From Chitinophagaceae bacterium (GTDB taxonomy: Bacteria; Bacteroidota; Bacteroidia; Chitinophagales; Chitinophagaceae), in NCBI GenBank assembly GCA_024508725.1, contig JANINS010000004.1, positions 1,010,163-1,074,162 of the forward strand: a stretch of DNA of 64,000 nucleotides, given 5' to 3'. The notes below the pieces were generated by a model. That model was not told the origin of the DNA and ran no database searches. It was given only the letters and a program-made list of their open reading frames with translations. This document shows, piece after piece, positions 1-64,000 of the stretch. Positions within the stretch are counted from its first letter, which is position 1. The number at the start of each line of letters is the position of its first letter. The position numbers and the translations under genes are program-made.

Positions 1-3000
1 ACTGTATAGAAGTATAACCATTTGCACCTGTAGCAGACAAGAATGGTTTACCACCTGTATTACAATAACCATCAGGTGATGCCGTAGTAGTACCTACAGT
101 AAGCACTTCTTTGGTCCTGCTTTCTTGTAATAAATCGTTGGCAGTATTTACATCAGTAGCTCCCGTTACAGAAGTACTGATATCAAAAATGTAAACACCC
201 GGAACACTCATATCCAACTCATCAACTCCTGTACTGCTCACGGTTATGTCCATTGTACTTCCGGCAGCAAGTGTACCTGTATTGATCACTTTTGCTGGAT
301 ATGCAAAGGTATTTGCACCGCTTACATTTACTTGTACTGTTACCGGAGTTCCTGCGAAATTGATAGTAGATGAGCCGTTGTTCTGGATTTTTACAGTTAC
401 AGTTTCGGTATTATAACAACCTTTTGCTGAAACAACCGGAGATACCAGAGCCAAAGGCTTCATATCTATACCCACTGCTGCCGGTAATTCATCAGCACCA
501 ATATCAGGAGTAGTAGCTGATCTCGATTCACCATCAATATCTGTTGTTACACCAACCACTGCAACGCCTTGTCCATCTAATGAAGAACTAGGTTGCAAAT
601 GAAGATCCGTTGGTGATACGAATTGCGGATCTACTTCTTTTGAATTGCCATCTGCTGAAGTAGCACTTTGCCATGCAGCAAGATTAACAGATTGGTTAGC
701 TGCACCGTTATTATAACTACCTGTCTTAGATTGAGCATTAGCAGGATTAGCGAACCAGTTATTATAGTTCATACTTCCTGTACCAAATGCATATCCCGTT
801 GCAAGATCAATAGCATAATTCGACATTGTTCCACCGGTAAGATCCATATAAACGATATTGTTCAGGATCGATAAGTTGGTTGCATTTGTTGAACTTACTC
901 TGATACCGAAATTTGAAACTGTAGGCGTGGTTGCTCCTGTTGAAGGGATAACAGATCCACTTAAATTGATGGAGTTGAATACTACTTTATCTCCATTTCC
1001 GGCTGATACACCGATACCCACAGCCTGGTTAGATCCTGAAGTACCGTTTGCTTTCACATTGTAGATGAAGTTATTCGCAACAATATTATTGGTTGCATTG
1101 GTTCCATCTGCACCGGCAAGGATCACGCCTAATGCTGCTCCGGTTTTCTCATCCATAATATCATGGATAGTATTATTCATCACTTTTGCATTCTTAACGA
1201 ATACAGAAGTAGGTGTCCAGCTTGCATCTGTTGCAATAGCGATACCCGCTCTTGTAGAAGAACCAGGATTGTTATTGAAATCCCCACCTACGTAGCGGAT
1301 CTCGTTATTCATGATCTGGATACCGTCTTCTTCTCTTGCTACGATACCTGCTTTACCTATTTCATCAACACCAAACGTACTGCTTCCTATCACGTTTCGC
1401 TTAATAACGGTTCCTGTGTTAGGATTAGCAGCAGATCCTCCTCTTGTATAAATACCATAGCGGAGTTTGCTGAAAGTACAGGTGTCGATCGTATTGTTAT
1501 CATTATCATTACCGCCTGTTACTGATGTAATAGTTCCACTTAAAGTGTTTCCTGCGATAACAACGCCATAAGAAGTACCTGAACCAGCTTTCTGATCGAT
1601 TCCTCCTTTCAGGATAACATTCTTAATGGTATTGTTTGTTGCACCCTGACCAGCACCTGTTGAAGCCAACCAGATCACTGCAGAACCGGAAGTAGCAGAG
1701 GTATTCTCTAAAGTTAACTTCGTTCCTGCTGCATCATTGATACCATCAACAATTACATAATCAGCCCCATTCAATTTGATCAATCCGTCAGCACTTGCTC
1801 CGGATGTTCCCTGTACCAATACAGCTGTATTGGCTGCAGGTTTAATGGTTAAAGTATTTGTAGCACTTGCATAACCATTAGCATTGATCACTATAGGGAA
1901 ACTTTCGTTTGTATTGTAACCTGCATCGGTTAGTGTAAAGGTCACCGCTCCTGTTAAACAAGCCTGGTTATAAGCTGCAACAGCCGCTGTTAATGTGGTA
2001 TATGCACCACCACCGCCAACATTGTAATTACCGCTAAGATTGCTACCGGTAAGAACCATTGATAAGGTTGTAGTTGGATGAACAGTTACAGTGTTAACAT
2101 CTGTAGCTGTTACACCTGCTGGTGATGAACCAACGTTTGGTGTACTAACAATATCCTGAGCCACTACATAATAGTAAATAACATCAGAAGTTGTTAAGCC
2201 ACCCATATCGGCTGCAACAATCGTAAAGTTCCAATTGCTGTTTGTAGCCGTTCCACTTGCCAGTGTACCAGGTTGGCTGAACCAGGTACCGCCAGCATTT
2301 TTCTTGTAGTATATTCTCGGAATAAGTAATCCTGTAGTTGATATACCTGTTTCGTCTGTGATATTAGCAGAAACAGTTTGATTGCCTGTATTACATCCGT
2401 ATGCAATCGCAGAAACCGAAATTACAGGAGGTGTACCGTCACCTGCATTTTCATACGCTCCAATAGTAGGAGTAGTAGCACTTCTTGCAATTCCTTTGAA
2501 GTCCACAGTAACACTACCTATACCAGTTCCTGCTGCCACCAAAGGAGACCCTGTTTTAGGCATCAGAATAGTATTAGAATTGAACTGTGGATTTACTGCA
2601 AGTGAATTGGCATCTTGTGTAGTAGCAGCCTGCCAATCGGCCAGGGTTGCCTTAGATGAACCCAGGTAACCGATAAACTTACCTACCGCTGCAGTTGCCG
2701 AAGTCACATAATAATCGTTATTGTTAATAGTAGAGAAAGGTGTAGCTGAAATAGAATAAACTGCATAGTTATTACCTTCTACGCCGGTATGCGTACTAGT
2801 CATCGTATTGGAAAATGCGTTATTTCTCACATCAACCAATGTAACAGCATCCCCGATGAAAAGACCTGCCGCTACCGGAGCACCCCAGCTACCTGTTTGA
2901 CGGTCGTCGAACAATGAAACGGAATTATGGTAAACATTGTAATTGCTTCCAGAACCAATTCCTATACCTGATATATTATATAATGCAGGATCAGTATCTC

Positions 3001-6000
3001 CATCTCCCTTCATTCCATAAACAACGTTGTTGCTGATGGTTAAGTTAGCCGAAGCATTACCAACTGCATAAATACCTCTTGCACCATAACCACCGGTTCC
3101 GGTGTATTGAATATTTGCTACCTCGTTTCTGGTAACCGTTGAGTTATTGAAACCTGCTAACAATGCAATACCAATAGGAGTATTTACTGTTCCTATTATA
3201 TTGAACACCTTATTTTGTTCAATCAAACCTCCTACAGCATTACCAGCAGCAATTCCTGTGTAACCTATCTGGTTCGCAGTAACAGAAGATCCGATCTGGT
3301 TACCAGCGATTACTAAACCATCTAAACCACCAGTTGAAGTTCCGGCAGATCCATTAGCATAAACGCCAATGTATGCTTTGCTGATATCATTGTTGCGAAT
3401 GACGATATTATCATTATCTGCACCTGCACTTCCTATAGTTGTTCCACTTATTGAAATTCCGATAGTAGCATTCGCAGAGTTGCTGCCAGTTGAAATGATA
3501 CTGTTTTTCACAGTTGAATTGCTACTTCCAGAAGTTCCGTCATTAGCAATCCATATCACTGCTGTTCCTGCAGTAGTGCTCGTATTTGTCAATGTAAGAT
3601 CCCGTGTAGACGAACCATTATTAGAACCGTCTATTGTTACATATTTAGCACCATTTAATTTAATAAGGGCGCTTGTTGAAGAACCACTAATCGTTGCAGC
3701 GGTAACTGGTTTAACAGTTAATGTATTGACTGCACTGGCGTCTGCGTTTGCATTAATTACAATTGGGAAAGTTTCACCCGCATAAGAAGCATCTGTAAGA
3801 TTGAAAACTACTGCAGAGCTTAAACAGTTGCTGTTATAGGCTGCCACTGCGGCTGTAAGTGTAGGGTAATTTCCTCCGGAACCTACGGTATACGATCCAC
3901 CGATAGAACCACCGATTATATAACTCGCTGGCGTAGTTGGAGCTGTTGTTATTGTATTAACATCCGTACCAATTGCTCCCGCAGGATTTGATCCAACGTT
4001 TGCAGGAGAAGCTATATCCTGGGCTACCACGTAGTAACTAATCACATCTGCACTGGTTACGCCACCCATTAATGAATTATCAATAGTGAAATCCCATGTA
4101 CCATTTGTTACTGTACCACTTGCCAGCGTTCCTTGTGAAGAATACCATGTACCTGTACCTTTTCTGTAGTAAACTCTTGGAGCGTTGGCACCCGTTGCCA
4201 CACCACTTAAATCTGTAATCGTTACACTAAGCGTTCTGTTGCTCGTTAAGCAAGTAAGGGCTAAAGGTGTATAAGTGATCGCAGGAGCACCAGCATCTCT
4301 GGCTGTTTCGTATGCGCCGATAGATGGTGTAGCACTTCTTGAAGCACCTGTGAAATCAGTAGTTACAGATACCACCGCACCTGCACCAACTACTGGAGAT
4401 CCTGGTAAAGGAGTGAGATTCGTATTAGTGTTGAAGTTAGGATTAGCATTGATTGAATTTGCATCTTTACCTGTAGCTGTTTTTAACGCAGCTAACGTAG
4501 TAATGTCGCCCGATAAATATGCTAATACACCTTGTGCTCCCGACACGAAATAGTCATTATTGTTTATCTGAGTATAAGCAGTGTTACTTATTGCTGAATA
4601 GAAAGCATAGCTTTTCGATGTTGGTCCATAAGTAGCATTCTCGTTGTTAAGTGTGTTAACGAAGATGTTATTGCGAATATCTAATGCACTGGTAGATGTA
4701 CCCACATAAAGTGCGGTTGTAATCGTTGCAGCAGAAGCATAACCTGGGAAGTTTCCATTCATATTAACACTATTATAGTAGAGGTTAACTCCACCTGTAG
4801 TAGTGCCAAATGTGGTGCTATTACCAGATACACCAATCGCAATTCCCATTGCTGATGAGTTGGTAAAGCCTGAATAGTTACTTGCACCGCTTACGCCATA
4901 GATCACATTATTACTTACTTCTAAAGCACTCGTCGCCGTTCCTGTACCAATAGTAATACCTCTGCCACCATAACCTCCGGTAGCAGAAGTGTATACATCA
5001 GTGATGCGATTTCTTGAAACGGTAGAAGCAGTGAACCCTGCTTCAAGAGAGATACCTACTGGTTGTGCAGAAGCACTGGTCTTTACACTAATGGTATTCT
5101 GCGAAATAATACTGTTCAAACTATTCGCTGCACGAATACCAAAAGCAGTAGCGTTAGTCGTATTAACAACAACATTATTTCCGGTAATAGACAAATTATC
5201 CAAACCACCAGCATTCACAGCTGCGGTACCACTTGCATAAATACCAACACTTACACCACTAATATTATTATTCTGGATAGTTGTGTTATCATTATCAGCA
5301 CCAGATGTGCCAGGTGAAGTTCCCACAGAAATACCATAGCTTAAACCTGTTGCTGCAGTATTGATATTCAGATTTTTTACAACGTTATTAATAGCACCGG
5401 CTCCTGCTATACTCACAATTGCTATACCTGCAGGAGTGGTCGTGTTGCTGTTCGTAATAGTAAGATCACGAGAGCTGGTTCCATTATTACTTCCGTCAAT
5501 TATTATATAGTCAGCACCGTTCAATTTGATTACCCCATCAGTACTAACACTTCCTGTAATAGTCGAAGTAACACCTGCAGCAGGTTTAATGGTTAATGTA
5601 TTCGTTGAACTTGCCTGGATGTTACTATTGAAAACAATTGGGAAAGTTTCTCCTGCTCCATAAGTTGCATCGGTAAGATTAAATGTTACCGGACCACTCA
5701 TACAACCATTATTATAAGCATTGGCAGCTGCAGTTAAAGTAGCATACGTACCACTTGCTCCAACAGTATTAGTTGCTGCAAGATTAGCTGCATTATTATA
5801 GGTATTAGCACCAGACGGATGCACTACAATCGAATTTACATCCGTGCCTGACACTCCTGCCGGATTTGAACCAATATTTGGTGTTCCGTTTTGATCCTGT
5901 GCAACTACATAATAAGAAATTACATCCCCTGTTACAATACCTCCTACAAGGCTCGCATCAATAGTAAAGCTCCAGGTACCATTCATTCCATCACCACTTG

Positions 6001-9000
6001 TCAAGGTACCCTGTGTAGATGCCCACGCACCCGATCCTTTCTTAAAGTATATTCTCGGCATAAGTGCTCCTGTTGTAGGAACGCCACTTGGATCAACAAT
6101 AGTAACATTCGTAAGTGTTCGGCTTCCTGGTGCACAACTCACACCCAAAGCAGTATAGCTTATTTGTGGCGCCAGGTTATCCAATAAAGTATAGTTGCCT
6201 TCGTCAGCTCCAAGATCCGGGAATGTAGTACTTCTAACAGTACCGTCGAAGTCATCTGTAACCGGTAATGGTGTTCCGCCACTTTCTATAACGGTTGGTG
6301 TAGCACCAAGATTCAAATGCAGATCATTGGCAGAGTTAACATAGGTTACCGTTGCACCTGAGAAGCTGTTACCGTCTCCTGCAGAAGCAGTTTTCCATGC
6401 CGCAAAATCTCTGTCGCCACTCCAATATCCTACGGTAGCATTAACACCGCCGTTCAGCAAATTGTAATTAGAAGCATTAGCTCCCCAACCGGTTGCACTC
6501 GAAGTAGTAACGCCATAGTTATTAGCAATCGCATAATGCTTGCCGGTACCTCCGGTTCTGCTGTTTGTAAAGATGTTGTTCTTTACATCCATGGTAAACG
6601 CCGTTACCGCAGTAGTTGAGAAATCACCCCTGTACAAAGCGAAAGAAGGCTGAGCACCACTTGCTGCTGTTCCTTCAACATTAATTGTATTATGATACAC
6701 CTTCAGCGTAGTGGTAGTGCTGGATGTATATTGAGCCCAGATACCAATAAACGCAGTATTGGTTGTTTGCCCATTGCCAAGTGAGATCATATTATTGGCA
6801 AATGTGGTATTGGCACCGCTACCATCTCTCACAAAAATACCCGACACGGTTGCAGGTGCTGTAGCAGATGTAGCTGTACTCGCATTACTCAAACCGTATA
6901 TCCTGTTCTTCGTGATCGTCATGCTCGTTATAGGAGCGGTGTAAGAGATACCAGCCAGGTTATAACCGCCTGTACCATTATTGGTAAGACTAAGATTATA
7001 AATAGTATTACCGGTAAACACAGGAGCAGTGCCGGCGCTAAAGTAAATACCCAACCCTGCCAATGCACCACTGCCAACCGAAGTATTGGTTGTATTGGAG
7101 CTAAGGTTGCTGATGGTATTATTGCTGATCGTCACCGTTCCTGCAGAAGTATTGATACCCCTGAAAACAGTAGACGAGCCGGTACTGAAAGCTGATATAT
7201 TATTAATAGTATTAGAACTGATGCTGATAGTGCCTGATCCGGAATTATTAATACCGATCGCAGTAACTGTAGCAGTGGTGGTTCCGTTTGTACCGATAGT
7301 AATGCTATTCGCAGTTGCACTACCGATTGTATTTTGACTAACTACGTGGTTACCGCTACCTGCAATGGCAATACCATTAAATGAATAGCCCATAGTGGCG
7401 GTACCGCCTGTACTGATAGAACCGATAGTATTATTTTGGATGGTCACCACAGCACCCGATGTTGCATAAATACCAGTGGATAAACCACCGCTCGATGTTG
7501 CAATAATATTGATAGATCCGGTACCTGAAGTAGCACCAATGGTATTACCGGAAACCGTTCCCACATTAACTAAACCGGCACCTACATGTATTCCGGAAAA
7601 ATAACCCGGTAAGGTAGTAGTAGTGCTTCCCGTACTGAAAGAGAAATTAGTTACAGTGTTACCCTGCACTGAAGTGGCTGAAGTACTTCCCACATTTACA
7701 TAAACACCACGGAATAATGAAGATACTCCGCTCATAGTATAGGCAGAACCACCTGCCGATGCTGCTCCGCCTCCAATAAAGTTATTTGAAACAGTGAAGC
7801 CATTTCCACTGGTATTATCGATACGAATACCATAATGGGTATTAGAAGTAGTGTACACACGTGCAGCTGTCTGGAACAGGCTGTTACCGGTGATACTCCA
7901 TCCGCTGTTTCCGCTGCTGATATATATACCGTGTGTGGCACTACCTGCAGAGAAATAGTTAGATATATTATTGTTTGAAACGATATTATCGTTATTCTCT
8001 ATAGAAGAAGAGCTTCCTGCCGAATAGATAGCAATAAGCGGTGCTGAAGTACCATCGCTTATATTATTATTACTAATCGTATTATTATCGTTACCGCTTA
8101 CAACACCTCCTGCAAAAACAATTGTACCACTGCTTGTTGATGTATTACGGCTCTTGATATTAGCGTACTTAATAGTATTCCCGGTAGCATCATTAATAAA
8201 CTGTACGGCATAGCTTGTACCTGCATTGGTATTTTCAATTACAAGATCTGGAGTAGATCCTGAACCACCTACCCTACCATCGATAATGATATTCTTACCA
8301 CCATTAAAATTCAGTGTACCTGTTGTATTGGCACTGGTAATCGATAAGCCTGACACGGCAGGATAAATGGTTACGGTATTCGCTCCTACAACTGCACCTG
8401 ATGTAGGTATAGGGAATGCAGGTTCATTAGAAGCCAGGTAACCTGCCTGTAATATAAGTGTAACATTACCACTAAGGCCATTCGTGTTGATATCGTTGAA
8501 AGCTGCAGTCAGGGTTGCATAGTCAGCTCCACCGCCACCTACTGTTTTATTTCCAGACAATGATCCTGCATTGGTTGCTTGTGTTGCTGAAACGGCAGCA
8601 CTCACACCACCTTCGGTTACTGCATAAACTCTCCAATAATAAGTTGTTCCAGAGTTCAGGCCTGTCTGTACAGACGATAGGGCATTTGCAGCCGCCAAAC
8701 CAACATACGAAAAGTTTACGTTGTCAGTCGAACGATATATTGCAAAGCCCAGTTCATTGCTTGAGTTATCCGTCCAGTTCAATGTCATTGCGCCTGCACT
8801 TACAGCTGTAAAATTCAAAGCAGTCGGAGCATTTGGCACTGAAGGTGTAAAAAGATAAAATCTGCGGCTTCCATTGCTCGCAGAATTTAAAGCTGTAATA
8901 GTAGAACTGGCAGTGTATGTGTTGCTGGCAACAGTAGCAGACGTTGTTGCCGTATGCGTTGTAGTATTAACAGTAACTACATTGTTTGCTGTTGTATTTC

Positions 9001-9637
9001 TTGAAAAACCTATATAGTACGAAGCCGTTGTAGCTGCATTAGTCGTCATTGCACCATATACGAACTCAATACGGCCACTCGACTCATATAATCGCACCTG
9101 CCACGTACCTGTACCTGGTGCGTTAGATCCGGTATAACGGATCATTACATTCGTCCATTGTATTACAAGTGTACGGTTGGGAGCAGATCCTACCACTTTA
9201 GCTTCTACTTTTCCATCTGTTCCAATCTGCATATCATTTGCAAATGCAGATATTGTTGCTACGGTACTATTAGGCAATGCATAAACACCTGTTCCTGTAA
9301 CAGCACCTAATGTTATTATACCATTTGCACTTGCAGAAAACTGTCCGTACCGCTGACCCATGAAAAAGAAATCAAAATCTGATCCTGATCCAAGGTTAAA
9401 GCCTGTCAAACCAGCAGCAGGGGAGTCATCTACTGAAGCTGCCACAAGTTGAGTAGTGCCAGACGACATGTCAATAACATTTCCATTTTGATCCTGGGCC
9501 AGGCTACCGGTTGCACCGGTTGAAAAAACATAATTTGCAGTACTCTGTGCATTCAGACTTTGCACAAATAAAACGGAGATCACAAATACAAACGCAGCAA
9601 AATATTTGCTGATCGTAGCAGCGTACAATTTTCTCAT
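1..9637 (-). CDS. Giant secreted beta-helix repeat protein (partial, C-terminus beyond left edge)
   Basis: The reading frame stays open from the ATG at 9637 to the left edge, so about 3212 residues are visible and the C-terminus is missing. Residues 1-31 are a signal peptide ending SLNAQ. Then come an N-terminal beta-rich domain (~32-262), one fibronectin type III domain (~264-349, containing TLNWTDNSSNE and TYYWRVYA), a long right-handed parallel beta-helix (~355-1150, many N-N-x-I-S-N rungs), and three repeats of a ~115-residue connector plus a ~510-residue beta-helix (connectors near 1153-1271, 1783-1896, 2403-2516). A CARDB-like domain (~3053-3163) and the start of an Ig-like domain follow. 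Each helix ends with a DFDG/DFTG..R..PxIGAxE-like motif. Such proteins are usually surface or secreted adhesins or polysaccharide-acting proteins exported by the type IX system, but the C-terminal sorting domain that would prove this lies outside the window. No catalytic function is assigned. Confidence 0.9.
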   Translation of the reverse strand, partial: MRKLYAATISKYFAAFVFVISVLFVQSLNAQSTANYVFSTGATGSLAQDQNGNVIDMSSGTTQLVAASVDDSPAAGLTGFNLGSGSDFDFFFMGQRYGQFSASANGIITLGAVTGTGVYALPNSTVATISAFANDMQIGTDGKVEAKVVGSAPNRTLVIQWTNVMIRYTGSNAPGTGTWQVRLYESSGRIEFVYGAMTTNAATTASYYIGFSRNTTANNVVTVNTTTHTATTSATVASNTYTASSTITALNSASNGSRRFYLFTPSVPNAPTALNFTAVSAGAMTLNWTDNSSNELGFAIYRSTDNVNFSYVGLAAANALSSVQTGLNSGTTYYWRVYAVTEGGVSAAVSATQATNAGSLSGNKTVGGGGADYATLTAAFNDINTNGLSGNVTLILQAGYLASNEPAFPIPTSGAVVGANTVTIYPAVSGLSITSANTTGTLNFNGGKNIIIDGRVGGSGSTPDLVIENTNAGTSYAVQFINDATGNTIKYANIKSRNTSTSSGTIVFAGGVVSGNDNNTISNNNISDGTSAPLIAIYSAGSSSSIENNDNIVSNNNISNYFSAGSATHGIYISSGNSGWSITGNSLFQTAARVYTTSNTHYGIRIDNTSGNGFTVSNNFIGGGAASAGGSAYTMSGVSSLFRGVYVNVGSTSATSVQGNTVTNFSFSTGSTTTTLPGYFSGIHVGAGLVNVGTVSGNTIGATSGTGSINIIATSSGGLSTGIYATSGAVVTIQNNTIGSISTGGTATMGYSFNGIAIAGSGNHVVSQNTIGSATANSITIGTNGTTTATVTAIGINNSGSGTISISSNTINNISAFSTGSSTVFRGINTSAGTVTISNNTISNLSSNTTNTSVGSGALAGLGIYFSAGTAPVFTGNTIYNLSLTNNGTGGYNLAGISYTAPITSMTITKNRIYGLSNASTATSATAPATVSGIFVRDGSGANTTFANNMISLGNGQTTNTAFIGIWAQYTSSTTTTLKVYHNTINVEGTAASGAQPSFALYRGDFSTTAVTAFTMDVKNNIFTNSRTGGTGKHYAIANNYGVTTSSATGWGANASNYNLLNGGVNATVGYWSGDRDFAAWKTASAGDGNSFSGATVTYVNSANDLHLNLGATPTVIESGGTPLPVTDDFDGTVRSTTFPDLGADEGNYTLLDNLAPQISYTALGVSCAPGSRTLTNVTIVDPSGVPTTGALMPRIYFKKGSGAWASTQGTLTSGDGMNGTWSFTIDASLVGGIVTGDVISYYVVAQDQNGTPNIGSNPAGVSGTDVNSIVVHPSGANTYNNAANLAATNTVGASGTYATLTAAANAYNNGCMSGPVTFNLTDATYGAGETFPIVFNSNIQASSTNTLTIKPAAGVTSTITGSVSTDGVIKLNGADYIIIDGSNNGTSSRDLTITNSNTTTPAGIAIVSIAGAGAINNVVKNLNINTAATGLSYGISVGTSPGTSGADNDNTTIQNNNISGVSVGIYASGTAAVNAGGLDNLSITGNNVVVNTTNATAFGIRAANSLNSIISQNTISVKTSASAQPVGISLEAGFTASTVSRNRITDVYTSATGGYGGRGITIGTGTATSALEVSNNVIYGVSGASNYSGFTNSSAMGIAIGVSGNSTTFGTTTGGVNLYYNSVNMNGNFPGYASAATITTALYVGTSTSALDIRNNIFVNTLNNENATYGPTSKSYAFYSAISNTAYTQINNNDYFVSGAQGVLAYLSGDITTLAALKTATGKDANSINANPNFNTNTNLTPLPGSPVVGAGAVVSVTTDFTGASRSATPSIGAYETARDAGAPAITYTPLALTCLTSNRTLSVTITDLSGVATGANAPRVYYRKGTGTWYSSQGTLASGTVTNGTWDFTIDNSLMGGVTSADVISYYVVAQDIASPANVGSNPAGAIGTDVNTITTAPTTPASYIIGGSIGGSYTVGSGGNYPTLTAAVAAYNSNCLSSAVVFNLTDASYAGETFPIVINANADASAVNTLTVKPVTAATISGSSTSALIKLNGAKYVTIDGSNNGSSTRDLTLTNTSTTAGTAVIWIANDGTSGSSNSTVKNSIISTGSNSANATIGISISGTTIGSAGADNDNIVIRNNDISKAYIGVYANGSAGTSTGGLDGLVIAGNQIGSSVTANQIGYTGIAAGNAVGGLIEQNKVFNIIGTVNTPIGIALLAGFNNSTVTRNEVANIQYTGTGGYGARGIYAVGNASANLTISNNVVYGMKGDGDTDPALYNISGIGIGSGSNYNVYHNSVSLFDDRQTGSWGAPVAAGLFIGDAVTLVDVRNNAFSNTMTSTHTGVEGNNYAVYSISATPFSTINNNDYYVTSATAAVGKFIGYLGSSKATLADWQAATTQDANSLAVNPQFNSNTILMPKTGSPLVAAGTGIGSVTVDFKGIARSATTPTIGAYENAGDGTPPVISVSAIAYGCNTGNQTVSANITDETGISTTGLLIPRIYYKKNAGGTWFSQPGTLASGTATNSNWNFTIVAADMGGLTTSDVIYYYVVAQDIVSTPNVGSSPAGVTATDVNTVTVHPTTTLSMVLTGSNLSGNYNVGGGGAYTTLTAAVAAYNQACLTGAVTFTLTDAGYNTNESFPIVINANGYASATNTLTIKPAANTAVLVQGTSGASADGLIKLNGADYVIVDGINDAAGTKLTLENTSATSGSAVIWLASTGAGQGATNNTIKNVILKGGIDQKAGSGTSYGVVIAGNTLSGTITSVTGGNDNDNNTIDTCTFSKLRYGIYTRGGSAANPNTGTVIKRNVIGSSTFGVDEIGKAGIVAREEDGIQIMNNEIRYVGGDFNNNPGSSTRAGIAIATDASWTPTSVFVKNAKVMNNTIHDIMDEKTGAALGVILAGADGTNATNNIVANNFIYNVKANGTSGSNQAVGIGVSAGNGDKVVFNSINLSGSVIPSTGATTPTVSNFGIRVSSTNATNLSILNNIVYMDLTGGTMSNYAIDLATGYAFGTGSMNYNNWFANPANAQSKTGSYNNGAANQSVNLAAWQSATSADGNSKEVDPQFVSPTDLHLQPSSSLDGQGVAVVGVTTDIDGESRSATTPDIGADELPAAVGIDMKPLALVSPVVSAKGCYNTETVTVKIQNNGSSTINFAGTPVTVQVNVSGANTFAYPAKVINTGTLAAGSTMDITVSSTGVDELDMSVPGVYIFDISTSVTGATDVNTANDLLQESRTKEVLTVGTTTASPDGYCNTGGKPFLSATGANGYTSIQ
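2090..6215 (-). repeat. Three tandem ~1.87-kb coding repeats (connector + beta-helix)
   Basis: Within the giant protein, a connector domain occurs at plus coordinates ~5825-6180, ~3950-4290 and ~2090-2430. Each copy shares blocks such as ISYYVVAQD, SNPAGV and GTDVN, and is followed by an S-G-x-Y-x-T-L-T-A-A block that opens the next beta-helix. The spacing between copies is about 1.86-1.89 kb. The copies are diverged at DNA level, so this is an old protein-level duplication and not a recent tandem amplification. Confidence 0.85.
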
Positions 9638-9847
9638 ACTAAGGCAGGTTAAATAGTCAATTAGAGCTTGAAAATAGGTGGATTATTTTGAACAATAAAA
9701 AAAATTGTTAACAATTTCTCATTTTTAATTCCGGTATGCTATAACAGAATTATTGTATATATTATAATAATAACGTTTAACTGCTAAGAGCAACTCATTA
9801 TGTCTATCCTGCTTTTCTTTTAAAAACTAACATCCGTTATCCTTCCT

Positions 9848-9855
9848 TACATTTG
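9848..9855 (+). promoter_or_regulatory. Candidate Bacteroidota -7 promoter element TACATTTG
   Basis: TACATTTG matches the Bacteroidota TAnnTTTG -7 consensus and lies 21 bases before the ATG of the arginase-family gene. I do not see a clear -33 TTTG at the expected distance, so this is a motif match only. Confidence 0.4.
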
Positions 9856-9876
9856 TCAACTAACGTTGCTCTATAG

Positions 9877-10824
9877 ATGAAAAATATTAAGCTGATAGAG
9901 GTTCCTTCAGAAATAGGCGCTGGTACCCGTGGTGCAAGTCTCGGTATCGAAGCCATCAAGATCGCTGCACTCGACTTTATGAGTAATTTCTTCATTCACT
10001 TTCCTTCCGAAAAAATACCTACAGAGAATAAATTATTATACGAACCGATAGAATCACCTTATGCCAAGCGTATCAAAGGCATCGCTGCGATCTACGATCG
10101 GGTAAGCAAATCAGTTTGCGATACCCTCAAAAGCAATTTCTTTCCGGTGGTACTTACCGGTGATCATAGTACGGCAGGTGCCGTTATCGCCGGCATCAAA
10201 ATGGCGAAACCAAAAAGTAAACTGGGTGTGATATGGATCGATGCCCATGCCGATCTGCATACACCCTACACCACTCCTTCAGGTAACATGCATGGTATGC
10301 CTTTGGCAACAGCCCTGGCAATGGACAATGCCGCCTCTGCCGTACACGACATCGATCCCGAAACCAAAAAACAATGGGAATACCTCAAAAACATCGGTAA
10401 GATCGCTCCCAAGATTTTACCCGAAGACCTGGTCTTCATTTCACTAAGGGATTATGAAAAAGAGGAAAAGAACCTGATCGAAAAAAACGAGATCAAAGTG
10501 GTCACCACCTCCGAGATCAGGAGAAAAGGTGCTGAAGCTGTGGTACGATCTATTCTTCGATACCTGAGCGATTGTACTGATATATATGTAAGCTTTGATG
10601 TCGACAGTCTCGATGCTTCCATCTCACGAGGCACCGGAACTCCGGTAGGTAATGGTTTAAGGGAAAGGGAAGCTGAAGACCTGATTAGCAAGCTGATGCA
10701 GAACCGTAAAGTATGCTGCTTCGAGATCACGGAAGTAAATCCAACGCTCGACAAAGAAAACCTGATGGCAGAGATAGCATTCAACATCCTGCAGCGTAGT
10801 GTGAATGTCTTGATGATGAGCTGA
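9877..10824 (+). CDS. rocF: Arginase/agmatinase family hydrolase (probable arginase)
   Basis: 315 residues, the usual family length. Enzymes of this family hydrolyse a guanidino group with a binuclear Mn2+ centre, arginase giving ornithine and urea. All metal-ligand motifs are visible: GDHS (H97), DAHADLH (D122, H124, D126, with H128 next to the site) and SFDVDSLD (D241, D243). The PSGNMHGMPLA block after DAHADLH resembles the substrate loop of true arginases (SGNxHGMP), which favours arginase over agmatinase or formimidoylglutamase. E-I-T-E-V-N-P near the C-terminus is the conserved acidic block. No signal peptide is present, so it is cytoplasmic. It is a single gene, convergent with the SDR gene 6 bases downstream. 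The family assignment is firm; the exact substrate is inferred. Confidence 0.85.
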   Translation: MKNIKLIEVPSEIGAGTRGASLGIEAIKIAALDFMSNFFIHFPSEKIPTENKLLYEPIESPYAKRIKGIAAIYDRVSKSVCDTLKSNFFPVVLTGDHSTAGAVIAGIKMAKPKSKLGVIWIDAHADLHTPYTTPSGNMHGMPLATALAMDNAASAVHDIDPETKKQWEYLKNIGKIAPKILPEDLVFISLRDYEKEEKNLIEKNEIKVVTTSEIRRKGAEAVVRSILRYLSDCTDIYVSFDVDSLDASISRGTGTPVGNGLREREAEDLISKLMQNRKVCCFEITEVNPTLDKENLMAEIAFNILQRSVNVLMMS

Positions 10825-10830
10825 TCATAA

Positions 10831-11712
10831 CTATAGGAAAGTTCTGCTCAAACCTTCCTCCAAACGCATTGGTGTAAAGCCAAGTTCCTGCTTTGCTTTA
10901 CCGATCGTTAGTCCGCCATGCTTCGCTCTTTTTACAGGCTCAGGAAAAGTATCGGCAGTTACAGGCTCGATCAATGTTTTATCCAGCTTCAGTAATTCAG
11001 CTACAGCCACAGCCATCTGGTACGGACTAACCACTTCTTCTCCGGATAAATGATATAATCCCATTGCTTTCTTGTTAATGATAGATTCGATTCCTTTACA
11101 GATATCACCCACATAACTGGGTGTTCTCATTTGGTCGCTTACCACTTTTATCGGCTTGCCTGCTTCAAGACTATCTTTTACCCAATGCAAAAAAGTAGAT
11201 CGCATACCATTCCACACTTCACCATACATAAACACAGGCCTGACGATCGTATAATGTAATCCGCTATTGATCAACATCTGTTCTCCTTTCAACTTTGTCT
11301 CTCCATAGAAATTCAGTGGTGCAGGAATAGCATTTTCATCATGCGGACCTCCATCACCCAATACAAAATCGCTGGAAGTATAAATACAATGAATCTTCTC
11401 ATCCAGTTTGTGTACTGCTTTTACCAGGTTAGAGATAGCATCTATATTCACTTGCCGGCATCGGTCAGGTTGCTGTAAACATTCATCCGGCTTACTCATT
11501 GCCGCAGTATGAACAATCACATCCGGTTGTATTTGCTCCATCATTTCTTCCACCGCAACAGTGTAGGCCAGGTCACATGAAAAATATTTTACATCTTCAA
11601 AAGGAAGCCGCTTTTCGCCTTTTCCGGCAGCAAAAACATTGTGATCATCCTTTAAAAATCGGCACAAATGCTGACCCAGGAAGCCATTTGCCCCGGTAAT
11701 AAGAATTTCCAT
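10831..11712 (-). CDS. RmlD-like SDR family NAD(P)-dependent reductase/epimerase
   Basis: 293 residues, extended short-chain dehydrogenase fold. The N-terminal nucleotide-binding motif is TGANGFLG (G7, G10, G13). The catalytic residues are in TSSD (~112-115) and YGETK (Y136, K140). The sequence resembles RmlD, the dTDP-4-dehydrorhamnose reductase family: VHTAAM at ~67-72 and a GLYHLSG block near residue 220. No other dTDP-rhamnose genes are next to it, so the nucleotide-sugar role is uncertain and it may act on another sugar or small molecule. It is cytoplasmic and divergent from pfkA across a 98-base gap. Confidence 0.8.
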   Translation of the reverse strand: MEILITGANGFLGQHLCRFLKDDHNVFAAGKGEKRLPFEDVKYFSCDLAYTVAVEEMMEQIQPDVIVHTAAMSKPDECLQQPDRCRQVNIDAISNLVKAVHKLDEKIHCIYTSSDFVLGDGGPHDENAIPAPLNFYGETKLKGEQMLINSGLHYTIVRPVFMYGEVWNGMRSTFLHWVKDSLEAGKPIKVVSDQMRTPSYVGDICKGIESIINKKAMGLYHLSGEEVVSPYQMAVAVAELLKLDKTLIEPVTADTFPEPVKRAKHGGLTIGKAKQELGFTPMRLEEGLSRTFL

Positions 11713-11793
11713 ACAAACAATACTATCAAATAAGCATGATATTAATCGTGTAACAACTACACATTAATCAGTTTTTCATAAACTCGTTTCCAC

Positions 11794-11801
11794 TACCTTC
11801 G
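11794..11801 (+). promoter_or_regulatory. Candidate -7 promoter element TACCTTCG before pfkA
   Basis: TACCTTCG is one base from TAnnTTTG and lies 9 bases before the pfkA ATG. The same TAnCTTCG form occurs before sucC (61503). Such close spacing would give a very short leader. Motif match only. Confidence 0.3.
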
Positions 11802-11810
11802 CTACCCGTT

Positions 11811-12797
11811 ATGAGCCATAAAAAAGTGACCAAAATTGGTGTGCTCACCTCAGGTGGTGACTCACCCGGAATGAATGCAGCCATCAGGGCAGTTGTAAGA
11901 ACAGGAATCTATCATGGTTTGGAAGTTTACGGCATTATGAGAGGTTATGCCGGTATGTTAGAAGACGATATCGTTCTCATGGACACTCGTTCGGTAGCCA
12001 ACATTATTCAGCGTGGCGGAACCATCCTCAAAACAGCTCGTTGTAAAGAGTTCATGACGCCGGAAGGGCGACAAAAAGGCTACGATAACCTCAAAAAAAG
12101 AGGTATTGACGGTCTTGTAGTAATTGGTGGTGACGGATCTTTCCGTGGAGCCCAGATATTCAGCCACGAATTTGATATCCCTTGTATCGGATTACCCGGA
12201 ACCATTGACAAAGACATTGCAGGTACCGATTTCACCATTGGTTTCGATACCGCTGTAAATACTGCCATCAGGGCCATTGATAAAATAAGAGATACGATGG
12301 AAGCTCATGATCGTCTCTTCATTGTTGAAGTAATGGGTCGTGATGCAGGATATATTGCTTTATACAGTGGTATTGGTACAGGAGCCGAGAACATCCTGAT
12401 ACCAGAGACAAAAACTGATATGAACGAGATCATCGCTTCACTCTCTGAAAAAGAAAAGCGAAGAAAGCTCGTTAACCTGATCGTTGTTGCCGAAGGAGAA
12501 GAATTTGGTGGTGCACAGGAAGTTTCCAAAGTAGTGAAAGAAGCTTTACCTAAAGCCGATGTAAGAGTCTGCATCCTGGGTCATATTCAAAGAGGTGGTG
12601 CACCAACATGCCAGGACAGGTTAATAGCGAGTCACATGGGTTATTATGCTGTTGAGAGTTTACTTGTAGGCAGAAGCAATGTAATGGTGGGTGTGATCAA
12701 CAACAAAATACACTATACACCGTTTGATAAAGCTGTAAAAGAAAAGCAGAGGATCGGCCAGGAGTGGATGAGGATCGTTAAAATATTAGCAAGTTAA
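11811..12797 (+). CDS. pfkA: ATP-dependent 6-phosphofructokinase
   Basis: 328 residues, full length for a bacterial PfkA. It phosphorylates fructose 6-phosphate to fructose 1,6-bisphosphate in glycolysis. Visible motifs: the nucleotide-binding block GVLTSGGDSPGMN (~10-22), GGDGS (106-110) with G at the position that marks ATP and not pyrophosphate use, the catalytic TIDKD (131-135, D133 as general base) and the substrate-binding VMGRDAGY block. The protein is cytoplasmic. It is followed by the four-helix-bundle gene and pyk on the same strand, so pfkA and pyk may have been direct neighbours before the small gene came between them. Confidence 0.96.
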   Translation: MSHKKVTKIGVLTSGGDSPGMNAAIRAVVRTGIYHGLEVYGIMRGYAGMLEDDIVLMDTRSVANIIQRGGTILKTARCKEFMTPEGRQKGYDNLKKRGIDGLVVIGGDGSFRGAQIFSHEFDIPCIGLPGTIDKDIAGTDFTIGFDTAVNTAIRAIDKIRDTMEAHDRLFIVEVMGRDAGYIALYSGIGTGAENILIPETKTDMNEIIASLSEKEKRRKLVNLIVVAEGEEFGGAQEVSKVVKEALPKADVRVCILGHIQRGGAPTCQDRLIASHMGYYAVESLLVGRSNVMVGVINNKIHYTPFDKAVKEKQRIGQEWMRIVKILAS

Positions 12798-12827
12798 ATC
12801 TGAAATTTGAGGTTTGACATTTGACAT
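12798..12827 (+). repeat. TTTGA-rich arm, left side of four-helix-bundle cassette
   Basis: Starts directly after the pfkA stop. It is a run of short TTTGA-type words (AAATTTGAGG, TTTGACATTTGACAT). The right arm at 13304-13338 is the same kind of sequence in inverted orientation (TGTCAAATTT, CAAATCTCAAAC), so the two flank the 134-residue gene as imperfect inverted repeats. Confidence 0.6.
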
Positions 12828-12894
12828 TCTTAAAGTCATAGCGTGTTCAAAACAGTCAACTAACTCAATCTCAAAGTGAAGGATTAAATTAAGT

Positions 12895-13299
12895 ATGCCA
12901 ACAATCAACCGATTTGAAGATCTACAGATCTGGCAGTTAGCAAGAGAACTGTCCCGGATGATATTTGAGCTTACCTCAGTTAATCCTTTCAATAATGATT
13001 TCCGGTTTCGTGATCAGATTAGGGCAGCCGCAGGTTCTGTAATGGATAATATTGCAGAAGGTTTTGAGCGTTCAGGACAATATGAATTTGTAAACTTCCT
13101 GAGCATAGCCAAAGGATCTGCAGGAGAAGTGAGATCGCAACTTTACCGGGCTTTTGATCAGCATTACATTACAGAAATTCAATTACAAAACGCACAAGAC
13201 CGTTACAGCAATCTCGCTGAACAGATTGCCGGTTTCATAAAATATTTAAATAAATCTGAAGTAAGAGGCCAGAAATTCAGAGACAGGAATACAGATTAG
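12895..13299 (+). CDS. Four-helix-bundle protein (23S rRNA intervening-sequence / S23 family)
   Basis: 134 residues. It matches the TIGR02436/S23-type pattern: FEDLQIWQLAREL near the N-terminus, then FRFRDQIRAAAGSV, NIAEGFERSG and FLSIAKGSAGEVRSQL. The family folds as a four-helix bundle that assembles into pentamers. It was first described in insertions inside 23S rRNA genes, is related to the accessory protein Avd of diversity-generating retroelements, and has no settled function. Here it is free-standing, between pfkA and pyk, with inverted TTTGA-rich arms on both sides. No retroelement is visible nearby, so a DGR role is not supported. Confidence 0.88.
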   Translation: MPTINRFEDLQIWQLARELSRMIFELTSVNPFNNDFRFRDQIRAAAGSVMDNIAEGFERSGQYEFVNFLSIAKGSAGEVRSQLYRAFDQHYITEIQLQNAQDRYSNLAEQIAGFIKYLNKSEVRGQKFRDRNTD

Positions 13300-13303
13300 T
13301 GCT

Positions 13304-13338
13304 CCAATTTCAAATCTCAAACTTCAAATGTCAAATTT
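13304..13338 (-). repeat. TTTGA-rich arm, right side of four-helix-bundle cassette
   Basis: Consists of words such as CAATTTCAAATCTCAAAC and TTCAAATGTCAAATTT immediately before the pyk ATG. Its reverse complement reads as TTTGACATTTGAAG-type words, like the left arm at 12798-12827. Confidence 0.6.
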
Positions 13339-13341
13339 ATT

Positions 13342-14832
13342 ATGTCAAAGAATTTAGATAAGTATCTCCATCAGCAGATGGATAAGCAGGCTGGTGTTGA
13401 CCATGTAAACCACAGAACCAAGATCGTTGCAACGGTAGGTCCGGCATGCGACACCTACGACAAACTTTTAGAACTTGTAAAAGCAGGTGTAAATGTATTC
13501 AGGCTCAACTTTTCTCATGGTAATCATGAAGACAAGCTCAAGATCATCGAGCACATCCGCAACATCAATAAAACAGAACCCTATAATATTTCGATCCTGG
13601 GAGACTTACAGGGCCCAAAACTTCGTGTGGGTGAGATCGCAGAAGGCGGTTTAGATGTAAAGCCTGGAGACATACTCACTTTCACCAATGAAAAAGTAGT
13701 GGGTACAATGGAGAAGATATATGTCTCCTACCCTAACCTTGCCGATGACGTAAGAGTAGGTAATACCATCATGATCGATGACGGTAAGATCGAAGTGAGA
13801 GTGAAAGAGAAAACAAAGAACAAAGATGTAAAAGTTGAAGTTACATTGGGTGGAAAGCTCACATCTAAAAAAGGGATCAACCTTCCTGATACCAAGATAT
13901 CACTCCCTGCACTTACTGAAAAAGACCTGGTAGATCTTGACTTCATTATAGAGCAGGAATTAGATTGGGTGGCGCTGAGTTTTGTAAGAAGCGTGAAAGA
14001 CATCATTATTCTCCGCAATAAATTAGAAGAAAGCAAGAGCAGCACCAAGATCATCGCCAAGATCGAAAAGCCTGAGGCACTGAACAACATTCGTGAGATC
14101 ATCCTTGAAAGCGATGCGATCATGATTGCCCGTGGAGACTTAGGTGTTGAACTTCCTGTTGAGCAGGTTCCATTGATCCAGAAAGACATCATTCGCAAAT
14201 GTATTCACCGTGCCAAGCCGGTAATTGTTGCCACGCAGATGATGGAAAGTATGATCGATCGTGCCAAGCCAAACCGTAGCGAGATCACCGACGTTGCAAA
14301 CGCTGTACTCGAAGGTGCTGATGCCGTGATGTTAAGTGGTGAAACAGCAACCGGTAACCATCCATCATTGGTGGTAGAAACGATGCGTAAGATCATCATG
14401 GAAGTGGAGAAAAGAGAATACCGTTACAACCGTGAAGAAGACCTGATCCCTCAGCCCCACTCTCCTTCTTTCCTCAGCGATGCGATCTGTTACAATGCTT
14501 GTAAAATAGCACGTGATGTTACAGCAGATGCCCTGATCGGTATGACGCAGAGTGGTTACACCGCTTTCATGCTCAGTAGTTATCGTCCCAAAGCACCGTT
14601 GTTCATCTTCACCAAAAAGAGAAGCCTGGTAAACCAGCTCAGTTTAAGCTGGGGTGTACGAGCTTTCTTTTATGATGAAGAAGATAGTCTTGATGACATC
14701 ATCCTCGACCAGATCGGCATTTTAAAAGAAAGAGGGTTCTTAAAGAACGGTGATGTTGTGATCAATACGGGAAGTACTCCGGTACACCTGCATCTTCCAA
14801 CGAACGTTTTAAAGATCACCAAAATAGACTAA
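13342..14832 (+). CDS. pyk: Pyruvate kinase
   Basis: 496 residues, within the usual range for bacterial pyruvate kinase. It transfers phosphate from phosphoenolpyruvate to ADP. Motifs: KIVATVGPAC (~27-36), FRLNFSHG (53-60, R54), GDLQGPKLR (87-95), the active-site K within IIAKIEKPE, the metal and substrate site MIARGDLG (261-268) and MMESMI. The C-terminal alpha/beta regulatory domain is complete (the GMTQSGYTA block and NTGSTPVH near the end). The protein is cytoplasmic. It lies downstream of pfkA and the small four-helix-bundle gene, and a strong hairpin follows the stop. Confidence 0.96.
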   Translation: MSKNLDKYLHQQMDKQAGVDHVNHRTKIVATVGPACDTYDKLLELVKAGVNVFRLNFSHGNHEDKLKIIEHIRNINKTEPYNISILGDLQGPKLRVGEIAEGGLDVKPGDILTFTNEKVVGTMEKIYVSYPNLADDVRVGNTIMIDDGKIEVRVKEKTKNKDVKVEVTLGGKLTSKKGINLPDTKISLPALTEKDLVDLDFIIEQELDWVALSFVRSVKDIIILRNKLEESKSSTKIIAKIEKPEALNNIREIILESDAIMIARGDLGVELPVEQVPLIQKDIIRKCIHRAKPVIVATQMMESMIDRAKPNRSEITDVANAVLEGADAVMLSGETATGNHPSLVVETMRKIIMEVEKREYRYNREEDLIPQPHSPSFLSDAICYNACKIARDVTADALIGMTQSGYTAFMLSSYRPKAPLFIFTKKRSLVNQLSLSWGVRAFFYDEEDSLDDIILDQIGILKERGFLKNGDVVINTGSTPVHLHLPTNVLKITKID

Positions 14833-14841
14833 GGTGTTTTG

Positions 14842-14876
14842 CATAATCTTCAGGCTGTTCCGGTCTGAAGATTATG
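14842..14876 (+). terminator. Hairpin after pyk
   Basis: Perfect 12-bp stem CATAATCTTCAG / CTGAAGATTATG around an 11-base loop, 9 bases after the pyk stop. It is followed by an AT-rich stretch and not a clean U tract, so it could be a terminator or an mRNA 3-prime stabiliser. Confidence 0.65.
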
Positions 14877-14999
14877 TATTAACATTATTTATAGTCTTCC
14901 TTTTATTGAAAAAAAGCGGGTCAGCATCTCAGTACCGCCTTTTCACCCTTTCGCCGCAGCAGATAATTTGTTATTATTACAAACTAAACATCCTGCTCT

Positions 15000-17900
15000 A
15001 TGTGCGGCAAAAACTATCTGCTTCCTGCACTGGTAACCTTGTGCTGTTTATTTACGGCTTCTGCATTGGCTCAACAAAAGCAATGGATCACCAAAACATT
15101 TCGTATCACTTACATCAGCCGTGATTCAAAAGACCTGGCTAAAGACACAACACTGGTATATTTCCCTGCAACGGAGAAAAGTGGTATTCAGCCAGGTAGT
15201 TCGGGAGTAGTACACAGCTTAGGTTCAGACGATGATTACACCAAAGAGATTGGAAGATACTTCGTGTATTCAAGTGACAGCACTGGTACCTGGGGATATG
15301 TTATCTCTTCGAAAGAGGCATTAACGGATAGTAGTTATATGGCCAAGGTGGGTGATCTTGTTACGCTAGATATAAAAATTCCTAAGCGAACAACAGAGAA
15401 TATATTTTTTGACCTCGAAACTTTAGGTATTGTTTTTTACAGGAGAGACGACAGTAAGCTCTGGGATTTTGAAACATTGCTCAGGCGCAACGATAAAAAA
15501 TACTACGACAGTATTTTGAATCTCTGTATCACCGAATGTAAAAATGCATACACGAGAGAATCCACATCTGCAAAACCCGATTCTAATTATAGAAAGAAAC
15601 TAACAGCAGGCAGATACAAAGGCAAATCGGTTCTGGAGATATTAAAAGATGCCAACGCAAGAACCGTGTTACCTTTTATGAGCATGGCTAAAGACAAGCC
15701 TACATGGTTCAGAGGCCATTCTTATTTTATTGATTACGTAGTGAAATGGTGGTTAGGAGGCGGAGCAAAATATTCACATTCAGAAATGCTGGATACTTTG
15801 CTTTCATACAAGCCCGGCTCTGTAAAGTTCCAGTCTTTTGTTAAAGAGAATGCTGCGCAGATAATAGACAATGAATTCGTGAACAAATGGTCTTTCGCTG
15901 CAATGAACAAACAGGATGCAGGTAAAGAAGCAGCAGCCGATTCTATATTAGATGTTACTTATACCGTTTCTTATTTACTAAATGACCGTTTCTCAAAAGG
16001 CCTGCACTTTCTTGGCAAAGCCCAGATCGTTCAATACAGGTCTAAGTTTAAAGAGGCTTTAGATGCATGTGACTCCAGCATGAGATATCTTACCGCAAAA
16101 GAGAATGGACATTTTCATTCCGAACTGCTTCTTAAGAAAGGATATCTATACCAGAAATTGAAAATGATACCTGAAGCTGAGGTGGCTTTCGATAAAGCTG
16201 CAGCAGTGGCATTAGATACGAGCAACTATTTAGAAGGCGATACCAGAAATTATATGCTGGGACGTGTGTACGACCGAAAAGGTGATATGTATAACAACCT
16301 GGATGATTATGCAAAGGCAATTGCTACATACAAGCGCTCAATAGAAAGTTATCAAAACGACAATACCAATAGTTCATTATTAAAAGCAGCAGACGTACAA
16401 AGTTCGCTTGCCGATGTATATAAAAGGCAGGGAGCTTATAGTGATGCCTTCACAATATATTCAGAGTTAAAAGATTCCTACGTTAGGCTAAGTGATGTAA
16501 AGAACATGGCAGGCACAATTGATAACCTGGGCTATGTTTTGTTTAAGCAGGGAAAGTACAGGGATGCAATGGAGAATCATAGAAAAGCCGAAAATGTATA
16601 CAACGTATTAAAACTTTATTCTGATGCTGCATATTCTCTATCGCAGATCGGGCAGGCTTACTGGAATTTGGGAAACTATGATTCTGCGATACTCTCCCAT
16701 ACACAATCTATAGAGAAAAGTAAATTAGCTGATAACGCATCAAGAGAAGCCTATTCATGGAGCAAACTGGCAGACCTGTATAGTTTGGTAGGACAAAAAT
16801 CAAAATCCTTAGCGGCATACGATAGTTCATCTGCTGCATACCTGAGAGCTGAAGACAGTGTAGGTTTGGTAAATAATCTTTTATCTGTTGGTGATGTTTA
16901 CAAAACAGATAAACAATATCAGAAAGCAGTTGAATATTTTAAACAGGCACTAAATATCAACCTGAAAACTGGAACTAAATCTTCAATTATAGATGCATAT
17001 TATAAGATTGGTGATGCAGCATATTATTTTGATACGTTAGCCTCCCGGAAAAATTACCTTGCTGCTTATGACCTTGCAAAGCGTATAGACGATAAATCGA
17101 ATTTACTTTATACAGCATTGAACCTTGGCATATTGGCATCTCGTACATACGACTACCCTACCGCTGATAAATTCTTTGATGAAGGACTTCAACTTTGTAT
17201 TGAGCAAAATAGTAAATCAGATGAGGCTTATACATACGAAGCAATTGCCTATGGTAAAGTGCAACGACTGGAATTCGACAAAGCACTTAAGAATTTCAAT
17301 AGAGCATTAACACTATATGATTCATTAGGTGAGAAATCAAAACTACCTAACCTTTATTCTCAACTGGGAAATACCTTACAGGCAAAAGGTGATTTTGCAA
17401 AAAGCATAGAACAATACGAAAAGGCCAAAGAGGTTGCGTATTCAATTAAAAACATGGCAGCATTAGGAAGTGTATTTCAATATCTCAGCTTTGCTTACAT
17501 TATCAGTGGCGACACAAAGAAAGCGCTGGAAACGGCCGATAGCAGTCTTTCCATCTACCGTGATCTGAATAATAATTACCAGATGGCAAATAGTTATTTG
17601 TCGTTAGGCAATGCTTACAATGGAACAGACAATCAAAAAGCTGTTGAGAATTACAAATTAGCAGATAGTTTATATGCACTGGAAAAAGATGATTGGTCAA
17701 GAGGTGTTATTATGAATAACATCGGCACCGTTTATTTTGCTCAGGCAGATTATCCAAAAGCACTGCAGTATTTTTTTGAAGCAGATAATTTGTATAAGGT
17801 AGTTAAAGTAGTGAATGAAAGTATTTTGAATACACGCAATAACATTGGCGAAGTGTATTACGAAATGAATGACTTTGCTAAAGCAAAGAACATATTGGTT

Positions 17901-19793
17901 CCTACTAACAAACTGGCTAAAGAAAATAATGTATCGAGAATAGCTGCAGGCAGTGATATTTTACTGGCAAAGATTGCACTGGAAGAAAACAGGCTTGATG
18001 AAGCAAAAAAATACCTCGATGAAAGTAAAGAAGCTTCGTATAAAATGAATGAAGCGATCAAGATCGTTGAAACACATCTTACTTATGGAAGGTTATATGC
18101 AAAACAAAACAACTCACTACAAAGCATCCCTCATTTCAGGATAGCCATCGATCACGCAAAAAAAACAGACGCAGTGAAATATCTCTGGCAGTCTTTGTAT
18201 GAACTTGGTATCCTGTATTATAATAAAAATAATTTCGATTCTGCAGTGATCGTTTTTAAAGAAGCTGTGGAAATAGTTGAGGCAAGCGCATCCAAGTTAT
18301 TTGGTGGAGCAGAAGCAAAAAAGATATATGCTGCCGACACAAAAAAAGTAGACCTGTATAATAAACTGGTAGCAAGTCTTGTTACTTTGAAACGAGCCGA
18401 TGAAGCTTTGTTCTATGCTGATAAAAGCAACTCACAGGCACTCAAAGAAAAAATGGAGCAGTCTGGAATTGTAACTACCGATAAAGAAAAAAAAGAGGCA
18501 CTGAAAAAAGGAAATGAACTATTGCAAAAACAAACAGCCATTGAACAGGCTATCGCCAAAGAAAAAGCCAAACCTGTTAAAGAACGGAACGATCAGCTTA
18601 TCGCTTCGCTTGAAGGCGTAAAGAAAGTGGCCGAAGATGATTATTTGAATTTCATAAACGAACTGGTTCAAAAATATCCTGACTTAAATAGTTATTTTTC
18701 TAAAACAGATCCCAGCCAGTTTAGAAATTATATCGACTACATTCCCGATAGTACGATCGTTATTCTCTATGTGATCAACGACAAACAATTATTCATTTTC
18801 ACGGTAACCAACCAGGAAACAGGAATTAAAGTAGTGGATCTGCCTGAAGACCTGAATGCTGAAGCAACAAAATACCTGGGCATTTTAAAGAACCCCGATA
18901 ATGCTACAGGCACCGGAGCCATTGCTGTAAGAGCTACTGTAAGAGATAAGAATGTGATCAAAGGTGATTTTAAAAAAGAAGCTACAACGCTTTACAACCT
19001 GCTCATCACACCAATTGAAGATCAGTTGAAAGATAAAAAATCACTTTGCATTATTCCAAACTCTAAACTCAGCAGCATTCCATTTTCCACTTTAGGTTAC
19101 CTGGATCAGAACAACGATTTTCATTTTCTGATTGAAAAGTATCGATTGTTCTATACCAATAAAATGGAGATATTTTCAAAACCTTATAAGCCTCAAAGTA
19201 TAGAACAATCTTTTGTAGCATTCGGCAATCCGGATAAAAGTTTACCTGGTGCAACCAAAGAAGTGCTCAACATTCAGCAAATATTTCCATCAGCGAAGAT
19301 TTTCCTGGAAGAGGAGGCAACTGAGACGAAAGCAAAAGAAGCTATCAAAAGCTACAGTTTCGTACACTTTGCTACACACGGTATTCTGGATGGTGATGAC
19401 TTTTCAAAATCATATCTACTCTTCAACTCCGATGCTACCAACGATGGTAAGTTCAGTATTGCAGAAGTAAATGGATTGATCAAAAAAGAAACAAGTATGG
19501 TGTTTCTTTCTGCCTGTGATATGGCTGTGAGCAAAGAAGCTGTGAAGGGATGGTACATCTCTCCTATCAATGCATTTCTGAATAATAGAGTAACAACAGG
19601 TGTTGGTCCATTATGGCAGGTTCCTGATGAAGCAACGATGATCTTGTTGGATGAGTTTTATAAGAATATCAGGTTTCTCAATATGTCTAAGACCGATGCC
19701 TTACGTTATGCACAGGCTACTCTAAGTAAAAATCCTAAATACTCCCATCCATATTTCTGGGGTGCATTTGTTTTATATGGAGAATGGAGATAA
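15000..19793 (+). CDS. Secreted TPR-CHAT caspase-like protease protein
   Basis: 1597 residues. The start at 15000 gives a signal peptide (LLPALVTLCCLFTASALAQ), so the protein enters or crosses the periplasm. Residues ~25-320 form an N-terminal region without clear homology. From ~335 to ~1100 there are many TPR helices (for example LYQKLKMIPEAEVAF, YLFKQGKYRDAMENH-like units), then a charged coiled coil (~1130-1190). The C-terminal ~320 residues are a CHAT domain, the caspase-fold peptidase of HetF/separase type. The catalytic pair is present: H1460 in HFATHG and C1506 in FLSACD; the VGPLWQVPD block is also typical. CHAT-TPR proteins are often self-associating scaffolds with a protease head. 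Cleavage targets are unknown. The gene is monocistronic: a terminator-like hairpin precedes it and it converges on the S9 peptidase gene. Confidence 0.88.
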   Translation: MCGKNYLLPALVTLCCLFTASALAQQKQWITKTFRITYISRDSKDLAKDTTLVYFPATEKSGIQPGSSGVVHSLGSDDDYTKEIGRYFVYSSDSTGTWGYVISSKEALTDSSYMAKVGDLVTLDIKIPKRTTENIFFDLETLGIVFYRRDDSKLWDFETLLRRNDKKYYDSILNLCITECKNAYTRESTSAKPDSNYRKKLTAGRYKGKSVLEILKDANARTVLPFMSMAKDKPTWFRGHSYFIDYVVKWWLGGGAKYSHSEMLDTLLSYKPGSVKFQSFVKENAAQIIDNEFVNKWSFAAMNKQDAGKEAAADSILDVTYTVSYLLNDRFSKGLHFLGKAQIVQYRSKFKEALDACDSSMRYLTAKENGHFHSELLLKKGYLYQKLKMIPEAEVAFDKAAAVALDTSNYLEGDTRNYMLGRVYDRKGDMYNNLDDYAKAIATYKRSIESYQNDNTNSSLLKAADVQSSLADVYKRQGAYSDAFTIYSELKDSYVRLSDVKNMAGTIDNLGYVLFKQGKYRDAMENHRKAENVYNVLKLYSDAAYSLSQIGQAYWNLGNYDSAILSHTQSIEKSKLADNASREAYSWSKLADLYSLVGQKSKSLAAYDSSSAAYLRAEDSVGLVNNLLSVGDVYKTDKQYQKAVEYFKQALNINLKTGTKSSIIDAYYKIGDAAYYFDTLASRKNYLAAYDLAKRIDDKSNLLYTALNLGILASRTYDYPTADKFFDEGLQLCIEQNSKSDEAYTYEAIAYGKVQRLEFDKALKNFNRALTLYDSLGEKSKLPNLYSQLGNTLQAKGDFAKSIEQYEKAKEVAYSIKNMAALGSVFQYLSFAYIISGDTKKALETADSSLSIYRDLNNNYQMANSYLSLGNAYNGTDNQKAVENYKLADSLYALEKDDWSRGVIMNNIGTVYFAQADYPKALQYFFEADNLYKVVKVVNESILNTRNNIGEVYYEMNDFAKAKNILVPTNKLAKENNVSRIAAGSDILLAKIALEENRLDEAKKYLDESKEASYKMNEAIKIVETHLTYGRLYAKQNNSLQSIPHFRIAIDHAKKTDAVKYLWQSLYELGILYYNKNNFDSAVIVFKEAVEIVEASASKLFGGAEAKKIYAADTKKVDLYNKLVASLVTLKRADEALFYADKSNSQALKEKMEQSGIVTTDKEKKEALKKGNELLQKQTAIEQAIAKEKAKPVKERNDQLIASLEGVKKVAEDDYLNFINELVQKYPDLNSYFSKTDPSQFRNYIDYIPDSTIVILYVINDKQLFIFTVTNQETGIKVVDLPEDLNAEATKYLGILKNPDNATGTGAIAVRATVRDKNVIKGDFKKEATTLYNLLITPIEDQLKDKKSLCIIPNSKLSSIPFSTLGYLDQNNDFHFLIEKYRLFYTNKMEIFSKPYKPQSIEQSFVAFGNPDKSLPGATKEVLNIQQIFPSAKIFLEEEATETKAKEAIKSYSFVHFATHGILDGDDFSKSYLLFNSDATNDGKFSIAEVNGLIKKETSMVFLSACDMAVSKEAVKGWYISPINAFLNNRVTTGVGPLWQVPDEATMILLDEFYKNIRFLNMSKTDALRYAQATLSKNPKYSHPYFWGAFVLYGEWR

Positions 19794-19860
19794 TGATAAA
19801 AGTATCAAAGTATAGAAAGTTGATAAAGCCGGGTTAATTGGCAAATAAAAGTTCCAAACG

Positions 19861-19900
19861 AAAAAAAGGGGCTGCCTTCTTTTAAAGACAGCCTCTTTAT
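19861..19900. terminator. Bidirectional terminator between TPR-CHAT and S9 peptidase genes
   Basis: GGGGCTGCCTT pairs with AAAGACAGCCTC across a short TTTT-type loop (one mismatch, one G-U). On the minus strand the stem is followed by seven T residues, a good rho-independent terminator for the S9 peptidase; on the plus strand it can also end the TPR-CHAT transcript. Confidence 0.75.
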
Positions 19901-19911
19901 ATAAAAGCATA

Positions 19912-21954
19912 TTACTTCAAATAAGTCGCCAGCCATTCATGCAACTGTTGATAAAAGAATTTACTGTTCTCTCCTCTCAATATCCAGTGATTCTCCTCAG
20001 GAAATACGATCAGCTTACTGGGAACTTTCATTCGCTTTAAAGCTGCCCAATACTCTAACGCATTATTCAAAGGCACACGAAAATCCTGTTCACCAACGGT
20101 AACAAGTACAGGTGTTTTAAAATTCTTTGCGAGGCGAATAGGGTTTTGTTCTGTCCATGTTTTTGATTGTTCCCATGGTGGCCCACCAGCCATCACTTCT
20201 CTGTGATAAATACCATCACTTGTTCCCCACTGAGCTTCGCTGTTCACCAAAACGGCATGGCTGATCAGTGCTTTATAATGTGTTGTGGTTCCCTGCAACC
20301 AGTTACTTAAATGTCCACCGTAACTGGCACCCCCTGCAACTTGTTTTGATCCGTCTATGAAAGCAAACTTTTTGATCGCATCTGCTGCGGCTTCATTCAC
20401 TTCATCTGCCGGGCCTTTGAAAGGATCGTATTGAATGTCCTGTGCAAATTTCTCTCCATACCCTGTTGATCCGGTATAATCAGTCAATACCAAAACATAA
20501 CCCGGTGCCGAGAGTAAATGATAATTCCAGCGATAACCCCAGTTGTCTTTCCATGCACTGGCTGGTCCGCCGTGTATCACAACAAACAAAGGATATTTTT
20601 TATTTGCATCGAAACCTGCAGGCTTAACGATCCAGCTATGGATTTTTTTACCACGGCTGCTCGTCGTCCACATTTCTTCAACGGCATTCATGTCTAGCTT
20701 CTTCAGTTTTTCTGTGTTGAAGTTTGAGATGAGTGAATGTGTTCCGTTTGCATTTATTCTTACTACTTCTGTCGGCATGGTGCTGCTTTCGAAAGAAGCT
20801 ACAATGGCAGCACCATTTTCAGAAACACTAAAGCCTGTATAAGAACCAACACCACCTTTCGTGATAAGTTGTGGCGTGCCTCCTGTAACAGGCATACTGT
20901 ACAACATATCTCTCCCTTCGCTTTCGCTTGTAAAGAAAATAGTGTTGGCTGCAAGCGTATAACTATTGATCGGTCTGTCCATTTGCTTTGCCAGAACAGT
21001 TTTGTTCTGCATTGATGGATAGTCAAACCTTGTAAGATAATCCAGGTTATATACTTTATAGTTGTTCGCAGCACTGCTGGTACAGAAAAGATATTTACCA
21101 TCAGCACTTAATTGCGGATCACCGTAAGAATCATTATCGGTCGTTAATAATTTAGCATCTCCTCCAGTGATCGAAACCGTATACAATTTTGAAGTGGTTT
21201 CCTGGTAAGCAGAAACCTCTGCATCTGTTATAGCAGAAAATATCACCGACTTACCGTCCGAACTCCATACGCTGCTACCTAACCTGAATCCGGCTAATCC
21301 TGAGATCGCAACATCAGTTAACAGGTCTTTCGCTTTATCTGAACCAATTGCCTGTACAAACAAATGGCCTTGTTTATCCTCCAGCCACCTGTCGAAATTC
21401 CTTACCGGGAACTGTGTGTACACTCTTGCTTTGTACTTGAGTTTTTTTCTTTCGTCAGCGATCTTTTTATTAGCTGAATCAGCATAAGCACCGGGATATA
21501 CACTTGAGTTAAACAAAAGCATTTTACCATCCGGGCTCCATTTTGGTGATCCTGCACCGGTAGAAATATTGGTGAAACGTTGAGCTTCTCCACCTTCTTT
21601 TACATTGAGTAAATAGATCTGACCTGCTTCATCACCTTCACGTTTTGCAGAGAATGCAATGTATTTCCCATCAGGACTCCATTGGTAGCCACTTTCTGAA
21701 CTCTTTCCACTTGTTAAACGACGAGGTGCAGCAGAACCATCAGCCGGAACGATCCAGAGATCATTTACCGCATCAGCTTCTACATAGCTTGGTTCTGTAA
21801 CGTTGAACACCACCCACTTTCCATCAGGGCTTATTTCAGGTGATCCCACCCTTTTCATCAGCCAGAGATCTTCGTGAGTGATGGCTTTTTTGTTTTGTGA
21901 GAACACAGAAACAAATACCAGCATTAAACTGGTAAGCAGTAGTAGTTTTCGCAT
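19912..21954 (-). CDS. S9 family peptidase (prolyl oligopeptidase/DPP type), exported
   Basis: 680 residues. The signal peptide (LLLLTSLMLVFVSVFSQ) predicts a periplasmic or surface location. Residues ~25-400 are a WD40-like beta-propeller with repeated SPDGK motifs (for example ISPDGKWVVF, WSPDGKYIAF), as in TolB/DPP-type propellers. The C-terminal alpha/beta hydrolase domain holds a complete triad: S544 in GGASYGGH, D624 in GEQDFRVP and H656 in EENHWI. S9 enzymes hydrolyse short peptides, often after proline or from acylated N-termini. The length and the order of propeller then hydrolase fit the S9C-type acylaminoacyl/dipeptidyl peptidases of Bacteroidota. It is probably a single-gene transcript. 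Confidence 0.92.
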   Translation of the reverse strand: MRKLLLLTSLMLVFVSVFSQNKKAITHEDLWLMKRVGSPEISPDGKWVVFNVTEPSYVEADAVNDLWIVPADGSAAPRRLTSGKSSESGYQWSPDGKYIAFSAKREGDEAGQIYLLNVKEGGEAQRFTNISTGAGSPKWSPDGKMLLFNSSVYPGAYADSANKKIADERKKLKYKARVYTQFPVRNFDRWLEDKQGHLFVQAIGSDKAKDLLTDVAISGLAGFRLGSSVWSSDGKSVIFSAITDAEVSAYQETTSKLYTVSITGGDAKLLTTDNDSYGDPQLSADGKYLFCTSSAANNYKVYNLDYLTRFDYPSMQNKTVLAKQMDRPINSYTLAANTIFFTSESEGRDMLYSMPVTGGTPQLITKGGVGSYTGFSVSENGAAIVASFESSTMPTEVVRINANGTHSLISNFNTEKLKKLDMNAVEEMWTTSSRGKKIHSWIVKPAGFDANKKYPLFVVIHGGPASAWKDNWGYRWNYHLLSAPGYVLVLTDYTGSTGYGEKFAQDIQYDPFKGPADEVNEAAADAIKKFAFIDGSKQVAGGASYGGHLSNWLQGTTTHYKALISHAVLVNSEAQWGTSDGIYHREVMAGGPPWEQSKTWTEQNPIRLAKNFKTPVLVTVGEQDFRVPLNNALEYWAALKRMKVPSKLIVFPEENHWILRGENSKFFYQQLHEWLATYLK

Positions 21955-22073
21955 GTTGCATTTACTTTTAGTAGCACTAAAAATAAGCAGAGAACTGAAC
22001 TACAGCACAAATTTGTGATCAGTAGATAAAGTATTATCTAAAGCCCTTAATGATGCCATAAAAACGGAACCCC

Positions 22074-22090
22074 GAAGTGTGTGACACAAC
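22074..22090 (+). repeat. Dispersed repeat copy A (TGTGACACA core)
   Basis: GAAGTGTGTGACACAAC, with core TGTGACACA at 22080-22088. It is the T/A variant of the dispersed intergenic repeat whose other core is TGCGACGCA. It lies between the S9 peptidase gene and the 65-residue membrane protein gene. Confidence 0.5.
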
Positions 22091-22119
22091 AGGTGATGCC
22101 CAAAGAGCAGAATGCCGGC

Positions 22120-22317
22120 TTAATAATCTTCTTCCGAATCCAGTTCTTTCAGCTTCTTAAATAAATGAATACAATAACCAAGAGCGGCAAAACTGGCAAG
22201 CGAAAGCATGATTCCCCAAAAGCTTCCTAACACAAGCCCGTTACCCATTGCATAGCTGTTTAAGCCGATGATCAGAACGATGATGCTGGTCTGCAGAATG
22301 TTTGCATAGCTTCTCAT
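22120..22317 (-). CDS. Small two-helix membrane protein
   Basis: 65 residues. Two hydrophobic helices (roughly residues 8-26 and 30-52) are separated by a short Gly/Asn turn (MGNGLVLG) and followed by a charged tail, LKELDSEEDY. I do not recognise a family. Coding character is good: the helices are placed sensibly and the tail is charged. A strong terminator lies just upstream of it on the minus strand, so it has its own transcript. No function is assigned. Confidence 0.6.
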   Translation of the reverse strand: MRSYANILQTSIIVLIIGLNSYAMGNGLVLGSFWGIMLSLASFAALGYCIHLFKKLKELDSEEDY

Positions 22318-22374
22318 ATGTTAAGATTTAGTGAAGGCGATACCGCTGTGATGCACCAGGTGAATACATTCCAT

Positions 22375-22407
22375 AAAAAAAGTCCTGATTTTTTTCAGGA
22401 CTTTTTT
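22375..22407. terminator. Rho-independent terminator downstream of thioredoxin-like gene
   Basis: Perfect 13-bp stem AAAAAAGTCCTGA / TCAGGACTTTTTT with a six-T loop. It lies 19 bases after the stop of the minus-strand thioredoxin-like gene and is symmetric, so it would work in both directions. Confidence 0.85.
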
Positions 22408-22425
22408 AAATGCTATTCATAAAGC

Positions 22426-23034
22426 TTAACTCTTTCTCTTAATAGTGCAGCCTACAGACTTGCTCTCTTTCACCGAAACTTCTTTACCGGCATTCATTTC
22501 ATTGATCGCTTCTTTCAGATGCTGGCGGCTTACATTCTCGGCTTCAGATGGATTATCATCTATGGCCCCATGATAAGTAAGTTTACCCTCAGCGTTGAAA
22601 AGGAATGTCTCCGGTGTTTTGGTTGCACCGAAAGCATTTGCCAGTTTTGAATCGGTATCTACTACGTAACTCCATTTATAACCTTGTTCAGCGGCATATT
22701 TCTTCATGGCATCATAAGAATCATCATCGTTTCTTTTGTCTTCGTTAGAGTTGATAACCACCACGCCAAGACCATTTGCTTTTGCATAATCGCATATCTG
22801 TTTTGTTCTTTCCTGGTTCTTGATCACATAAGGACAGGTGTTGCAACTGAACATCACCAGCAAACCATTCTTACCCATCGCATCTTTCAGAGATACTTCT
22901 TTACCTGAAACATCTTTCATCTTCACGTCACGCATAGGAATAGAAGAACCTACCGATATGGGTGTAAGATTTTGTGCGTAAGAGGTAATGGCGATCGTTG
23001 TTATCGCAAGGCAGGTGAGCAGGAAAAGTTTCAT
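22426..23034 (-). CDS. Exported thioredoxin-like (AhpC/TSA-related) protein
   Basis: 202 residues with a signal peptide (MKLFLLTCLAITTIAITSYAQ). The thioredoxin-fold domain has the redox motif CNTC (C64, C67) after LVMF, followed by VVVINSNED and a cis-Pro region in ATKTPETF. This resembles the PRX-like1 group of periplasmic thioredoxin/peroxiredoxin-like proteins. It is likely to act in thiol redox chemistry in the cell envelope; its partner is unknown. The end at 22426 is followed by a strong terminator. It lies 4 bases downstream of the YihY gene and so is probably cotranscribed with it. Confidence 0.85.
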   Translation of the reverse strand: MKLFLLTCLAITTIAITSYAQNLTPISVGSSIPMRDVKMKDVSGKEVSLKDAMGKNGLLVMFSCNTCPYVIKNQERTKQICDYAKANGLGVVVINSNEDKRNDDDSYDAMKKYAAEQGYKWSYVVDTDSKLANAFGATKTPETFLFNAEGKLTYHGAIDDNPSEAENVSRQHLKEAINEMNAGKEVSVKESKSVGCTIKRKS

Positions 23035-23038
23035 ACTT

Positions 23039-24097
23039 CTATGATTTTAAAGAGTCTAAATTCGGAAGTTTTGCGTCGGTTTCCAAACCATTTGTCTCAT
23101 TTAACAGCCTTTCGTCTGCTTTGGTACGCAAATGATCGATGCAAACGTTCAGTTCAAAGCCGATCAGCAATATCAGGCTGTTGATATACACCAGCAGCAT
23201 GATGATCAAAGTAGTACCGATAGAACCGTACAGCTCGTTAAACCGGTTAAAATGTTCTACCCATATAGTAAATAAAAACGTAGTCACAAAGGTGAGCACA
23301 ACTGCTGCGATCGTTCCTGCAGAAAATAGTTTCCATTTCTTTTCGATGGATGGTGCATAACGATACAGGAATCCGATGGCATAAGTGAACAAAGCAACGA
23401 TCGCAACCCATCTTACCACCTGTATCAGCCATTTGATGTTAGAGTCGGTGATGTTCATCCAATCCATCATCCATTTAAAGAAAACACCTTGTGCCAGTAG
23501 CAGAAAGATCGTTCCGATAAACAATAACATTACTACAGTGGTCAGCCTTATCGCTCTGAATCTTTTTCGCAGAAATCCTCTCCTGATCTTTTTATGTAAT
23601 GAACGATCAAATGTTCTGATGATCACCATTACCGCATTCGATGAATAGAATATGGCCAACAGAAAACCCACAGAGAGTAATCCTGTTTGCGGCTTCTCGA
23701 AAAAGTCTTTTAGAAAAGTAAGTACATATTCCTGCACCTGTGGTGACCTGATCACATCCTTTACAACAAGATCCATTTCATAGTGAAACTGTTCCGGTAT
23801 GGGCATATAAGGCACCAGGGTGATGAGGAAGATGGCACTGGCCGGAATAGCCATTAAAAAGTTGAATGCGACGGCAGCAGCTCTTTCTCTCAAACCCAAA
23901 CGGCGGGATTCTAGCCAGAAATACCTTGACACATCGTACACTGATATACGATGAAAGCCCGGCAGAAAGGTTTTCCTGCTTTTATTACGAATAAAAACAA
24001 CAGGAAAGCTGGCATTAATAAAACGCCGAACCTTATTTGTTCCCTCTATCGTTTTGCTTTTGATGGTACTGCGCCGCATATTTCTTATGCTCCTCAA
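23039..24097 (-). CDS. YihY/virulence factor BrkB family membrane protein
   Basis: 352 residues. The family pattern is visible: LRERAAAVAFNFLMAIPA near residue 70-90, several transmembrane helices, and YGSIGTTLIIMLLVYIN near the C-terminus. YihY proteins are inner-membrane proteins, once mistaken for RNase BN, and have no agreed function. The ATG at 24097 gives a 65-base overlap with the 3-prime end of mltG; the next ATG at 24079 gives 47 bases. Either start keeps the conserved domain, and the true one is not decided here. The long C-terminal tail after the last helix is charged and cytoplasmic. Confidence 0.87.
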   Translation of the reverse strand: MRSIRNMRRSTIKSKTIEGTNKVRRFINASFPVVFIRNKSRKTFLPGFHRISVYDVSRYFWLESRRLGLRERAAAVAFNFLMAIPASAIFLITLVPYMPIPEQFHYEMDLVVKDVIRSPQVQEYVLTFLKDFFEKPQTGLLSVGFLLAIFYSSNAVMVIIRTFDRSLHKKIRRGFLRKRFRAIRLTTVVMLLFIGTIFLLLAQGVFFKWMMDWMNITDSNIKWLIQVVRWVAIVALFTYAIGFLYRYAPSIEKKWKLFSAGTIAAVVLTFVTTFLFTIWVEHFNRFNELYGSIGTTLIIMLLVYINSLILLIGFELNVCIDHLRTKADERLLNETNGLETDAKLPNLDSLKS

Positions 24098-25052
24098 ATG
24101 TAGTGCTGAATTGATGATATCCCGATCCGTCGATACGTGCTACAAAGTAGTAATAATCTGTTTTAGGAGCATCGAGTACTTTATCTATTGTAATGGGTGA
24201 AGGTGTACAGATCGGTCCTGGCGGAAGCCCTTTGTTGCGATACGTGTTGTAAGGAGATTCAACAAAGAGGTGCTTCTCGTATATTCTTTTCAATCCAAAA
24301 TCCTTTAACGCAAACTTGATCGTTGGATCTGCACCAAGCGGCATTCCTTTGTTTAACCTGTTGATATATACACTGGCTACATTGCCTTTCTCATCATGCT
24401 TATTTGTCTCCTCTTCTACTATTGAAGAAATGATATATACCTGGTCTGGCGTTAACCCTGCATTGCCGGCCTTTTGCAAACGATCGTTCTTCTTCCAGAA
24501 CTTTTCTTTCTCTTCGGAAAGTTTGTTGAATATCTTTCTTACAGATGCGGTCCATGTGAAAGTATATGTGTTAGGGATCACCAGCGTCATCACTGTATTG
24601 GTATCAACGCCATACTTATTGATTGAATCATTCGAGTTGATGAAATCAATGGCTGATATAGAATCAGCAGCAAACAATTTCCCGATCATCTTAGCCAGGT
24701 CTTCTTTCGTCCTGATCTTATTGATCACAAGGTTCACCGGGCTTTGCTGATTGTTACGCAGCTTTCGAACAATACTCAAAGCACTCTCGCCATTTTTGAT
24801 CTCGAACTTACCGGGCTTTAACTTGCTCCACATATCCAGCCTGTCGGCAATAAAAGAGAATGTTTTTCTGTTAGAGACAAGATCATCTCTCTTCAATATC
24901 GCCAGTAATGAATCTTTATTGTTCTGCCCTTCACGCAGGTATAGGAATTTATTCCTGCCGCTAAAACTGGTTGCCGAACCAAAAACAAACCATGCAGCTA
25001 CTGCAATAACGATCACGATAACTGCCAGTAAGATCCGAAAGATATTTCTCAT
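24033..25052 (-). CDS. mltG: Endolytic murein transglycosylase MltG
   Basis: 339 residues, a normal length. One N-terminal transmembrane helix (~5-27) is followed by a LysM-like region and the YceG/MltG domain. Signature blocks are present: SSIVEEETN, containing the catalytic glutamate region, INRLNKGMPLGADPT, and the late SPYNTYRNKGLPPGPI. MltG cuts nascent peptidoglycan strands inside the chain and is thought to set glycan strand length next to the cell-wall synthases. The gene is upstream of yihY, with which it overlaps, and lies just after the secG terminator, so it begins a new unit. Confidence 0.94.
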   Translation of the reverse strand: MRNIFRILLAVIVIVIAVAAWFVFGSATSFSGRNKFLYLREGQNNKDSLLAILKRDDLVSNRKTFSFIADRLDMWSKLKPGKFEIKNGESALSIVRKLRNNQQSPVNLVINKIRTKEDLAKMIGKLFAADSISAIDFINSNDSINKYGVDTNTVMTLVIPNTYTFTWTASVRKIFNKLSEEKEKFWKKNDRLQKAGNAGLTPDQVYIISSIVEEETNKHDEKGNVASVYINRLNKGMPLGADPTIKFALKDFGLKRIYEKHLFVESPYNTYRNKGLPPGPICTPSPITIDKVLDAPKTDYYYFVARIDGSGYHQFSTTFEEHKKYAAQYHQKQNDRGNK

Positions 25053-25068
25053 ACGTGGGTGAAAATAA

Positions 25069-25098
25069 AAAACCCTGTCATTTAACTGACAGGGTTTT
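25069..25098. terminator. Terminator after secG
   Basis: AAACCCTGTCA and TGACAGGGTTT form a perfect stem of 11-12 bp around a short TTTAAC loop, with A-rich and T-rich flanks. It lies between secG (ends 25116) and mltG (starts 25052), so it separates two minus-strand units. Confidence 0.85.
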
Positions 25099-25115
25099 CA
25101 ATAAATTTTATTGAA

Positions 25116-25415
25116 TTATTTACCAGGAGTTGTTGTACCCTGGGTAGTTGTTGGTTTCAGGTTATCGAGCCTGTTGTCTGAACTTGTTCCTCTGTTGAGG
25201 AAAAGAACAGAAAGAATACAAAGCACACCAATTACAGTAGCGAAGATCCATGTACCTTTTTCAAGTACATCCGTTGTTTGCTTAACACCCATGAACTGGT
25301 TGCTGAAACCGGCAATATTGCCAGACAAACCACCACCTTTTGGATTCTGAACCAAAATGATGAAACCAAGTATCACACAAGAAAGTACTACCAGTATCAG
25401 GAAAACGATCGTCAT
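25116..25415 (-). CDS. secG: Preprotein translocase subunit SecG
   Basis: 99 residues with the SecG layout: first helix (VFLILVVLSCVILGFIILVQ), the conserved loop NPKGGGLSG, then GVKQTTDVLEKGTW and a second helix ending FLNRG. SecG is a small helper subunit of the SecYEG channel in the inner membrane and aids protein export. The C-terminal tail is polar and rich in T. The gene follows the TPR-like gene by one base, so it is part of an operon with the lptE and sigma-54 activator genes, an order common in Bacteroidota. The terminator lies directly after it. Confidence 0.95.
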   Translation of the reverse strand: MTIVFLILVVLSCVILGFIILVQNPKGGGLSGNIAGFSNQFMGVKQTTDVLEKGTWIFATVIGVLCILSVLFLNRGTSSDNRLDNLKPTTTQGTTTPGK

Positions 25416-25416
25416 T

Positions 25417-26322
25417 TTAAATGCCTTTTAGTTGTTCGATTTTGGCGGCAAAGTAAGCGGATTTCCCGGGATTCAAAAAACTTAATTTAATGTAGAGCTG
25501 GATGGCTTTGTCTGTCTTACCCTGTTTGATCAGTACATCTGCCATCGTCTCGGTAACGATCTCTTTCGTTTCATTAGAAGTTTTTGCTATGCCTTGTATC
25601 ATGTTATCCACCTCGGGATCGGCTGCAAGATCATCATTCACCGGTTTTACATTCTTCATCTGCTTCAGCCAATCCGTGAACTTTTTTACCTGTGAACCCA
25701 GTTTATCCTGCGGATTGTTAAGATCAACTTTAATTCCCTGCGAAGCGAAATAATCTACCGTGTGATATGGTTCTGTCTCAATCTTCAGCTCCGTATCTGC
25801 CGAAACAGGTTTATTGAACTCAGCCAGCTGACCTTCTAACACAGAAGCGATCACTTCTTTTTGTTTCTCCTCATCTTCGGCCTGTTGTGCAGCTTCTTCA
25901 ACTGTTGTAGCTGCATATTGCTCTTCTTCAGGTGTGGCTACAATGATCTCCGGTTCTTTAGTTTCCATTTGCTCCTGTAACTTTTCCAGTTCTGCCAATT
26001 GTGTTTGTTGCTCTTCTGCTATTACTTTATTCAGCAAAGGTTTTGTTTCATCATCCTTTACTTCCGGCAACTGCATACGCAGTTTGTCTTCTTTCAATAA
26101 ATAATCCAGCCAGAGTGTATTATGGAAATATGCAGCAGTACGTTGCAATTGTGTTTCTCTTCCTGTGTGGTTTTCTGCTTTCAGCTTTTTCGAATACAAC
26201 AAATGACCAATAGAAAAGTAAGGATGAGCTTCAGTGATCTTTTGTAATTCGATCAATGCAACATCATCCAGCTGACGTTTGCCCGTTAATTGAAACAGTA
26301 CTTTTTCAAGTGCCTCATTCAT
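25417..26322 (-). CDS. TPR-like hypothetical protein of the lptE-secG operon
   Basis: 301 residues, cytoplasmic, rich in E, Q and K. The N-terminus reads like helical repeat sequence (LQKITEAHPYFSIGHLLYSK). A disordered acidic middle (~115-185, many E and A) follows, and the C-terminus is a TPR-like pair (DVLIKQGKTDKAIQLYIKL). Proteins of this kind sit next to secG in many Bacteroidota. I do not recognise a named family. It probably acts as a scaffold; nothing more is supported. Confidence 0.7.
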   Translation of the reverse strand: MNEALEKVLFQLTGKRQLDDVALIELQKITEAHPYFSIGHLLYSKKLKAENHTGRETQLQRTAAYFHNTLWLDYLLKEDKLRMQLPEVKDDETKPLLNKVIAEEQQTQLAELEKLQEQMETKEPEIIVATPEEEQYAATTVEEAAQQAEDEEKQKEVIASVLEGQLAEFNKPVSADTELKIETEPYHTVDYFASQGIKVDLNNPQDKLGSQVKKFTDWLKQMKNVKPVNDDLAADPEVDNMIQGIAKTSNETKEIVTETMADVLIKQGKTDKAIQLYIKLSFLNPGKSAYFAAKIEQLKGI

Positions 26323-26343
26323 TCGGTGAAAATACAGAAATGC

Positions 26344-26859
26344 TTACCAGTTAGAGAAGATGCGGTTAAATATTTCATCGCTCATATTGCGAAGAATATC
26401 ATCCATTAATCCGGGCTCAGCCTGTTGCAATGTCTGGCTTGCAGGAAAATCGAAGTTGCGGGTAACGTCGTACTCGTCTGTTTTATTATCGAGTGTATTG
26501 CGAACTACCAGGTGTACACCAACAGTTAAACGGTTAATAGAAGCTTGTTGAGCAGAAACACCTGCAGTACTTGGATCGTATTGAGAGATGTAACCACTGA
26601 TAACATAATGTGCATCTTCATTATTCGTTCTGGTAAGCTTGGTTTGTCTTACCACTTTTTGTAAGAATGCATCTGTTAATCTTGGTGTGAGCTGCGGATT
26701 TACATAACGAGCCTGGTTAAGGAAAGGCAATACTTTAATGGTCTTAAACCTTGGATCGATTACCGCATCGTTAAAGCGATATATTTTACATGCAGGGGCC
26801 GCAATCAAAAAACATCCTGCAATAAAAGAGAACAATAATATTTTGTTAGCCAGCTTCAT
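26344..26859 (-). CDS. lptE: LptE family LPS-assembly lipoprotein
   Basis: 171 residues with a signal peptide ending in APAC, so probably a lipoprotein (Cys 24), although the lipobox is not ideal. The sequence after it (KIYRFNDAVIDPRFKTIKVL) and the TPRLTDAFLQKVV and DAHYVISGYI blocks fit the Bacteroidota LptE pattern. LptE plugs the LptD barrel in the outer membrane and helps deliver lipopolysaccharide to the surface. It lies between the sigma-54 activator gene and the TPR-like gene. No LptD gene is in the window. Confidence 0.85.
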   Translation of the reverse strand: MKLANKILLFSFIAGCFLIAAPACKIYRFNDAVIDPRFKTIKVLPFLNQARYVNPQLTPRLTDAFLQKVVRQTKLTRTNNEDAHYVISGYISQYDPSTAGVSAQQASINRLTVGVHLVVRNTLDNKTDEYDVTRNFDFPASQTLQQAEPGLMDDILRNMSDEIFNRIFSNW

Positions 26860-26875
26860 TATTACTATTTAGCTT

Positions 26876-26903
26876 CCGTTGTGTCACTCTCTTCAGCGTT
26901 CAG
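26876..26903 (-). repeat. Dispersed repeat copy B (GTGACAC core)
   Basis: On the minus strand it reads CTGAACG, seven variable bases, then GAGTGACACAACGG. It shares this whole layout with copy C at 35177-35204. It lies upstream of lptE, in the gap after the sigma-54 activator gene. Confidence 0.6.
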
Positions 26904-26918
26904 AACTTTGCTGAGCGA

Positions 26919-26978
26919 GTTTTGAGTTTACAGTTTTGAGTTTAATCAACCCCAAACTAAAAACTACAAACTAAAAAC
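26919..26978. repeat. Long imperfect hairpin of GTTTTnAGTTT repeat arms
   Basis: Left arm 26919-26943 and right arm 26954-26978 are 25 bases each and pair at 21 positions, around a 10-base loop. The arms are built from GTTTTGAGTTT / GTTTTTAGTTT words. The right arm reaches into the stop codon of the sigma-54 activator gene. A further copy of an arm occurs at 52564-52588. Confidence 0.7.
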
Positions 26979-28249
26979 TATTCCTCTATATCATACTCCT
27001 TCAACTTCCTGTACAGTGTTCTTTCACTAATGCCAAGATCTGTTGCTGCATCTTTTCTTCTTCCCCGGTGTTTCTTCAATGCTTTTATGATCAGTTCTTT
27101 TTCCTTGTCCATTATGTTCAACGACTCTTCCACTTCTTCATGATGATGAATATCGTCGTTATGCAATACCACTGGTTGATGTGTTGCAGGCTGTACATAT
27201 CCCGGAACTGTTGCTGGCTGAGGAATCGCCGGCAACATATCTCCGTTCATATGAGCAGCATGTGCATGATCGTTCAGCAATGATTCCTGTGCAAAATTTG
27301 CTGCATGGCCAGCCAGTGAAGGATTCTGAAGGATCTCAACGAACATCTTTTTTAGTTCGGTTACATCCTTCTTCATATCAAAGAACAGTTTGTACAATAT
27401 CTCTCTCTCGTTAGCGAATTCCTGTGAAGCAGAAGGTTGGTTTGCCAATACCGGCATCCTGCTCATGTATCGCTCCGGTAAAAATCTTCTCAGCTCAGTT
27501 GCTGTTAATGATTTCTCAGGACTCAATACAGAAACCTGCTCTGCAATATTCTTGAGTTCTCTCACATTTCCGGGGAAAGGATAATTTATTAGCAGATTTT
27601 TAGCGTCTTCATCCAACTGAACGGGAGGCATTTTATAACGCTCTGCAAAGTCAACTACAAACTTCCTGAACAGTAAAATAATATCTTCTTTCCTGTCTCT
27701 GAGTGCAGGCACACGGATCGGTACAGTGCTTAAACGATAATAGAGATCCTGCCTGAACTTGCCTTGTTGCACTGCATCCAGCAAATCTTTATTGGTTGCT
27801 GCAATCACACGTACATCTGTTTTTTGCACTTTAGAAGAACCCACACGAATAAACTCACCCGATTCCAATACACGAAGCAATCTTGCCTGTGTACCCAAAG
27901 GCATTTCGGCGATCTCGTCCAGGAATATTGTTCCTGCATTTACTGTTTCGAAATAACCTTTCCTGCTATCGGCTGCACCTGTAAATGAGCCTTTCTCATG
28001 ACCAAATAACTCGGAGTCTATCGTTCCTTCCGGAATCGCTCCACAGTTCACAGCAATGAAAGGTGCATGTTTTCTTGTTGATAATGCATGAATGATAGAT
28101 GAAAAAGCTTCTTTACCAACACCACTCTCCCCTATGATCAATACGGTAAGATCAGTAGCGGCAACCTGTGCAGCAGTACTGAGTGCCAGGTTTAAGCCGG
28201 CTGAGTTACCGATAATTCCGAATCGATTCTTTATACTTTGAATGTCCAT
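26978..28249 (-). CDS. Sigma-54 dependent transcriptional activator (AAA+ with Fis HTH, no sensor domain)
   Basis: 423 residues. The AAA+ domain starts almost at the N-terminus: Walker A GESGVGKE (40-47), the sigma-54 contact loop GSFTGA (87-92) and Walker B TIFLDEIAEMP (~107-117), then an Arg-finger region. After residue ~250 there is a long linker rich in H, P and A, and the C-terminus is a Fis-type helix-turn-helix (ATDLGISERTLYRKL). It drives ATP-dependent opening of RpoN promoters. No receiver, PAS or GAF domain is present, so control must come from a partner protein or from its level. It sits at the head of the lptE-secG operon. Confidence 0.93.
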   Translation of the reverse strand: MDIQSIKNRFGIIGNSAGLNLALSTAAQVAATDLTVLIIGESGVGKEAFSSIIHALSTRKHAPFIAVNCGAIPEGTIDSELFGHEKGSFTGAADSRKGYFETVNAGTIFLDEIAEMPLGTQARLLRVLESGEFIRVGSSKVQKTDVRVIAATNKDLLDAVQQGKFRQDLYYRLSTVPIRVPALRDRKEDIILLFRKFVVDFAERYKMPPVQLDEDAKNLLINYPFPGNVRELKNIAEQVSVLSPEKSLTATELRRFLPERYMSRMPVLANQPSASQEFANEREILYKLFFDMKKDVTELKKMFVEILQNPSLAGHAANFAQESLLNDHAHAAHMNGDMLPAIPQPATVPGYVQPATHQPVVLHNDDIHHHEEVEESLNIMDKEKELIIKALKKHRGRRKDAATDLGISERTLYRKLKEYDIEE

Positions 28250-28259
28250 TGTTCACTTT

Positions 28260-29030
28260 TTAACTCCAGGCTTCAGTTAATGTTTGCCTGAACATCTTAT
28301 TTAACTCATCGAAGGAAGGTGTATGCCTGTAATCAACCTGTTTTACATAATCAAGATAATACGCCAGCTTTTCCTCAATAAAACGGTCAATCACCTCTAT
28401 CCTATCTCCCTTGTCTAATTCTTCGCCACTCATTTTCTTTACAAGTAAAGCATCAATAGCAGCTCTTAATTCATTTTGGTCAACTTCAGCATTCAGCAAC
28501 AGTTCAAACTCCATTGGTGCCATTTCGCCGGTCTTTTCTATCCAGCAACAAGCTAGTAAAGGTCTTAGAACATAGAAGTACTTCTTTATTCTAACAACAT
28601 CCTGTTTAAAATATGCCTCCCAATTACCTCGTGCCATGTGGAGGTAATGATAAAGGCAAGACTTGGGATTGAAATATTGTTCCAAAGCATTCCTTAATGC
28701 ACCTGCAGTTGAATAAGACTCTGTATAAACGATCGGACTTCTTAACCACTCCAATAATGGCGGGTTAGATTTACGATACAACAGCAAAGCTTTCTTCAAT
28801 TCCCAGCCACTGAGATCAATATCATTGGGTAGGATGATCTCAATGTTATCCTTTTTGTCTTCTACCGAGAGATACCAGTTCAGGTCGTACACATAAATAA
28901 AGCGAACATCCCAATCACTATTCGATGATGCAAAACCCCATGCCCTGCTTCCAGACTCAACAGCATACAATATTTTGATATGATGTTGTTGTTCCAAGTT
29001 CTTTATCTCTGCAAGTATCTGGTCTCTCAT
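28260..29030 (-). CDS. RlaP/YcgL-type nucleotidyltransferase domain protein
   Basis: 256 residues. The N-terminus has the polymerase-beta-type motif: ESGSRAWGF (G27, S28) followed by SNSDWDVRF with D39 and D41, the two metal-binding aspartates. The rest matches the COG3541 (RlaP) group, predicted nucleotidyltransferases of about this length. Some relatives are encoded next to RNA ligase and repair genes; here the neighbours are miaB upstream and the sigma-54 activator downstream. The substrate is unknown. The gene is close behind miaB (2 bases), so cotranscription is likely. Confidence 0.82.
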   Translation of the reverse strand: MRDQILAEIKNLEQQHHIKILYAVESGSRAWGFASSNSDWDVRFIYVYDLNWYLSVEDKKDNIEIILPNDIDLSGWELKKALLLYRKSNPPLLEWLRSPIVYTESYSTAGALRNALEQYFNPKSCLYHYLHMARGNWEAYFKQDVVRIKKYFYVLRPLLACCWIEKTGEMAPMEFELLLNAEVDQNELRAAIDALLVKKMSGEELDKGDRIEVIDRFIEEKLAYYLDYVKQVDYRHTPSFDELNKMFRQTLTEAWS

Positions 29031-29032
29031 TA

Positions 29033-30460
29033 CTACAGTTCAATTATTTCTCCCAGCAACGTTCCTTGAGTGTTATCTTTCACATTCACCCATACATAAT
29101 CTCCTTTCTTGTAACTGAAAGTACCTTTCGGGAATACAACCATTTTATTCTGGCTGTTTCTTCCTTTCCATTCCTTATCACTTTTCTTGCTTTCTCCCTC
29201 GATCAACACTTTGTAGGTTTTACCAATGTCTTTCTGGTAGCTTTCATAAGACAGTTTGTTTTGCATCTCTACGATCTCTGCCAGTCTTCGCTTCTTTACT
29301 TCCAGCGGAACATCATCTTTATACCTTCTTTCAGCCAATGTTCCGGGTCTTTCGCTGTAATAGAACATGTAGCTGTAATCGTACTTAGAATATTCCATTG
29401 CAGATAATGTATCCTGGTGTTCCTCTTCCGTTTCTGAACAAAAACCAGCGATGATATCTGAACTGATACCGCAATCCGGCATGATCTCTTTGATCCTGTC
29501 AACTTTCGTCAGGTACCATTCTCTTGTATAAGTACGATTCATCAGTTGCAGAATACGGGTGTTGCCACTTTGTATGGGTAGATGAATGTACTTGCAGATG
29601 TTCTCGTACTTAGCCATTGTATGCAGTACTTCATCAGTAATATCCTTAGGATGAGAAGTACTGAACCTTACTCTAAGGTCCGGACTGATGAGTGCTACTT
29701 TCTCCATCAGTTTAGCGAATGTTACGATCTCGTCTTTCTGCTCATCCATCCAGTAATAACTATCTACATTCTGTCCTAACAGGGTTACTTCTTTATAACC
29801 TTTATCAAACAGATCCTGTGCTTCTGCTACGATAGAATTTGCATCCCGGCTTCTCTCTCTTCCTCTGGTAAACGGAACCACGCAGAAGCTGCACATATTG
29901 TTACAGCCTCTTGTAATAGATACAAACGCAGTTACACCATTACTGTCTAAACGCACAGGTGAAATATCGGCATACGTCTCTTCACGACTCAATAATACAT
30001 TCACGCCTTTCTGGCCAGACTCAGCCTCTTCTATCAATCCCGGTAAACTCCTGTAAGCATCCGGTCCTACAACCAAATCAACTAGTTTTTCTTCCTCAAG
30101 AAACTTCGCTTTCAATCTTTCTGCCATACAGCCTAGTACACCTACCAGCATCCCGGGTTTTGCTTTTTTCATTTTCCTGAATTCGGTGAGGCGTTTTCTT
30201 ACTGTTTGCTCTGCTTTTTCACGGATGGAGCAGGTGTTTAGTAAGATCAGGTCGGCTTCGTCACTGTTACGGGTAGCGCCAAAGCCTTCATCATTAAGGA
30301 TGGAGGCAACGATCTCACTATCGGAAAAGTTCATGGCACAGCCATAGCTTTCTATATAGAATTTCTTAGTGTATTGATTTACATCATTCTCAAAAGGGGC
30401 AAAGGCTTCACCCTGACGGGTTTCGTCGTGTACTTTATGTCCAAGGTCCAACATTTCCAT
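29033..30460 (-). CDS. miaB: tRNA-2-methylthio-N6-dimethylallyladenosine synthase MiaB
   Basis: 475 residues. All three parts of MiaB are visible. The N-terminal methylthiotransferase domain has C41, C77 and C111 (YGCAMN, NTCSIR, LGCMAE). The radical-SAM motif is GCNNMCSFC (C186, C190, C193), and the C-terminus is a TRAM domain. It methylthiolates i6A37 in tRNAs using two 4Fe-4S clusters. The protein is cytoplasmic. It is about 30 residues longer at the N-terminus than E. coli MiaB, as is common in Bacteroidota. It heads a minus-strand run with the nucleotidyltransferase gene and the sigma-54 activator gene. Confidence 0.96.
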
Positions 30461-30814
30461 CGCTCAGAAACAGATTTTAGCCAACAAAAATAACTAAAAA
30501 AGATGCAAGATGCCAGTTTGGCAGATTGTTAAGTTTCGGTTATACGAACGAGGCTGTGTCATTGTTTGTCATAGGTTGACTTCGTTTGGCTCATTCCTTC
30601 TCAATGAAGCTGCTATACCTTGTTCGGGACTTGTTCGGGACTTGTTCGAGTCTGCTTCGGGAATTCCCGAAGCCGTCCCGAAGAAGAGGCGAAGGAAAGG
30701 CGAGGAAAACCCGGCTGAGGATAAAAGCATAGATGCTGACGAAGGATGTATTGCTCAGGTACGAAGGAGGTAGTTGCATCTTAATAGACACTACTTTTAT
30801 AACTTCATTAATCA
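30461..30814. other. 354-base intergenic region with GC-rich repeats
   Basis: No convincing gene. From 30620 there are three 11-base direct repeats (TTGTTCGGGAC twice, then TTGTTCGAGTC), then a perfect 20-base palindrome at 30654-30673 (half-site GCTTCGGGAA), then GTCCCGAAG. The rest is AT-rich with no recognised site. Confidence 0.6.
30620..30682. repeat. CTTCGGGA repeat cluster with 20-base palindrome
   Basis: Direct repeats TTGTTCGGGAC at 30620-30630 and 30631-30641, TTGTTCGAGTC at 30642-30652, palindrome GCTTCGGGAA/TTCCCGAAGC at 30654-30673, then GTCCCGAAG. The composition is GC-rich against the surrounding AT-rich gap. Words of the CTTCGGGA type are common intergenic repeats in this phylum. 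Confidence 0.7.
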
Positions 30815-31432
30815 ATGTGTTATCGAAACCTGATCCTTTCTATATTTCTTGCCATGTTGATGGATTCTGGCAATAGCCAGACATTCTTAGATGTTTATAA
30901 AAAGTACATGCTAAAAAAGGCAGAGGCAATTTCTAATTCAAAGACGAAAAAGAAAATAAAACGATTTATTAAATCACAAATCGTAGAGCTTGACACCATT
31001 TTTAAGTCTTACCAGTATAAAAACAACTTTAATTTCAATACTGCTGATACATTATTCCTCATCTATTATTCACCAGCAGAATCACCGTATACAAGCGACA
31101 TAATAATTTGGTCAGGTAGAGATACAATTTCCTACAAACAAGTATTTGAAACAATCAAGCCCTTTAAATACAGAAGAACAATTACCTACGCTCCATTTAT
31201 TTCACGAGTTGAAACACCACAGGGGATGAGGGTTATTACTGAAAGAGATTCGTTAATAACATTAGTTTCAAGAAGAGACTTTGAAACAATAAATCATCTT
31301 GGTGACAATCTGGAGATAAGCGACGGAAGCTACGTGACAATTTACATTGTCTATAAAGATAAAGGCCTATATAAAATAGAATCATGTTCTCCAAAGCAGT
31401 TTATTATTAGGGACACATATAGACCCAACTAA
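30815..31432 (+). CDS. Exported hypothetical protein
   Basis: 205 residues with a hydrophobic N-terminus (NLILSIFLAMLM) that looks like a signal peptide with cleavage near SGNSQ. The rest is mixed alpha/beta with basic stretches (KTKKKIKRFIK). I recognise no family. Base composition is richer in AT than the neighbours, which hints at a less conserved or acquired gene. It is followed by the WD40-caspase gene on the same strand after 133 bases. Confidence 0.6.
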   Translation: MCYRNLILSIFLAMLMDSGNSQTFLDVYKKYMLKKAEAISNSKTKKKIKRFIKSQIVELDTIFKSYQYKNNFNFNTADTLFLIYYSPAESPYTSDIIIWSGRDTISYKQVFETIKPFKYRRTITYAPFISRVETPQGMRVITERDSLITLVSRRDFETINHLGDNLEISDGSYVTIYIVYKDKGLYKIESCSPKQFIIRDTYRPN

Positions 31433-31531
31433 CTGCTGAATATTTACTTTTATTATACAAAAGTTGTTTTTAGAATAACCCACACCAAAACTTTCACAGT
31501 TTTAAGGTATCTAACAACCTCTTGCATTGAT

Positions 31532-31539
31532 TATTTTCG
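31532..31539 (+). promoter_or_regulatory. Candidate -7 element TATTTTCG before WD40-caspase gene
   Basis: TATTTTCG is one base from TAnnTTTG and lies 26 bases before the ATG at 31566. No clear -33 partner is seen. Confidence 0.3.
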
Positions 31540-31565
31540 TTCTCTTGCAGATCCATAAATAATAC

Positions 31566-34500
31566 ATGTATTTAAAACCGGTACTCCTTTTCATATTTGT
31601 TATTGCCTGCATTAGTCTTACGGCACAGGAACCAAGAATGGTTTTACCTGTTGGCCATAGTGGCTCTGTAAACCTGGCGATCTTCTCTCCTGACGAACGA
31701 TTTGTACTTACAGGCAGCAGCGACGGATCTGCGAAACTCTGGGACAAGATCACCGGCAGACTGTTACAAACTTATTCTGCTACTTCAGGATCGGTGGTTT
31801 CAATAGATTTTAGTCCGGATGGTTCACTCATCGCAATAGGTTATGCCGACAGTGCTTTTGCTGTTTGGGAAACGATCAGCGGTAAAACCAGGTATCATTA
31901 TAACGTACCGAATAATATCACTGCCGTACAATTTAATAAAGATGCTACCCAACTCATGCTTTCGGGACAGAAAGGAGACAGTATTCGCATCATTGATGTG
32001 GCACAGGGTTACGAAACAGAAACGATTTATGCAAGAGGAGCCTACCAGGGTGTTTATTACAACCGGTCTGATACTACAGTATTCCGTTTGATCGATTATA
32101 AACTAGGTGTTTGCTGGAAAGTAAACGATTCAACTTCTGACTGTGCTTTATTAAGTGCTCGCAACTGGGATTACATTTCAGGTTTTGCCATATTGCCAAA
32201 TAGAACAGGTTATATTACCGCATCTCATGATAGTACGGTTAATATATTCAACGACACAGGTTATGTGCTGAAAAGACTGAAGCTTCCTTTCAGCATTAAA
32301 AGCCTTAGCCTTTCTGCAGATGGCAGTAAGGTGATATTTGTTTCGAGGAGTACACCTTATGCTGAGATATGGAGTTTAAAAGATACTTCCATGATCGCAT
32401 CAGCCGGAATTAATGATCCACAATATTCAAACAAAATGCATGCTGCCTTTGCACCAAGAGGTAACTATGTTTTTATGGGTCTTGAAAACAATGATGATGT
32501 ATTGCTATGCGAAATGAAAGATAGCCTTGAGGTAGTGCAACAATATTTTATAAAACACCGGGATATAGAATATGTAGTATTCTCCCGCAAGAAAGTTGAG
32601 TTGTTGTTTGGTGCAGAAGAGCCGATGCTATTATCATCAAGAGAAAACAAACCTTTAGCGCAGTACAAAGGTTTTGCCTATAATAAAAGAGCACTGCACC
32701 TCGCTTTGAATGATTCTTTAGCGATCGTAGAATCGGGCAAAACGCAGGTGGAGGTATGGGATACCGATCACCAGAAATTAATATATACCCTGGAACATGG
32801 GATAAAAAGGCTGGGTGCAATTGCAATAAGTCCGTCTACCGAACAAATGGTTACAGTAGATTACCGCACTAACGAGATCAGGCAATGGGAAACACGAACA
32901 GGTAAGCTGTTGCAAAAGATCAGTCCCGGAATTATTGATGCTGACACCCGGCAGGTGCTTCCTTATTGGGGTGTAAGAAATAAACCACCTGAGCCGGCAA
33001 AGCTGATCGACAGTATCATTCCAACGATCTATAGTTATGATAAGGTTGAATATCATCCTACAAAAAATATTGTTGCTACTTATTCTTCTGATATGGATGG
33101 TGTGGTTCTTTGGGATATGAATACCGGCAAAATGATCACCAACCTTCAAATTGGTACAGATGGTGTAACGGATGTTTCATTTAGTGCCGATGCCAAAAAC
33201 CTTGCTGCCGTTGGAAGACAAGGTGTAGCTGTTATCTTAAACCTCGAAACGAAAAAGATAACGCCGTTACCGATCAATAATTATTATACGGTTTCAAGGG
33301 TTGATATCGATCCTGCAAGTTATAAAGTGGTTACTGCAGGATATGATAGTACGATAAGAACATGGAGCATCAAAACCGGTAACATTTTCAAAGAAACCAA
33401 AGCCGATGCCTATATCTCAGATTGCAGGTTCTCTGCCAGTGGAGAAAATATACTGGCTACTTCAGGTGAATATTTGCAGGTGTATGGTGCAGCTTCTTTG
33501 AAAAGATTTGTAAACTGGAATGCGAATAATAAATCGATCAGGTCTATTCGTCCACTAACAAGTAAAGGAGACTGGTTGGTGCGGTACTGGAATGGAACAC
33601 CAACAGTTTATAACCCCGATTCCAATACCTATCGGCACCTGGTAGAATATGGCAATGCAGAGAATGTTCAGTTAACAAAAAAGAATGACCGGGTTTTTAC
33701 GCTTGAACAAAACTGGGTGAATGTATTCAAACCATCCGGAGAGTATCTCTCCAGTTATTTTTCTATTGATTCTGTTGATCACATGGCTGTTATAGCGGAT
33801 AATTATTATTTCAGCAGCCCCAATGCAGCAAAGAAAGTACATTATGTTACACCTGACCTGAAAGTTATATCGTTTGAGCAACTGGATGTGAAATACAACA
33901 GGCCTGATATGGTGTTGCAGCAGATCGGTTACCCTGATTCATCACTTATACAAAGTTACCGGAGAGCTTATGAGAAACGTATTCGCAAGTTGAATATCGA
34001 TACCACAATGTTCAGTGGTAAATATAACCTGCCAGTTGCCAATATCGAGAACAGATCAGCTATCTCTTATGAACAACAAAACGGCACATTGCAATTGGTG
34101 ATCAAAGCAAAGGATAGCACCAGTTATCTTGACCGATTGAATGTATGGGTGAATGATGTTCCGGTATGGGGTGCTAATGGCATCAGGTTACAAAACAAGA
34201 AAAGAAGAATTTTTGATACTACTGTTACGATAAGATTGTCTGCCGGTGAGAACACGATCGAAACATCTGTTACCAATAACAGAGGTGCTGAGAGTTATCG
34301 CATGCCATTGAATGTTCAGTACACACCAAAGGTGAAGCAAAAAGAGAAAGTTCATTTTATTGGTATAGGCATAGACCAGTTTGCTGATGCTTCACACAAC
34401 CTGAACTGGAGTGTGAAAGACATCAGGGATATTAGTCATAAATTAAAGAGCAGGTATAAAGACATTATCATTGATACTTTATTCAACAAAGCTGTTACAC

Positions 34501-35138
34501 GGCAGAACGTGTTAGCGCTGAAGAAAAAGCTGCAGCGTTTATCAGAAGATGATAAAGTGATCATCTCCTATTCTGGTCACGGATTATTGAGTAAAGACCT
34601 GGACTATTACCTGAGCACCTATGATGTGAATTTCACCAGGCCTGAGCAGAATGGTTTATCGTATGATGAATTGCAAAGCCTGATCGATGGCATTAAACCA
34701 AGAAAGAAACTGGTACTGATCGATGCCTGCCATAGTGGAGAAGTAGATAAAGAAGAAATAGCAAAGATCGAAGCCAATACAAAGAAACTCGATAGTATGG
34801 GTGTGAAAACGAAGAGCACCATCAAGATCACCGAGAAGAAGAAGATCGGGATGACGAATAGTTTTGAGCTGATGCAAAATCTTTTCGTGAATGTGGGCAG
34901 AGGTACAGGAGCTACCGTTATTTCAGCAGCAGGTGGTATGCAATATGCACAGGAAAGAGGCGACTTAAAGAATGGTGTGTTCACTTATAGTATATTGGAA
35001 GCTTTCAATAAAAATGCAACGCTTACCGTATCGCAGTTACGAAAGATCGTGGGGGAAAGAGTAATACAATTGACCAATGGATTGCAAAAACCTACGAGCA
35101 GGAATGAGACTAATTTTAGTGATTGGGCAGTGTGGTAA
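31566..35138 (+). CDS. Secreted WD40-repeat caspase (peptidase C14) family protein
   Basis: 1190 residues. Signal peptide MYLKPVLLFIFVIACISLTAQ. Residues ~28-720 form two WD40 propellers or one long one (for example GHSGSVNLAIFSPDERF, LTGSSDGSAKLWD, TVDYRTNEIRQWE). A beta-sandwich linker follows (~815-915), then a caspase-fold domain (~925-1190) with the dyad H1005 in SYSGHG and C1055 in IDACHSGE. Bacterial C14 proteins of the metacaspase/orthocaspase kind cut after basic residues; the target here is unknown. A propeller usually gives a binding surface for partners. The Sec signal suggests action outside the cytoplasm, unlike the classic cytoplasmic metacaspases. It is probably monocistronic. 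Confidence 0.9.
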   Translation: MYLKPVLLFIFVIACISLTAQEPRMVLPVGHSGSVNLAIFSPDERFVLTGSSDGSAKLWDKITGRLLQTYSATSGSVVSIDFSPDGSLIAIGYADSAFAVWETISGKTRYHYNVPNNITAVQFNKDATQLMLSGQKGDSIRIIDVAQGYETETIYARGAYQGVYYNRSDTTVFRLIDYKLGVCWKVNDSTSDCALLSARNWDYISGFAILPNRTGYITASHDSTVNIFNDTGYVLKRLKLPFSIKSLSLSADGSKVIFVSRSTPYAEIWSLKDTSMIASAGINDPQYSNKMHAAFAPRGNYVFMGLENNDDVLLCEMKDSLEVVQQYFIKHRDIEYVVFSRKKVELLFGAEEPMLLSSRENKPLAQYKGFAYNKRALHLALNDSLAIVESGKTQVEVWDTDHQKLIYTLEHGIKRLGAIAISPSTEQMVTVDYRTNEIRQWETRTGKLLQKISPGIIDADTRQVLPYWGVRNKPPEPAKLIDSIIPTIYSYDKVEYHPTKNIVATYSSDMDGVVLWDMNTGKMITNLQIGTDGVTDVSFSADAKNLAAVGRQGVAVILNLETKKITPLPINNYYTVSRVDIDPASYKVVTAGYDSTIRTWSIKTGNIFKETKADAYISDCRFSASGENILATSGEYLQVYGAASLKRFVNWNANNKSIRSIRPLTSKGDWLVRYWNGTPTVYNPDSNTYRHLVEYGNAENVQLTKKNDRVFTLEQNWVNVFKPSGEYLSSYFSIDSVDHMAVIADNYYFSSPNAAKKVHYVTPDLKVISFEQLDVKYNRPDMVLQQIGYPDSSLIQSYRRAYEKRIRKLNIDTTMFSGKYNLPVANIENRSAISYEQQNGTLQLVIKAKDSTSYLDRLNVWVNDVPVWGANGIRLQNKKRRIFDTTVTIRLSAGENTIETSVTNNRGAESYRMPLNVQYTPKVKQKEKVHFIGIGIDQFADASHNLNWSVKDIRDISHKLKSRYKDIIIDTLFNKAVTRQNVLALKKKLQRLSEDDKVIISYSGHGLLSKDLDYYLSTYDVNFTRPEQNGLSYDELQSLIDGIKPRKKLVLIDACHSGEVDKEEIAKIEANTKKLDSMGVKTKSTIKITEKKKIGMTNSFELMQNLFVNVGRGTGATVISAAGGMQYAQERGDLKNGVFTYSILEAFNKNATLTVSQLRKIVGERVIQLTNGLQKPTSRNETNFSDWAVW

Positions 35139-35176
35139 TATTAAATAAGAGAGTTACGTCATTGCTCAATGTAGTT

Positions 35177-35204
35177 CTGAACGTACAAGTGAGTGACACA
35201 ACGG
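35177..35204 (+). repeat. Dispersed repeat copy C (GTGACAC core)
   Basis: CTGAACG, seven variable bases (TACAAGT), then GAGTGACACAACGG. Core GTGACAC at 35193-35199. It has the same layout as copy B and also carries the GTACAAG word seen in copies E and F. Confidence 0.6.
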
Positions 35205-35287
35205 ATGTTTAATAGTAGCATTACCGCTAAGTACTATATGTTTCCAGTTTTGCAAATTCTGTATATTGACGGCCATTTTCAACAGTA

Positions 35288-35767
35288 ATGACAGATCAGA
35301 AAACTTTCCTGGTAAAACATAAAGCCACGATCCTTTACAGCATCAGCCTGGCTTTGCTGTTGGTGCTGCTGAAATGGCTGGAGCTTAAGTTCATCATCTT
35401 CGATCACTCCTTTGAGATATACGTAGGATTTATCGCCATCATTTTTACCACCCTGGGAATATGGCTGGCACTAAAACTCTCCAAACCAAAAGTACAAACG
35501 GTGGTGGTGGAGAAAGAAGTTTACATTACCCGAAACGAAAACTTTGTAGCCGACACAGCCCTTATCGCAGAAATGGAGATCAGCAAAAGAGAACTGGAAA
35601 TCCTGAACCTGATGGCACAGGGACATAGCAATGAAGAGATCGCCAAAAGTTTATTCGTTTCGGTGAGTACCATCAAAACCCATAATCAAAATCTTTTCTT
35701 TAAGCTGGATGTAAAACGAAGAACCCAGGCAGTGGAAAAAGCCAGAAGACTGAACCTGATTCCATAA
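35288..35767 (+). CDS. Membrane-anchored LuxR-type HTH regulator
   Basis: 159 residues. Two N-terminal transmembrane helices (~14-34 and ~44-65) are followed by a charged linker and a C-terminal LuxR/GerE helix-turn-helix (~96-155) with the usual blocks ISKRELEILNLMAQG, SNEEIAKSL and VSVSTIKTHNQNL. No receiver or ligand domain is present. The DNA-binding part faces the cytoplasm, so the helices either anchor it or act as the sensor. It lies 98 bases before the DUF4199 and VOC genes, a plausible target set, but this is inference. Confidence 0.88.
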   Translation: MTDQKTFLVKHKATILYSISLALLLVLLKWLELKFIIFDHSFEIYVGFIAIIFTTLGIWLALKLSKPKVQTVVVEKEVYITRNENFVADTALIAEMEISKRELEILNLMAQGHSNEEIAKSLFVSVSTIKTHNQNLFFKLDVKRRTQAVEKARRLNLIP

Positions 35768-35865
35768 AACCTCCTACTTTGGTATGAAAAACAGAAAAAT
35801 AGCCGAAAGTATGAGTGTAAAAAACAGTTCAGCAGCCAGTTTTGCCCTCATAAACTACAACTAAA

Positions 35866-36411
35866 ATGAAAAAGAACGTTCTTATTTACGGACTTATTTC
35901 CGGAGCGATCATCTCAGCTTTAATGGCCATTAATCTGGTGTTATGTACCAGCAGCGGAGATTTTGAAAGCAGCATGCTCATCGGCTATGCTTCGATGTTG
36001 ATCTCGTTTTCTATGATCTTTGTGGGTATTAAAAATTATCGTGATAAGTACAATGGCGGTGTGATCAATTTCGGTAAAGCCTTTAAAGTGGGATTTTACA
36101 TCACATTAATTTCTTCTACCATCTATGTATTGATCTGGCTGATAGAAGAGCATTTCTTCTTCCCCGACTTCATGGACAAGTACACTGCCCATGAAATAAG
36201 CAAATTGCAGTCAAGCGGTATCAGTGCTACAGAATTAGCCAGCGAAACAAAAAAGCTGGAGCAGGCAAAAGAATGGTATAGCAATCCCTTGCTGAAAATA
36301 TTGATGACCTATGTTGAGATATTACCTGTAGGTGTGATCGTTTCACTGATCTGTGCATTAATATTGAAAAGAAAAACTAATAAATCGCAAAACAACTTAA
36401 TTACAGCATAA
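35866..36411 (+). CDS. DUF4199 family membrane protein
   Basis: 181 residues with four predicted transmembrane segments (~6-26, ~35-54, ~72-92, ~148-170) and a polar region between the third and fourth. The first part (GLISGAIISALMAINLV) and the pattern FGKAFKVGFYITLISS are typical of DUF4199, a Bacteroidota inner-membrane family of unknown function. The stop codon directly abuts the start of the VOC gene (36411/36412), so the two are translated from one transcript. Confidence 0.82.
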   Translation: MKKNVLIYGLISGAIISALMAINLVLCTSSGDFESSMLIGYASMLISFSMIFVGIKNYRDKYNGGVINFGKAFKVGFYITLISSTIYVLIWLIEEHFFFPDFMDKYTAHEISKLQSSGISATELASETKKLEQAKEWYSNPLLKILMTYVEILPVGVIVSLICALILKRKTNKSQNNLITA

Positions 36412-36786
36412 ATGAAAAGAGTAACAGGTATTGGTGGCATATTATTTAAATGCAAAGACCCGAAAGCTTTAAGAGAATGGTACAAAAAGCATCTTGGTTT
36501 GGATACAAATGATTATGGAGCAAGCTTTGAGTGGGCTGCAATGGCAGAATCCAATGCAAAAGGATTGGTACAATGGAGTCCGTTTGCTGAAACAACGAAA
36601 TACTTTGAGCCTTCAACAAGAGAATTTATGATCAACTATACCGTGGCTGATCTTGAAGCACTGGTTACAGAACTGAAGAAAGAAGGTGTTACCATACTGG
36701 ATGAGATTGCCAGTTATGATTACGGAAAGTTTGTTCATATCCAGGATCCTGAAGGTAATAAGATTGAGCTGTGGGAGCCGATGTAG
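36412..36786 (+). CDS. VOC family (glyoxalase/bleomycin-resistance) protein
   Basis: 124 residues, one VOC domain made of two beta-alpha-beta-beta-beta modules. The start GGILFKCKDPKALREWY and the end DPEGNKIELWEP with the C-terminal metal-type glutamate are typical. VOC proteins include metal-dependent lyases, dioxygenases and binding proteins; the substrate cannot be read from the sequence. It is in an operon with DUF4199, downstream of the membrane-bound LuxR gene. Confidence 0.87.
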   Translation: MKRVTGIGGILFKCKDPKALREWYKKHLGLDTNDYGASFEWAAMAESNAKGLVQWSPFAETTKYFEPSTREFMINYTVADLEALVTELKKEGVTILDEIASYDYGKFVHIQDPEGNKIELWEPM

Positions 36787-36872
36787 GTGAATGTTTATTT
36801 CGGGAAAAAGTTTGAAGATTTGTCGACATCCCATCTTAACATTCCCTCAACCTTCCTTCGCTTTCACTTCTA

Positions 36873-36880
36873 TATTTTTG
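36873..36880 (+). promoter_or_regulatory. Candidate -7 promoter element TATTTTTG
   Basis: TATTTTTG fits TAnnTTTG exactly and is followed by C. It lies 25 bases before the ATG of the DUF3078 gene, a typical distance. No clear -33 TTTG is seen. Confidence 0.45.
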
Positions 36881-36905
36881 CAGCAACAACCTATCAAAAG
36901 CTATT

Positions 36906-37862
36906 ATGAGAATTTGTTGCTTAGTGCTGTTGCTGCTTTTTTCTTTTGGATATTCATCTGCACAGGATGTTACCGTTAAAAAGATCTATACTGAAGTTAC
37001 ACGTGAGGTAAAGAAAGAAGAAGATTCCATTCAATGGACATGGAAACGTGGCGGTTTAGTGAATGCCAATGTTGCACAAGGTTCACTCAGTAACTGGGCT
37101 GCCGGTGGTGATGAATTCTCTCTTTCATTCAATACCAATGTAAATTATTTTATACTACATAAGCATGGCAAGAGAAGCTGGGATAATAGCTTCGACTTTA
37201 ACCTCGGCTTTATTCAAAGTTCCAGCCTGGGTAGCAGAAAAAATGATGATCGCTTTGATATCTTATCGAAATATGGTTACCAGCTCGACAGCGGTAAATG
37301 GTATGTCACTGCTTTAGGCAACTTCAGGTCGCAATTCTTTGATGGTTACACTTACAGCGGCGGAAAAGGTACATTTTCTTCCACCTTCCTCTCTCCTGCT
37401 TATGCATTGGCTTCTATTGGTATGGATTATAAAGCAAACAGTAAGTTCTCCATCTTCTTATCGCCTGCCACTTCTCGTTGGGTGATCGTTGCCAATAAAA
37501 CATTATCCGACTCAGGCATGTACGGTGTGCCAAGAGGTAAACACATTGCACAGGAATTTGGTGCTTTTGCCTCCATCTCTTACACCACTTCTTTCACTAA
37601 GAATGTAACGTATAAAGGAAGAGCAGACCTGTTCAGCAACTACAAGAATCACCCGGAGAATATTGATCTGTATATGACCAATTCTTTTTCTTTCAAGATC
37701 AACAAGTATTTGTCAGCCACATATAATCTTGACCTGATCTATGACGATGATGTTAAGCTGTTCAGGGATGATAAAAGCTCTCCGGCCTTACAAATAAAAA
37801 GCCTGATAGGCATTGGATTTTTGATGAGATTTGCTCCTGTTATCACTAAAGCGAAATCTTGA
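36906..37862 (+). CDS. DUF3078 domain exported protein
   Basis: 318 residues. A signal peptide (LLVLLLLFSFGYSSAQ-like) is followed by WTWKRGGLVNANVAQGSLSN and NWAAGGDEFSLSFN, hallmarks of DUF3078, a Bacteroidota outer-membrane beta-barrel-like family. The rest alternates aromatic beta strands (YQLDSGKWYVTALGNF) and ends with a hydrophobic strand. Function is unknown; it is probably outer-membrane located. It is translationally coupled to the TonB-type receptor gene: its TGA stop overlaps the TTG start of the receptor by 3 bases. Confidence 0.82.
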   Translation: MRICCLVLLLLFSFGYSSAQDVTVKKIYTEVTREVKKEEDSIQWTWKRGGLVNANVAQGSLSNWAAGGDEFSLSFNTNVNYFILHKHGKRSWDNSFDFNLGFIQSSSLGSRKNDDRFDILSKYGYQLDSGKWYVTALGNFRSQFFDGYTYSGGKGTFSSTFLSPAYALASIGMDYKANSKFSIFLSPATSRWVIVANKTLSDSGMYGVPRGKHIAQEFGAFASISYTTSFTKNVTYKGRADLFSNYKNHPENIDLYMTNSFSFKINKYLSATYNLDLIYDDDVKLFRDDKSSPALQIKSLIGIGFLMRFAPVITKAKS

Positions 37863-40300
37863 GACCGATCTATATCTTCATACTGCTGATTCTTTCTCTT
37901 TCTGTATCTGCTCAACAACAGCCGAAAAACCTTGGTATCATTGTAGGAAACCTGCTTACTTCAGATGGTAAGCCTGCACCTTATGCAAATATTCAGCTTA
38001 GGCTGATGAACGATAGCCTGGTTAAAAAACAAACGGTAACAGATAAGAACGGAGCGTTTGAACTGAGCGATCTATCGTTTGGCTATTACCGTTTATCAGC
38101 CAGTTATGTGGGCTATGCTGTATTAACGATCGATAGTATTTACCTGAGAGCAGAACGATACGATTTCAATTTAGGTGATCTGAAACTGACGGAAGGTAAA
38201 GACCTGCAGGAAGTGATCATCTATTCAGAAAAGCCGTTGATAGAAAGTACAGATGGCAAGATCGTTTACAACGTTGGTGAAAGTGCTTTGAGTGCAGGTT
38301 CTACTACTTCTGAATTGTTGAAAAGTATGCCGCTGATCAGTAATGACCCCAATGGAAAAATATTATTGAAAGGAAAAGAACCTAAGATTCTGATCGATGA
38401 TAAGCCAACTGATCTGAATGCAGCGCAACTTGCAGACCTATTAGAAAGTTTACCGGGCAGCAGCATTGAAAAGATAGAGTTAATGACCAATCCACCACCA
38501 CAATATGCAAACGAAGCCGGAGGTGTGATCAATATTGTTACCAAGAAAGGAAAGATCGGTTGGGTAGGAAGAGTGAATACGAGTGTTGGATCAAGAGGTG
38601 AGGCGAATATGGGTGTGAACCTCTCCTATCGTCGCAATAAGCTTTCGTTGAATGTGAACGGTGGTATTGGTGCCAACCGTATAAAAGGATCGAGTTACTC
38701 CAGACGTGAGAATTATTATACAGATTCTACGAGCTATTTCAACACAGATGGAAGTTATCTCAACAAGAACCTTCGTCCGAACCTGAGAACACAGGTTGAT
38801 TATGACTTTACCAAACAACACAATCTCAGCTTTACTTACCAGGGTAACCTGAACTACTTCGATAATAACAGCTCAACGCAATACACCAATATCAACAACA
38901 CAAAGCAGGTGTATAAGCTGAGTACACGTTCAATAGGATCTGAAGGAAATGGCTATAGTCATGGATTAACGCTGGCTTATACTTTTAAAAGTAAAAAGCC
39001 CGGTGAAGTATTGAGGTTGATCACCAGTGGAAACATTGGAAAGAACGACCAGGACAGGGATTTCTACCAACGTTTTTTGAATCCTGATTTTCTTCCAAAT
39101 GGATTAGACTCAACGCAGCAACAACTCACCGATAACCTCAGTAAGGCTTATTCGTTCAGGTTGAATTATGATCGTCCGCTGAAGATAAAAGGCAGCAATT
39201 TCTCAACGGGATTATTGTACACCGGCAACAGCTATCACAATATACTCAACACCAGTTTCTTTAAACAACTGGACAGTACCTTCATCAATAACGATCTGTT
39301 GAGTACAGATTTTGAATTTCACCAGAAGATATTCCAGGCTAGAGCTGCGCTCACTTTTGTTTTTCCAAAAGAATGGAGAGTTACTGTTGGGTTGATATCA
39401 GAACATACGCAAATGGAATTTGAATTCCTGAAAGGCAATGCAGCCAACGTAAGAAATAACTACTGGAATTTTATGCCGCATGCAACCTTGCGTAAAGAGT
39501 TCAACAAACAATTCAACACGAGCCTGGTGTATCGTTCCAACATCAGGAGACCGGGAATTGGCGAATTGAACCCGGCAATTGATTACGGTGATCCTTACAA
39601 TATCCGTTTTGGTAATCCTTACTTAGCACCGCAGGTTGCAGACAACTTCGATTGGAATGTATCGATGAACAAAGGCAAATATTACTTCAATACATCTGTT
39701 GGTTATAACAGGGTGCGGAATGTTTTTAATACGATTCGAAACCTTACCTCATCAGGGAAAACAGAAGTTACCTGGCAGAATATCTCTGACAGGAACGAGT
39801 ATGAAGCAAGCATCTGGGGTGGTTATACTTTCAGTAAAAAGTTTCGCATCAACTCAAGTGTGGGATATAGCTATAATGAGTATGGAGAAGAATTAAAGCG
39901 ATTATACAAGTATCGAAACGGCGGAACATTCTACACCAGCTTTAATTACAATTTCACGCCCACACCAGTGTTGATATTTGAAGGCAATGCCCGTTACAAC
40001 AGTTTTGCAGATCCACAAGGCAGAAGCCGGAGTAATGTTACGATGAACTTTGGTGTACAACGCAAATTCTTTAACAGAAGACTGAGTGTAAGCTTGAATA
40101 TCATTGATCCGTTCTCTGCACAGGAGTTCACCACGTTTACTTATGGCAAGAACTTTACTTTAGAAAGTCATAGCCAGGCAAGAACAAGAAATTTCAGAAT
40201 TTCTGTGAGCTACCAACTCAATAAAGTAGTGCAGAAGAAAGTGAGTGAAAAGCAAAAGCAGGATGCTATTAATAAGGCGAAAGCGAAGCAGGTTATTTGA
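37859..40300 (+). CDS. Outer-membrane beta-barrel (TonB-dependent-receptor type) protein
   Basis: 813 residues. A signal peptide (IYIFILLILSLSVSAQ) is followed by a carboxypeptidase-regulatory-like domain (~25-105, GKPAPYANIQLRL), a plug domain (~115-225, with ILIDDKPTDLNAAQLADLL) and a long barrel (~240-813). The barrel is of the Bacteroidota outer_membrane_beta-barrel type (many NYDF/YRFN-like strands). Plug-barrel proteins import large substrates with TonB energy; the substrate is not predictable and no SusD partner is adjacent. The start codon is TTG at 37859, because the signal peptide lies directly after it and the first ATG is well inside the mature part. Confidence 0.88.
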   Translation: MRPIYIFILLILSLSVSAQQQPKNLGIIVGNLLTSDGKPAPYANIQLRLMNDSLVKKQTVTDKNGAFELSDLSFGYYRLSASYVGYAVLTIDSIYLRAERYDFNLGDLKLTEGKDLQEVIIYSEKPLIESTDGKIVYNVGESALSAGSTTSELLKSMPLISNDPNGKILLKGKEPKILIDDKPTDLNAAQLADLLESLPGSSIEKIELMTNPPPQYANEAGGVINIVTKKGKIGWVGRVNTSVGSRGEANMGVNLSYRRNKLSLNVNGGIGANRIKGSSYSRRENYYTDSTSYFNTDGSYLNKNLRPNLRTQVDYDFTKQHNLSFTYQGNLNYFDNNSSTQYTNINNTKQVYKLSTRSIGSEGNGYSHGLTLAYTFKSKKPGEVLRLITSGNIGKNDQDRDFYQRFLNPDFLPNGLDSTQQQLTDNLSKAYSFRLNYDRPLKIKGSNFSTGLLYTGNSYHNILNTSFFKQLDSTFINNDLLSTDFEFHQKIFQARAALTFVFPKEWRVTVGLISEHTQMEFEFLKGNAANVRNNYWNFMPHATLRKEFNKQFNTSLVYRSNIRRPGIGELNPAIDYGDPYNIRFGNPYLAPQVADNFDWNVSMNKGKYYFNTSVGYNRVRNVFNTIRNLTSSGKTEVTWQNISDRNEYEASIWGGYTFSKKFRINSSVGYSYNEYGEELKRLYKYRNGGTFYTSFNYNFTPTPVLIFEGNARYNSFADPQGRSRSNVTMNFGVQRKFFNRRLSVSLNIIDPFSAQEFTTFTYGKNFTLESHSQARTRNFRISVSYQLNKVVQKKVSEKQKQDAINKAKAKQVI

Positions 40301-40397
40301 TCTTTTCGTTATTGTGAAGGATACTAAGCAACTTGTAAAATGAAGCCGGATGTAATTCAGAAGCTTGCTTCACTTGTTCGCAATGATGAGAAATAAA

Positions 40398-40880
40398 CTA
40401 CTCCACCAACTTCGTTAACTCCAATTTAAATCTCTCCTCCTTTAACTGGTACTCGAAAAACTGGCGATACTTTTTCTGATTATTCACCATCAATGTTACC
40501 GGAATAGAGCCATCCCAGCTTGAATCTATCTTCGGACAAAACTTATCAGCATTCGTTTCATCCAACCAAACAACGGTGGATGTATATCCCTGCTTTTTTA
40601 CAAACAGATCTAACAACTTTTCCCTGTAATCTTTACCAAAATCAAGACTTACCAATACTACTTTTACCTGCTTATCTTTTAATTCAGCAACAGCTTTTTC
40701 AAACCAGGGGATCTCATGAATACAGGGTTGACACCAGGAAGCCCAGAAGTTTATAATGATCGGTGTTGAACTGGTGTCGATCATGTTCACCACATCTTCG
40801 ATCTTCACTTTTTTAATATCCTGCGAAAAGGAAACAGACGTAATGATCAGTAAGAATATAAACAGGCAGGTCTTTTTCAT
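40398..40880 (-). CDS. TlpA-like exported thiol-disulfide oxidoreductase
   Basis: 160 residues. Signal peptide (MKKTCLFIFLLIITSVSFSQ), then a thioredoxin fold with NFWASWCQPC (C50, C53). A cis-Pro block is near SIPVTLMV. TlpA/ResA-type proteins reduce disulfides in the periplasm, for example during cytochrome c maturation. No cytochrome genes are nearby, so the partner is unknown. It is a single gene: the TonB-type receptor gene ends 97 bases before it on the opposite strand, and TrmH lies upstream. Confidence 0.9.
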   Translation of the reverse strand: MKKTCLFIFLLIITSVSFSQDIKKVKIEDVVNMIDTSSTPIIINFWASWCQPCIHEIPWFEKAVAELKDKQVKVVLVSLDFGKDYREKLLDLFVKKQGYTSTVVWLDETNADKFCPKIDSSWDGSIPVTLMVNNQKKYRQFFEYQLKEERFKLELTKLVE

Positions 40881-40899
40881 GTTAAGTAAAGTTATGCAG

Positions 40900-40917
40900 C
40901 TGAAGAGTGCGACGCAA
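40900..40917 (+). repeat. Dispersed repeat copy D (TGCGACGCA core)
   Basis: CTGAAGAGTGCGACGCAA, core at 40908-40916. It lies in the 63-base gap between the TlpA-like and TrmH genes. The CTGAAGAG word matches copy B on its minus-strand reading. Confidence 0.65.
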
Positions 40918-40943
40918 GTAAAGCTACATAGAAGTACCAGCCT

Positions 40944-41528
40944 CTACTCCAAAAATCCCCACTCCTGTTTTATTTCCGCCATTCTTTGCTCAGGTAAAGT
41001 TGGCGTATCATACATACCTGCAGCATTTCTTTGACGGTATGCTTCATATATACTCACAGCACATGCTACAGAAATATTCAGGCTCTTAATAATGCCGACC
41101 TGAGGAACAACAAAGTTTCCATCAGCCATTGCCAGGAGCTCTTCACTCACACCAAAGTGTTCGTTTCCAAATACCAAGGCAACACTTTCAGTAAGATCCA
41201 ACTCGTATAAGCTTACAGCGTCTGACGAAAGATGTGTCGTAAATATCTTGCTGTAATTTTTTTTAACTGTAGCGATACACTCATCCAGGTCGCTATACTG
41301 GTGAACAGAAAGCCATTTGTAAGCACTGCTGCTGCTACGATAACCCCAGCGTTTTCTTCGAGGGTCTTTGTTATTGATCACATACACATCCTGGATACCC
41401 ACAGCATCACAACTACGCAATGCAGCTGACACATTATGTGGATCTTCAATGTTCTCCAAAATAACTGTGAGCGAAGCTTGTCTTTTACTTAAGACTGATA
41501 AAAGTTTGCCGGAACGTTCAGGTGTCAT
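40944..41528 (-). CDS. trmH: TrmH family RNA 2-prime-O-methyltransferase
   Basis: 194 residues, a compact SPOUT methyltransferase. The three motifs of the TrmH/SpoU family are clear: NVSAALRSCDAVG, ALVFGNEHFGVS and the knot region GIIKSLNISVACA. It lacks the extra N-terminal RNA-binding domain of RlmB, which favours the tRNA Gm18 type (TrmH) over a 23S rRNA enzyme. It acts in the cytoplasm with SAM. It is upstream of the TlpA-like gene but separated by repeat copy D. Confidence 0.88.
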   Translation of the reverse strand: MTPERSGKLLSVLSKRQASLTVILENIEDPHNVSAALRSCDAVGIQDVYVINNKDPRRKRWGYRSSSSAYKWLSVHQYSDLDECIATVKKNYSKIFTTHLSSDAVSLYELDLTESVALVFGNEHFGVSEELLAMADGNFVVPQVGIIKSLNISVACAVSIYEAYRQRNAAGMYDTPTLPEQRMAEIKQEWGFLE

Positions 41529-41647
41529 GTATCATCAATAATAATCACTGCAAAGAAACAATTCTTTGAGAAGTAAAGCAGTTGCAACTGATTTTAGTTA
41601 TTAATTAAAACCTTACTACAACTTACATTTACCTGCAATAAACGGTT

Positions 41648-42328
41648 ATGAAGAACAAACTATTCTGGTGCAGCATCATCATCACCACATTAGCTTTAAT
41701 GAGTTATCGTGCAGATCAAAAAAAGAAAAGAGTGATCTTTTTCGGTGATTCGATCACACAGGCTGCGGTAAAACCTCGTGGATACATCAACCAGTTAGAT
41801 TCCATGCTGGAAAAGCAGGGCTTGAAAAATAATTATGAACTGATCGGAAGTGGCATCAGTGCCAACAAAGTGTATGACCTCTACCTGCGATTGGATGATG
41901 ATGTACTTTCCAAATCACCGGAGATCGTAGTGATCTATATTGGCGTGAACGATGTATGGCATAAAACATCTCTTGGTACCGGAACCGATTATGATAAGTT
42001 TGGAAAGTTTTACGAAGCGATCGTTAAGAAGCTGAGAGCAGTTAATATTCAGCCTGTGCTTTGTACACCTGCTGTGATCGGTGAGAGAACAGATAATAGC
42101 AACCAGCAGGATGGTGATCTTAACCTGTACTCCAACTGGATCAGGGAATTTGCAAAGAAGAATGATCTTCCTTTGGTAGATCTTAGAAAAACATTCATAG
42201 ATTATAACCTTCAATACAATAAATCCAACCAGGAAAAAGGAATATTAACTACCGACAGGGTGCACCTGAACGATAAAGGAAATGAAGTAGTTGCAACAGA
42301 AATGTGGAAAGCGATAGAGAAGCTGTAA
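41648..42328 (+). CDS. SGNH/GDSL hydrolase
   Basis: 226 residues. The N-terminal hydrophobic stretch (LFWCSIIITTLALMSY) suggests export. The four SGNH blocks are visible: FFGDSIT (S35), the G block near 70-75 (GSGIS), GVND (~100-103) and DRVHLND (D203, H206). Family members are esterases or lipases acting on acyl or acetyl esters, often of sugars; the substrate is unknown. Its stop abuts the stop of the convergent 58-residue coiled-coil gene (42328/42329). Confidence 0.88.
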   Translation: MKNKLFWCSIIITTLALMSYRADQKKKRVIFFGDSITQAAVKPRGYINQLDSMLEKQGLKNNYELIGSGISANKVYDLYLRLDDDVLSKSPEIVVIYIGVNDVWHKTSLGTGTDYDKFGKFYEAIVKKLRAVNIQPVLCTPAVIGERTDNSNQQDGDLNLYSNWIREFAKKNDLPLVDLRKTFIDYNLQYNKSNQEKGILTTDRVHLNDKGNEVVATEMWKAIEKL

Positions 42329-42505
42329 TTACTTTTTATAAGACCGCATTTTGGATATCCTGTCGATCTCTAGTTGAATTTGTTGCAGATGAAATTGCGA
42401 CTCCTCGAGTTTAGTTGTGTCAGCATCTGGATCTTCAGTCTGCAGTTTTTTAGTAAGTACATCAAAAAGATGCCTGAGCGTAGCAAGCCTGCTCTCGTAA
42501 TCCAT
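42329..42505 (-). CDS. Small coiled-coil protein (58 residues)
   Basis: 58 residues, starting at an ATG at 42505 and stopping at 42329. The sequence is amphipathic and charged (LATLRHLFDVLTKKL, then LEESQFHLQQIQLEIDRI), which predicts a helical hairpin or short coiled coil. I do not recognise the family. It lies exactly against the end of the SGNH gene in convergent orientation. The codon pattern is protein-like, but no homologue can be checked here. Confidence 0.5.
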   Translation of the reverse strand: MDYESRLATLRHLFDVLTKKLQTEDPDADTTKLEESQFHLQQIQLEIDRISKMRSYKK

Positions 42506-42644
42506 AGGGTAGATTTTAGTTTTGGTCGGGTTTTATGCCACAATATAACGATCTTTTTTACGAAGCATCGCATAACAATTTTTATGTATTAATAAAGCTG
42601 CTCAGCATCATCCTCGCTGAAATTTTTGAAACTATCTTTAGCAC

Positions 42645-43724
42645 ATGATTGAGCCGGTATTAGATAAACCATCTAAGAAGAAACCTTTTTTCCCGATCAC
42701 AAAAGAGCTCCGAACATATCTGAAGAGTTATGGTCGTGAAGTAAACTTACCTGTTACATACAATGACCTGCTAAACATCACCTACTCTATTCCACTAAAA
42801 GATAAAGAAGGGAAAGATACACTTTGGGAAAAATGCCTTTACGATATGAAAGATTGGGAACACCTTCGTGAAGGTTTGATACAGCTATATGCCATTATTA
42901 AAACAGAAGGTGATCTGTCATTTGCCAGCCATTTGGATGTTGCAAGAATCGATTACTGCAGTTTCGGTAATTCCAATCCTTTCAGAATTAGAATTGTAAA
43001 TCGTTTCAATGATAACTACGACCACTACTATATCAAAAAAGAAGATGCATCAAGGGTATATGGATTAGAACTGGAACACATCCTCTCTCCTAATCGCATG
43101 AGTTTCTTAACCGGAAACGGATCGTTGGTGGAAGAACACATTGTTGGACTGCCGGGAGACCTCTTCATTGATAAACATTTAGAAAGACCGGAAACAAATA
43201 AGATCAGGCTGGCAAAAGAGTTTGTGAAGTTCAACGAAAGATGTTTTGTAAGATTATTGGGTGATATGAGGAGCTACAATTTCGTCGTAAACGTATCGCC
43301 AGACATTGAAGATTACCAATACCGCCTTCGTGCCATTGATTTCGACCAGCAATCTTATGAAGGAAGAAAAAGCCTTTACCTGCCCCAGTTTTTTAAAGAA
43401 AACCTGCCATTTGTTGATCTTACTTTAAAACACCTGAACAAAGAAAGCATCGAACAATACCAGGCTGAAGAAAGAACATTGATCGCTTTACGTTTGGCTT
43501 CATCCCGTTATCGTATGCTGGAACTGCTGAACATTATGAGTGAGGATGTGATCTCAACCCACGACAAGATCAACAGGCTGAAACACGACCTGGCAGATCA
43601 TTTTAAAACCAATGCCATGCTTCGTTGCAAAAGCATGGGTGATATTGTTAAGCAAACACTCCGCTACTCATTAAAGAAAAGCCTGAACCTTATTCAAAAG
43701 AACCTGGGAAAAGATAGTGATTAG
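42645..43724 (+). CDS. Unknown protein with kinase-like catalytic-loop motifs
   Basis: 359 residues, cytoplasmic. No family is recognised with certainty. The middle shows LLGDMRSYNFVV (D207 and N212, spaced as in the D-x4-N of kinase catalytic loops) followed by LRAIDFDQ (D232-F233-D234) on a predicted strand, a layout like the D...N ... DFG/DxD of protein-kinase-like and aminoglycoside-phosphotransferase folds. The C-terminus is helical and basic. Upstream of the ATG is TATCTTTA at about 42627, a weak promoter-like motif. The next gene on the same strand is fbaB. Confidence 0.55.
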   Translation: MIEPVLDKPSKKKPFFPITKELRTYLKSYGREVNLPVTYNDLLNITYSIPLKDKEGKDTLWEKCLYDMKDWEHLREGLIQLYAIIKTEGDLSFASHLDVARIDYCSFGNSNPFRIRIVNRFNDNYDHYYIKKEDASRVYGLELEHILSPNRMSFLTGNGSLVEEHIVGLPGDLFIDKHLERPETNKIRLAKEFVKFNERCFVRLLGDMRSYNFVVNVSPDIEDYQYRLRAIDFDQQSYEGRKSLYLPQFFKENLPFVDLTLKHLNKESIEQYQAEERTLIALRLASSRYRMLELLNIMSEDVISTHDKINRLKHDLADHFKTNAMLRCKSMGDIVKQTLRYSLKKSLNLIQKNLGKDSD

Positions 43725-43822
43725 AATTACCATATAGTCACATACTAACATAGGAGTTGTAATGCACTTTATAAGTTATTTATGGTTGATAAAGCACCAT
43801 TAATTTTCATTTTCAGGAAAAT

Positions 43823-43844
43823 CTATGTTCTATGTGCCTATGTG
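43823..43844 (+). repeat. Dispersed CTATGTGCCTATGTG repeat
   Basis: CTATGTTCTATGTGCCTATG then TG. A near-identical copy in the same orientation is at 46217-46240, and an inverted partial copy is at 46192-46212. It lies in the long leader region before fbaB. Confidence 0.65.
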
Positions 43845-43901
43845 GTGAACCCCAATGACCAATATCATCTCATTTGCCATAATTCGTGTAATTCGTGTGC
43901 C

Positions 43902-43909
43902 TATATTTG
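43902..43909 (+). promoter_or_regulatory. Candidate -7 promoter element TATATTTG before fbaB
   Basis: TATATTTG fits TAnnTTTG exactly. It lies 89 bases before the fbaB ATG and just after a tandem AATTCGTGT pair (43881-43898). If used, the leader mRNA would contain repeat copy E and its hairpin. Confidence 0.4.
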
Positions 43910-43927
43910 CCGAACTTTTTACAGGAA

Positions 43928-43977
43928 GTACAAGAGTGCGACGCAACGGAAGTTCAATTTTGTTCCGCAGCTTGTAC
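43928..43977 (+). repeat. Dispersed repeat copy E inside a hairpin-forming leader
   Basis: GTACAAGAGTGCGACGCAAC begins at 43928, core TGCGACGCA at 43937-43945. Around it GTACAAG (43928-43934) can pair with CTTGTAC (43971-43977), and CGGAA (43947-43951) with TTCCG (43963-43967). It lies between the candidate promoter and the fbaB ATG. Confidence 0.6.
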
Positions 43978-43998
43978 CACATAAAAAATAACCACACA

Positions 43999-45057
43999 AT
44001 GGCAAATCAACAAATTCTGCAGCTACTTGGTGACAAAGCCGAGTATTTACTGAGTCATGAGTCAAAAACGGTAGACAAAAGCCAGTTACATCTTCCTTCA
44101 GGTGAGCACATGGACAAGATCTGGACGTACAGCAACCGCAATAACCAGGTTTTACGTAGCATGGATCAACTGTTGAACCACGGAAGACTTGCAGGTACCG
44201 GTTACTGCTCCATTTTCCCGGTAGACCAGGGAATTGAACACAGTGGTGGTAGTGCATTTGCCCCTAATCCTATTTATTTCGACCCTGAGAATATCGTAAA
44301 ACTTGCCATCGAAGGTGGATGTAACGGTGTTGCTTCTACTTACGGGGTTTTGGGAATCATGAGCCGCAAATATGCTCACAAGATCCCTTTCATTGTTAAG
44401 ATCAACCACAACGAATTCCTGAGCATGCCGAACAAGTTCGACCAAACCATGTTCGGAACTGTAAAATCAGCCTGGAACATGGGTGCTGTTGGTGTGGGTG
44501 CAACGATCTATTGGGGTAGCGCAGAAAGTGCACGCCAGTTAAAAGAAGTTGCCGAAGCATTTGAATTGGCTCATGAACTGGGAATGGTTACCATTCTCTG
44601 GTGCTACACTCGTAACAATGGTTTTAAAGTGGATGGTGTTGACTACCACACTTCTGCCGACCTTACAGGACAAGCTAACCATTTGGGTGTCACGCTACAA
44701 GCCGACATCATTAAACAAAAACTTCCTACCAATAACGGCGGTTACCTCGCTACAAAACATGGTAAAACAAGCCAGTTGGTGTACGATAAATTAACTACAG
44801 ATCACCCGATCGATCTTTGCCGTTATCAGTTATTGAACTGCTACAACGGAAGAGTTGGTTTGATCAACTCTGGTGGTGAATCGAAAGGTGCATCTGACCT
44901 CCAGGAAGCAGTTTATACAGCCGTGATCAATAAAAGAGCCGGTGGTATGGGATTGATCCTTGGAAGAAAAGCCTTCCAGAAACCTTTGGAAGAAGGCATC
45001 AAACTCCTGAATGCAACCCAGGATGTTTACCTTGATAATTCAATAACCATTGCATAA
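43999..45057 (+). CDS. fbaB: Class I fructose-bisphosphate aldolase
   Basis: 352 residues using the ATG at 43999; an upstream in-frame ATG at 43855 would add 48 residues of non-conserved sequence that runs through repeat copy E and is rejected. It resembles the DhnA-type class I aldolase (Schiff-base, metal-free) found in Bacteroidota and archaea: [39 protein letters not shown] and the late [15 protein letters not shown] phosphate site. It splits fructose 1,6-bisphosphate into triose phosphates in the cytoplasm. It complements pfkA and pyk elsewhere in the window. The catalytic lysine was not assigned by eye. Confidence 0.9.
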
Positions 45058-45071
45058 TTATCTTGCTCTTG

Positions 45072-45092
45072 CCCCTCTCTTTTGGAGAGGGG
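45072..45092. terminator. CCCCTCTC/GAGAGGGG hairpin after fbaB
   Basis: Perfect 8-bp stem CCCCTCTC / GAGAGGGG with a TTTTG loop, 14 bases after the fbaB stop, followed by TTGGGGTGAGG. This type of element is a frequent intergenic repeat in the phylum. It has no U tract, so termination is uncertain. Confidence 0.55.
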
Positions 45093-45140
45093 TTGGGGTG
45101 AGGTCATTGTGAGACCAACAAAGTGCATTTATTGAGCTGT

Positions 45141-45161
45141 CGTTGCGTCGCACTCTTGTAC
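45141..45161 (-). repeat. Dispersed repeat copy F (TGCGACGCA core)
   Basis: On the minus strand GTACAAGAGTGCGACGCAAC then G; core at 45144-45152. It is identical over these 21 bases to copy E. It lies between fbaB and accD. Confidence 0.7.
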
Positions 45162-45256
45162 TTTTGAAGCCTGAGCAGCAATGCCGGGCTTTGGAATTAT
45201 GATACTAGTCTAAACCAGAAATACTTACCTTCAATTCCTTATTGCAAAACCCATAT

Positions 45257-46174
45257 ATGAAGAAAGACCAGACTGAGGATATAGAATCAAACCTGGCAGG
45301 TGAAGAAGGACAAAATGACGAAGTAAAACCAAAATGGTACAAACGTCTTCGTAAAGGGATCACCACTTCCACTGCCGATAAAAAAGAAACGCCTGAGGGG
45401 CTTTGGACAAAATGCCCCGAATGCAACCATATTACTACTACATCAGATCTTAAAGAAGCACTATTTGTTTGTCCAAAATGCGACTACCATCACCGTATTG
45501 GTAGCGATGAATATTACGATATCATTTTCGACAATGCTGAATACACGGCACTTTTCGAGAACATCGTTAGCAAAGACTTCTTAGGCTTCACCGATCTTAA
45601 ACCTTACAAAAAAAGGCTGGAAGAGATCCATTCCAAAACCGACCTGAAAGACTCGATGAGAGTAGCCACAGGAACCGTGAATGGAGAAGGATTGGTTTGT
45701 GCCTGTATGGATTTTGAGTTCATCGGCGGTTCGTTAGGAAGTGTAATGGGCGAAAAATTCAGCCGGGCTGTAGATTATTGCCTGGAACATAAGCTTCCCT
45801 ACCTCGTTATTTCTAAAAGTGGTGGCGCCAGGATGATGGAATCGGCATTCAGCCTGATGCAGTTGGCAAAAACCAGCGGCAAGCTCTCTCAGTTGAGCGA
45901 TGCAGGATTGCCTTATATCTCTCTACTCACCGACCCAACATTTGGTGGAATTTCTGCCAGCTTTGGAATGTTAGGAGACCTTAATATCGCAGAACCAGGA
46001 GCTTTGATCGGCTTTGCCGGACCAAGAGTTATTAAAGAAACCATCAAAAAAGATCTTCCACCGGGTTTCCAGAGAAGTGAGTTTTTATTAGAACATGGAT
46101 TCCTCGATTTCATTGTAAATAGAAAAGAGTTGAAAGACAAACTGGCACAGACGATCAGATTGTTTAGAAAATAG
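45257..46174 (+). CDS. accD: Acetyl-CoA carboxylase carboxyltransferase subunit beta
   Basis: 305 residues from the ATG at 45257; a TTG 15 bases upstream is possible but less likely. The zinc ribbon has two CxxC pairs: TKCPECN (~52-58) and FVCPKCD (~73-79). The carboxyltransferase core follows, with GGSLGSVMGEK, SGGARMMES, DPTFGGISASF and the acyl-CoA block GFAGPRVIKET. With AccA it moves carboxyl groups from biotin to acetyl-CoA to give malonyl-CoA, the first step of fatty acid synthesis. The N-terminal 35 residues are charged and variable. It lies upstream of smpB. Confidence 0.95.
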   Translation: MKKDQTEDIESNLAGEEGQNDEVKPKWYKRLRKGITTSTADKKETPEGLWTKCPECNHITTTSDLKEALFVCPKCDYHHRIGSDEYYDIIFDNAEYTALFENIVSKDFLGFTDLKPYKKRLEEIHSKTDLKDSMRVATGTVNGEGLVCACMDFEFIGGSLGSVMGEKFSRAVDYCLEHKLPYLVISKSGGARMMESAFSLMQLAKTSGKLSQLSDAGLPYISLLTDPTFGGISASFGMLGDLNIAEPGALIGFAGPRVIKETIKKDLPPGFQRSEFLLEHGFLDFIVNRKELKDKLAQTIRLFRK

Positions 46175-46191
46175 ATTAACCACATAGTTAT

Positions 46192-46236
46192 ATAGGCACA
46201 TAGCTTACATAGACCCCTATGTTACTATGTGCCTAT
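46192..46236. repeat. Inverted repeat of the CTATGTGCCTAT family between accD and smpB
   Basis: Left arm ATAGGCACATAG, CTT, ACATAG (46192-46212); right arm CTATGT, TA, CTATGTGCCTAT (46217-46236). The loop is only ACCC. The arms differ only by the two or three unpaired bases in the middle. It can form a strong cruciform or RNA hairpin and may act as a terminator for accD. Related to the single copy at 43823. Confidence 0.75.
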
Positions 46237-46248
46237 GTGTTAAGTAAC

Positions 46249-46692
46249 ATGGCAGCAAAGGAGATCAGCAACAGGCAGGCATATTTTCAATACCACATAG
46301 AGAATAAATATGTGGCAGGGATCGTTTTATTAGGAACGGAGGTAAAATCCATTCGGGATGGCAAAGTAAGTTTTAATGATGCTTACTGCCTGTTCGACAA
46401 AGGTGAGCTGTGGCTGAGAGGAATGTATATCGCAGAATATTCTCATGGAACAGTGAACAACCATATTGCTGTTCACGACCGTAAATTGTTACTCACCAAA
46501 AGAGAACTCAGTCGTCTACAGGCTGCTTTAAAAGAAAAAGGTCTTACGCTTGTACCCTTAAAGATATTTATGAATGAAAAAAGCCTGGTGAAAGTGGAAA
46601 TAGGCTTGGGTAAAGGAAAAAAATTGCATGATAAAAGAGAAACGATCAAAGCCAGAGATACAGAAAGAGAGATCAAACGTTACCTGAAGTAG
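46249..46692 (+). CDS. smpB: SsrA-binding protein SmpB
   Basis: 147 residues from the ATG at 46249. An in-frame ATG at 46219 lies inside the inverted repeat and is rejected. SmpB binds tmRNA and brings it to stalled ribosomes for trans-translation. The conserved blocks are present: the RQAYFQYHIENKYVAGIVL start, GTEVKSIRDGKVS, the GELWLRGMYIAEY stretch, the HDRKLLLTKREL block and the basic C-terminal tail (KKLHDKRETIKARD) that enters the mRNA channel. It is cytoplasmic. The tmRNA gene itself is not in the window. Confidence 0.95.
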   Translation: MAAKEISNRQAYFQYHIENKYVAGIVLLGTEVKSIRDGKVSFNDAYCLFDKGELWLRGMYIAEYSHGTVNNHIAVHDRKLLLTKRELSRLQAALKEKGLTLVPLKIFMNEKSLVKVEIGLGKGKKLHDKRETIKARDTEREIKRYLK

Positions 46693-46829
46693 CCTAAGAA
46701 TCAATGTGAATAAGTTAACATGCCGCCTGTTCTTTTCCACTTAGCTTCGATAGCCTTTATCATGAGGGTAAATTACATTGTTAATTAGCATGATTCTTGG
46801 TTAAAGCACAATCGTTCAATCAACTTTAT

Positions 46830-47756
46830 ATGACAAGCCTGCGTTCTATCCTTTGGATGGCATTACTGCTGATAGGAATTAATTCCACGGCTCAATCTGT
46901 TTCAGGAAAATGGTACGGTGTAGGGAATGCCAATATTAATGGTGTTGCCAATAACTACCTGATAGAACTGATCCTTGAGCAAAAAGGTTCTTCTATCACA
47001 GGCGAATTCAATTACTATTTTAAGAATGGATATTTCCCTAATAAGATCAGCGGTAGCTACGATGCAAAGTCAAGAAGACTGCACATCAAAACTATTCCGG
47101 TTACTTATTACCGCTCTGCTGCAGTAAATGGTGTGGAGTGTAGCATGAACGGCGATTTTACTTTATTGGTTTCGAAAGTTGGTTCTTCTTTAAAAGGTAA
47201 GTTCAGCAGCACAGAGTTTTATGCACTCACTTGTCCGGAGATCGTTATGAACCTGAACCCTGCAAAGGATGAGAAGGTGAAAGACGAGATCATCAAGCAT
47301 GAGAAAGAAATATCTTTCGATAATGAAAGACAAATGGATGCACCTATCGCTGTTACACCTGTTGCTTTTAAAGAACAGTCTACTGCAGATAAGCAATTCC
47401 CACAGCGTAAGAATGTTGAAATGGGTACCATCGAAGTTGATTCGGCTGATCTTACAATCCAGTTGATCGATAATGGTGAGATCGACAAAGATTCTGTTAG
47501 CGTATTCTTTAATAACCACATGCTGGCAAACAAACTTGAACTGTCGAAAAGAGGTTTGAGCTATAACATTTCGCTTGATCTTACCAAACCGGTAAACGAG
47601 ATCAGCATGTTTGCCGAGAATCTGGGTATCATCCCTCCTAACACTGCTGTATTGATCGTTTATGATGGTAAGAAACGTTATGAAGTAAGCCTTACCAGTA
47701 CTTTACAAACAAACGGAACGATCAAAATCAAAAAGAGAGAAACACCGCAGCAATAA
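46830..47756 (+). CDS. Exported hypothetical protein, beta-rich
   Basis: 308 residues from the ATG at 46830 (a TTG 33 bases upstream gives a poorer N-terminus). Signal peptide SILWMALLLIGINSTAQS. The first half (~25-145) looks like an SH3/beta-barrel-type domain that starts GKWYGVG and includes LEQKGSSITGEFNYYF. The second half (~180-300) has EVDSADLTIQLIDNGEIDKD and DSVSVFFNNHML, a pattern of a bacterial Ig/CalX-like or cadherin-like module. I do not recognise a family. The end abuts the stop of the convergent SRPBCC gene. Confidence 0.65.
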   Translation: MTSLRSILWMALLLIGINSTAQSVSGKWYGVGNANINGVANNYLIELILEQKGSSITGEFNYYFKNGYFPNKISGSYDAKSRRLHIKTIPVTYYRSAAVNGVECSMNGDFTLLVSKVGSSLKGKFSSTEFYALTCPEIVMNLNPAKDEKVKDEIIKHEKEISFDNERQMDAPIAVTPVAFKEQSTADKQFPQRKNVEMGTIEVDSADLTIQLIDNGEIDKDSVSVFFNNHMLANKLELSKRGLSYNISLDLTKPVNEISMFAENLGIIPPNTAVLIVYDGKKRYEVSLTSTLQTNGTIKIKKRETPQQ

Positions 47757-48233
47757 TTATTTGTAAGAGATCAGTTCTGCATTCAATTTCTTCGCTAATC
47801 CTTTAGCTCCCCACTTCATTACAACATCATGATTGTATTTGAATAATGGTTTGAGCAGGAAAGAAAATGCATTCATCCATTTTTTATTGGTGAACACTCT
47901 CCAATCGTATTGCAGGTAAGTAATACCATCCTTTTCGAAGAAATGCCAGGTGCCTTCTCCCTGCAATTCACCAAATGCAACACCATGTAATCTTATATGA
48001 TCTTCTCTTTCAGTCAGCCGTGAATTGAAATGCAATTTGTAAGGCAAAATACTTTTCCAGGTGTATTCACGAACTCCATTGATACCGTTCTCTTCTCCTT
48101 TCTCCAGTTCTTTAGCAGCAACCACACCTTTCCACCAAGTGGGCCATTCCAATGAATTGTAAATAGCATCCCAAACCTGTTCAACAGGAGCTTTGATCTG
48201 CCATCGGGTGATGAAGAAATAATTGGTAGGCAT
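47757..48233 (-). CDS. SRPBCC (polyketide cyclase/START-like) family protein
   Basis: 158 residues. The START-like helix-grip pattern is visible: ITRWQIKAPVEQVWDAIYN at the N-terminus, then WPTWWKGV and a C-terminal helix of about 30 residues after GTWHFF...LQYDWRVFTNKKWM. Such proteins bind hydrophobic ligands or catalyse small reactions; the ligand is unknown. No signal peptide. It is convergent with the exported protein at 46830 with no gap between stops. Confidence 0.8.
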   Translation of the reverse strand: MPTNYFFITRWQIKAPVEQVWDAIYNSLEWPTWWKGVVAAKELEKGEENGINGVREYTWKSILPYKLHFNSRLTEREDHIRLHGVAFGELQGEGTWHFFEKDGITYLQYDWRVFTNKKWMNAFSFLLKPLFKYNHDVVMKWGAKGLAKKLNAELISYK

Positions 48234-48317
48234 GACAAGCAGTTTTGGTAATCTAAACTAAGATTTTCTGCCGAACTACATTCTTCAGTTGAAGAGTCAT
48301 GCTTTCAGCTTGATAAA

Positions 48318-48326
48318 TGCGACGCA
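48318..48326 (+). repeat. Dispersed repeat copy G (TGCGACGCA core)
   Basis: TGCGACGCA followed by AG. Only the core and a few flanking bases fit; a GAAGAGT word lies upstream at about 48291. Weakest copy of the TGCGACGCA type. Confidence 0.45.
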
Positions 48327-48420
48327 AGAAAAGCAGATTAACGTTTCTAAAGCTGGCTAACAAAGAAATTCCTGCGCTGCGGCAGAAAGTTTGCAGCAAA
48401 CATGAACTTATCTTTAAGCT

Positions 48421-49158
48421 ATGAAGTTTGTGTTTTGCTTTTCATTGGTACTACTCATCAGTTTTATTGTGCCGCAACAGGTCTCAACTAAAGATCTGAA
48501 AATCGGGAACACCACGGTGAGTATTCAAACCACGGACTATGGCAGCACAAAAGCTATTTTCATCAATGTACATTCAAACGAAACAACGAGTGTAGAAGCA
48601 ACAACAGATTACCTCCAGGATAAAAGCGGAACATTGATCGAGCTAAAACATGACACAACAAGGCTGATCAGCTTCGAATTCAAAGGCAGGATGATACAGT
48701 TCGATCCCAACCGAATATTTACCAAAAAAGGAAGAGTTACCAATCTTCGGCTGCTGAATGGAAAAACACCTGCCGGTACAGAAGATGAAGTGGATGATTT
48801 CGCTGAAGAAGTTATTGACAAGATCAAAAAAGCCAGGATCATTATTGCAGTACATAATAATACCGATGGCAGACCTCTATCTGTAAATAGTTTCAAAGAA
48901 AAATATGTGAACAGGGATATGGATGCCGATGATTTTATTCTGACTACTGAGAAAAAGATTTTTGATCAGCTAAAAAAGAAAAAGATCAATGCAGTATTGC
49001 AGACGGTAAAAACTTCAACCGACGATGGTTCTCTTGCAATATATTGCTCGAAAAAGAAGATACCTTACATCAACATTGAAGCACAGGAAGGTCATAAGAC
49101 CGAACAGCTTAAGATGTTGAATGCCTTAACAGAGATCATCAATCAATACACTAACTGA
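48421..49158 (+). CDS. Exported protein, possibly M14-like zinc peptidase or amidase
   Basis: 245 residues with a signal peptide (FVFCFSLVLLISFIVPQQ). Family recognition is tentative. The layout resembles an M14-type metallopeptidase: IFINVHSNETTSV contains an HxxE pair, IIAVHNNTDG could supply a third histidine, and YINIEAQEGH could supply a catalytic glutamate. The protein is small for M14 and lacks the usual Arg/Tyr markers I could check by eye. Its TGA overlaps the ATG of the MmcQ/YjbR gene by one base, so they are coupled. Confidence 0.55.
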   Translation: MKFVFCFSLVLLISFIVPQQVSTKDLKIGNTTVSIQTTDYGSTKAIFINVHSNETTSVEATTDYLQDKSGTLIELKHDTTRLISFEFKGRMIQFDPNRIFTKKGRVTNLRLLNGKTPAGTEDEVDDFAEEVIDKIKKARIIIAVHNNTDGRPLSVNSFKEKYVNRDMDADDFILTTEKKIFDQLKKKKINAVLQTVKTSTDDGSLAIYCSKKKIPYINIEAQEGHKTEQLKMLNALTEIINQYTN

Positions 49159-49502
49159 TGGACATTGAAACTTTGCAGGAGATCTGTAATAAATTTCCGG
49201 GAGTAACCGAAGACATCAAATGGGAGAATCATCTGTGCTTTTGTGTGGCTGAGAAAATGTTCCTGATACTCGGGATGGATGAAACTCCTGTAACAGCATC
49301 GTTCAAAGTGAGTGATGAAGAGTTTGACGAGATATCGGTTCGCAAAGGTTTTAAACCTGCTCCTTACATGGCAAGGAATAAATGGGTACATGTTGATGAC
49401 ATCAGCCGTATGAGCAAAAAAGAATGGCAGCAAAGAGCAAAAGAGGCTTACGAGATCATTAAAAGTAAACTGCCGAAGAAAGTGCAGGCATCACTTAGTT
49501 AA
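49158..49502 (+). CDS. MmcQ/YjbR family protein
   Basis: 114 residues, one domain. The pattern MDIETLQEICNKFPGVTEDIKWENHLCF at the start, FKVSDEEFDEI in the middle and the final helix SYEIIKSKL-like stretch fit the YjbR/MmcQ fold, a small double-winged DNA-binding-like family of unknown role. It is coupled to the upstream exported peptidase-like gene by a TGATG overlap. Confidence 0.85.
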   Translation: MDIETLQEICNKFPGVTEDIKWENHLCFCVAEKMFLILGMDETPVTASFKVSDEEFDEISVRKGFKPAPYMARNKWVHVDDISRMSKKEWQQRAKEAYEIIKSKLPKKVQASLS

Positions 49503-49682
49503 TCTTCGTGATTACGAGCAAAGGGGAGCAATCTCACAAATTGAAAAGTCTTACATCCTTAAAATAGTTTCAGTCGTATCTCTCTCAATAACTCAACTCC
49601 TTTCTGCCACTGATTTTCAGCCGAATTAACATCCCTAAAATCCTGATGCAATCAAGTGCATTGTGTTTTGTAATATTGGGGT

Positions 49683-50954
49683 ATGGCAACACAGATCAAA
49701 TGTCCAACCTGCAGCTTTGAATTTCCTTTAGAAGAGGCATTGAGTGGTGAATTAAAAAGCCTGATCGAAAAAGAGAAACAGGAATTGAGGCAGCAGATGC
49801 TGGACTACCGCAATAAAGCTGAGCAAAAGATCAAACAAATAGAAGACGAGAAAAAAGCCGAAGCACAAAAGCAGGAAGCATTGTTCCAGCAAAAGTTACA
49901 GGATGAACTGAAAAAGAAGAATGCTGAGCTGGAAGAGAACATCCGTAAGTCGCTGCATGCAGATTTTGAAAATCAGCTCACATTATTGAAACAGAACAAT
50001 AAAGAGAATGAAGAGAAACTGAAACAGGCCCGTCAAAAAGAAATGGAGTTTCTCGATAAGATGCAGGAGCTAAAGAATAAAGAAGAAGAACTGGAACTAA
50101 ATATCAAAAGAAGATTGAACGAGGAGAGAGAAAAACTTTCTTCTGAAATAAGAGATCTTGAAAAGCAAAAAGTTGAGCAACTCGAAAATGAATACAAGCT
50201 CCGTCTTGCTGAAAAAGAAAAGCAACTCGAAGATCAAAAGAAACTCGCCGAAGAAATGAAACGCAAAGCCGAACAAGGCAGCATGCAATTACAAGGTGAG
50301 GTGCAGGAGTTGATGCTGGAAGAAATACTCAGGCAAACTTTCCCATACGATAAAGTAACCCCTGTTGGTAAAGGTGTTCGTGGTGCTGATTGTGTTCACA
50401 TGATCTGTAATCCTTTCGGACAGGAATGTGGTAAGATCATTTACGAAAGCAAACGCACCAAAGATTTTTCTGCAGAATGGATCGATAAGCTGAAAGCTGA
50501 CATGAGAAGTTTGGGAGCTGATATTGCAGTGATCGTAACCCAGGCTCTTCCTAAAGACATGGAACGCTTTGGCGAAAAAGATGGTGTGTACATCTGCACA
50601 TTCGCTGAAGTAAGAAGTTTGTCAGCTGTTCTCCGGACCAGTGTGATCAAAGTGTTTGCAATAACACAAAGTCAGCAGGGAAAAGGTGATAAGATGAGCC
50701 TATTGTATGATTATCTCACCGGCAATGAGTTTAGTGAGCAGTGGCAAGCGATCCGTGAAGGTTTTATGGGCATGAAGATCAGTATACAGAAAGAAAGGGA
50801 TGCGATGGAAAAACTCTGGAAAGCCAGGGAAAAACAATTAGAGAAAGTTTTACTGAATGCAGCACACATCAGGGGATCGATTGAAGGTATTGCAGGTAAG
50901 GAAGTAAACCTGAATCTCACCGATGGCTCTGAAGAACTTTACCTCGAAGGCTAA
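49683..50954 (+). CDS. DUF2130 domain protein with long coiled coil
   Basis: 423 residues. The N-terminus has a Cys-pair ribbon-like start (IKCPTCSFEFPLE). Residues ~25-215 are a nearly unbroken coiled coil rich in E, K and Q. The C-terminal part (~220-415) is DUF2130 (YDKVTPVGKGVRGADCVH, YESKRTKDFSAEW, MERFGEKDGVYIC), a family often described as nuclease-like or chromosome-associated but of unproven function. No signal peptide, so cytoplasmic. Its stop overlaps the ATG of the MtfA-type peptidase gene by one base (TAATG). Confidence 0.88.
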   Translation: MATQIKCPTCSFEFPLEEALSGELKSLIEKEKQELRQQMLDYRNKAEQKIKQIEDEKKAEAQKQEALFQQKLQDELKKKNAELEENIRKSLHADFENQLTLLKQNNKENEEKLKQARQKEMEFLDKMQELKNKEEELELNIKRRLNEEREKLSSEIRDLEKQKVEQLENEYKLRLAEKEKQLEDQKKLAEEMKRKAEQGSMQLQGEVQELMLEEILRQTFPYDKVTPVGKGVRGADCVHMICNPFGQECGKIIYESKRTKDFSAEWIDKLKADMRSLGADIAVIVTQALPKDMERFGEKDGVYICTFAEVRSLSAVLRTSVIKVFAITQSQQGKGDKMSLLYDYLTGNEFSEQWQAIREGFMGMKISIQKERDAMEKLWKAREKQLEKVLLNAAHIRGSIEGIAGKEVNLNLTDGSEELYLEG

Positions 50955-51991
50955 TGGCTGATACAACCATCATATATTACGAGAACGGAGTAGGCATCAC
51001 ACAAGACAGTCTTAACGCAAGGTTACACAGGATAGTTGATAGTATACAAGCCGAGCAGCGTCAACAATATGAAGAAAAATATAAGAGCAGCGACTTCGAT
51101 GCAGAGCAGAGTTACGGTCCGGCTATTATGACATTGCTTTTCTTTGGTGTTGTAGCCTTTTCATTTGTAAGAAAAGCATGGAAAACACCAGGCACTACAC
51201 TTTTACCTACAGGTAATGAAGGAAGACGATATACAGATGATGTTTATGAAGAAGAAAAAGTAAGTGACAGGATCGCAAGAGAATACAACGTTTACAAAGG
51301 CTGCGACATTTATTTGTCAGAAGAACAATATGATAAAATCCTTTCTAAACGTCTTCCCTATTATCGCAAACTTGCTCCAGAGTTGAAGGAAAAGTTTCTT
51401 ACCAGAACCCGGATGTTCCTTAAGAGTAAAACTTTTCTTATTAAATCTGATGAACCTTTTGTTGATATGCCGGTGCTGATCAGTGGCACTGCTGTTCAGC
51501 TAACATTTGGATTGAAAGATTTCCAGCTTTCTCATTATGAGTTCATCCGAATATATCCCGAAGAATATTTTGCCAGAGGAACACTGAATGTATTACTGGG
51601 TCATGTGTATGGAAATACGATCACCCTTTCCTGGAATCATTTCTTAGACGGACATGAAGATCATACCGATGGTGTAAACCTTGGCTTACACGAGATGGCG
51701 CATGCATTGTATTACCAGTTGGTTCATGCTGATCCATCGAGACGTTTTGTATGCAATTTCAATGAAGTGATGGAAGAAGGAGCAGAAATGTATGCACTCA
51801 AACATGCATCACCTTCTTCACTGTTCAACGAAAATGCTTACCGTAACCTGCAGGAATTCTGGGCAGAAAGTATCGAGCTATTCTTTGAAAGACCATCCGA
51901 CCTGCAAAGAGAAAATGCAGATCTGTTTGATACTTTAGCGGAGATGTTGAATCAGAATCCTGTTAACACGCTTTATCCTGTTCTCGCTTAA
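50954..51991 (+). CDS. M90 (MtfA-type) zinc-dependent peptidase, membrane anchored
   Basis: 345 residues. One transmembrane helix near residue 54-72 follows a polar N-terminal region. The MtfA-like catalytic domain has LHEMAHAL with H246, E247 and H250, and a later NEVMEEGAEMYA that could supply the third zinc ligand, plus the block VLLGHVYGNTITLSWNHF upstream. MtfA in E. coli is a glucose-regulation-linked aminopeptidase; the role here is unknown. It is coupled to DUF2130 and its end overlaps the convergent oxidoreductase gamma gene by 4 bases. Confidence 0.88.
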   Translation: MADTTIIYYENGVGITQDSLNARLHRIVDSIQAEQRQQYEEKYKSSDFDAEQSYGPAIMTLLFFGVVAFSFVRKAWKTPGTTLLPTGNEGRRYTDDVYEEEKVSDRIAREYNVYKGCDIYLSEEQYDKILSKRLPYYRKLAPELKEKFLTRTRMFLKSKTFLIKSDEPFVDMPVLISGTAVQLTFGLKDFQLSHYEFIRIYPEEYFARGTLNVLLGHVYGNTITLSWNHFLDGHEDHTDGVNLGLHEMAHALYYQLVHADPSRRFVCNFNEVMEEGAEMYALKHASPSSLFNENAYRNLQEFWAESIELFFERPSDLQRENADLFDTLAEMLNQNPVNTLYPVLA

Positions 51992-52557
51992 CACACCAGC
52001 ATCACACCTTCTCTCAATTCATAATTCACCAGCTCCTCTCCTTTCAATAATGCTTCTTCATTGATCGGTAATAAATGGTGATACTTCTCAGGTAACACTT
52101 TCTTCAAAGCCTCTAACACCGATTCAATGCTAACAACCGGTTTCAAATGAAGATAAGCTCCCAGCATGATCATGTTCATCACCTTGTTATTCTTCATCTT
52201 CATGGCCTCAGCAGTTGCCGGAATACCGATCACCTGTATATCATTCCTTTCACTTGGCTTCAGCACAGTACCGCTTTCACATAACAATAATCCACCGGGT
52301 TTTACCTTAGAAGCAAACTTATCCATCGAAGGTTGATTCAATACTATTGCAGTATCAAATGTTGATAATATCGGTGAGCTGATCTTATTACCCGAAAGTA
52401 TCGTAATGCAATTTGCCGTTCCACCTCTCATCTCCGGACCATACGATGGCATCCACGATATCTCTTTTCCTTCTACCATTCCTGCATAAGCCAGTGTCAT
52501 TCCCATTGAGAGTACACCCTGACCACCAAACCCGGCAACAATCAGTTCTTCTAACAT
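51988..52557 (-). CDS. 2-oxoacid:ferredoxin oxidoreductase, gamma subunit
   Basis: 189 residues. It has the gamma-subunit pattern: VAGFGGQGVLSMG at the N-terminus, PSYGPEMRGGTA and PSMDKFASKVKPGG. Together with the three genes upstream it makes a KorDABC/VorDBAC-type enzyme that oxidises 2-oxoacids to acyl-CoA and reduces ferredoxin. It is separated from the beta subunit gene by 74 bases containing a repeat tract. The last gene of the operon; it overlaps the plus-strand peptidase gene by 4 bases. Confidence 0.9.
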   Translation of the reverse strand: MLEELIVAGFGGQGVLSMGMTLAYAGMVEGKEISWMPSYGPEMRGGTANCITILSGNKISSPILSTFDTAIVLNQPSMDKFASKVKPGGLLLCESGTVLKPSERNDIQVIGIPATAEAMKMKNNKVMNMIMLGAYLHLKPVVSIESVLEALKKVLPEKYHHLLPINEEALLKGEELVNYELREGVMLVC

Positions 52558-52563
52558 AAAACA

Positions 52564-52620
52564 GTTTTTAGTTTGTAGTTTTCAGTTTACTTACTTCTTA
52601 CCTCCTACTTCTTACCTCCT
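52564..52620. repeat. GTTTTTAGTTT arm copy and 14-base direct repeat
   Basis: 52564-52588 is a copy of the arm seen at 26954-26978 (24 of 25 bases equal after reverse complement). It is followed by ACTTCTTACCTCCT twice in tandem (52593-52606, 52607-52620). It lies in the gap between the gamma and beta subunit genes. Confidence 0.7.
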
Positions 52621-52631
52621 ACTTCCTACTT

Positions 52632-53423
52632 CTATTTTGGCACTTTCACATCACCCAACGGATACGCTTTGATCATTTCATCATCAATAAAATCACTGCA
52701 CTCTACAGGAGTCATCTTCCAGTTACTCGGGCAATTACCTATCACTTCCACAAAGCATGTTCCCTTATGTGTCTTTTGATATTTGAATGCATTCTGCAAA
52801 GCCTTCTTTGTTCTTCTAACACCATTTGCGCTGTTCACTACCTGCCTTGTAACATAGATCGCTCCCGGTAATTGCGAGATCAGTTCAGATACTTTGATCG
52901 GCTCTCCATAGAAACTTGTATCTCTGCCGCAAGGTGTTGTAGTGCTCCACATATTCGGTAAAGTGGTTGGCGCCATTTGTCCACTGGTCATGCCATACAC
53001 AGCATTGTTCATGAATACGATCAGGAAATTCTCACCTCTGTTAATTGCATGGATCGTTTCTCCAATGCCTATCGCTGCAAGATCACCATCACCCTGGTAA
53101 GTGAACACATATTTATCCGGCATCAATCTACGAATGGCTGTTGCCACAGCACAGGCTCTTCCATGTGCTGCTTCCTGCATGTCGATGTTCATATAATCAT
53201 AAGCAAACACTGAACAACCTACAGGAGCTACACCAATCGTTTGTTCCTGTATATCCATCTCTTCCACCACTTCCATTATCAGCTTATGCACCAAACTGTG
53301 AGCACATCCCGGGCAATAATGCATTGCCACGTCCACCAATGTCTTAGGCTTCTCGTACACCATTTCATATTCATCAGTATTTAAGTTCGTAGCCAGTATA
53401 TCTGTTGCTTGATTAGTTTCCAT
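52632..53423 (-). CDS. 2-oxoacid:ferredoxin oxidoreductase, beta (TPP) subunit
   Basis: 263 residues. The TPP-binding subunit has the CPGC pair (HYCPGCAHS) used for cluster or structural binding, the TPP motif GDGDLAAIGIGE ending with MNNAVYGMTSG, and a Cys late in TCFVEVIGNCPSN. It binds thiamine diphosphate and Mg2+ and carries out 2-oxoacid decarboxylation. Its start overlaps the end of the alpha subunit gene by 11 bases, so the two are translated together. Confidence 0.93.
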   Translation of the reverse strand: METNQATDILATNLNTDEYEMVYEKPKTLVDVAMHYCPGCAHSLVHKLIMEVVEEMDIQEQTIGVAPVGCSVFAYDYMNIDMQEAAHGRACAVATAIRRLMPDKYVFTYQGDGDLAAIGIGETIHAINRGENFLIVFMNNAVYGMTSGQMAPTTLPNMWSTTTPCGRDTSFYGEPIKVSELISQLPGAIYVTRQVVNSANGVRRTKKALQNAFKYQKTHKGTCFVEVIGNCPSNWKMTPVECSDFIDDEMIKAYPLGDVKVPK

Positions 53424-54483
53424 TGCGAGCCATTATTAAAGTTTCTAAATGATGAACAATGCTTTCCGGTGTAGGCATCATTCCGCCCAATCTTCCAAAG
53501 AACTCAACAGGCACTTTTCCATTCACTCCCAAGCGAACATCTTCTATCATTTGCCCGCTATTGAGCTCAACACTTAATACCATCTTTAACTGAGGTGCTA
53601 ATTCAGCCAAACGTTTATATGGATAAGGAAACAATGTTATAGGTCTTAGCAAACCAATTTTAATTCCTTTACCTCTTGCAATGTCCATTGCTTTCTGGCA
53701 GATCCTTGCACTCAATCCATAAGCAACAAAAAGATATTCCGCTTCTTTGGTATTGTATTCTTCATAGCGAACTTCATGCTCCCGCATCTGGTTGAACTTC
53801 TCTTCCAGTTTAAGATTATGCAGTTCCATTTTCTCAGGCTGAATATGAAGCGATGTGATATAATTCCTGTCTCTCGTTTTTGGTTTACCAGTGGTTGCCC
53901 AGGATGATTTATCAATGTCAGGTTTCTTATATGGTTTGAACGCTACTTTCTCCATCATCTGTCCGATAGCCCCATCACTCAACATCAAAACAGGATTGCG
54001 GTATTTATCAGCCAGGTCAAAACCAAGGAACACATGATCTGCCATCTCCTGTACCGATGCAGGAGCCAGAACGATCATCCTGTAATCACCATGACCACCA
54101 CCTTTTGTTGATTGAAAATAATCTCCTTGTCCGGGTTGTATTGTTCCCAATCCAGGACCAGCCCTGTTCACATTCACAATAAGGCAAGGCAACTCTGCAC
54201 CGGCGATATAACTGATGCCCTCCTGCATTAAACTAATTCCCGGTGATGAAGAAGACGTCATTGCCCTGAAGCCTGAACCTGCAGCACCATACACCATATT
54301 AATACTTGCCACTTCACTTTCAGCCTGCATCACAACTCTGCCATGCTTCGGCATTTCACGGGCTAAATATTCCAGCACTTCAGATTGAGGCGTGATCGGG
54401 TAACCAAAATAAGCATCGCAGCCTGCCTGTATCGCAGCTTCTGCCAGTGCTTCATTACCCTTCATCAGTTTGATCTCGGTCAT
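53413..54483 (-). CDS. vorB: 2-oxoacid:ferredoxin oxidoreductase, alpha subunit (VorB-like)
   Basis: 356 residues. It matches the VorB/KorA alpha subunit: KGNEALAEAAIQAGC at the N-terminus, YPITPQSEVLEYL, and SSSSPGISLMQEGISY with the RAGPGLGTIQPG loop. The C-terminal domain is the typical LRPITLFPYPYKRL region. The substrate (2-oxoglutarate or branched-chain 2-oxoacid) cannot be decided from sequence alone. The enzyme is typically oxygen-sensitive. It is cytoplasmic. It follows the ferredoxin subunit by 9 bases. Confidence 0.93.
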   Translation of the reverse strand: MTEIKLMKGNEALAEAAIQAGCDAYFGYPITPQSEVLEYLAREMPKHGRVVMQAESEVASINMVYGAAGSGFRAMTSSSSPGISLMQEGISYIAGAELPCLIVNVNRAGPGLGTIQPGQGDYFQSTKGGGHGDYRMIVLAPASVQEMADHVFLGFDLADKYRNPVLMLSDGAIGQMMEKVAFKPYKKPDIDKSSWATTGKPKTRDRNYITSLHIQPEKMELHNLKLEEKFNQMREHEVRYEEYNTKEAEYLFVAYGLSARICQKAMDIARGKGIKIGLLRPITLFPYPYKRLAELAPQLKMVLSVELNSGQMIEDVRLGVNGKVPVEFFGRLGGMMPTPESIVHHLETLIMARNGN

Positions 54484-54492
54484 ACAAATATT

Positions 54493-54813
54493 TTATAATG
54501 AACCTGCAATATTTTCTTTCAGTTGATCTCTTATATCTGTAGGAGTAACATCAACTTTTTGCTTCTTTACATTGGTGCGATACACTGTTATCACAGCATC
54601 CGGACAAACCAATGCACAGTTAATACAACCGGTACACAGGTCGTTGTTTGCTACAGCGTATCGATAACCTTTGATGTTGATGGAATCACTTAAAGAGAGA
54701 GCGTTTTCTTTACATTCTACGGTACAGAGTTCACAACCTTTACAGCGTTGTATTTCTATCTCCACTTTTCCTTTGACTTTGCGGGGCTTAACAGCAGTAG
54801 TAATGGCTTCCAT
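54493..54813 (-). CDS. 2-oxoacid:ferredoxin oxidoreductase, ferredoxin-type subunit
   Basis: 106 residues. Two 4Fe-4S motifs are visible: CKGCELCTVEC (~24-34) and CTGCINCALVC (~59-69), each with the extra C...P spacing of bacterial 2[4Fe-4S] ferredoxins. It carries electrons from the TPP site to free ferredoxin. The first gene of the four-gene operon on this strand. The promoter region upstream holds repeat copy H. Confidence 0.9.
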   Translation of the reverse strand: MEAITTAVKPRKVKGKVEIEIQRCKGCELCTVECKENALSLSDSINIKGYRYAVANNDLCTGCINCALVCPDAVITVYRTNVKKQKVDVTPTDIRDQLKENIAGSL

Positions 54814-54953
54814 GCAATGTTAGTTTACATGCCAAGTGGAATAAGCCTGTACAAGGCTAACACAAATCGCTATTCTTAATACTGATTCATATCAGCTTTT
54901 GAAAAAAGAAGAGAAGTATTATGTAGCCAACGGCAGAATTACTATGATGCTTT

Positions 54954-54974
54954 CGTTGCGTCGCACTCTTGTGC
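54954..54974 (-). repeat. Dispersed repeat copy H (TGCGACGCA core)
   Basis: Minus strand GCACAAGAGTGCGACGCAAC then G; core at 54957-54965. It differs from copies E and F by one base in the first four. It lies in the gap before the oxidoreductase operon. Confidence 0.7.
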
Positions 54975-55102
54975 TGGAGAAACTTTACGGAGCACTGTTA
55001 CCCTTAATACCTTCTTAATAGCTATCTGATTTGCTCGATCAATGTAATAAAAGAAAAGAATATATTTATTTGCTTTGCGTCACTTAGAAAGACATCTTAC
55101 AC

Positions 55103-55705
55103 ATGTTGAAACTATTCAAGAAGAAACTTCCGCATTGCGACACTTTGTTTCAGAAATTTTTTAGTCCTTGGTATAATGACCAAGATAGACCCAAGATGAC
55201 ACGAGCTGACATTTATCAAATTTCTGGTTATAAAGGGAAACCTTTGAACCTTGACGATATTCAATATCTCGACGACGAGTATTTAGAATATCAAAAGAAG
55301 TACTTGAATGAGACATTGGTTTATTCAGCTTTGGAAGATTTTCGACACATCACCAACTCTGACCGAGTTGACCTTGAAGCTTTAGACGCAGTTGACAAGT
55401 ATTACAATCGACTCAAAATTGAACAACTCATAAGTCAAAGTGATCCCAGAGACTTTTCAAATCCATACTTGGTAACTGTTTGTGAATTCGGCGCTATACT
55501 CGGACACCTATTCAAACAAAGTGACAGCTTTGACTGGTTGTACTCGCATCCATATTTTCATTCTATTATTGTCCATAAAGACACAGGAATTGGTATTTCG
55601 GTTTTTGATTGGGCTATCAAAAAGTTTAGTGAGTACGGTGTGGACGATGGCTTTGCTGCTAAGGTTCAAATGGCTATTGAACATGTAAACAACAATAATC
55701 GGTGA
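55103..55705 (+). CDS. Hypothetical protein
   Basis: 200 residues, no signal peptide, no membrane segment. The first ~55 residues are basic and aromatic (KKKLPHCDTLFQKFF); the rest is helical with charged blocks (LDDIQYLDDEYLEYQKKYL). I recognise no family. The gap before it contains a TTTATTTG word at about 55068 that could be promoter-like. Base composition is richer in AT than the neighbours, so recent acquisition is possible but not shown. Confidence 0.6.
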   Translation: MLKLFKKKLPHCDTLFQKFFSPWYNDQDRPKMTRADIYQISGYKGKPLNLDDIQYLDDEYLEYQKKYLNETLVYSALEDFRHITNSDRVDLEALDAVDKYYNRLKIEQLISQSDPRDFSNPYLVTVCEFGAILGHLFKQSDSFDWLYSHPYFHSIIVHKDTGIGISVFDWAIKKFSEYGVDDGFAAKVQMAIEHVNNNNR

Positions 55706-55830
55706 ATAAGATTACTTCTCACCTGCGTAATCTCATCAACACCATTCTACAGCCTTCTTCCCTAACTCTTTAATCAACAACCATCCTTTCCATGGCATAA
55801 TGTTCGTGCACTTCTGTAAAACATTCTTCC

Positions 55831-56736
55831 ATGGAATCTACATCTAACCAGCAGAGAGTAATAAGAGAAAACCCAACTGAGAAATATCCTACAGACTTTC
55901 CTGAACAGGAGCAACGCATGCCTGGTACAGAACAAAGAATGAATCCGAAACCAGATCATGGCGAAGAAACCTATAAAGGCAGCGGTAAGCTTACAGGTAA
56001 GAAAGCATTGATCACCGGTTCAGATTCAGGTATCGGCAAAGCAGTCGCTATTGCTTTTGCCCGTGAAGGTGCAGATGTATTGATCTCCTACTGGAAAAAA
56101 GAAGAAGAGACGGATGCCAAAGAAACAGCTGATCTTGTTGAAAAAGCAGGAAGAAAAGCAATACTGGTACAAGGCGACATCAGTAAAGAAGACCATTGCA
56201 AACATCTCATCGATACTGCAGTAAAAGAACTGGGCGGTTTAGATATTCTCGTAAACAATGCTGCTTACCAGATGAGCCACGAATCACTACAAGAGATCAC
56301 TACCGAAGAATTCGACTTCACTTTTAAAACAAATCTTTATTCCATCTTCTGGCTCTGCAAATATGCCGAGCCACATTTACAACCAGGCGGCTCTGTGATC
56401 AACACCAGCTCGGTAAACGCATATACTCCTTCAAAAGAATTAATGCCTTATGCCGTAACCAAAGGTGCTATTCAAAACTTCACGGCTTTGTTAGCACAGA
56501 TGTGGGGCGAAAAAGGAATTCGTGTAAACTGCGTTGCACCCGGACCAATCTGGACGCCACTCATCGTTGGCAGCTTCGATGCCGAAAAGATCAAAGAGTT
56601 TGGTAAGAAAACGCCTTTAAAAAGAGCCGGTCAGCCTGCAGAACTCGCCCCGGTATATGTGCTCTTAGCATCTAATGATGGAAGTTATATGAATGGTGCT
56701 ACCGTACAGGTTACGGGTGGAATGCCTACGGTTTAA
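55831..56736 (+). CDS. SDR family oxidoreductase, stress-protein type
   Basis: 301 residues. A ~50-residue polar extension precedes the Rossmann domain, as in the YdaD/YhdF (general stress protein 39-like) group. Cofactor motif TGSDSGIG (62-69), NNAAYQM, then the catalytic Ser in INTSSVNAY and YAVTK with the catalytic Tyr and Lys. The C-terminal VTGGMPTV end is typical. It is a cytoplasmic NAD(P)-dependent reductase; substrate unknown. It is followed by a perfect palindrome at 56772-56817. Confidence 0.9.
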   Translation: MESTSNQQRVIRENPTEKYPTDFPEQEQRMPGTEQRMNPKPDHGEETYKGSGKLTGKKALITGSDSGIGKAVAIAFAREGADVLISYWKKEEETDAKETADLVEKAGRKAILVQGDISKEDHCKHLIDTAVKELGGLDILVNNAAYQMSHESLQEITTEEFDFTFKTNLYSIFWLCKYAEPHLQPGGSVINTSSVNAYTPSKELMPYAVTKGAIQNFTALLAQMWGEKGIRVNCVAPGPIWTPLIVGSFDAEKIKEFGKKTPLKRAGQPAELAPVYVLLASNDGSYMNGATVQVTGGMPTV

Positions 56737-56771
56737 GTTTTAGATGGATTTTACTAATAGAAACAGGATAC

Positions 56772-56817
56772 TTAGTCCGTACTTAGTCCGTACATGTACG
56801 GACTAAGTACGGACTAA
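56772..56817. repeat. Perfect 46-bp palindrome built from TTAGTCCGTAC units
   Basis: Left half is TTAGTCCGTAC repeated twice plus A (56772-56794); the right half is its exact reverse complement (56795-56817) without any loop bases. All 23 pairs match. It lies 35 bases after the SDR stop. There is no U tract after it, so it may be a strong hairpin, a cruciform or a protein site. Confidence 0.85.
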
Positions 56818-56895
56818 CTTAATCTTAAACCAGGTGCAAAGCACTCTTATTGCTTTGCAAGGCCGGGATGTTTATCTTTGGAAAAAACACAGAAC

Positions 56896-57048
56896 ATGTC
56901 GTTACCTGTTAATAATAACAACAAAGGAAAGAAAGGCAATAACAACAAAAAGCCCAACGCCGCAGGATCTAAGTTCATTCCCAAGCCAGGTAAAGTGGCA
57001 GGCTCTCCTTCCAAAACACCAAGAACCGGTGGAACAAGAGGCAGCTAA
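56896..57048 (+). CDS. Small basic protein (50 residues), Asn/Lys/Gly-rich
   Basis: ATG at 56896, TAA at 57046. Rich in N, K, G and P, with NNNNKGKKGNNNKK near the start and a C-terminus FIPKPGKVAGSP then TGGTRGS. It is strongly basic and disordered, consistent with nucleic-acid binding, but this is only composition. I recall similar short proteins in Chitinophagaceae, but no family name can be given. It is shorter than the usual annotation cutoff. Confidence 0.5.
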   Translation: MSLPVNNNNKGKKGNNNKKPNAAGSKFIPKPGKVAGSPSKTPRTGGTRGS

Positions 57049-57131
57049 TTGATATCGATCAACGGCTTCCCTCAACATTGGGTTTTAATTCATTTCTCAT
57101 CATCAGCAGTGAATAAACAGTTTACATAAAC

Positions 57132-57139
57132 TAAGTTTG
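57132..57139 (+). promoter_or_regulatory. Candidate -7 promoter element TAAGTTTG
   Basis: TAAGTTTG fits TAnnTTTG exactly and lies 28 bases before the ATG at 57168. No clear -33 partner is visible. Confidence 0.45.
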
Positions 57140-57167
57140 TGTATTTTGAGCCATCTAATTGCCTGAT

Positions 57168-59648
57168 ATGAGAATTGTTCCTTTCATTGTCTCGGCTGCA
57201 GTTACTGCGGGATTGATCATTGCTATGAATGTGCGATTAACGATCGGTGGAAATAAAACACCCCGGTTCGGATATTTTTTATCGCCACAGCAGGGCTTTT
57301 GGCAAAATGCAGAACCCACCAATAAATCGTACGACGGCGAAATAAAGCTGGCTGATCTTTCCGGCAAAGCCGATGTTTACTTTGATGAACGTTTGGTGCC
57401 TCACGTATATGCCGACAATGAAAAAGATGCCTATTACATCCAGGGCTACCTGCATGCCAAATTCCGCTTATGGCAGATGGATTTTCAAACCCGTGCTGCC
57501 GGTGGAAGATTGAGTGAAGTAGTGGGCAAATCACAGCTTGGTATTGACAGGATGTTTCGTCGTTTGGGAATGGTGTATGCTGCAGAAAATTCATTGAAAG
57601 CTCACGAAGCAAACCCGGTGATCAAAGAAGAAATGGATGCTTACACTGCCGGAGTGAATGCATACCTCAAGAGCCTGAAACCACACCAGATTCCGCTTGA
57701 ATATAAATTACTCGATAGCCAACCAGAAGAATGGAGCAATCTAAAAACGGCTTTGTTCTTAAAGTTCATGTCGTTCGATCTTGCAGGAGCTGAATGGGAT
57801 TTTGAAATGGCAAATGCAAGACGTTTGTTGGGCGCTACTGATTTTGAAAAACTTTATCCCATCGTTTCAGATAGTCTCGATCCCATTCTTCCAAAAGGCA
57901 CTGCCTTTGCAGCACCCGGTGTACAATTGAACATACCTGCCAATGCAGATTCAAGCATGTACAGGGATACAAAAGATACTACGATCAATGGTGGTTTTGC
58001 TTTCGATAAAAAGCCAGATCCTGATAATGGAAGTAATAACTGGGCTGTAGCCGGAAGTAAATCTGCTAGTGGCCGTCCGATACTAGCCAACGATCCACAT
58101 CTTGGATTAAACCTTCCATCTCTTTGGTACGAGATGCAGATCTCCACTCCTGCCTTCAATGCTTATGGCGCAACGTTTCCTGGTGCTCCATCGATCGTTA
58201 TTGGTTTTAACGATCACTGCTCATGGGGTTTCACCAATGCCATGCGTGATGTAAGAGATTACTACGAGATCAAGTTCAAAGACACCACCATGCAGGAATA
58301 CTGGTTCAATAACCAGTGGGTGAGAACTGAATTCAGGGATGAAGTAATTAAGATCAGAGACAGTGCAGACCTGAAAGAACATATAGCAATGACAGTGTTT
58401 GGTCCCGTGATGTTCGATAAAACTTACCCAAACAAATTGGAAGATGGAAAGAATTATGCAGTAAGATGGAAAGCACATGATCCGGGAGTTGAGTTGCTTA
58501 CATTCAACAAACTGAATCATGCAAAAAATCTCGATGATTATAAAGATGCGATCGCTACATTTAAATGTCCTGGTCAGAACATGATCTTCGCTACAAAGAC
58601 AGGCGACATCGCTATTACACAGCAGGGAGAATTTCCTGCGAAATGGAGAAGGCAAGGCGATTTTCCAATGCCGGGTTTTGACAGTACTTATATGTGGCAG
58701 GTTAATATTCCACTGAATGAAAATCCACAGATGATCAATCCGCCACGAGGTTATGTTAGCAGTGCCAATCAACTTCCGGTTGATACAACGTATCCATATT
58801 ATCTTGGTGGTTCTTATCCTCCTTATCGTGGGTTTATCATCAACAGGTATTTAAACCAGATGAATAGTATAACGCCACAGGATATGATGAGATTGCAGGG
58901 CGAAAACTACAATGTGTTTGCAGAGTTTGCCAGGCCTGTATTGCTGAAGTATATTGATGAAAATGGATTGAGTGCAGATGAACATAAATACTTCAACTTA
59001 TTGAAGAACTGGAACCTTAGAAATGATCCTTCAGAAGCCGGCGCATCCGTGTTCAAAGCTGTTTGGGATAGTTTGGAAGTGGCTATTTTTTCTGATGAAA
59101 TGGCTGCACTCACACAAAATGGCAAATATGCCAAAGCAGCTAAATGGCCTGACGAAAGCACATTGGTTGAGGCATTGCGAAAAGATTCAACAGGTTTTCG
59201 TTTTATAGATGATATCAGAACTCCTGAAGTAGAAACGTTACAGTTTGATATGATGAAAGCTTTCAAAATGGCTGTTGCGGCATTAAAGAAAGCAGATGAT
59301 GCAGGAAACCTTGGCTGGGCTAAATTCAAAGATGGAGGTGTACGACATTTACTAAAGATCGAACCTTTTAGCAGGTTGCATTTGAATGAAGGTGGTGGCG
59401 ATCATATTATCAATGCAACAAAACAATGGCATGGACCAAGCTGGAGGATGATCGTTCACATGACAGATAAGAGTGAGGCGTATGGCGTGTATCCTGGTGG
59501 ACAAGATGGAAATCCCGGCAGTAAGTATTACGACAACTTTATTGATACCTGGGTGGTGGGTAAATATTATCCTTTACTCTTTGTTCCTAAAACTGAAGCC
59601 GCAAATAACAAATCTTTCAAGTGGCATCTAACATTTTCTAAAGCTTAA
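57168..59648 (+). CDS. Penicillin acylase family protein (Ntn hydrolase)
   Basis: 826 residues from the ATG at 57168 (a TTG nine bases upstream is less likely). A hydrophobic N-terminus (VPFIVSAAVTAGLIIAM) suggests export or anchoring. The alpha-chain part (~60-285) precedes the self-cleavage site DNGSNNWAV; cleavage before S289 would free the N-terminal nucleophile serine. Family blocks follow: GRPILANDPHLG, GFTNAMRDV and GYVSSANQL. Ntn-hydrolases of this group cut amides, including beta-lactam side chains and acyl-homoserine lactones. The substrate is not known. Confidence 0.92.
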   Translation: MRIVPFIVSAAVTAGLIIAMNVRLTIGGNKTPRFGYFLSPQQGFWQNAEPTNKSYDGEIKLADLSGKADVYFDERLVPHVYADNEKDAYYIQGYLHAKFRLWQMDFQTRAAGGRLSEVVGKSQLGIDRMFRRLGMVYAAENSLKAHEANPVIKEEMDAYTAGVNAYLKSLKPHQIPLEYKLLDSQPEEWSNLKTALFLKFMSFDLAGAEWDFEMANARRLLGATDFEKLYPIVSDSLDPILPKGTAFAAPGVQLNIPANADSSMYRDTKDTTINGGFAFDKKPDPDNGSNNWAVAGSKSASGRPILANDPHLGLNLPSLWYEMQISTPAFNAYGATFPGAPSIVIGFNDHCSWGFTNAMRDVRDYYEIKFKDTTMQEYWFNNQWVRTEFRDEVIKIRDSADLKEHIAMTVFGPVMFDKTYPNKLEDGKNYAVRWKAHDPGVELLTFNKLNHAKNLDDYKDAIATFKCPGQNMIFATKTGDIAITQQGEFPAKWRRQGDFPMPGFDSTYMWQVNIPLNENPQMINPPRGYVSSANQLPVDTTYPYYLGGSYPPYRGFIINRYLNQMNSITPQDMMRLQGENYNVFAEFARPVLLKYIDENGLSADEHKYFNLLKNWNLRNDPSEAGASVFKAVWDSLEVAIFSDEMAALTQNGKYAKAAKWPDESTLVEALRKDSTGFRFIDDIRTPEVETLQFDMMKAFKMAVAALKKADDAGNLGWAKFKDGGVRHLLKIEPFSRLHLNEGGGDHIINATKQWHGPSWRMIVHMTDKSEAYGVYPGGQDGNPGSKYYDNFIDTWVVGKYYPLLFVPKTEAANNKSFKWHLTFSKA

Positions 59649-59658
59649 TATCGAATAG

Positions 59659-60006
59659 ATGAAATTCTTAGTTTCAATATTGCTTACTGCACTACTCAGT
59701 TTTGCTGTTGGATTATTTACGGTTCTTCCCTGGTGGAGCTTTGCCATAGCCGCATTTATTGTTGCGCTTGCCATTCATCAGAAACCATGGAAAGCTTTTT
59801 TTGCCGGCTTCCTTGCCTTATTTATTCTGTGGGGATTGATGGCAGCTTACATCGACTTTCAGAATGATCATATTCTTGCCACCAAAATATCAAAGCTCTT
59901 CATTAAAGTAGAAAATTCTATGTTGATCGTGCTGATCACGGCATTGATCGGAGGATTGATAGCCGGTTTTGCCGCACTTTCCGGAAGTTATCTCAGAAAA
60001 AGATAA
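59659..60006 (+). CDS. Hypothetical membrane protein
   Basis: 115 residues with about four hydrophobic segments (~3-20, ~24-42, ~48-67, ~88-110). No family recognised. It begins 10 bases after the penicillin acylase gene, so it is probably cotranscribed. The basic C-terminus SGSYLRKR is cytoplasmic by the positive-inside rule. Confidence 0.7.
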   Translation: MKFLVSILLTALLSFAVGLFTVLPWWSFAIAAFIVALAIHQKPWKAFFAGFLALFILWGLMAAYIDFQNDHILATKISKLFIKVENSMLIVLITALIGGLIAGFAALSGSYLRKR

Positions 60007-60078
60007 CTGAATCTGTTGTTTTAGTATAGTATTTGCAATATTAGGGCACGCTGTGCTAACGACTAATGTGGCAATTGA

Positions 60079-60318
60079 ATGAGACAACAGAAGAACTTAA
60101 GAGATCGGTATATACAACTCGTTGAGACTTTTATCACTGCAATAGAAAGTGGAAGATCTGGAGCTGAGTTAGAAGACATTCGTAAAGAGATACGGGTACT
60201 TTCTGCTGAGCTGAATCATGACCATGGTGTAGAGAACACTACTCAGCATCTCGACTTTTTACCATTGCATCAAAAACCTGATGAAAGCAGCAACGGTGTA
60301 GATACTACCATCCGTTGA
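60079..60318 (+). CDS. Hypothetical small protein (79 residues)
   Basis: 79 residues, soluble, charged, with a helical N-terminal part (YIQLVETFITAIESGRSG) and a disordered C-terminus (PDESSNGVDTT). No family recognised. It is followed after 27 bases by the 50-residue tail-anchored gene, so an operon with the next two is likely. Confidence 0.5.
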   Translation: MRQQKNLRDRYIQLVETFITAIESGRSGAELEDIRKEIRVLSAELNHDHGVENTTQHLDFLPLHQKPDESSNGVDTTIR

Positions 60319-60345
60319 TCCGTACTAAAATCACCAAAACCAATT

Positions 60346-60498
60346 ATGACTCCAGCAAAGAAGCTTTGGCAGGAAGAAGAGCAAACCATCATCGATTCAA
60401 AAGTAACAACGCAATCCCAGCCTGTAAATGGCAAGATCTATAGCCTGGTTAAACTGCTTATTATCATTCTGCTTTATTACGTAATTATAATTTTATAA
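60346..60498 (+). CDS. Small tail-anchored membrane protein (50 residues)
   Basis: ATG at 60346, TAA ending at 60498. The first ~28 residues are polar (KKLWQEEEQTIIDSKVT) and the C-terminus is one hydrophobic helix (LVKLLIIILLYYVIIIL). Its stop is one base before the ATG of the next small gene. No family recognised. It is shorter than the usual cutoff; the hydrophobic tail and tight spacing support it. Confidence 0.55.
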   Translation: MTPAKKLWQEEEQTIIDSKVTTQSQPVNGKIYSLVKLLIIILLYYVIIIL

Positions 60499-60499
60499 G

Positions 60500-60715
60500 A
60501 TGAGGCAAGACCAGATCCGATACAACAATACTCCTGTTCAGGTTGACCGTTTAGGTGATGACACATTTTGTGTGCATTTGCCGGGAAAAGATGTTCGTAT
60601 TCAATACAAACCAGATAATGAAGGTGCTGATCATTGGCTTGATCTGGACTCTGATCATGAAACTGAAGAGACCAAAGCTTTGGGTGAGCAGTTGGGTGAG
60701 CTCTTGAAGAAGTAA
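60500..60715 (+). CDS. Conserved-looking small protein (71 residues)
   Basis: 71 residues, acidic overall, soluble. It has a small beta-rich block (RYNNTPVQVDRLGDDTF) and a charged C-terminus (GEQLGELLKK). No family recognised. It starts one base after the tail-anchored gene and ends before a hairpin, so it closes a three-gene operon of small proteins. Confidence 0.6.
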   Translation: MRQDQIRYNNTPVQVDRLGDDTFCVHLPGKDVRIQYKPDNEGADHWLDLDSDHETEETKALGEQLGELLKK

Positions 60716-60720
60716 CAAAA

Positions 60721-60746
60721 AAGCCCCGCAAAAATTTGCGAGGCTT
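60721..60746. terminator. Hairpin between small-gene operon and yceI-type gene
   Basis: AAGCCCCGCAAA / TTTGCGAGGCTT stem with a two-base loop (one mismatch). On the minus strand it is followed by T6, a good terminator for the YceI gene. Confidence 0.75.
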
Positions 60747-60769
60747 GCCCATAACTACACAATGAAAGA

Positions 60770-61348
60770 CTATTTATTCGCAAACAGGTAAACACTCACC
60801 TGTACGTCTTTAGCTACATTAGGTACACCGTAATTGATGCCCCATAAAGTTCTGTCGAGGCTGAAGAATGCCTGGGCAAAAAATCTTTTATCATCCGCAT
60901 TTCTGATCAATGCATTGAATGTTACCGGAACACTGATTCCTTTCAGGTTCAGGCTGCCATTGATCTTTGCTTCACTTTCTGAAGTGTATTCTACATTCGA
61001 AATATCGAAAGTTGCCGTACCGAATTTTGCAACACTGAAAAAATCATCCGTTTTCAAATGATCTACAAACTTTGGAGCATCTTCATTTACCAATGAAAGT
61101 GAGCTCATGTCTATCGTAAAACTTCCGCCGGCTAATTTCTGGCTCGCATCCAGTTTTACTTCTCCACTCTTCAGTTTAAAAGCGCCTGTATGAAATCCTG
61201 ATTTTTTAGTTCCAACCCACTCTACTTTCGAGTAGTCGGTCAATACAGCATAAGACGTAAGGTCTTTACGCTCTTCCTTTGGTTTGAATGCTGTGAATGC
61301 AATGCTTGCAGCGATCACTACAGCCATTCCAAGTAATACTTTCTTCAT
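60770..61348 (-). CDS. YceI family periplasmic lipid-binding-like protein
   Basis: 192 residues from the ATG at 61348; an in-frame ATG at 61498 would add 50 basic residues before the signal peptide and is rejected. Signal sequence MKKVLLGMAVVIAASIAFTAF. The YceI fold is a lipocalin-like barrel: SKVEWVGTKKSGFHTGAF, GGSFTIDMSSL, DDFFSVAKFGTATF and GSLNLKGISVPVTF. YceI proteins bind isoprenoid or other hydrophobic molecules, often of quinone type. It is divergent from sucC. Confidence 0.92.
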   Translation of the reverse strand: MKKVLLGMAVVIAASIAFTAFKPKEERKDLTSYAVLTDYSKVEWVGTKKSGFHTGAFKLKSGEVKLDASQKLAGGSFTIDMSSLSLVNEDAPKFVDHLKTDDFFSVAKFGTATFDISNVEYTSESEAKINGSLNLKGISVPVTFNALIRNADDKRFFAQAFFSLDRTLWGINYGVPNVAKDVQVSVYLFANK

Positions 61349-61502
61349 AATAGATAGTTTTTTCTCTTGAGGGTGTAAATGTATGAACTTATATGTATCT
61401 ACATGCATTTTTGAACTTTTATTTTTCCTCCTCTTGTACTTTCGGTTATCTCTTCGGAATGAACAGGCCTGAAAATCATTTTCAATCCTAAATAACACGG
61501 GT

Positions 61503-61510
61503 TATCTTCG
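61503..61510 (+). promoter_or_regulatory. Candidate -7 promoter element TATCTTCG before sucC
   Basis: TATCTTCG is one base from TAnnTTTG and is followed by C. It lies 21 bases before the sucC ATG. The related TACCTTCG precedes pfkA. No clear -33 partner is seen. Confidence 0.4.
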
Positions 61511-61531
61511 CCGCAAAATTTCCAACCGCTT

Positions 61532-62743
61532 ATGAATTTGCATGAATACCAGGCAAAAGAACTGCTGAAGAAGTATAATGTTCCAACACAGGAAGGTGTG
61601 GCTGTAGAATCTGTAATGGCTGCAGAAGAAGCTTACCGTAACATCAAGAACGAAACAGGTAGCAATTTCGCAGTAATTAAAGCCCAGATCCATGCTGGTG
61701 GTCGTGGTAAAGGAAAGATCGAAGGCAAAGACCAAAGAGGTGTGGCTGTAGCAAAAAGCCTGGAAGATGTGACCAATATCGCTAAGAATATTCTTGGTGG
61801 AACGCTGGTGACCATTCAAACAGGTCCTACCGGTAAAAAAGTAAATAAGATATTGGTTGCACAGGATGTGTATTATCCTGGTCCTAATCCAACAAAAGAA
61901 TTTTATCTATCTATATTATTAGACAGGGCGAAAGGTCAAAACGTGATCATGTATTCTACTGAAGGTGGAATGGACATTGAAGAAGTGGCCCACAAAACAC
62001 CGGAAAAGATTTTTAAAGAGTGGGTACATCCTGGTGGTGGATTACAAGGTTTCCAGGCTAGAAAGATCGCTTTCAACCTTGGTTTATCTGGTGAAGCTTT
62101 CAAAAGCTGTGTAAAGTTTGTAACCAATCTATACAATGCTTATGTTGGATTGGATTGCAGCATGCTCGAGATCAACCCGCTTTTCAAAACAAGTGATGAT
62201 AAGATCATTGCTGTTGATTGCAAAATGGGGCTTGATGAAAATGCATTGATCCGTCACGCTGACCTTGCACAACTGAGAGATGTTACTGAAGAAGATCCAA
62301 CCGAAGTAGAAGCGGGTCAGTACAACCTGAACTTTGTTAAACTGGATGGTAACGTAGGTTGTATGGTAAATGGTGCAGGACTTGCCATGGCAACAATGGA
62401 CATGATCAAATTAAGTGGTGGTGAGCCAGCTAACTTCCTTGATGTTGGAGGTACTGCAAACGCTCAAACTGTAGAAGCAGGTTTCCGTATCATCTTAAAA
62501 GATCCAAATGTAAAAGCAATCCTCATCAACATCTTTGGCGGTATTGTTCGTTGCGATCGTGTTGCTGCAGGTGTGATCGAGGCTTACAATAAACTGGGCG
62601 ACATCAATATTCCGATCATCGTTCGTTTGCAGGGAACCAATGCTGCAGAAGCCAAGAAACTGATCGACGAAAGTGGATTGAAAGTTCAGTCTGCCATACT
62701 TCTCAGCGAAGCTGCAGACCTGGTTAAGAAAGCAGTAGCATAA
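61532..62743 (+). CDS. sucC: Succinate-CoA ligase (ADP-forming), beta subunit
   Basis: 403 residues. Start MNLHEYQAKELLKKYNVP and the ATP-grasp blocks AQIHAGGRGKG, LEINPL and DCKMGLDENA are those of SucC. The C-terminal CoA-ligase domain has GGTANAQTVEAGFR and NIFGGIVRCD. With SucD it interconverts succinyl-CoA and succinate with ATP formation in the TCA cycle. SucD is not in the window. The gene ends in a strong terminator and is divergent from the YceI gene. Confidence 0.96.
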   Translation: MNLHEYQAKELLKKYNVPTQEGVAVESVMAAEEAYRNIKNETGSNFAVIKAQIHAGGRGKGKIEGKDQRGVAVAKSLEDVTNIAKNILGGTLVTIQTGPTGKKVNKILVAQDVYYPGPNPTKEFYLSILLDRAKGQNVIMYSTEGGMDIEEVAHKTPEKIFKEWVHPGGGLQGFQARKIAFNLGLSGEAFKSCVKFVTNLYNAYVGLDCSMLEINPLFKTSDDKIIAVDCKMGLDENALIRHADLAQLRDVTEEDPTEVEAGQYNLNFVKLDGNVGCMVNGAGLAMATMDMIKLSGGEPANFLDVGGTANAQTVEAGFRIILKDPNVKAILINIFGGIVRCDRVAAGVIEAYNKLGDINIPIIVRLQGTNAAEAKKLIDESGLKVQSAILLSEAADLVKKAVA

Positions 62744-62766
62744 GATATTTTTAGTTAGGTATTTAT

Positions 62767-62802
62767 GAGGTTTGACATTGCATATGTCAAACCTCTTTTT
62801 TA
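62767..62802 (+). terminator. Rho-independent terminator after sucC
   Basis: Perfect 12-bp stem GAGGTTTGACAT / ATGTCAAACCTC, five-base loop, then a run of T. It lies 23 bases after the sucC stop. Confidence 0.9.
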
Positions 62803-62826
62803 TTTTACCTGTCTAAACTTGTCATT

Positions 62827-64000
62827 ATGAAAAAGTTCTACCCTTTGATAGCCATCACTCTGATCGCTATGCCGGCTTTTTCCCAGTTAACTTTATTGAA
62901 ATCGGGCGGTGCAACTTCCTTTGGAGGAGCAGGAATTGGCAGCCGTGTGATCTTTGCAGATTTTAGTACAGGTGCTATCGGTGGTACTGATGGTACAGTT
63001 GCAGGTACCGCTAATATCCCACCCGGTACCGTTTATCTTGGAAATGGTGATGCGGTAGCTGCAGTAAATAACAGAATTGTTTTCGCAGGTGTTGATGCAA
63101 CTTCCGGCAACGAGGTTTGGTCGAGTGACGGCACACTTGCAGGCACGATAAAATTGATGGATATAAATCCCGGTGCTGGAAATTCTGACATCGCCGGAGG
63201 TACAAACAATCTTCCTGTGGTAAATGGTTACGCTTATTTCAGTGCCAATGATGGAACTGGCATCAGGAAATTATATCGTACGAATGGAACGGTTGTCGGC
63301 ACTTCGTTGGTAAAAGATCTTGGATCAGTAACCATCAGTTTTCCACTTTTGGTTAGTCCGATAGGTTCTAATTTATACTTCTTCGTTAATGGTAAGCAAC
63401 TCTGGAAATCCGATGGTACAGGTGCCGGAACTGTTTTAGTAAAAGATTTTTCTCCTGGTGGAGCCACTACCACTTTCTCTAACATGTTTATTGGATCCGG
63501 TACTTATACCTATTTCCTGGCAAATGATGGCACAAATGGCATGGAGTTATGGAGGACAGATGGAACTTTAGCAGGAACGATCATGTTAGCCAATTATGGT
63601 GCAGGATCTTCTGATGGTTTTTCATTGTTCGGGGGAAGTGATGATTGGAATGCTGCCAGCTATAATAACATGTTGTTGTTCCAGCCAAATAATGCAGGAG
63701 CGAAGTTGTATAAAACGGATGGATCTATTGCAGGCACTGTTATGGTAACAGATCTAAATCCTGGTGGCGGTGGAGGTTTGAGTATCGGAAATGGATTTTC
63801 AGTTTGGAATAATTTTTATTTCGCTGGGAATGGAAGCATTTATAAATCTGATGGCACTGCAGTTGGAACAACACAGGTTAAGTTTGTTGGTCCAAATAAC
63901 ATCAACATGCTTGAACCACAGGAAAACCTGGGCAACAGCGTCTCGCCAGGAAACTTTGCCGGTGGTAAATTCTTTTTTATTGCAGATGATGGTGTAAACG
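62827..64000 (+). CDS. Secreted ELWxxDGT-repeat protein (partial, C-terminus beyond right edge)
   Basis: The ATG at 62827 opens 391 codons to the window end. Signal peptide LIAITLIAMPAFSQ. The visible part is a chain of ELW/QLW-x-(S/T)-D-G-T-x-A-G-T repeats (for example EVWSSDGTLAGT, QLWKSDGTGAGT, ELWRTDGTLAGT), each followed by a KDxxPG-like strand. This is the ELWxxDGT repeat of Bacteroidota surface proteins, probably a beta-propeller, often ending in a type IX sorting domain, which would lie outside the window. Function is probably adhesion or binding. Confidence 0.9.
   Translation, partial: MKKFYPLIAITLIAMPAFSQLTLLKSGGATSFGGAGIGSRVIFADFSTGAIGGTDGTVAGTANIPPGTVYLGNGDAVAAVNNRIVFAGVDATSGNEVWSSDGTLAGTIKLMDINPGAGNSDIAGGTNNLPVVNGYAYFSANDGTGIRKLYRTNGTVVGTSLVKDLGSVTISFPLLVSPIGSNLYFFVNGKQLWKSDGTGAGTVLVKDFSPGGATTTFSNMFIGSGTYTYFLANDGTNGMELWRTDGTLAGTIMLANYGAGSSDGFSLFGGSDDWNAASYNNMLLFQPNNAGAKLYKTDGSIAGTVMVTDLNPGGGGGLSIGNGFSVWNNFYFAGNGSIYKSDGTAVGTTQVKFVGPNNINMLEPQENLGNSVSPGNFAGGKFFFIADDGVN

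Follow-up and report, generated by a model that had tools for sequence, protein, structure and literature searches.

A perfect 46-bp palindrome, in which a single 11-letter word is used four times, lies between two genes at positions 56772–56817 of the 64,000-nucleotide stretch of Chitinophagaceae bacterium DNA analysed here (the window), and an identical copy occupies a second intergenic site on the same contig, 204 kb away and outside the window. The palindrome probably represents a short repeat that was copied recently. It belongs to the general kind of dispersed extragenic palindromes, of which it is a variant form, and the evidence forces no new mechanism for it. Our preferred interpretation, adopted tentatively, is that of a low-copy, lineage-specific extragenic palindrome that was presumably copied to its two intergenic sites and is most likely carried along as a passenger in the non-coding DNA instead of serving as a dedicated part of some machinery. 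Such a pair of identical, loop-free palindromes, unlinked within a single genome and without a counterpart in the other genomes searched, would show a palindromic repeat at an early stage, when it has not yet grown into a large family.

Architecture and rarity of the palindrome

Copy A (window positions 56772–56817, corresponding to C4:1066934–1066979; no strand assigned) pairs at 23 of 23 positions and is loop-free, exactly at the coordinates reported by the initial annotation. Its layout is TTAGTCCGTAC-TTAGTCCGTAC-AT-GTACGGACTAA-GTACGGACTAA, with a left arm of two tandem 11-bp units (56772–56793, plus strand) facing a right arm of two mirrored units (56796–56817, minus strand), both delineated by a repeat scan; the 11-base tandem that had been described for each half is indeed present, each half comprising two TTAGTCCGTAC units plus one centre base. 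The unit itself splits into 7 bp and 4 bp (TTAGTCC-GTAC). No match to an Rfam model at the gathering score was found in the whole window.

The rarity ascribed to the palindrome was also borne out, since about 1e-7 perfect palindromes of 46 bp are expected per genome at 40.5% GC and the runner-up within the 64-kb window measures 20 bp. The longest other perfect palindromes are of 34 and 22 bp in two 400-kb samples of the same genome and of 22 bp in 400 kb from five relatives, and the loci of other relatives (126,575 bases) contain none of at least 20 bp. The two samples of the genome contain 12 perfect palindromes of at least 18 bp, only the 46-bp one having a twin there. The 34-bp palindrome (C4:1157491–1157524, L045), whose arms are AAAAGCC/GGCTTTT and which occurs once in the sample, has the look of a bidirectional terminator.

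A second copy with a one-sided shoulder

That the palindrome might be an event with no other copies, a case raised by the initial annotation, did not hold, a genome-wide search for TTAGTCCGTAC having found a second identical palindrome (copy B) at C4:1270630–1270675. The unit occurs ten times in the 3,883,901-base genome, four times in each palindrome and twice singly (window positions 11020–11030 and C4:761089–761099); neither a third palindrome (over 46 bp) nor a further inner palindrome was found in the genome at up to three mismatches. Independent chance formation is ruled out by the second identical copy together with the expected number given above. Both copies are intergenic, in a genome with a non-coding share of about 9% (400-kb sample, ORFs of at least 100 aa masked).

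On one side, the similarity extends beyond the palindrome: 16 of the 23 bases at 56749–56771 (plus strand), here termed the shoulder, are common to the matching side of copy B (minus strand), which gives a 69-bp match at 90%. An equally good extension was obtained for 126 of 200,000 random intergenic position pairs, self-pairs included. In local alignments against shuffled sequences, support for the shoulder side fades as the flanks lengthen (p = 0.01, 0.053 and 0.189 with 40-, 80- and 150-bp flanks, respectively), and no similarity was found on the other flank (p = 0.72, 0.57 and 0.92); beyond the 23-bp shoulder the flanks of the two copies are mostly unrelated. In both copies (n = 2) GATAC precedes the stem on the shared side, and GTAG is absent. 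The shoulder motif is matched a third time at C4:1226762, with one mismatch among its 16 fixed bases; this match, internal to an ORF, was taken as chance; from our reading of the ORFs, the genes beside it are presumably phage-like.

Given the divergence of 7 of the 23 shoulder bases, the probability of finding the two palindromes identical is about 0.013, assuming approximately 12 independent positions, a number that presupposes that each copy keeps itself regular. The identity of the copies against a diverged shoulder is a mild hint of constraint or of recent conversion.

Genomic context

Copy A begins 35 bp after the stop codon of a short-chain dehydrogenase/reductase (SDR) gene (55831–56736, plus strand) and ends 78 bp before the start of a gene for a 50-aa basic protein (56896–57048, plus strand). 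These are the neighbours named in the initial annotation, and they are right for copy A, whereas those of copy B differ. The 50-aa protein is rich in Asn, Lys and Gly, has no Pfam or NCBIfam match and has homologues in 16 of the 118 other genomes searched; searches at these 16 other loci revealed no SDR and no acylase. Copy B sits between divergent genes: on its left, 22 bp away as counted from the first ATG, a 240-aa gene on the minus strand, and on its right, at a distance of 150 bp, a gene for a DUF92 membrane protein. A guess that the 240-aa gene encodes a DUF6266 protein found no support and was dropped. Each copy lies upstream of a gene, in the same reading direction relative to the shoulder, an agreement with a chance of one half. 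A same-genus genome (76% complete) has different DNA upstream of the acylase, yielded no homologue of the 50-aa protein and has nothing beside its DUF92 gene that matches the 240-aa gene; a comparable site was not found in the relatives examined.

Distribution in other genomes

The tandem 22-mer, sought at up to two mismatches in 394 genomes of the family drawn from a larger group, was found in its own genome alone. A check for conservation in relatives had been proposed in the initial annotation; with no copy in the 393 other genomes there is one carrier, so the palindrome may reflect an event in one lineage. An exact search for the inner palindrome, with 20 fixed bases, had no match in genome_contigs (described as 84,980 species) or in viral contigs, two collections that may omit the records of the genome itself. 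BLAST returned no match to the whole palindrome in plasmids, and the best match in phages covers 24 bases at 92% (E = 0.8, Bacillus phage SP-15). The retention of the palindrome had been attributed to a use or to very recent formation: recency fits the absence from the 393 family genomes and the large collections, whereas a use found no support, there being no close variants in the genome and no inverted repeats with arms longer than 9 bp upstream of the 16 homologues of the 50-aa gene.

A search for the outer arms separated by any gap of 0–30 bases retrieved three loci, all of 47 bp and with different interiors, and had no match in viral contigs. One (L078:1440–1486, Gordonia hydrophobica) is a near-perfect palindrome located where a nitronate monooxygenase ORF ends, with convergent ORFs on its two sides. 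The other two (L079:258–304 and L080:499–545) are palindromes in MAG contigs of an uncultured Eubacterium and of Lachnospiraceae UBA7196, respectively, which look homologous and were counted once. The L079/L080 palindrome overlaps with a sigma-70 promoter (12 of 12) that points to a transporter-like ORF, which we take to be MATE; it has a MarR-family gene nearby and is likely to be a repressor operator in Lachnospiraceae-type MAGs. Shared ancestry of the 46-bp palindrome with these loci was not accepted, the common part being the outer 11-mers demanded by the search pattern; after these, ATGTAC is found on both arms in L079 and on one arm in L080. A rough estimate gives one or two such gapped hairpins expected in 257 billion bases, and the three loci are treated as analogues.

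No paper containing TTAGTCCGTAC was found in the literature text, and none on intergenic palindromic repeats of Chitinophagaceae was found in a literature search. Judging from titles and the opening lines of abstracts, matches to shorter cores look unrelated.

Origin and relation to known repeats

The interpretation as a low-copy passenger is favoured because the two copies are identical, intergenic, flanked by a one-sided shoulder and absent from the other genomes searched, because a second dyad of the same architecture, with another sequence, is also two-copy and dispersed (see below), and because the genome contains four Y1_Tnp matches, one of them near other hairpins. It is weakened because two copies hardly establish a repeat family, and because none of the four Y1 genes lies at either palindrome, no carrier gene was seen at either copy and no clear target-site duplication was found by eye. 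The shoulder has diverged at 7 of 23 positions while the palindrome has not, which hints at constraint, and both copies lie upstream of a same-direction gene, a placement that a passenger does not need; these points also weaken the passenger interpretation.

The palindrome could have arisen through replication slippage, by which an inner 24-bp palindrome would have gained an 11-bp tandem duplication, followed by template switching between the arms, which would have made them perfect and may keep them so. The second copy might have been placed or equalised by some form of copying, such as gene conversion or the action of a Y1/HUH single-strand transposase. Template switching is able to create and mend perfect stems, according to excerpts of one report (PMC8794818); like the template-switch products or perfected quasi-palindromes outlined there, the palindrome has arms that are identical within each copy, which would thus be explained, whereas the presence of the same sequence at two distant loci is not explained by template switching alone.

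REP elements, as outlined in excerpts of two reports (PMC8266576, PMC3733652), are extragenic palindromes of 20–50 nt that carry a conserved tetranucleotide, occur in great numbers and are linked to TnpA-REP; the tetranucleotide before the stem, the REP tag, is most often GTAG, and a second REP group has perfect palindromes. Compared with REP/RAYT systems so described, the 46-bp palindrome is likewise short, extragenic and at scattered sites, with a shoulder on one side only, but it is two-copy rather than high-copy, has GATAC and no GTAG before the stem in its two copies, which are too few to define a tag, and no Y1 gene beside either copy, and its stem is longer, uninterrupted and made of tandem units. 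Because the copy number and the transposase neighbour differ, it was not filed as a REP. If the palindrome is a passenger, it offers a clean case for how hairpins get copied when just two exist.

Elsewhere in the genome, the Y1 gene at C4:967541 is ringed by three TCCGGCAT/ATGCCGGA hairpins (L083:823, 1053 and 1906), a fourth being found at C4:1135460; the hairpins around this gene form a REPtron-like arrangement.

Alternative interpretations

A role as a transcription-factor operator, in which a tandem pair of 11-bp half-sites (7 bp + 4 bp each) would stand opposite a mirrored pair and regulate the promoters of the 50-aa and 240-aa genes, is possible but rather doubtful. Both copies are placed as an operator would be, upstream of genes that are read in one direction when oriented by the shoulder and, for copy B, between divergent genes, and this reading stays alive because the identity of the two palindromes next to a shoulder diverged at 7 of 23 positions (p of about 0.013) hints at constraint or recent conversion. 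The L079/L080 palindrome, with the same outer 11-mers, its sigma-70 promoter and its MarR-family neighbour, may be seen as an analogue. MarR/TetR-type repressors have palindromic operators, which the 46-bp palindrome resembles in being mirror-symmetric and close to gene starts; it departs from them in its arms of tandem units, in the lack of degenerate sites in the genome and in that no regulator gene was seen adjoining either copy. OmpR/PhoB-type regulators have direct-repeat boxes, with 7-bp sites every 11 bp, a spacing found in the TTAGTCC-GTAC units, but in the palindrome the pair is mirrored as well and exact to the letter, and further pairs in the genome are not above control: TTAGTCC-N4-TTAGTCC at up to two mismatches has five additional occurrences where the backwards control has 16 and 18, and the inner palindrome has none within three mismatches. 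The upstream regions of the 16 homologues of the 50-aa gene, with no inverted-repeat arms longer than 9 bp, also speak against an operator.

A candidate promoter of the 50-aa gene, TTG-N20-TATCTTTG (56850–56880, plus strand), follows a consensus that we assume to apply, and its pattern lacks power, with 36 matches against 48 in reversed sequence (800 kb); an ORF start lies downstream in 11 of 36 cases against 2 of 19 in reversed sequence, the latter figure coming from one sample only. No sigma-70-type promoter was called near copy B. A separate 9-bp inverted repeat, TGCAAAGCA/TGCTTTGCA (56835–56859, no strand assigned), found in the sequence and paired in the RNA fold, overlaps the candidate promoter. 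Were a protein to bind the palindrome, the adjoining genes would form a ready-made small regulon.

It is unlikely that the palindrome serves as a transcription terminator or as an mRNA 3'-end hairpin, ending or protecting transcripts; because it is a perfect palindrome, it would act in both directions. Measured from the SDR stop codon, the centre of copy A lies at about 59 bp downstream, inside the peak at +50 to +80 after the stop codon that is reported for bacterial inverted repeats in an excerpt of one study (PMC13155455). A consensus scan lists copy A as terminator-like, with the tail CTTAATCTTA, and the RNA of the intergenic region (56737–56895, 159 nt) folds at -57.4 kcal/mol (z = -7.5). 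However, the scan lists three such sites in 2 kb where shuffled sequences give 2.0, T never occurs more than twice in succession in the tail of copy A, and copy B has neither an adjoining gene end nor a terminator-like site in the scan; a terminator could fit copy A only.

Less probable still is a part in phage- or element-type recombination machinery, as a site of recombination or single-strand processing and not a passive repeat. When the 69 bases of shoulder and palindrome are folded as single-stranded DNA (-22.7 kcal/mol, z = -8.6), the palindrome alone pairs and the shoulder stays unpaired, and the one-sided shoulder may be likened to that of the tagged single-strand substrates outlined in an excerpt of PMC8266576. 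On the other hand, the palindrome is absent from the viral contigs, plasmids and phages searched, and no recombinase gene was noticed beside either copy.

Palindromic linkers exist, and the copies are identical and found in no other genome searched, but an assembly or linker artefact inserted twice is highly improbable, as is a single chance event, because there is a second identical copy, both copies lie between genes (neither breaks a gene) and 16 of 23 flanking bases are common to the two; a linker should also recur elsewhere, yet the exact inner palindrome is missing from genome_contigs.

Other dyads of tandem units

The repeat scan revealed a second dyad in the window (30616–30709, no strand assigned), with 11-bp tandem units around GCTTCGGGAATTCCCGAAGC (TTCGGG type). 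Its one other copy in the genome (C4:968359–968452, L135) is 88% identical, with genes for a Y1 transposase and a DUF6266 protein close by. Judged by their letters, this dyad and the 46-bp palindrome share architecture, not sequence: both are intergenic, with arms of tandem 11-bp units and two copies in the genome, whereas TTCGGG-type dyads have a unit not detectably related, imperfect symmetry and a presence in other genera. Membership of one sequence family found no support, TTCGGGACTTG and TTAGTCCGTAC agreeing at 7 of 11 positions at best, as do 14% of shuffled pairs equally well.

Matches to the TTCGGG dyad at E of at most 0.001 were found in 10 of the 394 family genomes, including its own (nine of the 393 others), and some of them are long mirrored arrays of TTCG units. 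An ORF is present on both sides in 13 of 16 places examined (seven divergent, four tandem and two convergent), four of the 16 being placed by motif density only and two, L146 and L152, having an ORF call across them. The Y1 gene near L135 was matched by no TTCGGG locus of another genome; L142, from another genome, matched the HTH gene neighbouring that Y1 gene. We know of no name for TTCGGG-type dyads, and among the literature matches listed for their units all look unrelated from titles and the beginnings of abstracts. Their presence in the same window suggests a recurrence, within the family, of 11-bp units in mirror-symmetric arrays, and no description of such arrays was found in a limited literature search.

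A scan for tandem units of 6–16 bp mirrored within 100 bp yielded eight clusters in a first 400 kb of the genome, including both palindromes, two in a second 400 kb and one in 400 kb of five relatives. Markov controls gave one cluster in three runs and four in 20 runs for 400 kb, and one in 25 runs for the 80-kb samples of the relatives. Tandem-armed dyads exceed random sequence; no special enrichment in this genome is claimed because the first sample was chosen to hold both palindromes. It is conceivable, but improbable, that dyads of tandem, helically phased 11-bp units constitute a distinct kind of dispersed element in the family, with several unrelated units (TTAGTCCGTAC, TTCGGGACTTG) kept regular by slippage and template switching. 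Such dyads would either act as docking arrays for a DNA-binding protein or spread as self-templating hairpins, and among them the 46-bp palindrome would stand out as the purest example and the most recent.

Tandem and inverted repeats are also seen at two other places in the window. Intergenic CACATAG/CTATGTG tandem and inverted repeats occupy positions 46181–46240, with similar sites near C4:1053901–1054000, and at 26917–26980 two AGTTTTGAGTTTAC units are followed by two CAAACTAAAAACTA units, so that tandem 14-bp arms stand face to face.
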